This document shows positions 1-36,858 of a stretch of 36,858 nt of DNA, piece after piece. A program made the position numbers and the translations under genes. Numbering within the stretch: the stretch's first letter is position 1; each line of letters begins with the position of its first letter. Origin of the DNA: Oscillospiraceae bacterium (GTDB taxonomy: Bacteria; Bacillota; Clostridia; Oscillospirales; Ruminococcaceae); assembly GCA_017848125.1 (NCBI GenBank), contig JAGAJY010000258.1, forward strand, positions 1-36,858, read 5' to 3'. The notes under the pieces were generated by a model. That model saw nothing but the letters and a program-made list of their open reading frames with translations. It did not search any database and was not told where the DNA came from.

Positions 1-270
1 AGGATAGAGCTTTCAGAAACAGAATCGGAAATTCGGCAGATAAACGGTGTTTCAGACTGCATCTGCATTGCCGTTCCCGACGGAATGGGTCAGGCAAGGA
101 GCATAAAGGCTTTTGTTATTTTGTCGGAGGATATTTCGCCTGTGCAGATAAAGCAGCAGCTTGCCCTTCGTCTGCCTGCATATATGCTTCCTAATGTAAT
201 AAAAGCAGTACCTTATTTTCCGCTGACCCCCAACGGTAAAATAGATTATAAAGCCCTTAATGATAAATAA
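1..270 (+). CDS. C-terminal end of an AMP-binding (adenylation) enzyme, partial
   Basis: The reading frame is open from base 1 and stops at 268-270, so only about the last 89 residues are present. The fragment begins with RIELSETESEI, which matches the A8 hinge motif of adenylate-forming enzymes (RIELxEIE), and ends with LTPNGKIDYKAL, which matches the A10 motif carrying the catalytic lysine. This is the mobile C-terminal subdomain of the ANL superfamily, which activates a carboxylic or amino acid as an acyl-adenylate and passes it to a carrier protein or CoA. The motif style is closest to nonribosomal peptide synthetase or DltA-type adenylation domains. No carrier-protein domain follows before the stop, so it is either a stand-alone ligase or the last domain of a larger enzyme. 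The substrate cannot be judged because the binding pocket lies outside the window. Confidence 0.85.
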   Translation, partial: RIELSETESEIRQINGVSDCICIAVPDGMGQARSIKAFVILSEDISPVQIKQQLALRLPAYMLPNVIKAVPYFPLTPNGKIDYKALNDK

Positions 271-367
271 TCGTAATCAATTATCATCAGACTATACATA
301 ATACACATACTATACCACGGATACAGCAAGGTGATTTGAACAAAATGTTAAAAATAAGTATAAGCTA

Positions 368-396
368 TTGAAAATTGTAAAATTATGGAGTATAAT
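368..396 (+). promoter_or_regulatory. Predicted sigma-A promoter for the diguanylate cyclase
   Basis: A -35 box TTGAAA (368-373), a 17-nt spacer and a -10 box TATAAT (391-396) lie 42 nt upstream of the TTG start at 438. No strong terminator is visible between the upstream gene and this promoter. Confidence 0.6.
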
Positions 397-437
397 TATT
401 TTGGTATAAATTTTTTTGATAGCGAGGTGAGTATGCC

Positions 438-1733
438 TTGGGTAAAATATCAGACAAACAGAAAAAAAAGAAGACTCATAAACAGGGTCTTACTCATACC
501 ATTCTCCGAATGATAACAATGACGGAGATACTTATCTGTGCAATAATCACTATTGCGGGTGCGGCTATGATATATATCGTTACCGAAAATTCCATCAGGA
601 CTGAGGTGACCTATGCGGCACAGACTCTCAGCGATATTTACGATATGGAATATCACGGCGAATACTATATGAAAAACGGCTCTCTTTACAAGGGCAGCTA
701 TATGCTTACATACAACGACTTCAAGATAAAGACAGATATGATCGCCTGCAGCGAGGACGTTGACTTCACCATATTCTGGGACGAAACAAGAACCTTCACA
801 ACCGTCAAGGACAGAAATAATTCCCTTATTTCGGGAACAAGAGCCGACCCCAAGGTAATTGAGAATGTTCTAGGTATGGGGCTTGAATACTATTACAGCA
901 GAGTAAAGATAAGCGACAAGCTTTATGCAGGCTACTATATCCCCATAGTCAATTCCTCGGCTCAGACAGTGGGAATGATATTTGCAGGCAGACCCTACGA
1001 TATTGCAAAGAAGAATATGACTACCATCATTCTGTGCTTTACCCTTATAAGCGGAATGGTACTTGCTGTGGCGCTTTCGGTTTTCAGAAAGTTTTCTTCC
1101 AAGCTTGTCTATTCCCTCATTGATGTAAGAAACTTCATGGAGAACGTTGCAGGCGGCGGCTTTAACGGCAATCTCCAGCTTACCACCCTCAGCCGTTCCG
1201 ACGAGGTGGGCGACATTGCCCGAAGTGCGGACACTCTCAGATACAACCTGAGAGAGCTTGTTGAAAGAGATCCCCTTACGACTCTCCTTAACAGACGAAG
1301 CGGCAGACGTGCTATCGACGAGCTTATCAAAAAAGGAACAGGCTATACCGCTTCTATGGCGGATATCGATTACTTCAAGAAGATAAACGATACATACGGT
1401 CATGCCTGCGGCGATATGGTGCTCAAAGAGATCTCCGCACTTATCAGAAAACAGGCAGAGGAAAAGGGCGGCTTTGTATCAAGATGGGGCGGAGAAGAGT
1501 TCCTTATGATACTCCCCAATTGCAGTATAAAGGAAGCGGAAGGCTTCTTTGAAGCGCTTCTTGATGAGATAAGAAACCACGAATTTATGTGGAATGACAC
1601 CCGTGTGCCTGTTACTATGACCGCAGGCGCTGTTGAATCCCGTACGGACGAATCTCCCGACGAAACTATCAACCGTGCGGACAGACTGCTGTATGACGGA
1701 AAGAAAACAGGCAGAAACAGGCTGGTTATATAA
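438..1733 (+). CDS. Membrane-bound diguanylate cyclase with Cache-like sensor, HAMP and GGDEF domains
   Basis: The 431-residue protein has a lysine-rich N-terminus, a membrane segment at about 28-49, an extracellular region at 50-193 resembling a single Cache sensor, a second membrane segment at about 194-215, a HAMP-like linker at 216-275 and a GGDEF domain at 276-431. The active-site loop is GGEEF (351-355), preceded by SRW, and the C-terminus has the usual ADRLLYDGKKTGRNR motif, so it is probably active in making cyclic di-GMP from two GTP. The residues where an inhibitory RxxD I-site would sit read ExxG, so product inhibition through that site is unlikely. The start is TTG: GAGGTGA at 424-430 sits 7 nt upstream, and the nearby ATG at 433 is out of frame. 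The signal sensed is unknown. Confidence 0.9.
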   Translation: MGKISDKQKKKKTHKQGLTHTILRMITMTEILICAIITIAGAAMIYIVTENSIRTEVTYAAQTLSDIYDMEYHGEYYMKNGSLYKGSYMLTYNDFKIKTDMIACSEDVDFTIFWDETRTFTTVKDRNNSLISGTRADPKVIENVLGMGLEYYYSRVKISDKLYAGYYIPIVNSSAQTVGMIFAGRPYDIAKKNMTTIILCFTLISGMVLAVALSVFRKFSSKLVYSLIDVRNFMENVAGGGFNGNLQLTTLSRSDEVGDIARSADTLRYNLRELVERDPLTTLLNRRSGRRAIDELIKKGTGYTASMADIDYFKKINDTYGHACGDMVLKEISALIRKQAEEKGGFVSRWGGEEFLMILPNCSIKEAEGFFEALLDEIRNHEFMWNDTRVPVTMTAGAVESRTDESPDETINRADRLLYDGKKTGRNRLVI

Positions 1734-1762
1734 AAGCTGTTTCAGGCAAAAACAAACACTTC

Positions 1763-1792
1763 GGGAAACCGTAATTTCTGCGGTTTCCCTTT
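1763..1792 (+). terminator. Rho-independent terminator after the diguanylate cyclase
   Basis: Arms GGGAAACCG (1763-1771) and CGGTTTCCC (1781-1789) form a perfect 9-bp stem with a 9-nt loop, followed by TTTCTGTT. The T-tract is interrupted, so termination may be partial. Confidence 0.65.
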
Positions 1793-1820
1793 CTGTTACC
1801 CTTTTGTAAGCGAATTATCA

Positions 1821-1850
1821 TTGAATTGAGTATGGAAAGTGTGCTATAAT
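1821..1850 (+). promoter_or_regulatory. Predicted sigma-A promoter for rodA
   Basis: TTGAAT (1821-1826) and TATAAT (1845-1850) are separated by 18 nt, 34 nt upstream of the rodA ATG. Confidence 0.55.
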
Positions 1851-1884
1851 ACTAATAAATCGGGAAGGGAGTGAACATCTGCCG

Positions 1885-3024
1885 ATGAAGGCTTTATTCG
1901 GAATTATCCGCCAGTATTTTAAAAAGCTTGACAAACTGCTTTTTATTTCGGCAGCGGCGCTTTCGGTTTTCAGCATTATTATGCTTTATTCTCTGGTGGT
2001 AAACGGTGCGGCAACCATTGAGGTGGATTCGGGTCTGTACAAAACTCAGGCGGCGGCTATCATTGCAGGCTGGTGTATCGCACTTTTCCTTTCGGCTCTG
2101 GACTACAACAAGGTGATAAAGCTTTGGGTGCTTTATGCTCCATTGTCCATTATACTGTCATTGCTTGTTTTTACACGGCTCGGAATCGAGGTCTACGGCG
2201 ACAGGGCGTGGATAGACCTTGGATTTATGACCCTCCAGCCCTCGGAGCTTCTGAAGATCACGTTCGTAACAACCTTCTCTCTCCATCTTTCCAAAACAGG
2301 AGATAAGATAAACAGGATCTCAAATGTTCTGCTCCTGTGCGCTCATGCGGCAATTCCCACGTCGATAGTGCTTATTCAGGGCGACGACGGCACGGCAACG
2401 GTTTTTGCGCTGATATTTGTTATAATGATGTTCTCGGCAGGTATTTCATGGAAATATATCCTGCCCTGCTTTGCGGCTCTGCCTGTTGTTGTATGGATAG
2501 TATGGACTAAGTTTATGAAGCCCTTTCAGAAAACACGTTTCTTAGTGCTTTTTGATGAGGAGCTCGACCCATTGGGAATAGGCTACCATCAGAAGGTAAG
2601 CAAAACCGCTCTCGGCTCGGGTCAGATCTTCGGAAAGGGTCTGTTTGACGGCAGCTATGTGAAAGTGCCCGAGGCTGCAAACGACTTTATTTTCACATAT
2701 ATCGGTCAGACTCTGGGCTTTGTGGGCTGTATGGCGGTTATCGCAGTGCTGGCATATGTCTGCCTTAAAATACTTGCTGATTCAAGAATAGCAAAGGACG
2801 ACACAGGAAAATACCTCTGCGTAGGCGTTTATTCAATGATATGTATCCACTGCATACTTAATCTGGGAATGGTTTTCGGTGCAATGCCCGTTATCGGCGT
2901 TCCTCTGCCGTTTCTCAGTCAGGGCGGTACGTCAACATTGTCAATGTATATCGGATTGGGGCTTGTAATGAGCACCTATTCTCATTCAGAAAAGAAATAC
3001 AGGGTGTTCTATGACGGCAACTGA
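1885..3024 (+). CDS. rodA: RodA/FtsW/SpoVE-family peptidoglycan glycosyltransferase (SEDS protein)
   Basis: The 379-residue protein is almost wholly membrane-embedded, with about ten hydrophobic segments. SEDS-family signatures are clear: GDRAWIDLGFMTLQPSELLK in the first half, GDDGTATVF in the middle, then ALGSGQIFGKG, PEAANDFIFTYIGQTLGFVG and GVPLPFLSQGG near the end. SEDS proteins polymerise lipid II into glycan strands together with a class B penicillin-binding protein. The GIGYHQKVSKTALGSG region and the length fit RodA (elongation) better than FtsW, but SpoVE-like roles cannot be excluded without a partner gene nearby. GGGAG at 1867-1871 is 13 nt from the ATG, a long spacing, and no better in-frame start is visible. 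The gene appears monocistronic. Confidence 0.88.
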   Translation: MKALFGIIRQYFKKLDKLLFISAAALSVFSIIMLYSLVVNGAATIEVDSGLYKTQAAAIIAGWCIALFLSALDYNKVIKLWVLYAPLSIILSLLVFTRLGIEVYGDRAWIDLGFMTLQPSELLKITFVTTFSLHLSKTGDKINRISNVLLLCAHAAIPTSIVLIQGDDGTATVFALIFVIMMFSAGISWKYILPCFAALPVVVWIVWTKFMKPFQKTRFLVLFDEELDPLGIGYHQKVSKTALGSGQIFGKGLFDGSYVKVPEAANDFIFTYIGQTLGFVGCMAVIAVLAYVCLKILADSRIAKDDTGKYLCVGVYSMICIHCILNLGMVFGAMPVIGVPLPFLSQGGTSTLSMYIGLGLVMSTYSHSEKKYRVFYDGN

Positions 3025-3100
3025 CAGGGCAGATTAACGGGATATATGTTTCGTTCACAAAAAAGTTACACTTTTATCTGACATTTTGATGAAATATCTC

Positions 3101-3129
3101 TTTACAAATTGTACGGTATGTTATATAAT
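3101..3129 (+). promoter_or_regulatory. Predicted sigma-A promoter for the XRE regulator
   Basis: TTTACA (3101-3106), a 17-nt spacer and TATAAT (3124-3129) place the transcript start near 3136, about 54 nt before the GTG start at 3190. This argues against the more upstream ATG at 3109, which lies inside the promoter. Confidence 0.7.
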
Positions 3130-3189
3130 TTACATTATGTAGAGTTGTTTTCTGCTTCAAGTTTTCAATTTTTGGTCGGAGGTGCTTTT

Positions 3190-3843
3190 GTGAATACGGA
3201 TTTCCCCCGTATAATTACCTTGCTGCGCAAGGAAAGAAATATTAGCCAGAAGCAGGCTGCCGCCGACCTCGGCGTTTCTCAGGCGCTTTTGTCTCATTAC
3301 GAAAAGGGCATAAGAGAATGCGGTCTTGAATTTCTTGTTAAAACTGCGGATTATTACAACGTATCCTGCGATTATCTTCTGGGCAGATGCGCTGAGCCCA
3401 ACGGCAGACCCGAAGCCCCCTCTCCTTCGGCTGAAAGCGGAAGCGATTCCCTGACACAGCCTCAAAAGATGCTTATTGATTCGGGCAAGCTTGTGCTTTC
3501 CATGCTCAACGCTCCCGAGTGTTCCTCGCTTGAAAAGAGCGTAAGAGGGTATCTGAGCCTTGCGGTTTACCGTATCTTCCGTGTGATATATTCGGCTAAC
3601 CCCAAAAACGACAGGAGATTTTTCACGGTGGATTCCCCTGCTGCCGATGGTCTGACTCTTGCGGCTATGGAGCTGAAAAAGGCTCAGGCGGAAAACGCAG
3701 CAAAGAACGGCACTATGCAGTCTGTTCAGATAACAACAAACTCAATTTCGGAAAACCACCCCGAATATGCTTCATCACTTTTAAATCAGATAAAGCTTTG
3801 TGAGGACAGCGTTAATGCGGTTTCTCATTCGGAAGAAGAATAA
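3190..3843 (+). CDS. XRE-family helix-turn-helix transcriptional regulator
   Basis: The start is GTG at 3190 because GGAGGTG (3178-3184) lies 5 nt upstream. A longer frame opening at 3109 would begin inside the promoter. The 217-residue product starts with a Cro/C1-type HTH domain at about residues 4-65 (RIITLLRKERNISQKQAAADLGVSQALLSHYEKG, given here as family recognition over positions 7-40). It includes the two-helix recognition pattern and a DYLLGR end motif. A low-complexity serine/proline linker follows at about 70-90, and then a helical C-terminal region with no recognised domain. Such proteins bind DNA as dimers and are often autoregulatory. No obvious operator is visible at its own promoter. 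The target genes are unknown. Its position just upstream of hrcA is suggestive only, since a terminator separates the two. Confidence 0.85.
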   Translation: MNTDFPRIITLLRKERNISQKQAAADLGVSQALLSHYEKGIRECGLEFLVKTADYYNVSCDYLLGRCAEPNGRPEAPSPSAESGSDSLTQPQKMLIDSGKLVLSMLNAPECSSLEKSVRGYLSLAVYRIFRVIYSANPKNDRRFFTVDSPAADGLTLAAMELKKAQAENAAKNGTMQSVQITTNSISENHPEYASSLLNQIKLCEDSVNAVSHSEEE

Positions 3844-3857
3844 AGATAACATAATTT

Positions 3858-3887
3858 GCCTATGATAATTTCATAGGCATTTTTATT
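3858..3887 (+). terminator. Rho-independent terminator between the XRE gene and hrcA
   Basis: Arms GCCTATGA (3858-3865) and TCATAGGC (3871-3878) with a 5-nt loop are followed by ATTTTTATTT. Confidence 0.85.
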
Positions 3888-3901
3888 TACATCAGCAAGA
3901 A

Positions 3902-3928
3902 TTAGCACTCTCATAATTAAATTGCTAA
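3902..3928 (+). promoter_or_regulatory. Degenerate second CIRCE operator upstream of the hrcA promoter
   Basis: The left arm TTAGCACTC (3902-3910) is a perfect CIRCE arm. After the canonical 9-nt spacer, the right arm AATTGCTAA (3920-3928) matches GAGTGCTAA at 7 of 9 positions. It lies 77 bp upstream of the perfect CIRCE and upstream of the -35 box. It could be a weak HrcA site or a decayed duplicate. Confidence 0.6.
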
Positions 3929-3946
3929 TTTTTTTTGCAAAACCCC

Positions 3947-3974
3947 TTGACAAGTCGGAAAAAAGGTGTATAAT
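3947..3974 (+). promoter_or_regulatory. Sigma-A promoter of the hrcA-grpE-dnaK-dnaJ operon
   Basis: TTGACA (3947-3952), a 16-nt spacer and TATAAT (3969-3974) are consensus boxes. The predicted start of transcription, near 3981, falls inside the perfect CIRCE, so HrcA binding would block initiation directly. An overlapping TATAAT at 3974-3979 would give a less likely 21-nt spacer. Confidence 0.88.
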
Positions 3975-3978
3975 ATAA

Positions 3979-4005
3979 TTAGCACTCAATAAGAATGAGT
4001 GCTAA
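3979..4005 (+). promoter_or_regulatory. CIRCE operator (HrcA binding site)
   Basis: TTAGCACTC (3979-3987), 9 nt, then GAGTGCTAA (3997-4005) is a perfect CIRCE inverted repeat just downstream of the -10 box. In Firmicutes, HrcA held active by GroEL represses class I heat-shock genes through this site. HrcA is the first gene of the operon, so the circuit is autoregulatory. Confidence 0.97.
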
Positions 4006-4034
4006 CAGTATGAAGTATCAAGTGCTAAAGCGAG

Positions 4035-5093
4035 GTGATTACCCTGACAGACGACAGAAAGCTTAAAATCCTTGCAGCTGTTGTTGATGAATATATCCGT
4101 ACAGGCGAGCCTGTCGGTTCAAAGGCTATTTCTGCCCTCGGTCATATAAAGGTGTCACCTGCCACTATCAGAAACGATATGGCAATGCTTGAACAGCTGG
4201 GCTTTCTTGAACAGCCCCACACCTCGGCAGGTCGTATTCCCACCTACAGCGGCTACAAGCTTTATATTGAATCCCTTATGCCGAAAAGGGATCTTTCCGA
4301 AGACGAAAAGGAAATGCTTGACAATGCCATAGGCGGTGATTATTCCACAGAGGAGGCTCTTATCGACAATGCAACAAAGGCGCTTGCGGAGATCACCGAC
4401 TGCGCTGCCGTTGTTTCAAACTGCTCGCCGCAGTTTTCGGTAATTGCAAAGGTTGACGCTGTTCCCACAGGAAAGCATATGTATGTTCTGCTGATGATAA
4501 CATCATCGGGAAATATTCAGAACAAGGTGTGCAGACTGGAGCTTGACCTTACTCACGAACAGCTTGCGTTTTTCAGCGACTATATGACCAAGAATCTCAG
4601 CGGAATGAGCGTGGACAGTCTTTCCGACGAAACCATTGAACGTCTTGCTGAGGCTATGGGTGCATATACCGTTACTCTCTCCCCTCTTATGAAAGGGATA
4701 AGAGAGCTTGCAAAAAGCTTTATGCAAAGCGATGTGCACGTCAGCGGAGAAAGGAATCTGCTGAAACGAAGCGACATCGAAGCAGGCGATGTGATTCGTC
4801 TGTTTGAGCAGAAAAACGAGTTTTCAAAGCTTCTTGACGACAGCTTCAGCGAGCTGAAGGTTCTCTTTGCGGAGGACGGAGGCTTTGTTATCGGCAATTC
4901 AAGCGTTATCGTTTCCCCAATCAAAAAGGGCAAGCGTACAGCAGGCTCTCTGGGGCTTATCGGTCCGCTGAGACTTGATTATGCGAAAATAATCCCCTAT
5001 ATCGAGTATATGACCGATAAGATAAGCAGAATGCTGTCAGAAGATGAACAGCTGTCCCTTGAATCAAAGGATAATGACACTCAGAAAGGATGA
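4035..5093 (+). CDS. hrcA: Heat-inducible transcription repressor HrcA
   Basis: The 352-residue protein carries the N-terminal winged-helix motif of HrcA (RKLKILAAVVDEYIRTGEPV followed by GSKAI and SPATIRNDMAMLEQLGFLEQ), the HTSAGRIPT signature, and the C-terminal motif GSLGLIGPLRLDY. HrcA dimers bind CIRCE and repress chaperone genes until unfolded protein titrates GroEL. The frame opens at GTG 4035, but that GTG is part of GAGGTGA (4032-4038), which is the ribosome-binding sequence used elsewhere in this window. Initiation at CTG 4044 would give MTDDRKLKIL and normal SD spacing, so the true start is uncertain by three codons. It is first in the operon, with an 8-bp gap to grpE, whose SD lies in the hrcA end. 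Confidence 0.96.
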   Translation: MITLTDDRKLKILAAVVDEYIRTGEPVGSKAISALGHIKVSPATIRNDMAMLEQLGFLEQPHTSAGRIPTYSGYKLYIESLMPKRDLSEDEKEMLDNAIGGDYSTEEALIDNATKALAEITDCAAVVSNCSPQFSVIAKVDAVPTGKHMYVLLMITSSGNIQNKVCRLELDLTHEQLAFFSDYMTKNLSGMSVDSLSDETIERLAEAMGAYTVTLSPLMKGIRELAKSFMQSDVHVSGERNLLKRSDIEAGDVIRLFEQKNEFSKLLDDSFSELKVLFAEDGGFVIGNSSVIVSPIKKGKRTAGSLGLIGPLRLDYAKIIPYIEYMTDKISRMLSEDEQLSLESKDNDTQKG

Positions 5094-5101
5094 TATAGAA
5101 A

Positions 5102-5662
5102 ATGTCAGAACAGGAAAAGCAGACTGCTGCCGCAGAGGAAACCGAAGCGGCTGAAAATGCGGCTGCTGAAGAGACTGCCGAAGCAGCAGAGTCTGAGCAG
5201 TCTCCCGAAGAAAAGCTTTCGGCAGAGATCGAGGCTCTTAAAAAGGAGCTTGGCGATGAAAAGGAAAAGTACCTCAGACTTGATGCTGAGTATTACAATT
5301 ACCGCACACGCTCCCTTAAAGAAAAGCAGGACGCTTACGACAATGCTCTTATGAACTCGGTAACGGAAATACTTACAGTTATTGACAATTTTGAAAGAGC
5401 TGTCAGCACAGAATGCTCGGACGAAAATTACAAAAAGGGCGTTGAGATGATATTCAGGCAGTATCTCGGTATCCTTGAAAAGCTTGGTGTTTCTGAAATA
5501 CCTGCACAGGGCGAAACCTTCGACCCCAATCTCCACAATGCTGTAAGCAGCTGCGAGGACGAGAATTACGGCGACAATACAGTATGCGCCGTTATGCAGA
5601 AGGGCTATGCTCTCGGCAAGAAGGTTATCCGTCACGCAATGGTCACAGTTGCAAATCCTTAA
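5102..5662 (+). CDS. grpE: GrpE nucleotide exchange factor
   Basis: The 186-residue cytosolic protein releases ADP from DnaK and speeds its substrate cycle. Residues 1-40 are an acidic, alanine- and glutamate-rich tail. A long coiled coil runs from about 38 to 85 (EKLSAEIEALKKELGDEKEK), then a helical bundle. The C-terminal beta domain has the signature GETFDPNLHNAV, with NTVCAVMQKGYALGKKVIRH and VTVAN at the end. The length is typical of the family. It lies 8 bp after hrcA and 56 bp before dnaK, and is expected to be co-transcribed from the CIRCE promoter. Conserved gene order supports the assignment. Confidence 0.97.
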   Translation: MSEQEKQTAAAEETEAAENAAAEETAEAAESEQSPEEKLSAEIEALKKELGDEKEKYLRLDAEYYNYRTRSLKEKQDAYDNALMNSVTEILTVIDNFERAVSTECSDENYKKGVEMIFRQYLGILEKLGVSEIPAQGETFDPNLHNAVSSCEDENYGDNTVCAVMQKGYALGKKVIRHAMVTVANP

Positions 5663-5718
5663 ACGCATACTCTACAGAATCCAAATACATTTTCATAAAC
5701 TGAAAGGAAGAATTTTTT

Positions 5719-7548
5719 ATGGCAAAGATCATCGGTATCGACCTCGGTACAACCAATTCCTGCGTAGCTGTTATGGAAGGCGGAAGCGCAGTAGTTATCG
5801 CAAACGCAGAGGGCGCAAGAACAACTCCCTCCGTTGTAGGCTTCACAAAGACAGGCGAAAGACTTGTAGGTCAGGTTGCAAAGCGTCAGGCTGTTACAAA
5901 CGCTGACAGAACCATCTCCTCCATCAAGAGACATATGGGTACTGACTACAAGGTTGCTATCGGCGACAAGAAGTACACTCCTCAGGAAATTTCCGCTATG
6001 ATCCTCCAGAAGCTCAAGGCTGACGCAGAGGCATATCTCGGCGAAACCGTTACAGAGGCTGTTATCACAGTTCCCGCATACTTCACAGACGCTCAGCGTC
6101 AGGCTACAAAGGACGCAGGACAGATCGCAGGTCTTAATGTAAAGAGAATCATCAACGAGCCTACAGCTGCCGCTCTCTCCTACGGTATCGACAAGGAGCA
6201 GGATCAGACTGTTATGGTTTACGACCTTGGCGGCGGTACTTTTGACGTTTCCATTATCGAAATGGGCGACGGCGTTCAGGAGGTTAAGGCTACAGCAGGA
6301 AACAACCACCTTGGCGGCGACGATTTCGACCAGAGAATAATCAACTGGATGGTTGACTCCTTCAAGACCTCCGACGGAATCGACCTTACAAACGACAAGA
6401 TGGCTATGCAGAGACTTAAGGAAGCTGCTGAAAAGTCCAAGATTGAGCTTTCCTCCACAGCAGAGTCTATGATAAATCTCCCCTACATCACCGCTGACGC
6501 AACAGGTCCCAAGCACCTTGAGCTTACTCTCACAAAGGCTAAGTTCGATGAGCTTACTCACGATCTGGTTGAATCTACAATGGGTCCTGTAAAGCAGGCT
6601 CTTTCCGATGCAGGTCTTAAGCCCTCCGACATCAACAAGGTTCTTATGGTAGGCGGCTCTTCCAGAATCCCCGCAGTTCAGGAATCCGTAAAGAAGTTTA
6701 TGGGCACAGAGCCTTTCAAGGGCATCAACCCCGATGAGTGCGTTGCTCTCGGTGCTGCTCTCCAGGGCGGTGTATTCACAGGCGATGTTACAGGAATGGT
6801 TCTCCGTGACGTTACTCCCCTTTCTCTCGGTATCGAGACTATGGGCGGCGTATGCACAAAGATGATCGAAAGAAACAAGGCTATTCCCATCAAGCACACA
6901 ATGGTATTCTCCACAGCAGCGGATAATCAGACTGCTGTTGACATCAACGTTCTCCAGGGTGAAAGAGAGTTCGCCAAGGACAACAAGCAGCTTGGTATGT
7001 TCCGTCTTGACGGTATCGCTCCCGCACCCAGAGGAATCCCTCAGATCGAGGTAACCTTCGATATCGACTCCAACGGTATCGTTCACGTTTCCGCTAAGGA
7101 TCTGGGCACAGGAAAGGAGCAGAACATCACAATCCAGTCCTCCACAAATATGTCCAAGGAGGATATTGACAAGGCTGTTGAAGAAGCTGAGAGATACGCA
7201 GAAGAGGACAAGAAGCGCAAAGAAGAGGTTGATATCAAGAATCAGGCTGAAAGCCTCGTATTCCAGAGCGAAAAGGCTCTCTCCGACTTCGGCGACAAGG
7301 TAACCGACTCTGACAAGGCTCCTATTCAGGATAAGATAGCTGAGCTCAAAAAGGCTATTGAGGGCGGCAGCACAGAGGAAATGAAGGCTAAGACCGAGGA
7401 ACTCCAGAAGGCTGTTTACGAGCTTTCCTCCAAGGTATATCAGGCTGCAGGCGCTGCTCAGCAGGCTCAGGAGGGCGCTCCTATGGACGACGCTTCCGCA
7501 GGCGGCAATGATGACGGCTTCGTTGACGCTGAGTTCACAGAGTCATAA
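5719..7548 (+). CDS. dnaK: Molecular chaperone DnaK (Hsp70)
   Basis: The 609-residue protein is a full-length Hsp70. The ATPase domain covers about 1-360, beginning [14 protein letters not shown], with phosphate loop [11 protein letters not shown] and the adenosine motif [10 protein letters not shown]. The interdomain linker is a variant [10 protein letters not shown] region near 375-385. The substrate-binding domain follows to about 500, then the helical lid. The tail, DDGFVDAEF, is the usual bacterial acidic end. It binds exposed hydrophobic peptides in an ATP cycle driven by DnaJ and GrpE. The start has a good SD (GAAAGGAAG, 5702-5710). Codon choice is strongly biased (AAG, AAC, TTC, CTC, GGC), as in the pckG gene here, which suggests high expression. 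Because of this bias, long open frames appear on the opposite strand. Confidence 0.99.
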
Positions 7549-7570
7549 TCGGAATAATTCATTCGGCAAA

Positions 7571-7596
7571 AAGGGCGGACTTTTTTCTCCGCCCTT
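7571..7596 (+). terminator. Hairpin between dnaK and dnaJ, probable partial terminator
   Basis: Arms AAGGGCGGA (7571-7579) and TCCGCCCTT (7588-7596) form a perfect 9-bp GC-rich stem with an 8-nt loop. The following bases, GTTGTCGGTTTT, make a poor U-tract. This would allow some read-through, giving less dnaJ than dnaK mRNA, or it could stabilise the upstream transcript. No convincing separate dnaJ promoter was seen. Confidence 0.65.
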
Positions 7597-7699
7597 GTTG
7601 TCGGTTTTATGAGTGCCTGTATTCTCGGCGGCAGACTCGCAGATACCTCTGATAAGTCTGTATCACCGCCGATATTTCAAGATAAGGAAGGTCAGAAAT

Positions 7700-8854
7700 A
7701 TGGCTGACAAGAGAGATTATTATGAAGTGCTGGGTCTTTCAAAGGGCGCTTCTGACGATGATATAAAAAAGGCTTACAGAGCCTGCGTAAAGAAATATCA
7801 CCCCGACCTTCACCCCGATGACAAGGAGTGCGAGGAGAAGATGAAGGAGGTCAACGAGGCATATGAGTGCCTTACAGACCCCGACAAGAAAGCAAAATAT
7901 GACCAGTTCGGTCATGCGGGAGTAGATCCCAATTTCGGCGGAGGCGGCGGCTTCGGCGGTTTCGGCGGCTTCGGAGATATGGGCGACATAGGCGACATTT
8001 TCAGCTCCTTCTTCGGCGGAAGCAGCTTCGGAGGACGTTCCTCCAATCCCAATGCTCCCAGAAGGGGACAGGATATACAGACCTACTCCACTATCGACTT
8101 TATGGACGCCTGCAACGGCAAAAAGGTTGATATCAAGATCAACCGCACAGAAAGCTGTTCGGAATGCGGCGGCACAGGTGCGGCAGCAGGCTCTTCCTCG
8201 GAGACCTGTTCCGAATGCCGTGGAACGGGCTATGTAAAGACAGCTCAGAGAACTCCTCTGGGTATGATTTCCTCACAGCGCCCCTGCTCACGCTGCGGCG
8301 GAAAGGGCAAGGTAATTACAAATCCCTGCTCCAAATGCCATGGCTCAGGCAGAGTCAATGCGGCTAAAACCGTTACAGTTACTATTCCCGCAGGTATCGA
8401 CGACGGTCAGACATTGCAGGTAAGAGGTCAGGGTCACAGCGGTCTTAACGGCGGACCCAGCGGCGATCTTCACGTTACTATCCAGGTTCGTCCCGACCCC
8501 ATTTTCGACAGAGACGGCTACGATATCCGTACAGAAGTGCCTATCACCTTTACTCAGGCTGTTCTCGGCGACGAGATAGAAATTCCCTGCATTGACGGCA
8601 AGGGCAAGATAACAATTGCAGAGGGAACTCAGTCGGGTACAGTATTCAGGATAAGAGGAAAGGGCGTAAAGCGTCTTAACCGCTCTGACAGAGGTGACCA
8701 GTATGTTACGGTCAATGTGGAAGTTCCGAAGAATCTGAACAAGAATCAGAAGGAGCTTCTCAGAAAGTTCGAGGAAAGCCTTGGCGAAAGCAATTACAAC
8801 AAGCGCAAGAACTTCTTTGACAAGGTAAAGGATATACTTAGAGGCGAGATATAA
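7700..8854 (+). CDS. dnaJ: Chaperone protein DnaJ (Hsp40)
   Basis: The ATG at 7700 is chosen because AAGGAAGG (7684-7691) precedes it by 8 nt and the N-terminus then reads MADKRDYYEVLG, as in other DnaJ proteins. The frame is open further upstream but without family similarity. The 384-residue protein has a J domain with HPD at 34-36, a glycine/phenylalanine-rich linker at about 75-115, and four zinc-binding repeats (CSECGGTG, CSECRGTG, CSRCGGKG, CSKCHGSG) that coordinate two zinc ions. The C-terminal substrate-binding domains follow. It delivers unfolded proteins to DnaK and stimulates ATP hydrolysis. It is the last gene of the heat-shock operon, ending before the palindrome at 8901-8934. 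Confidence 0.98.
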   Translation: MADKRDYYEVLGLSKGASDDDIKKAYRACVKKYHPDLHPDDKECEEKMKEVNEAYECLTDPDKKAKYDQFGHAGVDPNFGGGGGFGGFGGFGDMGDIGDIFSSFFGGSSFGGRSSNPNAPRRGQDIQTYSTIDFMDACNGKKVDIKINRTESCSECGGTGAAAGSSSETCSECRGTGYVKTAQRTPLGMISSQRPCSRCGGKGKVITNPCSKCHGSGRVNAAKTVTVTIPAGIDDGQTLQVRGQGHSGLNGGPSGDLHVTIQVRPDPIFDRDGYDIRTEVPITFTQAVLGDEIEIPCIDGKGKITIAEGTQSGTVFRIRGKGVKRLNRSDRGDQYVTVNVEVPKNLNKNQKELLRKFEESLGESNYNKRKNFFDKVKDILRGEI

Positions 8855-8884
8855 AGCAACCCAAAGAAAAATCAACAAAACCTA

Positions 8885-8913
8885 TTGCATTTTTTTGAAA
8901 GTTATGGTATAAT
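8885..8913 (+). promoter_or_regulatory. Predicted promoter of the duplicated-unit protein gene
   Basis: TTGCAT (8885-8890), a 17-nt spacer and TATAAT (8908-8913). The -10 box lies inside the left arm of the perfect palindrome 8901-8934. Confidence 0.55.
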
Positions 8914-8941
8914 TTAGATAAATTATACCATAACTTTTTTT
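8901..8941 (+). terminator. Perfect 15-bp palindrome with T-tract: dnaJ terminator overlapping a promoter
   Basis: The arms at 8901-8915 and 8920-8934 are perfectly complementary over 15 bp, starting GTTATGGTATAATTT, with a 4-nt AGAT loop and seven T residues after (8935-8941). It is AT-rich but long. It fits a terminator for the heat-shock operon. Because it overlaps the -10 and start region of the next gene, it could instead, or also, be an operator. Confidence 0.7.
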
Positions 8942-8960
8942 GTAAAGGATTGATATACAT

Positions 8961-9590
8961 ATGCTGTTATTCGGAAATAAAAAGAATACTCCCCCTGCAC
9001 CGTCTCCTGCTCCTGTTTCACCTGCTCCCGCAGGTCCTGTTGACGCAGATGATTTTTTCAAGGATATGGGCAGAAAGCCAAAGAGAAGAGATATTGACGT
9101 AAATATCGAATCTCCCGATATTGTTGGTCTGAGAGAAGAGCCCCTCCCCCCTCCCGGCAGCACTATCAAGAACATCAACTCCGTCAGCACCGACGACCTT
9201 GCAGACAAATCGGGCTTTGACGACAGCTTTATCCACGGTAATATCAAAACGGTAAATACTGAGGTAATTGATGTTGACAATGCTTTTGCTATGGAAAAGC
9301 AGCAGAAGGAAGCCAATGCCCTTGCGGCAACGGTAAACTCCCAGAATCCCGACGATTTCTTCAAGGACCTTGACAGAAAGAGAAACAGAGTAAAGGCTGA
9401 TATTGCCGTTCCCGAGGTTACGGGACTGAGAGAAGCCCCCGAGCCGCCTCCGATGATAAAGATACGAAACATCACCGATGTTGATACTGACGGGCTTATT
9501 GACAAGACCACCATTGTTGAGGAGGGTCTCGGAAATATTTCCGAAATCGACCTCAGTGCTATTGATACGGATATTCTTGGGGTGAAGTAA
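8961..9590 (+). CDS. Unrecognised acidic protein built from two copies of one ~80-residue unit
   Basis: The 209-residue product matches no family I recognise. After a short N-terminus (MLLFGNKKN) and a Pro/Ala-rich stretch (11-26) come two related units at about 30-109 and 131-208. Shared landmarks, in order, are DDFFKD (30-35, 131-136) and a basic patch (RKPKRR, 38-43; RKRNR, 139-143). These are followed by VGLREEPLPPP/TGLREAPEPPP (55-65, 154-164), IKNI/IRNI, VxTDxLxDK (75-83, 174-182) and GNI with an aspartate-rich tail. A glutamine/alanine linker at 110-130 joins them. There is no signal peptide or membrane segment, so it is probably cytosolic. The units could be short binding motifs in a disordered scaffold. 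It has its own promoter, an AAGGA SD and a hairpin after it, so it is likely monocistronic. Confidence 0.8.
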   Translation: MLLFGNKKNTPPAPSPAPVSPAPAGPVDADDFFKDMGRKPKRRDIDVNIESPDIVGLREEPLPPPGSTIKNINSVSTDDLADKSGFDDSFIHGNIKTVNTEVIDVDNAFAMEKQQKEANALAATVNSQNPDDFFKDLDRKRNRVKADIAVPEVTGLREAPEPPPMIKIRNITDVDTDGLIDKTTIVEEGLGNISEIDLSAIDTDILGVK

Positions 9591-9597
9591 AAAATAT

Positions 9598-9630
9598 GGG
9601 CAGCTGTGCAGATTTTCTGTACAGCTGCCC
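9598..9630 (+). terminator. Hairpin after the duplicated-unit gene, left flank of repeat copy 1
   Basis: Outer arms GGGCAGCTGT (9598-9607) and ACAGCTGCCC (9621-9630) are perfect. Inner pairs extend the stem to 15 bp with a TTT loop and one G-U wobble when read as plus-strand RNA. It starts 8 bp after the stop codon. Instead of a T-tract it is followed directly by the terminal repeat of the element at 9631. Confidence 0.7.
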
Positions 9631-9980
9631 CAGTCTGTCGATAAAGTGTATATATAAAAGAAGTTCCACAAATAACCACAAGGTAAAAGTTTCGGTCAAG
9701 CCTTTTCAAAGGCTTGCGGGATCTGAAACCAAAGGTTTCTGGGGCAGAGCCCCCGTCGCCCTCCGCAGAGGGCGAAATCTCCTTATTTCCGTGAAATAAC
9801 GGAGCAAGGGGTGAGAAATGCGACAGCATTTCGAGGGGAGGCGAACAAGACCGCCTCCCCTTCTTACAGTTCTATGCGAATTTACCCTTCAAAACGTTCC
9901 TGTGGAACGTTTTGAACACAGCTGATTTTAGGCAGTTTTTGTGCAAATTTAACAACAGTGTTTTCTTTTTCGACAAACTG
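9631..9980. repeat. Dispersed hairpin-rich repeat with terminal inverted repeats, copy 1
   Basis: This 350-bp element has a relative at 21762-22100. Its ends are imperfect inverted repeats: CAGTCTGTCGATAAAG at the left, and CAGTTTGTCGAAAAAG reading inward from the right (9980 to 9965), 14 of 16 matching. Inside is a string of hairpins. Arm pairs are AAGCCTTT/AAAGGCTT near 9699-9716, GGGGC/GCCCC (9741-9753), an 8-bp stem at 9756-9775, TTATTTC/GAAATAA (9783-9799) and GAAATGC/GCATTTC (9815-9832). The last two are a 9-bp stem at 9835-9860 and a 13-bp stem at 9888-9916. It has no credible coding capacity, so it resembles a non-autonomous mobile element (MITE) or a mobile structured RNA. It lies between convergent genes. 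Confidence 0.85.
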
Positions 9981-10013
9981 GGGCAACTATACAGATTTTC
10001 TGTACAGCTGCCC
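9981..10013 (-). terminator. Hairpin after the kinase gene, right flank of repeat copy 1
   Basis: This 33-bp hairpin is a near-copy of 9598-9630: 30 of 33 bases match, and all three differences are G in the left copy and A here. Read as minus-strand RNA, two of the changes become G-U wobbles and the third makes a full pair. It therefore folds for transcripts coming from the minus-strand kinase gene, which stops 15 bp away. Confidence 0.65.
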
Positions 10014-10028
10014 TGTTATTTTTACATA

Positions 10029-10970
10029 TCAGTAATTAAGCTCGCTTCCTCCGATAAACTCTCTTATCATTGAAGTGCTTGGAACATATTCGGACGAAAC
10101 CGTATCAAGCTCCTCAAGGAATCTGATAATTTCACCGCAGGCAGGAAATCTTTCAAGCTCGTTGTCCCTCTGCTCACAAAGCCCCTCAAGAAGAAAATCC
10201 TTGTAAACAGAAGCCTCGTATGCGATAAATGTATCAATATCGAAATCCGCACGCTTCTTGTAAGGGGTAATATAAAGATCCTCACCCCTTGAAACGCTGG
10301 AAAACATCTTGAAGCTTTCCTCGTATTTTCTCTTGCGAAACAGCTTGTCACGGCAGAGACGGCGCATAAGCCTTATCTGCCTTGGGTGGAGCAGACTGCC
10401 GTCCTTTGCTTTAAGCCTTGTGCGGACGGAAACGTACATACACATTGCAAAACTGCCTACATCACCCGTAACAGTGGGATTCAGGGCATGTATGCCCTCG
10501 ATAATGACTATCTCGTCCTTTTTTCTGCACATTTTCACCGAGCCACCCCTTGACTGTGTGGTGAAATCGAATCGGGGCATATCAAATTCCTCTGCCGCCG
10601 CAAGCTTTCTCAGATGGTCTGAAAACAGCGGAATATCAAGCCTGAGAGGAGATTCAAGGTCAATATTGCCCTCCTCGTCACGGGGAAGCTCCCTTGCGCT
10701 TTCCTCGGTTATGGGAAGAAAATAATTGTCCATAGAAAGAGTCATTGCCAGACGTCCCTGCTCCTTCAGGCATTTTTCAAGCCTGAGAGCGGCAGATGTC
10801 TTTCCCGAGCCCGAGGGACCCGAAAGCAGTATAACAGGCTTTTCGGAAAGTATCGCTCTCTGCGCCGCTTCTGCAATGTATGCGGAATAGTTATCCTCGG
10901 AAAGCTTGATAAAGCTCTCGGGGTTAGCCGCTTCTCTGTTTATTGATTTAACTGCTGCAAATTTTACCAT
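10029..10970 (-). CDS. Nucleoside/uridine kinase-like P-loop protein (stand-alone form)
   Basis: The ATG at 10970 follows AGAAAGGAGCG with 11 nt between. The upstream TTG at 10994 would overlap that SD, so it is not used here. The 313-residue protein has a Walker A motif LLSGPSGSGKTSAALRL, then TLSMDNYF, PRDEEGNIDLESPLRLDI, MPRFDF and IVIIEGIHALNP. This is the pattern of the phosphoribulokinase/uridine kinase family. It closely follows the C-terminal kinase half of the longer clostridial nucleoside kinases that also carry N-terminal TGS and threonyl-tRNA-synthetase-like domains. Those domains are missing here. The reaction expected is ATP-dependent phosphorylation of a nucleoside or small sugar-like substrate, but the substrate is unproven. 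It lies 42 bp downstream of the PHP phosphatase gene and probably forms an operon with it. Confidence 0.82.
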   Translation of the reverse strand: MVKFAAVKSINREAANPESFIKLSEDNYSAYIAEAAQRAILSEKPVILLSGPSGSGKTSAALRLEKCLKEQGRLAMTLSMDNYFLPITEESARELPRDEEGNIDLESPLRLDIPLFSDHLRKLAAAEEFDMPRFDFTTQSRGGSVKMCRKKDEIVIIEGIHALNPTVTGDVGSFAMCMYVSVRTRLKAKDGSLLHPRQIRLMRRLCRDKLFRKRKYEESFKMFSSVSRGEDLYITPYKKRADFDIDTFIAYEASVYKDFLLEGLCEQRDNELERFPACGEIIRFLEELDTVSSEYVPSTSMIREFIGGSELNY

Positions 10971-11012
10971 GAATACTGTCGCTCCTTTCTGCAATAGAAG
11001 AATAATTCTGTC

Positions 11013-11753
11013 CTATATATCGGCGTTATCGAGAATTGCCGCCGACGAATCCATAAGTGCCGAGAATACATTTGCACCAAGCTTTCTTGAAAGCTTTTTC
11101 CTTGCCTCCGCAAATCTCGGGGCACGGGAGGAAAGATTGTGAGTGTCGCTGCCTATTGCCGCTATACCTCCGCTTTTTAACAGCCTTGCCGTAAGGCGGC
11201 AGGATGGGGCTGACAGGATAGAATCGCAGTTTATCTGAGCAGGCGCAATGTCAAGAAGCTCGAAAAGCGTATCCTCAGAAGCATATGCCGCATAGCGTTC
11301 AAGATGGGCAAGCACAGGACGGACTCTGCCGCACAGAGCAAGACTGCGGAAACTGTCAACCACGTTTGACGTTATCTGCGTATAGGGCAGCTCTATCAGA
11401 ATGTAGTCCGTTCCCGAAATACAGAGCTTTTCAAGGTCGGGGTCGTCAATGAGGGCAGTTGTAAAATAAACCTCCGAACCCATAATTATTTCGGGGATAT
11501 GAGCAATATGCTCGGAATGGAGATATTCCGTAAGACTTGAAAAAGCCCTGTTTCTGCGCAGAAGAAAGTCAGCTATACTTTCTTCATAGCGATAAAAATG
11601 CGATGTGGAAACAACGTGCGTAACTCCCTGCTCATAAAGCTTTACCAGCATCTGAGCGGCAGTACGGCAGTCGGTGGGACCGTCGTCAAAATCGGGGAGG
11701 ATATGGGTATGGAAATCTATGATTTTTTCGGGAGCTGTGTGCATTTTTGCCAT
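11013..11753 (-). CDS. PHP-domain tyrosine phosphatase of the CpsB/YwqE type
   Basis: Taken from ATG 11753, the product has 246 residues. AAAGGAG is only 3 nt upstream, and the next in-frame ATG three codons later is 12 nt from it, so either may be used. Metal-binding motifs of the PHP superfamily are present: IDFHTHILPDFDDGP near the N-terminus, STSHF in place of the usual TPHH, a central glutamate in MGSEVYFT, HLERY in the middle and IGSDTHN near the C-terminus. In Gram-positive bacteria these manganese-dependent enzymes dephosphorylate tyrosine kinases that control capsule or exopolysaccharide export. No tyrosine kinase or polysaccharide genes are in this window, so the partner is unknown. 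It is upstream of, and likely co-transcribed with, the kinase-like gene. Confidence 0.85.
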   Translation of the reverse strand: MAKMHTAPEKIIDFHTHILPDFDDGPTDCRTAAQMLVKLYEQGVTHVVSTSHFYRYEESIADFLLRRNRAFSSLTEYLHSEHIAHIPEIIMGSEVYFTTALIDDPDLEKLCISGTDYILIELPYTQITSNVVDSFRSLALCGRVRPVLAHLERYAAYASEDTLFELLDIAPAQINCDSILSAPSCRLTARLLKSGGIAAIGSDTHNLSSRAPRFAEARKKLSRKLGANVFSALMDSSAAILDNADI

Positions 11754-11903
11754 TGTCTCCTTTCGGCGGCAGAATTTACGGAAAACTGATATGATCTTGT
11801 GTTCGGTATGCCGCACTATATTATGATTTAATTATATCATACCATAAAATTTTTGATATTTTTTGGAATGTCAACAAATCTTCTGTAAATTTCTCGGATA
11901 TAT

Positions 11904-11932
11904 TTGACATTTCCGATAAAATAGGTTATAAT
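11904..11932 (+). promoter_or_regulatory. Consensus sigma-A promoter of the Mrp gene
   Basis: TTGACA (11904-11909), a 17-nt spacer and TATAAT (11927-11932) match consensus exactly. The 5' leader would be about 33 nt. The rest of the 218-bp divergent region 11754-11971 is AT-rich, with a small palindrome (TATGAT/ATCATA) around 11822-11841 and no clear minus-strand promoter. Confidence 0.85.
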
Positions 11933-11971
11933 AGTTATTAGTATTTCAATCTGAAAGGAAGTTATCTAAAA

Positions 11972-12814
11972 ATGAGCGAATGTTCACACAACTGCTCCTC
12001 CTGCGGCTCAGACTGCGCAGAGAGAAAATCTCCTCAGAGCTTCATCGAAAAGCTCGGAGAGGGCAGCAGCGTTAAAAAGGTTATAGGTATCGTCAGCGGA
12101 AAGGGCGGCGTGGGTAAATCTCTGGTAACAGGTCTTATGGCTGCGAATTTCGCCAAAAAGGGCGCTCACACAGCTATCCTTGACGCCGATATTACAGGTC
12201 CGTCCATTCCCAAAATGTTCGGCACGGCTGAAAGGGCAACAGGCAGCGATAAGGGTCTTATCCCTGTACGCAGCAAGAGCGGTGTTGACATTATGAGCAT
12301 CAATCTGCTCCTCGAAAACCCCTCTGACCCTGTTATCTGGAGAGGTCCTGTTATTGCAGGCGTAGTGAAGCAGTTCTGGAACGAGGTCATCTGGCAGGAC
12401 GTTGACTATATGTTCGTGGATATGCCTCCCGGAACAGGCGATGTTCCTCTCACCGTTTTCCAGTCTATTCCCCTTGACGGCGTTATTATCGTGACCTCGC
12501 CTCAGGATCTTGTATCAATGATCGTAGGAAAGGCTGTGGGAATGGCAAATATGATGAATATCCCCATTCTCGGAATCGTGGAGAATATGAGCTATGCACA
12601 GTGCCCCGACTGCGGAAAGAAGCTTTATCTTTACGGTGAAAGCCATATTGACGAGGTTGCCGCAGATTACGGTCTTAAGGTGCTTGGCAGAGTGCCCATT
12701 GACCCCACTATCTCTGCAAGCTGTGACAGAGGTGATATAGAATCCGTAGAGGATAAATGGCTTTCCGAAGCAGTTTCCGCTGTTGAAAGCATCGTTCCCT
12801 CAGTCAAGGAATAA
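11972..12814 (+). CDS. Mrp/NBP35-family iron-sulfur cluster carrier ATPase
   Basis: The 280-residue protein belongs to the ParA/MinD-related P-loop group. It has an N-terminal cysteine cluster, C4-C8-C11-C15, typical of NBP35-like proteins, and a deviant Walker A motif GKGGVGKS at 43-50. The Walker B-like VDMPPGTGD and ITSPQ-type motif (VTSPQDLVS) follow. A CPDC pair near residue 212 would bind a bridging [4Fe-4S] cluster at the dimer interface. Family members hold and transfer Fe-S clusters to apo-proteins in the cytosol. The gene has its own consensus promoter and a strong SD (GAAAGGAAG), and appears monocistronic with a long terminator stem after it. Confidence 0.93.
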   Translation: MSECSHNCSSCGSDCAERKSPQSFIEKLGEGSSVKKVIGIVSGKGGVGKSLVTGLMAANFAKKGAHTAILDADITGPSIPKMFGTAERATGSDKGLIPVRSKSGVDIMSINLLLENPSDPVIWRGPVIAGVVKQFWNEVIWQDVDYMFVDMPPGTGDVPLTVFQSIPLDGVIIVTSPQDLVSMIVGKAVGMANMMNIPILGIVENMSYAQCPDCGKKLYLYGESHIDEVAADYGLKVLGRVPIDPTISASCDRGDIESVEDKWLSEAVSAVESIVPSVKE

Positions 12815-12821
12815 TACAGAT

Positions 12822-12896
12822 ATCCTTCCGCAGTTAGCCTAAACAAATATTTTACATTTCCATATTTCAAAATAGGCTTGACAGCGGAAGGATTTT
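12822..12896 (+). terminator. Long-stem terminator after the Mrp gene
   Basis: ATCCTTCCGC (12822-12831) pairs with GCGGAAGGAT (12884-12893), and AGCCTA (12836-12841) with TAGGCT (12873-12878). Four T residues close it (12893-12896). The loop is large and AT-rich. The right arm is also the spacer of the next promoter. Confidence 0.6.
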
Positions 12897-12906
12897 AATG
12901 TATAAT
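12878..12906 (+). promoter_or_regulatory. Consensus sigma-A promoter of pckG, embedded in the upstream terminator
   Basis: TTGACA (12878-12883), a 17-nt spacer and TATAAT (12901-12906) match consensus exactly. Its -35 box and spacer coincide with the right side of the terminator stem 12822-12893. Confidence 0.85.
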
Positions 12907-13109
12907 ACTAATATGGAATACTTTTTTATGACTGTAAATGGGTATTTCAGGAAATGATGAATCAAATCGGCAGTCTGTTCTGCAAAAAATCTTCAAAAAA
13001 GCAATGTATATTGTTTTTTTTAGGCTGATTTTGCAAGATTTCCGAAAGAATTATTCATTTTCGCCGTAATTCAGTTAAAAAATATTACATTATAAAGGAG
13101 TTTTGAAGC
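12907..13109 (+). promoter_or_regulatory. Long 5' leader of pckG
   Basis: From the predicted transcript start near 12913 to the ATG at 13110 there are about 197 nt with no open frame of note. Complementary stretches are visible: TGCAAAAAATC near 12980-12992 against GATTTTGCA near 13028-13036, and an A-rich/T-rich pair around AAGCAATGTATATTG with eight T residues. The second resembles a weak intrinsic terminator. I do not recognise a known riboswitch class. The SD AAAGGAG is at 13096-13102. Confidence 0.4.
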
Positions 13110-14942
13110 ATGGCACTTACAAACAATCCCAACGTACTCAAGTGGGTAGATGAGATGGTTGCTCTCACCAAGCCTGAAAAGGTTGTATGGATCGACGGAT
13201 CCAAGGAGCAGCTCGACGCTCTCACAGACGAGGTTTGCGCTCTCCCCGAGGGCAACAGAGACAAGATGTACAGACTCAATTCCGAGAAGCTTCCCGGCTG
13301 TCTGTATCACAGAACTCTCCCCAACGACGTTGCTCGTGTTGAGGACAGAACCTTCATCTGCACACCCACTAAGGAAGAGGCAGGCCCCACAAACAACTGG
13401 TGTGACCCTGCTGAGATGTATGCAAAGCTCTCCAAGCTCTATGACGGCGTTATGAAGGGCAGAACAATGTACGTTATCCCCTATTCCATGGGTCCTATCG
13501 GTTCTCCTCTCGCTAAGGTAGGCGTTGAGATCACTGACTCCATCTACGTTGTTCTCAATATGAACATTATGACAAGAATGGGCGCACAGGCTTTCGAGAA
13601 TCTGGGCGATACTTCCAACGACTTCGTAAGAGGTCTCCACTCCAAGGCTGATGTTGATCCCGAGAACAGATACATCGTTCAGTTCCCTCAGGACAACACG
13701 ATCTGGTCCATCAACTCCGCATACGGCGGAAACGTTCTCCTCGGCAAGAAGTGCTTCGCACTCCGTATCGCTTCCTATCAGGGCAAGAACGAAGGCTGGA
13801 TGGCTGAGCATATGCTTATCCTCGGTGTTAAGAAGCCCGACGGTAAGGTAGTTTACATCACAGCTGCATTCCCCTCTGCTTGCGGAAAGACCAACCTTGC
13901 AATGCTCATTCCCCCCAAGGCTTACCTTGATCAGGGCTATGAGGTATTCACTGTAGGTGACGATATCGCTTGGATGAAGCCCGGCGAGGACGGCAGACTT
14001 TACGCTATCAACCCCGAGAACGGCTTCTTCGGCGTTGCTCCCGGTACAAACGCAAAGTCCAACTACAACGCTCTTGCTTCCACTACTAAGGATACCATCT
14101 TCACAAACGTTGCTATGAACAATGCTGAGAACACTGTTTGGTGGGAAGGTCTTGACAAGAATCCTCCCGTTGACGCAACAGAGTGGAAGGGTGCAAAGGT
14201 TAACGGCGTAGAGTTCACATCTGTTATGGGTGAGGACGGCAAGCCCCAGAAGCTCGCTCACCCCAACTCCAGATTCACAGCTCCCGCAATCAACTGCCCC
14301 TGCATCTCCCCCGAGTTCAACAATCCCAAGGGTGTTCCCGTTTCCGCTATCATCTTCGGCGGCAGACGTGCTTCCACAACTCCCCTCGTATATCAGTCCT
14401 TCGACTGGACACACGGCACATATATGGGCTCTGCTGTTTCCTCCGAGACAACTGCAGCAGCTACAGGCGCAGTAGGCGTTCTCCGTCACGATCCTATGGC
14501 TATGAAGCCCTTCATCGGCTACAATGTAGGCGACTACTGGGCACACTGGCTTGAAATGGGCGAGAAGCTTGGCGACAAGGCTCCCAAGATCTTCAACGTT
14601 AACTGGTTCAAGCAGGACGAGAACGGCAACTTCATGTGGCCCGGCTTCGGCGACAACATGAGAGTTCTCGACTGGATCATCAAGCGCTGCGAGGGTACTA
14701 TCGACGCTGATGAAACAGCTATCGGCTACCTTCCCAAGAAGGGCGACATCAACGTTGAGGGCATTGAGGACGAAGTAACCTCTGAGGTTATGGATAAACT
14801 CCTCGCTGTTGATACAGACCTCTGGAAGAAGGAGATCGCTGAGATGAGAAGATACTACGATGAGGACATCACCGCTAAGGGCGGTCACGTTCCCGCAGCT
14901 CTCTATGCTCAGCTTGACAAGATCGAGGCTAACCTCGGCTAA
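13110..14942 (+). CDS. pckG: Phosphoenolpyruvate carboxykinase (GTP)
   Basis: The 610-residue enzyme interconverts oxaloacetate plus GTP with phosphoenolpyruvate, CO2 and GDP. In gut fermenters it usually runs in the carboxylating direction toward succinate, or in gluconeogenesis. Signatures include RVEDRTFICTPTKEEAGPTN near 76-95, GRTMYVIPYSMGP, and the GTP-type P-loop AAFPSACGKTNLAM with the hyper-reactive cysteine at residue 258. CPCISPEFNNP, FGGRR and APKIFNVNWF lie in the second half. The length fits the GTP class (about 600-620) rather than the ATP class (about 530). Codon bias is extreme, like dnaK, pointing to very high expression. The gene stands alone between a consensus promoter and a strong terminator. 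Confidence 0.98.
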   Translation: MALTNNPNVLKWVDEMVALTKPEKVVWIDGSKEQLDALTDEVCALPEGNRDKMYRLNSEKLPGCLYHRTLPNDVARVEDRTFICTPTKEEAGPTNNWCDPAEMYAKLSKLYDGVMKGRTMYVIPYSMGPIGSPLAKVGVEITDSIYVVLNMNIMTRMGAQAFENLGDTSNDFVRGLHSKADVDPENRYIVQFPQDNTIWSINSAYGGNVLLGKKCFALRIASYQGKNEGWMAEHMLILGVKKPDGKVVYITAAFPSACGKTNLAMLIPPKAYLDQGYEVFTVGDDIAWMKPGEDGRLYAINPENGFFGVAPGTNAKSNYNALASTTKDTIFTNVAMNNAENTVWWEGLDKNPPVDATEWKGAKVNGVEFTSVMGEDGKPQKLAHPNSRFTAPAINCPCISPEFNNPKGVPVSAIIFGGRRASTTPLVYQSFDWTHGTYMGSAVSSETTAAATGAVGVLRHDPMAMKPFIGYNVGDYWAHWLEMGEKLGDKAPKIFNVNWFKQDENGNFMWPGFGDNMRVLDWIIKRCEGTIDADETAIGYLPKKGDINVEGIEDEVTSEVMDKLLAVDTDLWKKEIAEMRRYYDEDITAKGGHVPAALYAQLDKIEANLG

Positions 14943-14965
14943 TTAAGTCAATATAGCATTATTTC

Positions 14966-14997
14966 GGGCAGCTGCTTAATTGCGGCTGCCCTTTTTT
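14966..14997 (+). terminator. Rho-independent terminator of pckG
   Basis: GGGCAGC (14966-14972) and GCTGCCC (14985-14991) form a 7-bp stem, extendable by an inner GC/GC pair, followed by six T residues. Confidence 0.92.
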
Positions 14998-15015
14998 ATC
15001 AGAAAGGAGAAGAAT

Positions 15016-15579
15016 ATGCTTACACATTGCGGCACACAGACAATTGAAACAGAACGGCTAATCCTCCGCAGATTTGAATACACAGATGATGATGCAATGC
15101 TCCGCTACTGGATAGCCGACGAGAAAATACAGTCATTATACTCAGAGCCTGTCTATACCACAAAGGAAGCCGTAAAGGAGCTTCTTGACAAATATATCGG
15201 CTCATACGAAAAGCACGACTATTACCGCTGGGCAGTTACCGAAAAGGAATCGGGCGAATGTATCGGGCAGATAGCATATTTTCTTGTTGACAGCAAGAAT
15301 CACTTTGCGGAAATCGAATACTGCATAGGCTCTAAGTTTCAGCGCAGAGGCTATGCCACCGAAGCCGCAAAAGCAGTTATAGCATACGGCTTTGACAAAA
15401 TGAATCTCCATAAAGTGCAGATATGCACGAAAACCATCAATGCCCCTTCAAAGCGTGTTATCGAAAAATGCGGACTTACCTATGAAGGTACTCTCCGTGA
15501 TTACTTCTATATGAACGGCGAATATGTAGGCAGACTGTATTTTTCTATTCTCAGAAGCGAGTATGAAGCCGACAAATAA
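15016..15579 (+). CDS. GNAT-family N-acetyltransferase (RimJ/RimL type)
   Basis: The ATG at 15016 follows AGAAAGGAG. The frame is open to 14980, but that part lies inside the pckG terminator. The 187-residue protein starts with TIETERLILRRFEYTDDDAM, the typical beginning of RimJ/RimL-like acetyltransferases. It continues through the AEIEYCIGSKFQRRGYATEAAKAV segment, where QRRGYATEA is the acetyl-CoA pyrophosphate-binding loop. NAPSKRVIEKCGLTYEGTLRDYF is the usual motif B and C-terminus. It would transfer acetyl from acetyl-CoA to an amine, on a ribosomal protein, other protein or small molecule. The specificity is not readable. It lies 18 bp after the pckG terminator, so it depends on read-through or an unseen promoter. 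Confidence 0.9.
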   Translation: MLTHCGTQTIETERLILRRFEYTDDDAMLRYWIADEKIQSLYSEPVYTTKEAVKELLDKYIGSYEKHDYYRWAVTEKESGECIGQIAYFLVDSKNHFAEIEYCIGSKFQRRGYATEAAKAVIAYGFDKMNLHKVQICTKTINAPSKRVIEKCGLTYEGTLRDYFYMNGEYVGRLYFSILRSEYEADK

Positions 15580-15589
15580 ACAAAACAAT

Positions 15590-15626
15590 CAGCCCGAAAG
15601 GAATCCTTACAATTCCTTTCGGGCTG
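15590..15626. terminator. Bidirectional terminator between convergent genes
   Basis: The arms, beginning CAGCCCGAAAGGAAT (15590-15604) and ending ATTCCTTTCGGGCTG (15612-15626), are perfectly complementary over 15 bp with a 7-nt loop. A-rich sequence on the left and AT-rich sequence on the right suit termination from both sides. Confidence 0.85.
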
Positions 15627-15632
15627 AAATAA

Positions 15633-16286
15633 TTATCTCTTCTTCTTTACCACCGCAGCTGCAACACCTATAATAATCAGCACAACGCCTGCGATTATCA
15701 AAATATTTCCGATATTCAGTTCAGATGTCTGGCACTTGAATGTACATTCCTCATTAGGGTCAACCTTGAAAGTTATCGTTCCGTCCTCCCCAGCTGTACC
15801 GCCCTGAAGAATGTTTATCTTTCCGGGAATTTTCAGGGTAAAATCAACCTTTATCATATCAGCCGCAAGACCTGCGTATTCATTGTCCGAATCACCCATA
15901 AGTGCAGGCATTTCAGCCTCAAATATGTATTCGTTTGTAAACAGAGTGCTTCTCTTTTCAGCCTTTACGGAGTTAAAAAGAGCCGTTCCTTCCTCGCTGA
16001 GTGCTGTAAGCTCAGTACAAAGCTCCTCATAGCTTCCAACGTCCTCTGTCGCTTCATATCCTATGTATTTGTCACCGTCAAATTCAAATGTCTTTACCTC
16101 ATATTCGGTGTCCTCAAAATCCTCCTCGGTGCAGTAATCAGCCGACATTGCATACATTGCGGAATATGAAGCTGTGCCGTCCTTGCGAAGCTCAACTCCC
16201 ACGCCCATTCGCATACAGCCCGAAAGAGCTGCTGTCATAACCATTGCCGCAATAGCCAATGCCGCTTTTTTAAATCTGTTTTTCAT
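15633..16286 (-). CDS. Membrane-anchored lipoprotein, LppM-like
   Basis: The 217-residue protein has a basic N-terminus, a hydrophobic stretch and a lipobox ending LSGC, so the cysteine near residue 24 should be lipidated by Lgt after export. The mature part, about 140 residues, begins with a GVGVELRKDGTASYSAMYAM segment typical of LppM-like (DUF3153-type) domains. A second membrane segment near 193-211 is followed by the cytosolic tail KKKR, so the protein is held at both ends. The gene follows the phosphoribosyltransferase gene by 24 bp on the same strand and is probably the last gene of the Ter operon. GGGGG upstream of the ATG gives the SD. Its function is unknown. Confidence 0.8.
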   Translation of the reverse strand: MKNRFKKAALAIAAMVMTAALSGCMRMGVGVELRKDGTASYSAMYAMSADYCTEEDFEDTEYEVKTFEFDGDKYIGYEATEDVGSYEELCTELTALSEEGTALFNSVKAEKRSTLFTNEYIFEAEMPALMGDSDNEYAGLAADMIKVDFTLKIPGKINILQGGTAGEDGTITFKVDPNEECTFKCQTSELNIGNILIIAGVVLIIIGVAAAVVKKKR

Positions 16287-16310
16287 AATAATTCCCCCAT
16301 ATAATATTTT

Positions 16311-17357
16311 TTAACCTATAACCTTTATCCTGTGGTCGCATTCGTAAAGATTATAGATAAATGTCCTTCGTTCATCGTCATAAACGCTTCTCACACGGTA
16401 TCTGGAAAAAAGAGGATAGCCCTCTGCCCTTGACGGCACTATCGGGCTTCTGGTGGTTGCATGACAAAGCGCCTTGTAACCCTTTGAATTAAGATATTCC
16501 GCCAGCTTTATTGCAGGGTACATACATTCTTCCGTACCGATAACGTCAACCGTACTGCCTGTAAGATAAGGCTTCATTCTCTCAAATTCCTGCCTTACAA
16601 AGCTTTCACAGTATTTTTCATACTCACCGCCGTCAATGCCCAGTCTTGGGTCATATTCGGCTGACATACGCATAGTCAGCTCCTCAGGGATACTGTCAAT
16701 ATCAAAATATCCATCCTCCTCAGGAATTACCTCCATAGCCTGTTCAAGCACCTTTGCGGAGCTGTCTGTTTTCACAAGCCGGAAAAGGTCAGCGCCTATT
16801 TCGTCATAAACCGAAATATTCTCCCCGCTCATTCCGTTGATTATAGAGGCGGCAGAAAATTTGCAGTTAACTGTATTTTTCAGCGCATTTATAAAATTGA
16901 GGATAGTTTTGCCTGTTGTAAGCTCGTCCTCGGCAAATATTATCCGTTCAATCCCGTCAAAAAGCGACAGTCCTTTATCGGAAAACAAGCATTGCTCAAC
17001 AGCGTGGCTGTGCTCCTCATTAAACAAGGCAAGCCGCATTTCTTCGGGAAATTTCTCCCTTGTGGTGTGTATGTATGTGCAGTCGCATTTATCCGAAAGC
17101 CTTGCCGCAAGCTCTGCACCGATAGCAGTAGCGGTTTCCGCAAAACCGATGACCATCACCTTTTTTTCGGATATACCGTCAGCCACAATCTCAGCCAGCC
17201 TGTCAAAAAGTGCAAGGGTGTCGGCAGGAGCGGCAGGAACGTGCTTTGCCTGCAAAAAATTGACTATAAGCCCCCCACGCTTCTTGTTATTCTCACGGGA
17301 CGCAAGGGCAAAAAGCCTTTCGGGAGAATACCCCGATTTATTATCGCAAATCAGCAT
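16311..17357 (-). CDS. Phosphoribosyltransferase with C-terminal TRSP domain (Ter-associated)
   Basis: The start is ATG 17357: GGAGG is 7 nt upstream, and the longer frame would overlap the aldolase gene by 64 bp. The 348-residue protein has an N-terminal phosphoribosyltransferase fold, with the PRPP-binding loop in IIFAEDELTTGKTILNFINA at about 140-160. Its C-terminal domain carries the literal TRSP motif in CHATTRSPIVPSRAEG and ends with CDHRIKV. Published comparative genomics of Ter-linked stress systems describes such proteins as making a nucleoside-like metabolite together with a CitE-like aldolase, ATP-grasp and HAD enzymes. Here the aldolase gene overlaps it by 7 bp, giving translational coupling. 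ATP-grasp is absent from the window. Confidence 0.88.
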   Translation of the reverse strand: MLICDNKSGYSPERLFALASRENNKKRGGLIVNFLQAKHVPAAPADTLALFDRLAEIVADGISEKKVMVIGFAETATAIGAELAARLSDKCDCTYIHTTREKFPEEMRLALFNEEHSHAVEQCLFSDKGLSLFDGIERIIFAEDELTTGKTILNFINALKNTVNCKFSAASIINGMSGENISVYDEIGADLFRLVKTDSSAKVLEQAMEVIPEEDGYFDIDSIPEELTMRMSAEYDPRLGIDGGEYEKYCESFVRQEFERMKPYLTGSTVDVIGTEECMYPAIKLAEYLNSKGYKALCHATTRSPIVPSRAEGYPLFSRYRVRSVYDDERRTFIYNLYECDHRIKVIG

Positions 17358-18343
17358 TGCTTTCCCTCCGAAACTCCGTAAATTTCCGCAAGCGCAAGAG
17401 TTTTCTCCGCCCAACCCATATGTACCTTATTCTCGTACATTCTGCCGCCGTCGGAGCTTTTTATCACCTGCACCTCTCCGCTTTTTTCCGTTATGAGCCT
17501 TGCGTCCTCATAATCGGCAGCGGATATTTTCATAGCCTCGTTCACCACATCTATCTGACTGGGGTGTATTATAGTTTTGCCCACAAGCCCGATAAGACGA
17601 TCGGTTTTCATCTCACGGAGCATTCCCTCACGCCATTTCGGACTTCCGCCCTCAAAGTAATTCCACACAGGAGCGGAAACTGTAAACTCCCCTGCAAAAA
17701 CAGCCGCAATATCTGAAATCAGCCTGCCCACAGGCAGAATATCATAAACCGTGCTGTCAATATCGGGAGTAAGATTCAGCGCCTTGCAGAAATCATTTCC
17801 GCCTATCCTAACATTCAGGATATGCTCTCTCATAGTCATCAGGCTGTCATAAAGCCGTTCAAGCTTCTGATATCTTGTTGACAGTCTGAGGAAAGAGGGG
17901 TTTTCGATTATCGGCATAATGTAAAGCCTGCCGATTCGGCTGAAAACCTCATTCAGACAGGGAACGTATTCTTCAAAGGTTTCATCATCAATTTTCGGAA
18001 GAATAAAGCCCCTTACAAGCTCCATCATTTTATCAGGCATACGGCTAAGCCTGTCAAGCTGTTCGGGACTGCGCACCCTTATAAAAATGTCGGGCAGCCT
18101 TTCGCATTTTCTGTCAGCAAGCATTTCAAGCTGAAAAATCAGATTCCTTTCAGCTTCTTCTACCATATCGTCCCTGATAGTATCCTCTAAGCATATCGCT
18201 GCAGAGCGAAGCCCCTGAAGCCCTGTTGAAAGCTTGTCGGCAATATCCTCACGCAGAGCAGGCATATAGAGCAGAGGTCCTACCGAACATTCCAGCCTGC
18301 GTCTTTCAAGAAATGATGATTCTTTCCCTGTGAAAAATTCCAT
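17351..18343 (-). CDS. HpcH/HpaI aldolase / citrate-lyase-beta-like protein (Ter-associated)
   Basis: The 330-residue protein has the TIM-barrel features of the CitE-like aldolase family: GLRSAAICLEDTIRDD with a metal-binding glutamate, FIRVRSPEQ, IMPIIENP, LNVRIGGNDF and a late GKTIIHPSQI motif. These enzymes make or break C-C bonds next to an acyl-CoA or keto acid carbonyl using a divalent metal. In Ter-type clusters this subfamily sits next to the TRSP phosphoribosyltransferase and is thought to act in the same biosynthetic route, with the substrate unknown. The gene has a good SD (GAAAGGAAA) and overlaps the next gene by 7 bp. A stem-loop at 18373-18396 separates it from the upstream terD. 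Confidence 0.88.
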   Translation of the reverse strand: MEFFTGKESSFLERRRLECSVGPLLYMPALREDIADKLSTGLQGLRSAAICLEDTIRDDMVEEAERNLIFQLEMLADRKCERLPDIFIRVRSPEQLDRLSRMPDKMMELVRGFILPKIDDETFEEYVPCLNEVFSRIGRLYIMPIIENPSFLRLSTRYQKLERLYDSLMTMREHILNVRIGGNDFCKALNLTPDIDSTVYDILPVGRLISDIAAVFAGEFTVSAPVWNYFEGGSPKWREGMLREMKTDRLIGLVGKTIIHPSQIDVVNEAMKISAADYEDARLITEKSGEVQVIKSSDGGRMYENKVHMGWAEKTLALAEIYGVSEGKQC

Positions 18344-18372
18344 TTTTCTATCTGTTTCCTTTCAAATCAAAG

Positions 18373-18396
18373 GAGCGCCATTTTTATGTGGCGCTC
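18373..18396 (-). terminator. Hairpin between terD and the aldolase gene
   Basis: GAGCGCCA (18373-18380) and TGGCGCTC (18389-18396) form a perfect 8-bp stem. Read on the minus strand it is followed by CTTTGATTT, a weak tail. It probably reduces rather than stops read-through, so the three upstream genes would be expressed above the biosynthetic pair. Confidence 0.6.
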
Positions 18397-18422
18397 ACAT
18401 TCAGCTTATATCAGTCTGCTAA

Positions 18423-19022
18423 TCAGTTGTATCTCTTTACAAGAGCACCCAGACCGTCATCTGCCGTAGCCTGACCTACAGCGGAGAATTTCCATTCGCT
18501 GTTGTGACGGTAAAGCTCGCCGAATATCATAGATGTCATACCATTGTAGTTTTCGGAAAGATTGTAACGGCAAAGCTCCTGCTTGGAGTCCGAATCAACG
18601 ATTCTGATAAATGCGTTGTTTATCATACCGAAATCCTGTCTGCGAGCCTTTGCCTCGTAGATGTTAACCACAAAAATGATCTTGGAATACTCCGCAGGCA
18701 CGCTTGCAAGGTCAACAAATATCTGCTCGTCATCGCCCTCACCGGCACCTGTAAGGTTATCGCCCATATGCTTTATCGCACCCGATTTGTGAGTAAGATT
18801 GCCGAAATATACAAGGTCGCTCTTTCCTGCAAGCTTGTTTATGCTTTCTGTAATGATGATAGCCGAAGCGTCGCAGTCTATATCCTGACCGCCGCCGAAC
18901 AGACCGCCGAGCAATCCGCCTTTTTTTACCTCGTCCCAGCCAAGACCGACCATAACGTGCTTAAGACCGGGGTTGCCCTTTGTAAGGTCAATTTTCTGAC
19001 CCTTCTGAAGATTTACTGCCAT
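18423..19022 (-). CDS. TerD-family protein (second copy)
   Basis: The 199-residue protein begins [20 protein letters not shown] and continues MVGLGWD, the standard TerD opening. Calcium-binding acidic residues (DIDCDASAII) follow. Further on are the family landmarks [23 protein letters not shown] and RQDFGMINNAFIRIVD. TerD proteins are cytosolic Ca2+-binding beta-sandwich proteins linked to tellurite, phage and other stress resistance. Compared with the first TerD here (19995-20573) it has an extra glycine-rich insertion GGLLGGLFGGGQ in the first calcium loop. It is downstream of the AIM24 gene by 49 bp and likely in the same transcript. Confidence 0.95.
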   Translation of the reverse strand: MAVNLQKGQKIDLTKGNPGLKHVMVGLGWDEVKKGGLLGGLFGGGQDIDCDASAIIITESINKLAGKSDLVYFGNLTHKSGAIKHMGDNLTGAGEGDDEQIFVDLASVPAEYSKIIFVVNIYEAKARRQDFGMINNAFIRIVDSDSKQELCRYNLSENYNGMTSMIFGELYRHNSEWKFSAVGQATADDGLGALVKRYN

Positions 19023-19071
19023 TTTATTTTAACCGTCCTTTCAGAAATAAATATGTATGTAATTATTATAA

Positions 19072-19899
19072 TCAGGTTGCCGCCGAAGTTACTGTCGAAT
19101 AGGGTGACAGAAGCATAGATTCGTAAACCTTGATAGTAGGAGCAAGCCACACCTGACCCGTACCTCTGTAAACATTCACAAGTCCCTCGCCGCTTACTGC
19201 CGAGCCAATAAGAGTCTTTGCGGAGCGCTCAACGGTAAACTCGATATTGCCTGTTCTCAGAACAGCAAAATTTCCGTCAACCTTGAGTGTGTCATTCTCC
19301 ATTTCAACAATGTCTATCTCGCACATAGGAACAGCACATTCAAGAACAACAAGCCCCGGACCTTTGATAGAGGTCTGGAAAATACCCTCGCCGCCAAGAG
19401 CCGCAGAGGAAATATTTCTCTGCATATATGCGCTTACGTTTGCGCTTCCCTGAGCCGCAAAGAACATACCCTTGTCAACAATGATCTCCTCGCCTGCCTG
19501 AAGCTCCAGCGTAATAAGATGCTTGAATGTAGGCTCAAGCACCACAAGACCCGTGCCTCTGTACTCGGGCTGAGCAGTCGCCTCACCTGTTACAGCGCCT
19601 GTGAACATTCTTCCCAGAAGATTTCCGGGAGTAACGCCCGAAACCATTTCAAGATTGCCCTTGAAATAGCTCATAGCCCCCGGCTCGACCTTAACAGCGT
19701 CATTTGTAAGGTAGATAGCCGCCTGACGTACTCTCATATTCTGCTTTTCCATATGACTGAGCATTTCAGCTGCATATGGATTTCTGCCGCCAAGAAGCTT
19801 CTGATATTCGAGTATCTCGATCTTCATATTCTTGTTGACGCTTGTATCAATGACCTTGATATTTTCTCTTGTACCTATCGCCGACAGATTCAATACCAT
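19072..19899 (-). CDS. AIM24-family beta-barrel-like protein (TIGR00266 type)
   Basis: The ATG at 19899 is taken as the start. The SD AAAGGA is only 3 nt away, and TTG at 19893 would give a more usual 9-nt gap, so the first residues are uncertain. The roughly 275-residue product matches the AIM24/TIGR00266 family by its repeated beta-strand pattern. Landmarks are AAIYLTNDAVKVEPGAMSYF near 60-80, YRGTGLVVLEPTFKHL, GGEGIFQTSIKGPGLVVLE, TVERSAK and VNVYRGTGQVWLAP near the C-terminus. The molecular role of bacterial members is unknown, but they recur beside terD genes. Here the gene lies between two terD genes in one operon, which supports a joint stress function. Confidence 0.88.
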   Translation of the reverse strand: MVLNLSAIGTRENIKVIDTSVNKNMKIEILEYQKLLGGRNPYAAEMLSHMEKQNMRVRQAAIYLTNDAVKVEPGAMSYFKGNLEMVSGVTPGNLLGRMFTGAVTGEATAQPEYRGTGLVVLEPTFKHLITLELQAGEEIIVDKGMFFAAQGSANVSAYMQRNISSAALGGEGIFQTSIKGPGLVVLECAVPMCEIDIVEMENDTLKVDGNFAVLRTGNIEFTVERSAKTLIGSAVSGEGLVNVYRGTGQVWLAPTIKVYESMLLSPYSTVTSAAT

Positions 19900-19927
19900 C
19901 AATCCTTTCGTATCTTTATCCGAAACA

Positions 19928-19964
19928 AGGCAGAGCCTCCCGAAGCCTCAGGAAGCTTCTGCCT
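19928..19964 (-). terminator. Imperfect stem-loop between the first terD and the AIM24 gene
   Basis: AGGCAGA (19928-19934) pairs with TCTGCCT (19958-19964), with inner GAAGC/GCTTC pairing. The minus-strand tail TTGTTT is weak. It may be a partial terminator or an mRNA-stabilising element. Confidence 0.4.
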
Positions 19965-19994
19965 GTCGTTGATTTTCCGTTATTTTCACACAAA

Positions 19995-20573
19995 TCAGAC
20001 ATTAACTCCGTACTGTAAGCAAAGTGCTCTTAGACCGCCGTTGAAGCCGCTGCCGATGGCATTGAACTTCCACTCGCCGTTATGTCTGTAAAGCTCGCCT
20101 ACAACTACAGCTGTTTCAATAGAGAAATCCTCGCCGAGGTCGAATCTGATAAGCTCGCTGTTTGTTACATCATCAACGATTCTGATAAATGAGTTTGAAA
20201 CCTGACCGAAGTTCTGCTTACGCTCCTCAGCCTCGTATATGGTTACAGTGAAGGCAATTTTCGATACGCCTGCGGGAACTTTTGAAAGGTCGATGAGGAT
20301 CTGCTCATCATCGCCCTCGCCCTCACCTGTAAGGTTATCGCCCTGATGGATAACCGATTCGCTTGCATGAGAAAGATTTCCGTAGAATACGAAATCGCTG
20401 TCCGAAGCAACCTTGCCGTTCTCAGCAAGAAGGAATGCACAGGCGTCGAGATCGAAATCCGCACCGTTATCATACTGATTAACGTCCCAGCCGAGACCAA
20501 CCATTATCTTTTTAAGACCGGGATTACCCTTTGTCAGATCAACCTTCTGACCCTTCTGTAAGCTTACAGGCAT
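19995..20573 (-). CDS. TerD-family protein (first gene of the Ter operon)
   Basis: The ATG at 20573 is chosen because GGAGG sits 9 nt upstream and the product then starts [20 protein letters not shown], the family norm. The frame runs seven codons further upstream without support. The 192-residue protein keeps the TerD calcium-binding acidic cluster ([14 protein letters not shown]), [36 protein letters not shown] and the [16 protein letters not shown]-terminal motif. It lacks the glycine insertion of the second TerD. As the promoter-proximal gene it should be the most strongly expressed of the operon. Confidence 0.95.
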
Positions 20574-20607
20574 ATTAAACAACCTCCATAACAAAATATC
20601 TTTTCGA

Positions 20608-20633
20608 TGTCAGGTAAAACTCATCGCCTGACA
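20608..20633 (-). promoter_or_regulatory. Inverted repeat at the Ter operon transcription start
   Basis: TGTCAGG (20608-20614) and CCTGACA (20627-20633) form a perfect 7-bp dyad with a 12-nt centre. The predicted start of transcription (about 20632) lies in it, where a repressor operator would act. Confidence 0.45.
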
Positions 20634-20638
20634 CTATA

Positions 20639-20667
20639 ATAATAACACTTTCTTATTATTCTGTCAA
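20639..20667 (-). promoter_or_regulatory. Predicted sigma-A promoter of the Ter operon
   Basis: On the minus strand, TTGACA (20667-20662) and TATTAT (20644-20639) are 17 nt apart. Confidence 0.7.
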
Positions 20668-20750
20668 CGGTTTTTCGACAAAATCGGCATTATTTTATCT
20701 TTTTCTAATCCAATTTTAAACCAATCTGACAGTAAAAATCAAGAATAACT

Positions 20751-20779
20751 GTATAAAGCCTGTCAAAGCGGTAAAAATA
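20751..20779 (+). promoter_or_regulatory. Possible sigma-F-like promoter of the SpoIIQ-like gene
   Basis: GTATA (20751-20755), 14 nt, then GGTAAAAATA (20770-20779) matches the Bacillus forespore sigma-F pattern (GYATA, about 15 nt, GGNNANANTR). It lies 92 nt upstream of the ATG. No good sigma-A promoter was seen in 20668-20870. Confidence 0.35.
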
Positions 20780-20870
20780 CCATACAGAGAATATCCGAAA
20801 AGAAAAAACAGCCTCGGAAATTCCCCCATTGGTGTATTTCACCGTTTATATTGAAAGGAAGGTAAATTCT

Positions 20871-21629
20871 ATGAAAAAATTCTTCAAGGGAACTCTTTCG
20901 GGAAAAAGCACAGCCACAATAATCTGCTTCTGTCTTGCGGCAGTAATGGCGCTGGGCATTTTCACCTACAACAAGGCGGAAGATGAACTGACAGGCGAGC
21001 TTACAGGAGTAAAGAACGGTACATCGGGCACACTTCCCATAGCTCAGACCGAGCCTGCCGAGGAAGCGAACATCGCCGCTGAAAACGTGCCTGTTGAACC
21101 TGCACAGCCTGCTGACGCACCTCAGGAAACCGTTATTCTGGAGCAGGACGCTTTCGGCACACCCGAATCAGGTGAAAACGCAGCAGCCGAGCCTGTTTCC
21201 GTCGAATTTACAGGAGCTTCCGTAAGCCCCGTAAACGGCAGTATCATTTCCGATTATTCCGACGGAGAGCTTGTAAAGTCCAAGACACTCAGCGTATGGA
21301 AAACCCACGACGGCATTGACATTTCCGCAGAAACAGGCACAGCTGTAAGATCAGCGGCGGCAGGAACAGTAAGCTCTGTCACCGATGACGCTATGATGGG
21401 CGTGACAGTGGTAATCGACCACGGCAGCGGCTATGAGAGCTACTACTGCAATCTTGCCTATGACGTACCCGTAAGCGAGGGCGACAGCGTAAGTGCAGGC
21501 ACAGTTATCGGAGAGGTAGGCACGACCGCCGAGGCTGAAATATCCGAGGAGTCTCATCTTCACTTCGGCGTAAAGCATAACGGTCAGTGGACAGATCCTG
21601 CGGATATGCTTTCGGGCGAAGGCTCATAA
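20871..21629 (+). CDS. Membrane-anchored M23 (LytM-type) peptidase, SpoIIQ-like
   Basis: The ATG at 20871 follows GAAAGGAAGG. Codons upstream in the same frame (from 20829) have no SD. The 252-residue protein has a single N-terminal membrane anchor at about 14-32, a Glu/Ala/Pro-rich spacer to about 115 and an M23 domain at about 118-248. The zinc ligands of LytM-type endopeptidases are all present: H146 and D150 in THDGID, and H229 and H231 in SHLHFG. It could therefore be an active peptidoglycan endopeptidase outside the membrane. Domain order and size match SpoIIQ, the forespore protein that forms a channel with SpoIIIAH, and a sigma-F-like promoter is visible. A vegetative cell-wall hydrolase is the alternative. 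Confidence 0.85.
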   Translation: MKKFFKGTLSGKSTATIICFCLAAVMALGIFTYNKAEDELTGELTGVKNGTSGTLPIAQTEPAEEANIAAENVPVEPAQPADAPQETVILEQDAFGTPESGENAAAEPVSVEFTGASVSPVNGSIISDYSDGELVKSKTLSVWKTHDGIDISAETGTAVRSAAAGTVSSVTDDAMMGVTVVIDHGSGYESYYCNLAYDVPVSEGDSVSAGTVIGEVGTTAEAEISEESHLHFGVKHNGQWTDPADMLSGEGS

Positions 21630-21639
21630 ACAATGCTTA

Positions 21640-21715
21640 ATTCGTAATGCGTAATTCGTAATTATCAGTTTGTAATCCGCAATGAGTTATTCTTAATCGG
21701 TAATCGGTAATCTGC
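21640..21715. repeat. Short degenerate repeats of a TAAT-CG core
   Basis: The stretch is built from imperfect reiterations such as AATTCGTAATGCGTAATTCG and TAATCGGTAATCGGTAAT. It lies between the M23 gene and the hairpin before repeat copy 2. It is non-coding, and its origin by slippage or from an old insertion is not determinable. Confidence 0.6.
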
Positions 21716-21732
21716 ATAAACAGAGATAATAA

Positions 21733-21760
21733 GCGGTATCGGAAAATCCTCCGATACCGC
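21733..21760 (+). terminator. Hairpin at the left flank of repeat copy 2
   Basis: GCGGTATCGGA (21733-21743) and TCCGATACCGC (21750-21760) form a perfect 11-bp stem with a 6-nt loop. It is about 100 bp after the M23 gene and is followed directly by TCAGTCTGTCG, the end of the element, rather than a T-tract. Confidence 0.6.
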
Positions 21761-21761
21761 T

Positions 21762-22100
21762 CAGTCTGTCGATAAAGTTCACTAACGAAAAAAGTTGCAC
21801 AAATAAACACAAGGCAAAAGTTTCGGTCAAGCCTTTTCAAAGGCTTGCGGGTTTCCAAAGGGCAGAGCCCTTTGGTCGCTGTCCGCAGACAGCGAAAGCC
21901 CCTTATTTCCGTGAAATAACGGAGCAAGGGGTGAGAAATGCGACAGCATTTCGAGGGGAGGCGAACACGACCGCCTCCCCTTCTAACAGTTCTCTGTAAA
22001 TTAACCCTTCAAAACGTTCCGGTGGAACGTTTTGAACATAACTTGTTTTTTGCAGCTTTTGTGCAAATTTAACAGCAGCGTTTTCTTTTTCGACACGCTG
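21762..22100. repeat. Dispersed hairpin-rich repeat with terminal inverted repeats, copy 2
   Basis: This is the 339-bp partner of 9631-9980, in the same orientation. The last 200 bp align without gaps (about 18 differences counted by eye), and the first 90 bp also align without gaps. The middle is 11 bp shorter and differs most. Its ends are CAGTCTGTCGATAAAG and, inward from the right, CAGCGTGTCGAAAAAG (13 of 16). The middle holds CCAAAGGGC/GCCCTTTGG (21855-21875, loop AGA) and TCGCTGTC/GACAGCGA (21876-21895, loop CGCA). Stems equivalent to those of copy 1 follow. Like copy 1 it lies between convergent genes. Confidence 0.85.
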
Positions 22101-22137
22101 AAATGCTTTCACACCCAAAACAAGTGTGAAAGCATTT
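22101..22137 (-). terminator. Hairpin at the right flank of repeat copy 2
   Basis: AAATGCTTTCACAC (22101-22114) and GTGTGAAAGCATTT (22124-22137) form a perfect 14-bp stem, 6 bp beyond the stop of the minus-strand membrane-protein gene and directly against the end of the element. Confidence 0.7.
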
Positions 22138-22143
22138 TTCATA

Positions 22144-22527
22144 TCAAAAATCATCTTCCATATACCGCCGTACCAGAACCTCACCCGATATGATCCATAT
22201 CACGCAGGCAATGATAAGCGCATAAAATGCCATTCGCTCATTATTTCCGAAATAAAGCAGCTCAATTGCCAGAGCGCCGCCGTTAGCCGAAAAGGGAAGC
22301 ATAAAAGCCGCAAGCTTTGTGGAAATACGGATATTGCCCAGCCTTGAAAGATCAGCCGCATTTATACCCGCCGCAAACAGCAGCGAAAACAGCATAAGAA
22401 CGCCGAAGCCTGCCTTGAAAAGAATACCCGAGGAATACATAAGCCCGAAAAGATAGGCAGGAACGCCCATAATAAAAGCCGCAGTCATAGCCGCCTTGAA
22501 GCCTGTGCCGCTTTGTGCGTGTCCCAT
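22144..22527 (-). CDS. Small membrane protein of unknown function
   Basis: The start is taken as ATG 22527, 8 nt after AGGAGAG. An ATG two codons earlier would be only 2 nt from the SD. The 127-residue product has about four hydrophobic segments (roughly 12-32, 34-54, 68-88 and 96-114), a short cytosolic-looking tail RRYMEDDF and no motif I recognise. It follows the radical SAM gene by 18 bp on the same strand, so the two probably form an operon, but nothing in it hints at a shared pathway. Confidence 0.75.
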   Translation of the reverse strand: MGHAQSGTGFKAAMTAAFIMGVPAYLFGLMYSSGILFKAGFGVLMLFSLLFAAGINAADLSRLGNIRISTKLAAFMLPFSANGGALAIELLYFGNNERMAFYALIIACVIWIISGEVLVRRYMEDDF

Positions 22528-22545
22528 AGCCATCTCTCCTTTCGG

Positions 22546-23484
22546 TCATTTCCTGTAGTTGATGCCCTGAAAGCTGTTTTCACGGGCAAAGGTCTTGTCA
22601 ATTTCATTCATAACGGTAAATTTTTTCAAGCTCCATTCGGGAGCGAGAAGGGTGTCCCGTCCTCCGTCCCCCGTAACACGCTGAATAATAAGTTCGGGAG
22701 GAAAAAGCTTTATCTGCTCGCAGACGATATGAACATATTCCTCCAGGGTCAGCGGTGTTATCTCCCCCCGCAGGTACTGTCCGCCCATGACCGTGCCTTT
22801 CAGAATGTGCAGCAGATGAAGCTTTATGCTGTGCAGAGGAAGCTTTGCCATTTCCTCCGCAGAATACAGCATCATATCAGAATCCTCGTCGGGAAGTCCG
22901 TTTATCAGATGAACGCATACATTTATATTCCGTGCAAAAAGCCGCTCACAGCACACAAGAAAATCCCTGTAGGTGTGACAGCGGTTGATCCTTTCCGCAG
23001 TCCTGTCATGAACAGTCTGCAGCCCCAGCTCCACAGTAAGATATGTGCGGTCATTCAGCTCGGTCAGAATGTCCAGAATATCATCGCTTATGCAGTCGGG
23101 ACGGGTAGAAACCGCCAGCCCCACAGCATTTTCAAGCCCCAGCGCTTCATCAGTCAGCTGTCGGAAACGCTCGGGCGATGTGTAGGTGTTTGTTCCTGCC
23201 TGAAAATAGGGAATATAAAGCCCCTCGCTCCATTTTCTGCTCATCTGCCGCTTAACAGCCTCAAACTGCTCGGAAACGCTTAAAAGCGGAGAGCCTGCAA
23301 ATTCGCCGCTGCCCTCAAGGCAGTATGTACAGCCGCCGACGCCCTTTGTTCCGTCAATATTCGGGCAGGTGAAGCCGCAGTTCAGGGAAATTTTAATGAC
23401 CTTGCAGCCGAATCTTTTTTTCAGATAATAGCTCTGGGTGTGGTATCTCTTGTTTGAATCCGAATAGGGAAACGGGGACAGCAT
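22546..23484 (-). CDS. Radical SAM protein of the YhcC/YtqA (TIGR01212) family
   Basis: The 312-residue protein has the family signature KISLNCGFTCPNIDGTKG followed by GGCTYC. The three cysteines that bind the [4Fe-4S] cluster used for S-adenosylmethionine cleavage lie at CxxxxxxxxxxCxxC-type spacing near residues 39-53. Other landmarks are YFQAGTNTYTSPERF, VGLAVSTRPDCI, VELGLQTVHD and LINGLPDE. Members of this group resemble the radical SAM half of Elp3 and are often linked to tRNA or Fe-S metabolism, but their substrate is not established. The start follows AGAAAGGG. Transcription probably begins near 23547 from a consensus promoter that faces the esterase gene. Confidence 0.92.
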   Translation of the reverse strand: MLSPFPYSDSNKRYHTQSYYLKKRFGCKVIKISLNCGFTCPNIDGTKGVGGCTYCLEGSGEFAGSPLLSVSEQFEAVKRQMSRKWSEGLYIPYFQAGTNTYTSPERFRQLTDEALGLENAVGLAVSTRPDCISDDILDILTELNDRTYLTVELGLQTVHDRTAERINRCHTYRDFLVCCERLFARNINVCVHLINGLPDEDSDMMLYSAEEMAKLPLHSIKLHLLHILKGTVMGGQYLRGEITPLTLEEYVHIVCEQIKLFPPELIIQRVTGDGGRDTLLAPEWSLKKFTVMNEIDKTFARENSFQGINYRK

Positions 23485-23503
23485 TATTATTATCCCTTTC
23501 TGA

Positions 23504-23558
23504 AATGATATTCAAAGTTTATTTGTATTATAATGATATTCAAAGTTAATTGTATTAT
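23504..23558. repeat. Tandem duplication of a 27-28 bp unit in the radical SAM leader
   Basis: Unit 1 is 23504-23531 and unit 2 is 23532-23558. Both begin AATGATATTCAAAGTT and end TTGTATTAT, and unit 2 is one base shorter. Unit 2 overlaps the -10 box of the minus-strand promoter, and unit 1 lies in the transcribed leader. Confidence 0.8.
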
Positions 23559-23582
23559 ATATTATCACGGCGGATTTGTCAA
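23554..23582 (-). promoter_or_regulatory. Consensus sigma-A promoter of the radical SAM gene
   Basis: On the minus strand, TTGACA (23582-23577), a 17-nt spacer and TATAAT (23559-23554) match consensus exactly. The leader is about 63 nt. Confidence 0.82.
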
Positions 23583-23592
23583 GCCCGCCCTA

Positions 23593-23621
23593 TTGCCAAA
23601 CCCCATGTAATATGGTATAAT
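23593..23621 (+). promoter_or_regulatory. Predicted sigma-A promoter of the esterase gene cluster
   Basis: TTGCCA (23593-23598), a 17-nt spacer and TATAAT (23616-23621). It is back to back with the radical SAM promoter, with 10 bp between the -35 boxes. Confidence 0.75.
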
Positions 23622-23655
23622 ACAGCTAAATAAACCCATAAAGGAGAGAAATGTC

Positions 23656-24804
23656 TTGAATATCACAAAAATAATGTCAGTCCTGCTTGCAGGCGTAATG
23701 AGCGTAAGTATGACCGCCTGCGGCAAAAGCAATGAGCCTGTCGCCTATATTCCCTCTGCGGAAAATGTAAAGCCGCTGGGAAGAACTGCCCTCACCGAAG
23801 ATAATATGCTCTGGCTCTGCTATTCGGGCTCGGGAGCAGCGTTCACCTTCAACGGCACAAAGGCGGAGGTAGTCATTGCAGGCGATGATAACGCCGAAAA
23901 GCCCGACAATGCAGACAGTCAGGCAAGAATCGCTATCTATGTAAACGGCAAGCGTGTGGTAGATGATATGATAGACCACGCCGAGGAAACTTATACCGTA
24001 TTTGAAAGCGAAGAGCCTGCCGACTGCGAGGTAAAGATAGTAAAGCTTTCAGAAACCGCAAACTCCACCTGCGCCGTAAAATCCGTGACCGTGCAGTCCG
24101 AGGAGCGCATAAAGCCTGCGGAGAGCAAGGGCAGAGTTATCGAATTTATCGGCGATTCCATCACCTGCGGCTACGGCGTTGACGATGAGGACAAGACCCA
24201 TCATTTCTCCACAACCACCGAGGACGTAACAAAGACCTATGCCTATAAGACCGCCGAAAACCTTAACGCCGATTACAGTATGGTATCCATCAGCGGTCAC
24301 GGTATAATCTCAGGCTATTCCGACGGCAAGAAGAAGGTTGCAAATCAGACAATGCCCCGTTACTATGATAAGCTGGGCAGCAGCTATGTTACATTCAAGG
24401 GCAAGAAGGCAAGCGCACAGGAGTGGGATTTCACAGGCTATACCCCTGACGTTATCGTTATAAATCTCGGCACAAACGACGATTCCTATACCAAGAATAT
24501 GGAGGACAGAACTGCCGAATATGCCGAAGCATATACAAAATTTCTCAAGGATATAAGAGAAAAGAATCCCAATGCACAGATAGTCTGCACTCTTGGAATA
24601 ATGGGCAGCAATCTCTATCCATTCATCGAGCTTGCCGTTGAGAATTATATTGCCGAAACAGGCGATACAAAGGTAACTGCAATGCCCTTTGATGTTCAGT
24701 CCGCAGACGACGGCTATGCCGCAGACTGGCACCCCACCGAAGCCACCCACACCAAAGCCGCCGACAAGCTCACAGCATATCTCAGCGAGCTTATGGGCTG
24801 GTGA
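23656..24804 (+). CDS. CE2-like SGNH esterase lipoprotein (carbohydrate deacetylase type)
   Basis: The start is TTG 23656: AAGGAG (23641-23646) is 9 nt upstream, and the closer ATG at 23651 runs into a stop after two codons. The 382-residue protein has a signal peptide with lipobox MTAC (lipidated C22), a beta-rich N-terminal domain at about 35-150 and an SGNH hydrolase domain at about 158-382. Catalytic features are the nucleophile S168 in FIGDSITCGYG, G215 region GHG, GTND at 272-275 and D357-x-H359 in ADWHPTEATH. This two-domain layout is that of carbohydrate esterase family 2 enzymes, which remove acetyl groups from xylan, mannan or other glycans. It would act on the outer face of the membrane and release acetate. 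Confidence 0.88.
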   Translation: MNITKIMSVLLAGVMSVSMTACGKSNEPVAYIPSAENVKPLGRTALTEDNMLWLCYSGSGAAFTFNGTKAEVVIAGDDNAEKPDNADSQARIAIYVNGKRVVDDMIDHAEETYTVFESEEPADCEVKIVKLSETANSTCAVKSVTVQSEERIKPAESKGRVIEFIGDSITCGYGVDDEDKTHHFSTTTEDVTKTYAYKTAENLNADYSMVSISGHGIISGYSDGKKKVANQTMPRYYDKLGSSYVTFKGKKASAQEWDFTGYTPDVIVINLGTNDDSYTKNMEDRTAEYAEAYTKFLKDIREKNPNAQIVCTLGIMGSNLYPFIELAVENYIAETGDTKVTAMPFDVQSADDGYAADWHPTEATHTKAADKLTAYLSELMGW

Positions 24805-24825
24805 TAAAACCAAAGGATAGCACAT

Positions 24826-25491
24826 ATGAAAATCGAGAACAATATCTTAAAGCACTACCTTAAAAACGTGTATTTCATCACAGGAACGGCATATGCAGGA
24901 AAATCCACAACGGTAAAAATGCTGTCAGAAAGATATGATATGATATTCTGCGGTGAAAACTATCACAGTACGGTGTCCGATATAGTGGCAGAGCCAAGCG
25001 CACAGCCCGATATATGCTTTACCAAAGGTATGACCGACTGGAAAAAATTCGTCACACGCTCCCCCGAGGAATATGAACGCTGGGTGTTCAGCGTAGGAAA
25101 AGAAGCGGCTGAATTTGAGATAGCCGAGCTTATTTCAATTTCAAGGGATAAGAAAGTAATTGCCGATACCAATATCCCCATTGACGTTTTAAAGGAAATA
25201 TCCGATTATGACCACGTTGCGGTCATGCTCTCGCCGCAGTCTATGAGCGTTGAGCGTTTCTTTGACCGCAATGACCCCGAAAAGCAGTTTTTATTCAGCG
25301 TTATTCAGAGCTGTGATGACCCCGAAGGGGTTATGGAAAACTACCGAAAGGGGCTTGCACTCATAAACAGCCAAAAGCACTATGACGAATTGGCGGACAG
25401 CGGATTTTTCACGGTTGTCAGACAGGATAACGGCGAGGACACAAGAGAAGCGGTCTGTGACGCAATAGCAAAGCATTTCGGATTTATATGA
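24826..25491 (+). CDS. P-loop NTPase, probable small-molecule kinase
   Basis: The 221-residue protein has a Walker A motif in YFITGTAYAGKSTTVKML (about 16-33) and DTNIP at about 123 in the place where small kinases carry their second aspartate. Otherwise it has no family signature that I recognise. Size and layout resemble shikimate-, gluconate- or nucleoside-type kinases, and a role in phosphorylating a small molecule or antibiotic is possible but not shown. It starts 21 bp after the esterase stop with AAAGGA as SD, and is followed after 13 bp by the first acetyltransferase gene, so it is probably in one transcript with both. Confidence 0.75.
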   Translation: MKIENNILKHYLKNVYFITGTAYAGKSTTVKMLSERYDMIFCGENYHSTVSDIVAEPSAQPDICFTKGMTDWKKFVTRSPEEYERWVFSVGKEAAEFEIAELISISRDKKVIADTNIPIDVLKEISDYDHVAVMLSPQSMSVERFFDRNDPEKQFLFSVIQSCDDPEGVMENYRKGLALINSQKHYDELADSGFFTVVRQDNGEDTREAVCDAIAKHFGFI

Positions 25492-25504
25492 GGAGGTACG
25501 GAAA

Positions 25505-25939
25505 ATGAACTTCACAATAAACGAAGAACGCTTAACAGCTGAGGAATATATCGAATTTTTAAAGAAAACTGATTTAGGCTCACAATATCCCAAAGAGCGC
25601 TTTAACGAGAGAATAGAAAAGCTTGTAAAAAACGCTTCAGTAAGCCTTGCGGCAAGAGATGAAAACAGCCGCCTTATAGGCGTATGCTTTGGAATAACCG
25701 ATTTTGCATATTGGCTTTTTATGACAGACCTTGGCGTTATACGGGAATGTGTGGGTCAGGGCGTGGGAAAAGCGCTTGTAAAAAAGCTCCACGAAATCGC
25801 AGGCGGCGAAAAGGACATCATTATGTACACCTGCGTCAATGAAAATGCGATACCATTCTATGAGAAAATCGGAATGTCACGACCTGATGATGTGATGGTG
25901 TATAACCGTATTGAATGGACAGATTTTAAAGTGGAATGA
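25505..25939 (+). CDS. GNAT-family acetyltransferase (first of three)
   Basis: The 144-residue protein is a compact single-domain GNAT. The acetyl-CoA loop is in the segment GVIRECVGQGVGKALVKKLHEI (about 78-99), where QGVGKAL replaces the usual QxxGxG/A. The C-terminal motif ENAIPFYEKIGMSRP is the standard motif B. A strong AGGAGG SD lies 8 nt before the ATG. Substrate unknown: small GNATs acetylate amines of antibiotics, polyamines, amino acids or proteins. It lies 13 bp downstream of the P-loop gene. Confidence 0.88.
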   Translation: MNFTINEERLTAEEYIEFLKKTDLGSQYPKERFNERIEKLVKNASVSLAARDENSRLIGVCFGITDFAYWLFMTDLGVIRECVGQGVGKALVKKLHEIAGGEKDIIMYTCVNENAIPFYEKIGMSRPDDVMVYNRIEWTDFKVE

Positions 25940-25970
25940 TAATACGACCCGCAATGTGAGGTGTAGCATA

Positions 25971-26324
25971 ATGATATACGAGCTTGAAACAAAAATGTGG
26001 CAGGCTGCCAAAAACGGCGATAAAGCCGCATTTTTACAGCTTGTCAATTCCGATGCGGTAATGGTCTGCGGAGGATACCGCTGTACAGGAGCGGAATATG
26101 CAGAGCTTATAGCGGATTTCGGCATATCAGCCTTTGAGATAACGGATTTTGAAACCGTTCTTGAAACGGAAACCGCCGTTCAGGTGCATTACATAGTAAA
26201 AACCACCGCCGATTCTCCCGAAAACGCAGACCTTGCAGGAGCGTTTCACGTTACATCAGCGTGGATAAACCGTGACGGCGAATGGAAGCTTGTTTTCAAT
26301 ATGGATTCAAGAATTATGAGGTGA
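25971..26324 (+). CDS. NTF2-like (SnoaL/DUF4440 type) protein
   Basis: The ATG at 25971 follows GAGGTG by 7 nt. The frame is open to 25911, but that part overlaps the end of the acetyltransferase gene and lacks an SD. The 117-residue product begins ETKMWQAAKNGDKAAFLQLV, typical of DUF4440/SnoaL-like proteins with the cone-shaped NTF2 fold. It ends HVTSAWINRDGEWKLVFNMD, the usual last strands. Members are small enzymes or ligand-binding proteins of varied function, so no role can be assigned. It is separated by 5 bp from the next acetyltransferase gene. Confidence 0.82.
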   Translation: MIYELETKMWQAAKNGDKAAFLQLVNSDAVMVCGGYRCTGAEYAELIADFGISAFEITDFETVLETETAVQVHYIVKTTADSPENADLAGAFHVTSAWINRDGEWKLVFNMDSRIMR

Positions 26325-26329
26325 CCGCT

Positions 26330-26779
26330 TTGGAAATACTTGACTTGACAGTAAGCTCCGAACAAAAGCAATGGAGCGGCAGAATACGGGAATGTGACTG
26401 GGGTGCGGCTAAATTTCTTGCAGACCTGCTGGAGCAGGATAAATTCAGCGAAATGACAGGGGAAGGCAGTCTTATTATTATGGCAGATGAGGGAAAAATC
26501 GTTTCCTTCTGCACCCTCACACAAAAGGACTGTATTGATGACGATACCCTTTTCCCCTGGATAGGCTTTGTTTTCACCGCCCCCGAATACCGTGGTCACA
26601 GGTACAGCGGACAGCTTGCGGAGTATGCCTGCAAAAAGGCAAAGGAGCAGGGTTTTGAAAATGTCTATGTTGCCACCGACCATATTGGTCTTTATGAAAA
26701 ATACGGCTTTGAATATATCGGAAGCCGTGCTGATATTTACAATGAAATAAGCAGGATCTACAGACAAAAGATCGGCTGA
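26330..26779 (+). CDS. GNAT-family acetyltransferase (second of three)
   Basis: The start is placed at TTG 26330, because GAGGTG (26318-26323), at the very end of the preceding gene, is 6 nt upstream. This is the same arrangement seen before other genes here. A GTG at 26321 is inside that SD. The 149-residue protein has the motif A segment WIGFVFTAPEYRGHRYSGQLAEYA, with the acetyl-CoA loop RGHRYSG, and the motif B end DHIGLYEKYGFEYIG. Its length and the GLYEKYGF end fit the general acetyltransferase_1 family. The start leaves a 5-bp gap to the NTF2-like gene, implying coupled translation. Specificity unknown. Confidence 0.85.
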   Translation: MEILDLTVSSEQKQWSGRIRECDWGAAKFLADLLEQDKFSEMTGEGSLIIMADEGKIVSFCTLTQKDCIDDDTLFPWIGFVFTAPEYRGHRYSGQLAEYACKKAKEQGFENVYVATDHIGLYEKYGFEYIGSRADIYNEISRIYRQKIG

Positions 26780-26796
26780 CAGAAAGGACATTACCT

Positions 26797-27231
26797 ATGA
26801 TAAGACAGATGAAGAAAAATGACATATCCGCCTGCGCAGAAATACTCTGTGCGGTCTATAACAACGAAATGTGGCAGTGCCGCTGGACTGCCGATACAGC
26901 TATAGCATACCTTGAGGATTATTCTGAAGCAAAGAAATTTGTCGGCTTTGTTCTTGAAGATAACGAAAAAATAATCGGAGCAATGTTTGCCCACGAAAAG
27001 ATCTGGTGGAATAACAGCGAGCTTTATATTGACGAGATGTTTATTCTCCCCGAAAAACAACGAAGCGGCTATGGCAGTATGCTCATAACCGCAGCCGAAG
27101 AATATGTAAAGGCTCACAGCCTTGCAGGGATTACCCTCTGCACCAACAAGTATGCTCCCGCCCCGAATTTTTACCGCAGAAACGGCTTTTCCGACAATGA
27201 AGCAATAATTATGATGTATAAGGAAATATGA
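26797..27231 (+). CDS. GNAT-family acetyltransferase (third of three)
   Basis: The 144-residue protein starts MIRQMKKNDISACAEILC. It contains LYIDEMFILPEKQRSGYGSMLI (about 76-97), with the acetyl-CoA loop QRSGYG, and ends PNFYRRNGFSDNEAI. The sequence around WWNNSELYIDEMFILPE resembles aminoglycoside 6'-N-acetyltransferase-like proteins, but this is a weak guide to substrate. The SD AGAAAGGA is 8 nt from the ATG. It is the last gene in the plus-strand run, and no clear terminator follows at once. A TTAAGGAA/TTCCTTAA stem-loop starts 6 bp after its stop. Confidence 0.87.
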   Translation: MIRQMKKNDISACAEILCAVYNNEMWQCRWTADTAIAYLEDYSEAKKFVGFVLEDNEKIIGAMFAHEKIWWNNSELYIDEMFILPEKQRSGYGSMLITAAEEYVKAHSLAGITLCTNKYAPAPNFYRRNGFSDNEAIIMMYKEI

Positions 27232-27849
27232 AAATGCTTAAGGAATCGCTGATTAAGGCGTAGCCATCGCTTCCTTAAAGCTATACATTTGCTTAATGAA
27301 GATCGCTGAATGTGTATTCGGACAGGCTGTATCGTAATAAAACACCTGCTCTCAGGGACAGCCACGGCAGCTCAGCACGAAATTATGACCTCAATATGTC
27401 CGCCAAGAACATTTGTGCGTTTTGCCGAAAGAAATTTTCCATTCTGAATCAAATCCTGCATTTTGAAGCAAAAATAGAACAAATATATCATGCCCGCTTC
27501 AAAAACAAGCACATAATTGTCGATTTTATACACAATCACGTCAACTGACAATCTTTATGACAATATATGTAAAATACGACCTTCGTCAAAATAACGAAAA
27601 TCAAAAAATCACATAGTTTTTGCAAAAATTCGATGCAAAGTCATAATTTGTTCATAGAGAAAAATACCAAAAATCCCCTGAAATACAGCCGAAATGACGT
27701 TAACATTTCAAAGTCCTGCATTTCAGGGGATCATTCTGTCAAAACCTATCATAAAAATCGACATTTCCCGTCAGCAACCGCCCATCGTCAACCAAAAATG
27801 TAATCTTTTTACAATCTTCTCGCTGCGCTTTACCAAGCTAAAGAAAAAA
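27232..27849. other. 618-bp region without a convincing gene
   Basis: The region lies between the convergent third acetyltransferase gene and the HAD gene. A TTAAGGAA/TTCCTTAA stem-loop is at 27238-27278, and a larger one at 27673-27731. A 78-codon frame from GTG 27312 has no SD or family match. Composition between 27480 and 27670 is very AT-rich. No tRNA, promoter pair or known RNA was recognised. Confidence 0.6.
27673..27731. repeat. Large nested stem-loop
   Basis: ATCCCCTGAAAT (27673-27684) and ATTTCAGGGGAT (27720-27731) pair perfectly over 12 bp. After one mismatch CAG/CTG continues the stem, and inside it GAAATG (27691-27696) pairs with CATTTC (27704-27709). It could be a terminator for either flanking gene (118 bp from the HAD stop) or a structured RNA. 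Confidence 0.7.
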
Positions 27850-28461
27850 TCACTCTGACTCCCGAATCATCTCCATAATTTCCCCGTAATTTTTCTCATA
27901 GCTTTCAAATCTTACAGCCTTAAAGCCGCATTCCCTTGCTCCAAGAACATTAGCCTCCAGATCGTCAATAAACAGACATTCCGAGGGTGTAAGTCCGTAC
28001 TTTTCGCAAAGCCTCCTATAAATAGCAGAGTCGGGCTTTGTAAGCTTTTCCTCACAGGAAAAAACTCCCCCGTCCATATGCTCCCTGAATGAAAGCGCTT
28101 CGGGACAAGCGTCCATCAGGAAGAATGAATAGTTTGACAGGAAATATACATTTTTTCCCATTTCTTTAAGCTCTTTAATCCAAGGAACAGCATAGCTTTG
28201 CTGAACAGGGCACTCGCCCATACGCTCAAAAGCAGTACGCACCTGCCGCTCGTATCCCTTAGCACACTCCATAAACCGTCTGCACACCTCATCAGCGGTC
28301 AGAACGCCCTTGTCAAGCTCATTCCAGACTGTAGGATTATGCCATGTAGCTTCTGTGACAGCCCTCTCTGTCTCCTCATCGTTAAACAGCCTGTGAACAT
28401 ATTTATCCCATTCAAAGCTGATAAGGACCATTCCGATATCAAAGATCACATTTTTTATCAT
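27850..28461 (-). CDS. HAD-superfamily hydrolase, subfamily IA
   Basis: The 203-residue protein carries the HAD motifs in order. Motif I is VIFDIGMVLISF: the usual DxD is DIG, so the second aspartate is replaced by glycine. Motif II is FLSNYS, motif III lysine KPDSAIY, and motif IV CLFIDDLEANV. An alpha-helical cap lies between motifs I and II. The DxG first motif also occurs in epoxide-hydrolase-N-like and other IA members, which can still act as phosphatases. The substrate is not readable. HAD enzymes are listed among the partners of TRSP-type Ter clusters, but this gene is 8 kb from that operon and on its own. The start has a GAGGTGA SD. Confidence 0.88.
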   Translation of the reverse strand: MIKNVIFDIGMVLISFEWDKYVHRLFNDEETERAVTEATWHNPTVWNELDKGVLTADEVCRRFMECAKGYERQVRTAFERMGECPVQQSYAVPWIKELKEMGKNVYFLSNYSFFLMDACPEALSFREHMDGGVFSCEEKLTKPDSAIYRRLCEKYGLTPSECLFIDDLEANVLGARECGFKAVRFESYEKNYGEIMEMIRESE

Positions 28462-28475
28462 AATAAGATCACCTC

Positions 28476-28507
28476 ATTAAAAAGGGCTGTTATCGCAACA
28501 GCCCTTT
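28476..28507 (-). terminator. Terminator of the GGDEF-EAL gene
   Basis: AAAGGGCTGTT (28481-28491) and AACAGCCCTTT (28497-28507) form an 11-bp stem with a 5-nt loop. On the minus strand it runs into a TTTTTAAT tail. It leaves only about 15 bp before the HAD start codon, so the HAD gene may depend on read-through. Confidence 0.88.
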
Positions 28508-28525
28508 GATTATTCTGCCTGAAAA

Positions 28526-30835
28526 TCAGGCAAATTTCTTCTTGTTTTCCGCATAAAGCTCCTCAAAATCCGCAACGCTCATAGGCTTTGCAAAGTAGTA
28601 GCCCTGGAACATATCACAGCCCATTTCCGTAAGGAAACGAACCTGTTCGGCATTCTCAACGCCCTCTGTGATAACAGGCATACCAAGCTGTCTGGACAAA
28701 GAGATTATCATCTGGAGGATCTTTCTGCTTCGGTCCTCGTCCTCAGCCTTTTTAAGGAATGCCATATCAATTTTAAGCACGTCAACGTGAATATCCTTGA
28801 GCATATTGAGGGAAGAATATCCGCTTCCGAAATCGTCCATTTCAACGGTAAAGCCCGTTTTTCTCAGCCTTGAAATAAGGTCAAGCTGACGGTTGAAGTC
28901 CATTACAACGGCTGTTTCGGTTATCTCAAGCTTGAGATATTTGGGGTCTATCTCGTATTTATCTATCAGATCGGTAAACACCTGATAAATGTTCAGAAAA
29001 TAGAAGTCTCTGGGAGAGATATTGACCGAAATATACAGGTCGTCCCTGCCCTCCGCCTTCCATTTGCGGAGCTGTTTGCAGGCGGTTTCCCAGATGTAGC
29101 GGTCCACGTCGGAAATAAGACCGTTCTTTTCAAACACGGGAATGAAGTCGCCTGGCATTATCTGACCCTTTACAGGATGCATCCAGCGGACAAGCGCTTC
29201 GCCGCCCAGCAGTCTGCCCTCTGAGGACATCTGGGGCTGAAGATACATTTTGAACTGATTTTCCCTTATGGCCTTGTCAAGGTCGGCAATAAGCTCCTGC
29301 TCGTACATAATGTTGTCTCTGAGGGTATCGTCGTAATAGGATACACGCTTGTGGTAATCGCCCTTTATCTTGTTTATAGCCATTCTCGCCCTGTCGCACA
29401 TTCCCGCTACAGTGAGACTGCGGTCGTGGATAGTATAAACTCCTATATAGTTTATCATCTGGAAGGCTGCCTGAGGGTTTCCTATGCAGGCAAATACCTT
29501 CTGAGCCGCATCGGTAAACTGCTGCTCGTTGAATTTATCCTTTTGCATAAGAATACCGAAATTATCGTTTCCGAGACGTCCGAACACAAGAGAATCCTTC
29601 ATATTGCTCTTGATTATTGCGGCAAAGGTGGTGAGCACCTTATCACCGAAGGCTGTACCGAAAAAGTCGTTTATCATCTTGAAATCCTTGATATCGGTGC
29701 ATATGAGGATAAGCTCCGAATCGGGATTTTCGTTAATATACTGACGGCATTTGGAGCAGAAAAACTCCTTGTTGTAAAGACCTGTCAGGGAATCGTGGGT
29801 AGCGATATACCGCTCACGGAGCATTTTGCGGTAATCATCGGTAGTATCGGTGATTATGAAATATCCGCCCAGATGCCGCTCCCTTACATCAGTCAGACGC
29901 TGGAGCTGGATTTTGAGAATAAGCTCCTCCTCACCTCGTTTAAAGGTTTTTGTCTTAACAAAATCGCTGGGATTTTCACTATACTGATCGTGACACCATT
30001 CGGCAAAAGTAACGCCGTCGGAATCCACCGGCTGAGAGTCTCCCTTGATAAATTCCTCTGCCGTATTGTTGCAGAAAAGCTCATTGCCCTCTATATCAAG
30101 CACATAAAGCCCCAATGATATTTCCTGAGATACCTGCACAAGGGTTTTGGACACAAGCCTCTGAGGTGTATAGACAAGGGCGCAGTAGTAAATACATATG
30201 CCCTCCACGATATATCCCAGCACGGACAGGTCTATGGCTGACTTCATCATAAGTGCGTTCAGTATCATAAGTATCGTCAGGACTATGGCTATAAGCAGAT
30301 ATTTCCTGCGGTAAAAAACGGGTGACTTGAATGCCCTGTAATACATATTGACTGAGCTGAGAACAGCAAGAAACAGCACTATGGCGTAGTGTATGTAAAA
30401 CAGCATTTTCGTTTCCAGGTTAAAATACAGCTCATTGCCGAAAAGTATCGTTTCCTGTACGGTAAACAGATGTTCAAGAAATACGTTTGCTATGATGGAT
30501 ATGCTGTCAAGCCCCAGCAGAACATACATAGGCTTTGACTTTATCATCTTTTCAAACTCTGCGCCCTTGCCCATAAAATGAGTGGAGAATTTGAAAAGGC
30601 AGTAGAGCATCCAGTCGGCAATAGAAAAATAAACGCTGTAGCAAATCATTACTACAGTTTTATTTGACGAGATAAGGGATATGAAATTTGACAAAACTAT
30701 TATCAGTCCGAAAACAAGGACCTTGCGTACTATACCCGCAAGCTCGGGCTTATTCTTTTCTCTGCACGATTTCACTATAAATACGCAGAACAGCGCCATT
30801 GCGGCGATCATTGAGGTCGCTAACAGCAGTTTCAT
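28526..30835 (-). CDS. 7TM-PAS-like-GGDEF(degenerate)-EAL protein, probable c-di-GMP phosphodiesterase
   Basis: The 769-residue protein starts with about seven membrane segments (residues 1-222), like the N-terminal 7TM sensor of some histidine kinases. A PAS-like region follows (about 232-335), then a GGDEF domain (about 340-500) and an EAL domain (about 515-765). The GGDEF site reads LGNDNF (421-426), so cyclase activity is unlikely. The EAL domain keeps EAL at 546-548, the asparagine in YISVNIS, LEITET, MDDFGSGYSS, LKIDM, ITEGVE and the glutamine in DMFQGYYF. All metal-binding and catalytic positions therefore look intact, and hydrolysis of c-di-GMP to pGpG is expected. Degenerate GGDEF domains often bind GTP to regulate the EAL domain. 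It has a consensus promoter and its own terminator. Confidence 0.93.
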   Translation of the reverse strand: MKLLLATSMIAAMALFCVFIVKSCREKNKPELAGIVRKVLVFGLIIVLSNFISLISSNKTVVMICYSVYFSIADWMLYCLFKFSTHFMGKGAEFEKMIKSKPMYVLLGLDSISIIANVFLEHLFTVQETILFGNELYFNLETKMLFYIHYAIVLFLAVLSSVNMYYRAFKSPVFYRRKYLLIAIVLTILMILNALMMKSAIDLSVLGYIVEGICIYYCALVYTPQRLVSKTLVQVSQEISLGLYVLDIEGNELFCNNTAEEFIKGDSQPVDSDGVTFAEWCHDQYSENPSDFVKTKTFKRGEEELILKIQLQRLTDVRERHLGGYFIITDTTDDYRKMLRERYIATHDSLTGLYNKEFFCSKCRQYINENPDSELILICTDIKDFKMINDFFGTAFGDKVLTTFAAIIKSNMKDSLVFGRLGNDNFGILMQKDKFNEQQFTDAAQKVFACIGNPQAAFQMINYIGVYTIHDRSLTVAGMCDRARMAINKIKGDYHKRVSYYDDTLRDNIMYEQELIADLDKAIRENQFKMYLQPQMSSEGRLLGGEALVRWMHPVKGQIMPGDFIPVFEKNGLISDVDRYIWETACKQLRKWKAEGRDDLYISVNISPRDFYFLNIYQVFTDLIDKYEIDPKYLKLEITETAVVMDFNRQLDLISRLRKTGFTVEMDDFGSGYSSLNMLKDIHVDVLKIDMAFLKKAEDEDRSRKILQMIISLSRQLGMPVITEGVENAEQVRFLTEMGCDMFQGYYFAKPMSVADFEELYAENKKKFA

Positions 30836-30885
30836 TATATCATCCTTTAATATTTATTAAGGTAAAGTCATACAGTTATATAAAT

Positions 30886-30914
30886 ATTATAACATATTTA
30901 TATAAGCTTGTCAA
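30886..30914 (-). promoter_or_regulatory. Consensus sigma-A promoter of the GGDEF-EAL gene
   Basis: On the minus strand, TTGACA (30914-30909), a 17-nt spacer and TATAAT (30891-30886) match consensus exactly, about 50 nt upstream of the ATG. Confidence 0.85.
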
Positions 30915-30925
30915 TAAACTTTCCC

Positions 30926-30970
30926 AAAAACAGGCAGACCCGACGATGTTTATTTTTCATCGGGTCTGCC
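30926..30970 (-). terminator. Terminator of the PAS-GGDEF gene
   Basis: GGCAGACCCGA (30933-30943) and TCGGGTCTGCC (30960-30970) form an 11-bp stem. On the minus strand the tail is TGTTTTTGGG. It separates this gene from the promoter of the GGDEF-EAL gene. Confidence 0.88.
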
Positions 30971-30984
30971 TCGCAAAAATCATA

Positions 30985-32283
30985 TCACTCTGCAAATACA
31001 TACATATTTTTTCCGCTTCGTTTAGCTGTATATAAAGCGGAGTCCGCCTTGGAATAAAGCCCGTCAAGGTCGTTTCCGTCCTTGGGATATACGCCTATGC
31101 CGATACTGCCGCCCAGCTTTACCTTAGGATAATCCGCTGCTGTATTCCGAACAGTATCAAGTATTTCACAAGCCTTTTTCTCAACTGTTTCCCTGTCGGG
31201 AGCATTCCTCATAAGGGCAAAGAATTCGTCTCCGCCGATCCTGCCCACAACGTCGCTTTCGGAAAAAATTTCTTTAAGCCCCTTGGCAAGCTTTATCAGA
31301 AAATCATCGCCTGCCTGATGACCGAGAGTGTCGTTAAGGCTCTTGAAATTGTCTATATCAAGCATAAACAATGCGTGATGTCTGTCTTTTTCGTTTTCAA
31401 GAATGTTCTTTATACATTCCATAGCTGTTTCACGGTTCAGGAGCTGAGTCATCGAATCAAGCCTTGCCGCCGCTTCAAGACGCTTCTGAGCCTGCTTTAT
31501 TCCGTTTATATCCTTGGCGGACAGCATTACGCACAAATGTCCGCTGTCTGCGTCGGTAAGAAAATTAAGCTCGTTCTTTACCCATCGTGAGGAATTGTCG
31601 GATAATCTTCTTTCGTACTTGAAGGAAACGGTTCTTCTGCCGCTTGAATAGATCTCGTGAAGCGCCTCTGCGGTAAAATTACGGTAGAATTCAGCCGCCT
31701 TACAGCTTTTGTCAACTATTGATTCAACTGCAAACCTTGCCATATCATCTACTGTAGTACATTCCTGCAAAGTGCCGCCCGAAATATCCTTTCGGCGCTG
31801 GCTTATAACACGCCAGCTGTCTGCGTCTATGTAGCATACGGCATATGTATCCTCGGGAAGCTCAAACAGATATCTGAGCTCGCTCTGATAACGCTGACGT
31901 GCAAGGTATTCTGTGGTTATATCCCTTGTGATACCCAGAAGCCCTATGACCTGACCCTTGCTGTCACGGAGAATGTATTTTGATGTAGAGCCGTATCTCG
32001 CATTTCCGTTATCGTCGCATATAGGCTCTATATAGTCGATAAGATCCTGTCCGCCATCAAGCAGCCTGTGGTCATCGGCAATATATCGCTTGGCAAGAGT
32101 TTCATTTTCAAATATTTCCAGATCTGTACGCCCGATTATTTCCGAGAGGGAGCTTTTTCCGGCCATTTTTATAAAAGGCAATGAAGCGGCGTGATAAACC
32201 GAATTTATGTCCTTCAAAAACAGCAGATCCGTCGAATTGTTCACAATAACCTCAAATGCGGCTTTCATAAGCCTTACTTCCAT
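30985..32283 (-). CDS. PAS-GGDEF diguanylate cyclase
   Basis: The start is set at ATG 32283, 7 nt after AGGTGG. A GTG two codons earlier overlaps the SD. The 432-residue protein has no membrane segment. A PAS domain covers about 8-125 (DLLFLKDINSVYHAASLPFI, ending GLLGITRDITTEYLARQRY), a second PAS-like region about 130-268, and the GGDEF domain about 270-432. The active loop is intact (GRIGGDEFFALM), and LDIDNFKSLNDTLGHQAGD and YTAKRSGKN complete the fold, so it should make c-di-GMP. The I-site position reads SxxD, not RxxD. It is cytosolic, so the PAS domains probably sense a diffusible ligand or redox state. It lies upstream of a terminator and next to the phosphodiesterase gene, suggesting opposed control of one c-di-GMP pool. 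Confidence 0.93.
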   Translation of the reverse strand: MEVRLMKAAFEVIVNNSTDLLFLKDINSVYHAASLPFIKMAGKSSLSEIIGRTDLEIFENETLAKRYIADDHRLLDGGQDLIDYIEPICDDNGNARYGSTSKYILRDSKGQVIGLLGITRDITTEYLARQRYQSELRYLFELPEDTYAVCYIDADSWRVISQRRKDISGGTLQECTTVDDMARFAVESIVDKSCKAAEFYRNFTAEALHEIYSSGRRTVSFKYERRLSDNSSRWVKNELNFLTDADSGHLCVMLSAKDINGIKQAQKRLEAAARLDSMTQLLNRETAMECIKNILENEKDRHHALFMLDIDNFKSLNDTLGHQAGDDFLIKLAKGLKEIFSESDVVGRIGGDEFFALMRNAPDRETVEKKACEILDTVRNTAADYPKVKLGGSIGIGVYPKDGNDLDGLYSKADSALYTAKRSGKNMYVFAE

Positions 32284-32330
32284 TATCACACCACCTTGTT
32301 ATTAAAATACTCTATAGCTTATTTTATAAA

Positions 32331-33245
32331 TTATTCCTCGGAAGAATTATTCTCCTCTGCCGTCTCTGTTACTGTAACAACAGGGGGAGCTGCTACGGGA
32401 ACTGACTTTGTATTACCGCCGCTCTGCTCCATACTGCTTATTATCTCGGAAATGTCTATGAGCATTGAGCTGCTGTCGCCGCCTGCCACAGCAGGAAGCT
32501 TGCCGTCCCACTTGTCTATGTACTCCATAGCTATCATCTGAGGAGTTATCTGCTCGGATTTAAGACGGTATGCCTCGGCTTCTGCCTGCGCCTGCTCAAT
32601 GGTCTGCTGAGCCTCGACCTTTATCCTCTGGAGATCCTGCTCCGCTTTCAGAGCGTTCTGCTGGGCAGTCTGCTTTGCTTCAATAGCGGCATTGTACTCG
32701 TCGGTAAACTCAAAGGTGATGATATTGAATATCTCCAGCTCAAGACCATAGCTGCTTATCTTATTGTGCAGAAGCTCCTTCATCTGGTCGCTTATGGTCT
32801 GTCTTTCGGTTATAAGCTGTTCTGCGGTGTATTTTGCGGTAACAGCCTTTACACATTCCTGAATTGCGGGGCTGATGATAATCTCCTCATAGGAAGGACC
32901 TATTTCCTTGTATATCTGCGCCGAAGCCTCGTTGCGGACACGGTAGTTAAGGGCGATGGTGCTGGAGACCGTCTGGAGATCCTTTGAGGCAGATGAACAG
33001 TCAACCTCGGCTTTGAGCACTCTGTTGTCTATCTGCACCACCTGCTGGATAAAGGGTATCTTGAAATGCAGACCTTCGCTGAGGACTGTTTCGGAAACGT
33101 CTCCGAAGGTGAGCACAACTCCCGAATGTCCTGCGGATACGGCGGTAAAGGAATTGAGTGCCGTGATTATAACAGCCGCCGCCGCAATTATTCCGCCAAC
33201 GACCTTGCCTGTTTTTTTAGCGTTTACATCAATTGTTTCAGCCAT
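32331..33245 (-). CDS. SPFH/Band 7 (prohibitin-like) membrane protein
   Basis: The 304-residue protein has one N-terminal membrane segment (about 15-33) and an SPFH domain (about 34-200). Landmarks are AGHSGVVLTFGDVSETVLSEGLHF, KIPFIQQVVQIDNR, TIALNYRV, a central AVTAKYTAEQLITER and FTDEYNAAIEAKQTAQQNAL. A long Ala/Gln/Glu-rich coiled coil at about 190-240 comes before a low-complexity acidic tail. SPFH proteins assemble into ring-shaped cages on membranes and organise microdomains or regulate proteases such as FtsH. No NfeD or protease gene is adjacent. The SD AAGGAG is 12 nt from the ATG, a long gap. It is probably in one transcript with the 54-aa gene and ricT. Confidence 0.9.
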   Translation of the reverse strand: MAETIDVNAKKTGKVVGGIIAAAAVIITALNSFTAVSAGHSGVVLTFGDVSETVLSEGLHFKIPFIQQVVQIDNRVLKAEVDCSSASKDLQTVSSTIALNYRVRNEASAQIYKEIGPSYEEIIISPAIQECVKAVTAKYTAEQLITERQTISDQMKELLHNKISSYGLELEIFNIITFEFTDEYNAAIEAKQTAQQNALKAEQDLQRIKVEAQQTIEQAQAEAEAYRLKSEQITPQMIAMEYIDKWDGKLPAVAGGDSSSMLIDISEIISSMEQSGGNTKSVPVAAPPVVTVTETAEENNSSEE

Positions 33246-33279
33246 ATGAAATCATTTCTCCTTAAAAATATGCTGCTAT

Positions 33280-33444
33280 TCAGAAAGGCAGCTCGTCGCT
33301 GTCCCTGAAAGTTACACAGCGATTGTTTTCCTTTACGTTAAGAGCGGCTTCTACTATCATAAGAACCACATTTGCTATTGTAACGCAGAATGTGATGATA
33401 AGAAGTATCTCTCTTGCAACCTTTATTCCCTTGTGTGCTTTCAT
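33280..33444 (-). CDS. 54-residue single-pass membrane protein
   Basis: The start is ATG 33444, with AAGGA 9 nt upstream. The frame continues to 33588, but that part is antisense to ricT. The product has a basic N-terminus (MKAHKGIKVAREI), one membrane helix at about 13-33 (ending NVVLMIVEAALNV) and a polar tail KENNRCVTFRDSDELPF. No family recognised. It fits between ricT (35 bp) and the SPFH gene (35 bp) on the same strand with a proper SD, so I take it as real. It could be a partner of the SPFH complex, but only position suggests this. Confidence 0.65.
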   Translation of the reverse strand: MKAHKGIKVAREILLIITFCVTIANVVLMIVEAALNVKENNRCVTFRDSDELPF

Positions 33445-33478
33445 AATATCAGTTCCTTTCTTTATTGGTTTTCTGAGT

Positions 33479-34345
33479 TTATTTATCTTCAAGCTTTTTA
33501 AGGGCACGCATTTCGTCCCTGTCCATACGCACCTTGCCGTCCTTGATAACGGTAACATCGTCCTTGCTGACGGTAACAGCAGGCTCATCGGACTTTTCGG
33601 GCTTTACCCTCAGCTTGCCTGTGATAAGATTTACTTCCTCAACATAGCCCTTAAATTCGGGGGTCTTTACATATGCGCCTACCTTAGGCGTTGTGCGGAA
33701 GGCTTCCTCGTAGAAATCCTGCTCGTATTTCAGACAGCACATAAGTCTGCCGCAGGTACCCGATATTTTGGTTGGATTAAGGGAAAGCCCCTGCTCCTTA
33801 GCCATCTTAATGGAAACGGGCTGAAATTCGCCAAGGAAGGTCTTGCAGCAGAAGGGTCTGCCGCATACGCCAAGTCCCCCAAGCATTTTCGCTTCGTCTC
33901 TGACACCTATCTGTCTCAGCTCTATTCTTGTGCGGAATACCGAGGCGAGATCCTTTACAAGCTCTCTGAAATCCACACGGTTATCTGCTGTGAAATAAAA
34001 CAGCAGTTTATTGTTGTCAAAGGTGCACTCCACATCTACAAGCTTCATATCAAGCTTATGTGCGGCGATCTTTTCCTGACAGATACGGGCGGCGTTTTCT
34101 TCCTTGAGCTTATTCTGCTCTACTGTTTTAAGGTCTTTTTCAGTTGCGGGGCGGATAATTTCTTTAAGGGGAGGGACTATTTTATCGTCCTCCACCATAC
34201 GGTTTTCCATTACCACCGTTCCGCATTCCACTCCTCTGGCAGTTTCAACAATTACCTTGCCGCCTGATTTAAGGGTGGATTTTCCGGGAGAGAAGTAATA
34301 CACCTTTCCCGATTCTTTGAATCTAACTCCGATTATTTCAGTCAT
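33479..34345 (-). CDS. ricT: RicT/YaaT, PSP1-domain protein
   Basis: The 288-residue protein has the PSP1 domain with two cysteine motifs, GVCGRPFCC and GTCGRLMCCLKYE. In Bacillus subtilis RicT these help hold [4Fe-4S] clusters in the RicA-RicF-RicT (Y-) complex. That complex stimulates RNase Y processing and affects the sporulation, biofilm and competence phosphorelay. N-terminal landmarks are GVRFKESGKVYYFSPG and ARGVECGTVV. The C-terminal 30 residues are lysine- and aspartate-rich. Gene order darA-holB-ricT is that of Bacillus yaaQ-holB-yaaT, which supports the name. It starts 27 bp after the holB stop with AAAGGGAA as SD. Confidence 0.95.
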   Translation of the reverse strand: MTEIIGVRFKESGKVYYFSPGKSTLKSGGKVIVETARGVECGTVVMENRMVEDDKIVPPLKEIIRPATEKDLKTVEQNKLKEENAARICQEKIAAHKLDMKLVDVECTFDNNKLLFYFTADNRVDFRELVKDLASVFRTRIELRQIGVRDEAKMLGGLGVCGRPFCCKTFLGEFQPVSIKMAKEQGLSLNPTKISGTCGRLMCCLKYEQDFYEEAFRTTPKVGAYVKTPEFKGYVEEVNLITGKLRVKPEKSDEPAVTVSKDDVTVIKDGKVRMDRDEMRALKKLEDK

Positions 34346-34372
34346 TATTTATATAAATTCCCTTTCATTTAG

Positions 34373-35335
34373 TCATCTGCACAGCTTTCCTGCCAGTACA
34401 GCCGCCGCTCCCTGCGCATTGCAGTTTCTTGTACAGCGGTAGGACGCTTCGCATACTGCGTCATACATAGCAAGTATCCTTGCGGTGGAAAAACGCTCGG
34501 CAAGCCTGTTTGACGCTGCTGCGGTACAGCCTGCGCCGCCCTTGCCGCCGTTTCTTATAACAGCTCCGTCCCTGACCGAACGGGCAAGCATTTCAAGGGC
34601 ATAGCGCATTTCCTCTCTTTTGGAAGAAACCGAGCCTAAAATATGCGCAAGAGCGTATTCATCACGGGCAACAATTGCGTCCATAGCCTTTGTCACCGCT
34701 TCCGCCGCTGCTGTAAGCTCGCCGCTTCCCTCAAGAAAATCTCTGCATCTGCCGATATTTCCGCCGAAAAGCGACACTGCTCTGTCGATCTCCTCCTCGG
34801 AATACTTTCCCATATCCGAAAGGGCTTCACGGCAGGAGGATATATCCGCCTCGTGCAGCTCTATGGTCATTGAGCGGGATATGAGCGTTGACAGAAAGCT
34901 GTTTCTGTTTACGGCGGTGAATATGAAATACGCCGCTTCGGGAGGGTCCTCGGTGACCTTCAGCATTGCATTCTGGCAGGCGTCGCTCCAGCCCTCGCAG
35001 TCGGAAAGGAGATACACCTTCCTGTCGCAGTCATTGGGAGAAATGCAGCTGTCGGCAACCACCTTTTCACGGATAACGTCAACCGAGTAATTCACCCTGC
35101 CTTCACGGTCAACCTCGATAAAATCGGGGTGCTGACCTCGGAGAATACGGCTGCACTGGCGGCATTCTCCGCAGGCATTGTGATTGTCGCAGAGAAGCTG
35201 CATGGCTATGTAACGTGCAAAGGTCTTTTTCCCTGTGCCCTTTTCTCCTGTGATTATGTAGGAATGGACAAACCTCCCCGTTTTGCTCATGGCTTCAAAG
35301 GGACGGCAGGCGTTTTCTTTGGAATAGAGCTTCAT
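34373..35335 (-). CDS. holB: DNA polymerase III subunit delta'
   Basis: The ATG at 35335 shares one base with the darA stop (TGATG), indicating coupled translation. A GTG one codon earlier is less likely. The 320-residue protein is a clamp-loader AAA+ subunit. It has SYIITGEKGTGKKTFARYIA as a near-standard Walker A, a zinc-binding set in CDNHNACGECRQC, a QNAMLKVTEDPPEAAYFIF segment and LISRSMTIEL, where the usual SRC sensor reads SRS. It is part of the complex that loads the sliding clamp on DNA. Gene context between darA and ricT is the standard Firmicute order. The overall divergence is normal for this subunit. Confidence 0.93.
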   Translation of the reverse strand: MKLYSKENACRPFEAMSKTGRFVHSYIITGEKGTGKKTFARYIAMQLLCDNHNACGECRQCSRILRGQHPDFIEVDREGRVNYSVDVIREKVVADSCISPNDCDRKVYLLSDCEGWSDACQNAMLKVTEDPPEAAYFIFTAVNRNSFLSTLISRSMTIELHEADISSCREALSDMGKYSEEEIDRAVSLFGGNIGRCRDFLEGSGELTAAAEAVTKAMDAIVARDEYALAHILGSVSSKREEMRYALEMLARSVRDGAVIRNGGKGGAGCTAAASNRLAERFSTARILAMYDAVCEASYRCTRNCNAQGAAAVLAGKLCR

Positions 35336-35658
35336 CACAGCTTTTCAAAGCGCTCTATATCGGTCACGAATATAGTTGCGCCGCCGACCGATACCTCTAC
35401 GGGGTAAGAGCCTGAGGTGTCCGACCTGCCTGTTGCGGCAGAGGGAACAAACTGCTTTCTCTTTCTGGAGCACTCCCTTATAACGTCAATAGCCGCATCA
35501 ACACGCTGTTCCTCTACGCATATGAGAAAGGTGGTGTTTCCAGACATCAGGAAGCCGCCTGTGGAGGCAAGCTTTGTTGCAGAAAAGCCCTGCTTTGTAA
35601 GCTCGGTGGAAACTGCGTGGCTGTCGTCATTGTTGATAACCGCATATATCAGCTTCAT
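35335..35658 (-). CDS. darA: Cyclic di-AMP receptor DarA/PstA (YaaQ family)
   Basis: The ATG at 35658 is 9 nt after AAGGA. A TTG three codons earlier is less well placed. The 107-residue protein is a PII-like trimeric signal protein with the family opening MKLIYAVINNDDSHAVSTEL, TKLASTGGFLMSGNTTFLI and RVDAAIDVIRECS. The C-terminus is GATIFVTDIERFEKL. DarA binds c-di-AMP between subunits, and its downstream target is not firmly known. Its gene overlaps holB by one base. In Bacillus yaaR stands between them and is missing here. Confidence 0.95.
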   Translation of the reverse strand: MKLIYAVINNDDSHAVSTELTKQGFSATKLASTGGFLMSGNTTFLICVEEQRVDAAIDVIRECSRKRKQFVPSAATGRSDTSGSYPVEVSVGGATIFVTDIERFEKL

Positions 35659-35709
35659 AAATATCAATTCCTTAATTTATATAATGGTACAGAATCACGT
35701 CTGCACTTT

Positions 35710-36858
35710 TTATTTTACCACATTTACATTTAAAATGCTATACCTTTTTAAAATATTTATTATTTCCGACGAAAAAATTTCTCCCCCTGTTACTGCCGCT
35801 ATTCCCGGAGGACAGCAGGAAACGGCTGCCGAGCATATCCGTCCTGCCGCTTCATCAACGGGAATACATTCCCTTGGGGACATTGCCGCTTCTCTCAGGC
35901 TCATTGCCCTTTCAAGAGGAGAAAGCGCCGAATAGTCGGGGAGAGGGATAAATATCCTCGGCTGAGGAATCGAGGACAAGGCTCTGCCTATGGCATTTAT
36001 TTCCGAAACCTCAAGGCCTGTGAGCATAAGGACAACATGGGTATTATCCGCATATTCACATTCTATGTCCCAGCCCCTGAGAATTTCCGACAGGTCATAT
36101 CCGCTGTAGCCCGAGGGGGGAGCGAGAATAGTCAGCTTGCCGCACTCCCCTTCCGAAATGCTCCAGCAGGGAGAAAGGAAATTCTTTACATTTTCCGAGG
36201 CTTTTTTCATTTTTGCAAAATAGTCATCGGCTTCGTTTTCCAGAAAATCATTGCACATATCCAGAGAGCGCAGGATAAGGTACGAGGGGCTTGTTGAGCC
36301 GAACATTGACATTATTTCCTTGGCATAGCCCTCGTATTTCTCCGCAGAGGGGTCGTTTATATGCAGATATGCGCCTCCCGTAAGAACGGGAAGCGTTTTG
36401 TGGGCTGAATCGCAGCACATATCCGCTCCGTGATATAAGGGGTGGAGAGGTGTGCCGTTTTCATCATATATGAATCTGAGATATGCACCGTGGGCATTGT
36501 CAACAAGCAGTCGGCAGCCGTATTTTCGGCATACTGCGGCTATTTCGTCAAGAGGGGTCATATGCCCAAGATAATCGGGAGTGGTTATGTAAACACAGGA
36601 CGGCGGCTCTCCTTTGCATATTGCCTGCTCTATCATTTCGGCGGTGATATTTCCCGAAACGACGGTTGAGCTGTACTGGGGATAGACCCATTCCACGTCT
36701 GCGTCAAGCATTATGCAGGCATTAAGAAATGAGCGGTGGCAGTTTCTTGCGGCAACGACTCTGCGGTTATCCGCTCCCATAAGACACATTGCAAGCATTG
36801 TATATATGCAGAGCGTCGAGCCTCCTGCGCTGAAAAGAGTTTTATATGAGCCGAATAT
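35710..36858 (-). CDS. Orn/Lys/Arg decarboxylase family protein (YaaO-like), 5' end outside the window
   Basis: The frame is open to base 36858 without a start, so the N-terminus lies beyond the edge; 382 residues are present. The fragment is the PLP-dependent fold type I decarboxylase. It has LFSAGGSTLCIYTMLAM near its start, the segment GADNRRVVAARNCHRS, the aspartate in LLVDNAHGAY and the PLP-lysine motif DSAHKTLPVLTGGAYLH. A C-terminal domain ends at a short hydrophobic tail. The family decarboxylates basic amino acids to polyamines or diamines. The compact length and position just before darA match B. subtilis YaaO. Between it and darA in Bacillus stands tmk, which is missing here. The gap to darA is 51 bp. 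Confidence 0.9.
   Translation of the reverse strand: MFGSYKTLFSAGGSTLCIYTMLAMCLMGADNRRVVAARNCHRSFLNACIMLDADVEWVYPQYSSTVVSGNITAEMIEQAICKGEPPSCVYITTPDYLGHMTPLDEIAAVCRKYGCRLLVDNAHGAYLRFIYDENGTPLHPLYHGADMCCDSAHKTLPVLTGGAYLHINDPSAEKYEGYAKEIMSMFGSTSPSYLILRSLDMCNDFLENEADDYFAKMKKASENVKNFLSPCWSISEGECGKLTILAPPSGYSGYDLSEILRGWDIECEYADNTHVVLMLTGLEVSEINAIGRALSSIPQPRIFIPLPDYSALSPLERAMSLREAAMSPRECIPVDEAAGRICSAAVSCCPPGIAAVTGGEIFSSEIINILKRYSILNVNVVK

Follow-up and report, generated by a model that had tools for sequence, protein, structure and literature searches.

A candidate IS1182-family MITE that carries a chain of hairpins and lies between duplicated terminator-like hairpins in a Ruminococcaceae genome

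Two copies of a small transposon without genes, each holding a chain of folded hairpins, are present in the window, by which we mean the whole 36,858-nucleotide stretch of DNA analysed here. The element is very probably a non-autonomous MITE with IS1182-family ends that was joined to terminator hairpins by a transposase acting in trans, the hairpin being duplicated on both sides. The ends are shared, the targets are hairpins, these hairpins occur as direct repeats around the element, and relatives carry element-free sites. The feature that explains the element, and that had been overlooked earlier, is the pair of near-identical 33-bp hairpins abutting copy 1: the 33-bp palindrome is found on both flanks, with 30 of the 33 bases identical (91%).

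Results

The sequence-only reading had described a two-copy element at 9631-9980 and 21762-22100, and these coordinates proved to be exact (Table 1). Both copies are located between two convergent reading frames each. The right part, said to be 200 bp long and about 91% identical, is shared as claimed, with a slightly lower identity of 89% over 226 nt, while the left 90 nt of the two copies are 88% identical. The common end CAGTYTGTCGAWAAAG, which had been given for both copies, fits three ends; the fourth, on the right of copy 2, reads CAGCGTGTCGAAAAAG. The reading frames over the two copies are only mechanical ones that enter from outside, and by eye there is no transposase gene inside.

Table 1. 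Positions of the two element copies, their ends, the abutting hairpins and the hairpins of the chain in the window
Feature	Position	Strand	Remarks
MITE copy 1	9631..9980	+	350 bp
MITE copy 2	21762..22100	+	339 bp
Left terminal inverted repeat, copy 1	9631..9646	+	CAGTCTGTCGATAAAG
Right terminal inverted repeat, copy 1	9965..9980	-	CAGTTTGTCGAAAAAG
Left terminal inverted repeat, copy 2	21762..21777	+	
Right terminal inverted repeat, copy 2	22085..22100	-	CAGCGTGTCGAAAAAG
Left copy of target hairpin (terminator-like palindrome)	9598..9630	.	direct repeat of 9981-10013
Right copy of target hairpin	9981..10013	.	direct repeat of 9598..9630
Hairpin abutting the left end of copy 2	21732..21761	.	partner adjoins a right end on contig C81 (L021)
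Hairpin abutting the right end of copy 2	22101..22137	.	partner adjoins a left end on contig C300 (L085)
Hairpin H1	9697..9716	+	CAAGCCTTTTCAAAGGCTTG
Extra hairpin	9725..9739	+	GAAACCAAAGGTTTC; in some copies only
Hairpin H2	9741..9753	+	GGGGCAGAGCCCC; replaced by CCAAAGGGCAGAGCCCTTTGG in other copies
Hairpin H3	9756..9775	+	TCGCCCTCCGCAGAGGGCGA; covarying, CCC/CTG/CCG classes
Hairpin H4	9779..9811	+	5' arm C to T opposite nearly invariant GGGG
Hairpin H5	9815..9832	+	GAAATGCGACAGCATTTC
Hairpin H6	9835..9860	+	GGGGAGGCG...CGCCTCCCC; covarying
Hairpin H7	9888..9916	+	TTCAAAACGTTCC...GGAACGTTTTGAA; covarying

The ends are kept beyond the two copies in the window, since the pattern CAGNCTGTCNANAAAG, which is related to the ends of the copies, gave 75 matches with 1 mismatch in the genome from which the window comes (G000; 3.44 Mb in 340 contigs), compared with 14 for a control in which the same pattern was reversed. 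In this genome there were 40 scored matches to the element among 73 candidates, some of which are halves of one insertion on separate contigs; many of the matches lie at contig ends, as expected of a repeat in a short-read assembly, and one match can therefore represent half an insertion. We typed 28 left and 32 right ends in G000, and matches were also present in 7 of the 19 other congeners, part of them short or without ends. The idea that these copies belong to a MITE family was borne out, in that the element is multicopy and its 16-bp ends, CAGNNTGTCGAWAAAG, are common to an IS1182-family insertion sequence (IS). It also has the features of a MITE in being short, multicopy and intergenic and in having no transposase gene; judged by the shared terminal inverted repeats, it is a MITE of the IS1182 family.

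Among named public genomes, an exact 30-base core of the element was found in 17 stretches, all of them from MAGs, which are titled Ruminococcus sp., Oscillospiraceae or Clostridia bacterium and several of which come from the gut of goat or water deer. Plasmids yielded no usable match and a scan of viral contigs with the core as query yielded none; in a phage search, one unannotated record matched 19% of the query.

Some smaller structures were observed alongside. A minimal element of 58 bp (L071:1960-2017, corresponding to G000:C150:8959-9016) consists of two CAGTCTGTCCAAAAAG ends around one hairpin and lies between palindromes. A second short MITE, about 130-170 bp long and with ends of this kind, occurs in L108 near 1350-1516 (G014:C9), in L073 near 2130-2280 (G000:C170) and in the flank of L056; by eye, the one in L108 seemingly contains a short open frame that continues past the end and into the flanking DNA. 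L081 was rejected as a copy: an end and the adjoining palindrome are present, but the interior is unrelated to the element. Elsewhere in the window (18423-20594), two homologous 199-aa minus-strand frames, which we take to be TerD-like and which are separated by one other frame, show up as direct repeats of 73-79% identity.

We analyzed the sites abutted by the ends with a hairpin score defined as stem length minus 3 per mismatch. The end set comprised 116 ends, and a loose filter classed the interior of 102 of them as element-like. Of these 102 ends, 75 abutted a hairpin with a score of 7 or more, compared with 2.9% of 1500 random sites, and several of the 27 sub-threshold ends appear to be chance matches within coding sequence. 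The 8 nt outside the hairpin foot contained at least four A at 57 of the 75 ends, against a background of 16.9%; this A-rich stretch is a T-run for outgoing transcription, and the targets are therefore most likely intrinsic terminators. The earlier suggestion of a terminator or insulator module accordingly holds as regards the target, as the element lies between duplicated terminator-like hairpins.

Left and right ends were also compared with each other irrespective of contig, using a typed subset of 38 left and 44 right ends from which 10 ends classed as IS were excluded; two of the 44 right ends are atypical, that of L167 being a chance match within a transposase gene and that of L046 belonging to the 58-bp kind. 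A direct repeat of 17-39 bp was common to both ends in 25 of the resulting 1672 pairings, and in nearly every matched pairing this repeat is the whole hairpin, the sequence of which differs from insertion to insertion. Ten matched pairings are inside one locus and 15 are across two loci, the latter mostly representing two contig ends with the halves of one insertion. A hairpin thus stands on both sides in the 25 matched pairs, which is not the outcome of stem-loop deletion of the IS1272 type. When the comparison was confined to the 15 loci with both MITE ends typed, 10 were matched and 5 (L004, L023, L008, L060 and L124) were unmatched. L004 is copy 2, with discordant flanking hairpins; in L023, by eye, the stem is common to both flanks and the loop is changed; L008, also by eye, has only the 8-bp repeat ATATAATT; and in L060 and L124 the left and right flanks differ, so that these two, as well as L008, are exceptions to the direct-repeat pattern.

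Congeners provided sites without the element. No element was found beside the orthologue of the kinase gene adjacent to copy 1 in any of six congeners, one of which (L212) shows only about 140 bases there. A single hairpin follows the kinase stop in four of them (L212-L215), and in L213 and L215 the convergent order of the kinase gene and dnaJ is kept with a single hairpin between the two. These two loci are the best empty sites, though in the window an additional small frame separates dnaJ from the element. Other neighbours are found at the kinase orthologue in L214, L216 and L217.

A search for IS1182 transposases (NF033551) in 148 genomes drawn from the family gave matches in 39, which were above the cut-off in 5. 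Three family-level relatives contain complete IS1182-family elements (L163, 1583 bp; L164, 1510 bp; L165, 1562 bp) with ends of the form CAG[CT][CT]TGT[CA]GAA, namely CAGCCTGTAGAAAA/CAGCCTGTCGAAAA in L163, CAGTCTGTCGAAAA/CAGTCTGTCGAATA in L164 and CAGCTTGTAGAAAA/CAGCCTGTCGAAAA in L165. Identical direct repeats border each element (29 bp in L163, 31 bp in L164 and 39 bp in L165), and all of them are palindromes that can form hairpins, with one mismatch in the case of L163. A full-length relative with a transposase and the same ends, which the sequence-only reading had envisaged, is thus found in the IS1182 family, in the form of these three complete elements. The fourth element above the cut-off (L166) has such ends, but its flanking hairpins are unequal and there are stops within its frame; in the fifth (L167), such ends were not found.

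In the genus of the window, the IS ends consist of CAGTCTGTCGAAAAAG followed by a terminator-like hairpin, a TATAAT box and the open frame MLEKNKSERDQLEFVCLETMV. The end CAGTCTGTCGAAAAAG itself occurs at IS ends in G000, G009 and G015 and also forms the left end of the complete G111 IS, while in G027 and G044 one-base variants of it are found at the right ends and the left ends differ more. The frame MLEKNKSERDQLEFVCLETMV is present at two loci in G009, cut by the contig end, and G000 has two IS ends with MLQKDKKERN, one of them cut by the contig end and the other soon stopped. Against the transposases of L163, L164 and L165, the 21-residue peptide MLEKNKSERDQLEFVCLETMV scored 62, 44 and 62, respectively, and the maxima over 1000 shuffles for each comparison were 35, 37 and 46; the L164 match alone (44 versus 37) would therefore be weak. 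Of the IS in the genus we found only ends and about 20 transposase residues, and none of the 20 genus genomes yielded an IS1182 transposase body associated with such ends; the multicopy IS bodies are probably unassembled. The PF13751 profile had no match in G000, and the L164 transposase as query gave only weak matches of 25-26% in the genus genomes, in two of them.

Several candidates for the partner IS were rejected. The PF13751 matches in four congeners were followed up by way of their ends, none of which fitted. The NF033551 matches of G000 are weak and below the cut-off (best 79 bits; contigs C305, C229 and C45); no pair of these ends occurs in any of the three regions, and the top-scoring match is an IS5-family transposase. 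L075, considered as a complete IS, is only an IS end with a short reading frame that soon stops; the gene beside it is presumably ptsI.

Copy 2 (window 21732-22137) joins two different target hairpins. It lies between frames 20829-21629 on the left, which we take to be M23-like, and 22546-23484 on the right, presumably radical-SAM-like. The orthologues of these two genes are on separate contigs in all five congeners with clear orthologues of both, and in G011 the left-gene orthologue is followed by 12 kb of contig without the right-gene orthologue. Copy 2 therefore reflects either recombination between two copies or an assembly that crossed between them, and the gene order to the right of 21762 relative to the left should not be trusted. 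The different hairpins and the separated neighbours could also be taken to mean that homologous recombination moved terminator-flanked blocks at large, the flanking hairpins being local duplications and not target-site duplications. We consider this very improbable, given the 25 matching left and right pairs with their differing hairpin sequences and the same pattern around the three complete IS1182 elements.

The paired stem changes inside the element are genuine. The changes of TCGCCCTC/GAGGGCGA to TCGCTGTC/GACAGCGA around a CGCA loop and of GGGGC/GCCCC to AGGGC/GCCCT around an AGA loop are as had been described, and over 29 aligned copies the variation of the stems is mostly compensated, so that the changes withstand the refuting condition named in the sequence-only reading, stems that vary without compensation. 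This alignment (A1) holds 29 of 101 copies, the latter being 115 BLAST regions minus identical or contained ones, with 15 copies from G000, 5 from G008, 2 from G011, 4 from G014 and 3 from G015, and its seven-hairpin structure was taken from window copy 2. Standard pairs made up 95.8% of 1657 cells, compared with 91.0% in shuffled alignments and 38.3-54.6% when the partners were slid; 14 pairs were changed on both sides (8.8 when shuffled), as were 85 cells (29.3 when shuffled), and the covariation score was 0.168 (0.087 when shuffled). The further pair types were less striking, at 31 versus 28.4, a number that 27 of 500 shuffles reached. Strand bias, which would speak for RNA, was strong only in H4, with 19 G-T cells on the + strand and no A-C cells; over the stems except H2 there were 30 G-T versus 19 A-C cells, and the pair positions numbered 9 versus 5 (p=0.42). 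Entire arms and cassettes are swapped between copies, and mosaic copies break a stem (L025). A long-range helix proposed by RNAalifold, GTTTCG/CGGAGC, was discarded as evidence since it never varies.

The sequence-only reading took such changes to suggest selection on an RNA or cruciform fold, which these data do not establish, since the strand bias outside H2 is of the size just given and template switching or recombination could also keep the pairing. The proposal that the chain is a functional structured RNA that keeps its stems paired, with the IS1182 ends only as a vehicle, would account for the excess of pairing and covariation over the shuffled and slid controls, for the near-invariant loops and joints across species, for the purely G-T character of the 19 wobble-type cells of H4 and for the related chains without these ends in other congeners. 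We nevertheless find it somewhat doubtful, because related sequences may beat shuffles without any structure and because the structure was derived from one of the aligned copies, which gives it an advantage over the slid versions; in addition, the further pair types barely exceed the shuffles, and whole-stem exchanges, together with mosaics that break a stem (L025, for example), point to recombination among the copies. A search of Rfam with the whole window likewise gave no match above the gathering score, and in E-value mode 9580-10030 gave 8 matches, all far below their gathering scores. It is possible, at a little less than even weight, that the paired changes come instead from DNA processes, such as template switching at quasi-palindromes and gene conversion, in a selfish MITE without RNA function. 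This would fit the rarity of one-sided intermediates at most of the doubly changed pairs, the change of arms as wholes (TCGCCC to TCGCTG with GGG to CAG, and the H2 cassettes) and the existence of mosaic copies; alone, however, it leaves the near-invariant interspecies loops and joints and the one-sided bias of H4 unexplained.

Many copies of the core in G014, G015, G007 and G013 are without such ends, and the IS1182 ends are therefore not the whole story of the hairpin chain. By eye, several core copies of G015 have a common right boundary near GACAAAGCAACTCCCCCGAGCT, and in G007 and G013 a longer related chain, aligned from seven places, has the sharp boundaries CCAAAAGGTAAAAGTTTCG ... GGCGCATTG. 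Several of these longer chains begin shortly 3' of an apparent, putative stop codon, and that of L058 is in the opposite orientation, before a gene that we take to be atpD. The occurrence of chains without IS1182 ends makes the chain older or wider than its IS1182 packaging.

Two further observations were made on these chains. The longer ones of G007 and G013 (L058, L064, L065, L145 and L156-L158) lie in intergenic DNA and have no IS1182 ends; some are apparently at orthologous sites in the two species, and paired stem changes occur there too. In addition, a sequence of about 95 bp (CTTCCCTCTGCGTACCC and surroundings) without IS1182 ends is nested in H2 in L068 near 85-190 (G008) and in L057 near 1750-1860 (G013).

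Discussion

The family described here is real and well defined. It is explained by a transposase family that is already known, here with a variant outcome, and its cargo is unusual. We propose that an IS1182-family transposase, presumably supplied in trans, would bind the 16-bp inverted repeats and join the element to a palindrome able to form a hairpin, in most cases an intergenic intrinsic terminator. The palindrome may be extruded as a cruciform. The two strand transfers would take place at its two 5' feet, so that gap repair would leave a complete hairpin on either side of the element, in the form of direct repeats of about 17-39 bp. At the near hairpin of each gene, the element would now stand in place of the T-run, so that transcripts would probably pass through the hairpin chain and end at the far hairpin copy. 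This would make the chain a segment of the 3' UTR, and paired stems could be under selection there.

A terminator may be a near-harmless niche for such an element because the end signal is kept on both sides, and a mobile hairpin chain as part of mRNA 3' ends across a genome raises a testable question. In a more far-reaching version, which we regard as unlikely, the chain would be a portable structured RNA cassette that is carried within IS1182 ends in some Ruminococcus-group species and stands without them between genes in others, where present the IS1182 ends putting it between terminator copies and so appending it to the 3' UTR of the upstream gene. If this were true, the mobile element would serve to disperse a common 3'-UTR structure, the stems of which diversify while pairing is kept.

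The reading that we favour, a non-autonomous MITE joined to terminator hairpins, places the element next to the insertion sequences of the IS1182 family (NF033551), which it resembles in its ends, its palindromic targets and its direct repeats of a whole palindrome, as seen in the three complete relatives. Unlike them, it is about 350 bp long, has no transposase and carries a hairpin chain. Members of this family are TnSha1 and IS1272 of staphylococci, which are reported to insert into stem-loops, some of them confirmed terminators, and to delete all or part of the stem-loop (PMC4923244, PMC5678879). Their insertion is directed by structure, at hairpins including terminators and without a sequence consensus (PMC4923244, PMC5678879), as is the case for the element. 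The difference lies in the outcome: IS1272 deletes or replaces the stem-loop (PMC5678879), whereas the element duplicates it. In 2017 Wan et al. also drew a pathway b, in which strand joining at the 5' feet would yield two copies of the whole stem-loop (PMC5678879), and the elements here repeatedly show the product expected of that pathway. They thus constitute numerous natural cases of a whole terminator hairpin being duplicated by an IS1182-type pair of ends, an outcome drawn as hypothetical in that paper (PMC5678879).

Among small structured repeats, QMITE, BOX, RUP, SPRITE and ERIC, as covered in the sections available of a review (PMC10969869), are like the element in being small, mostly non-coding, intergenic and rich in hairpins; unlike these, as far as those sections describe them (PMC10969869), the element has IS1182-type ends. 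The word IS1182 is absent from the review, and hairpin duplication from those sections (PMC10969869); no IS1182-derived MITE with hairpin duplication was found in searches of open-licence papers. The targeting of palindromes by IS1182 is known; the duplication of the whole hairpin and the hairpin chain as cargo are probably new.
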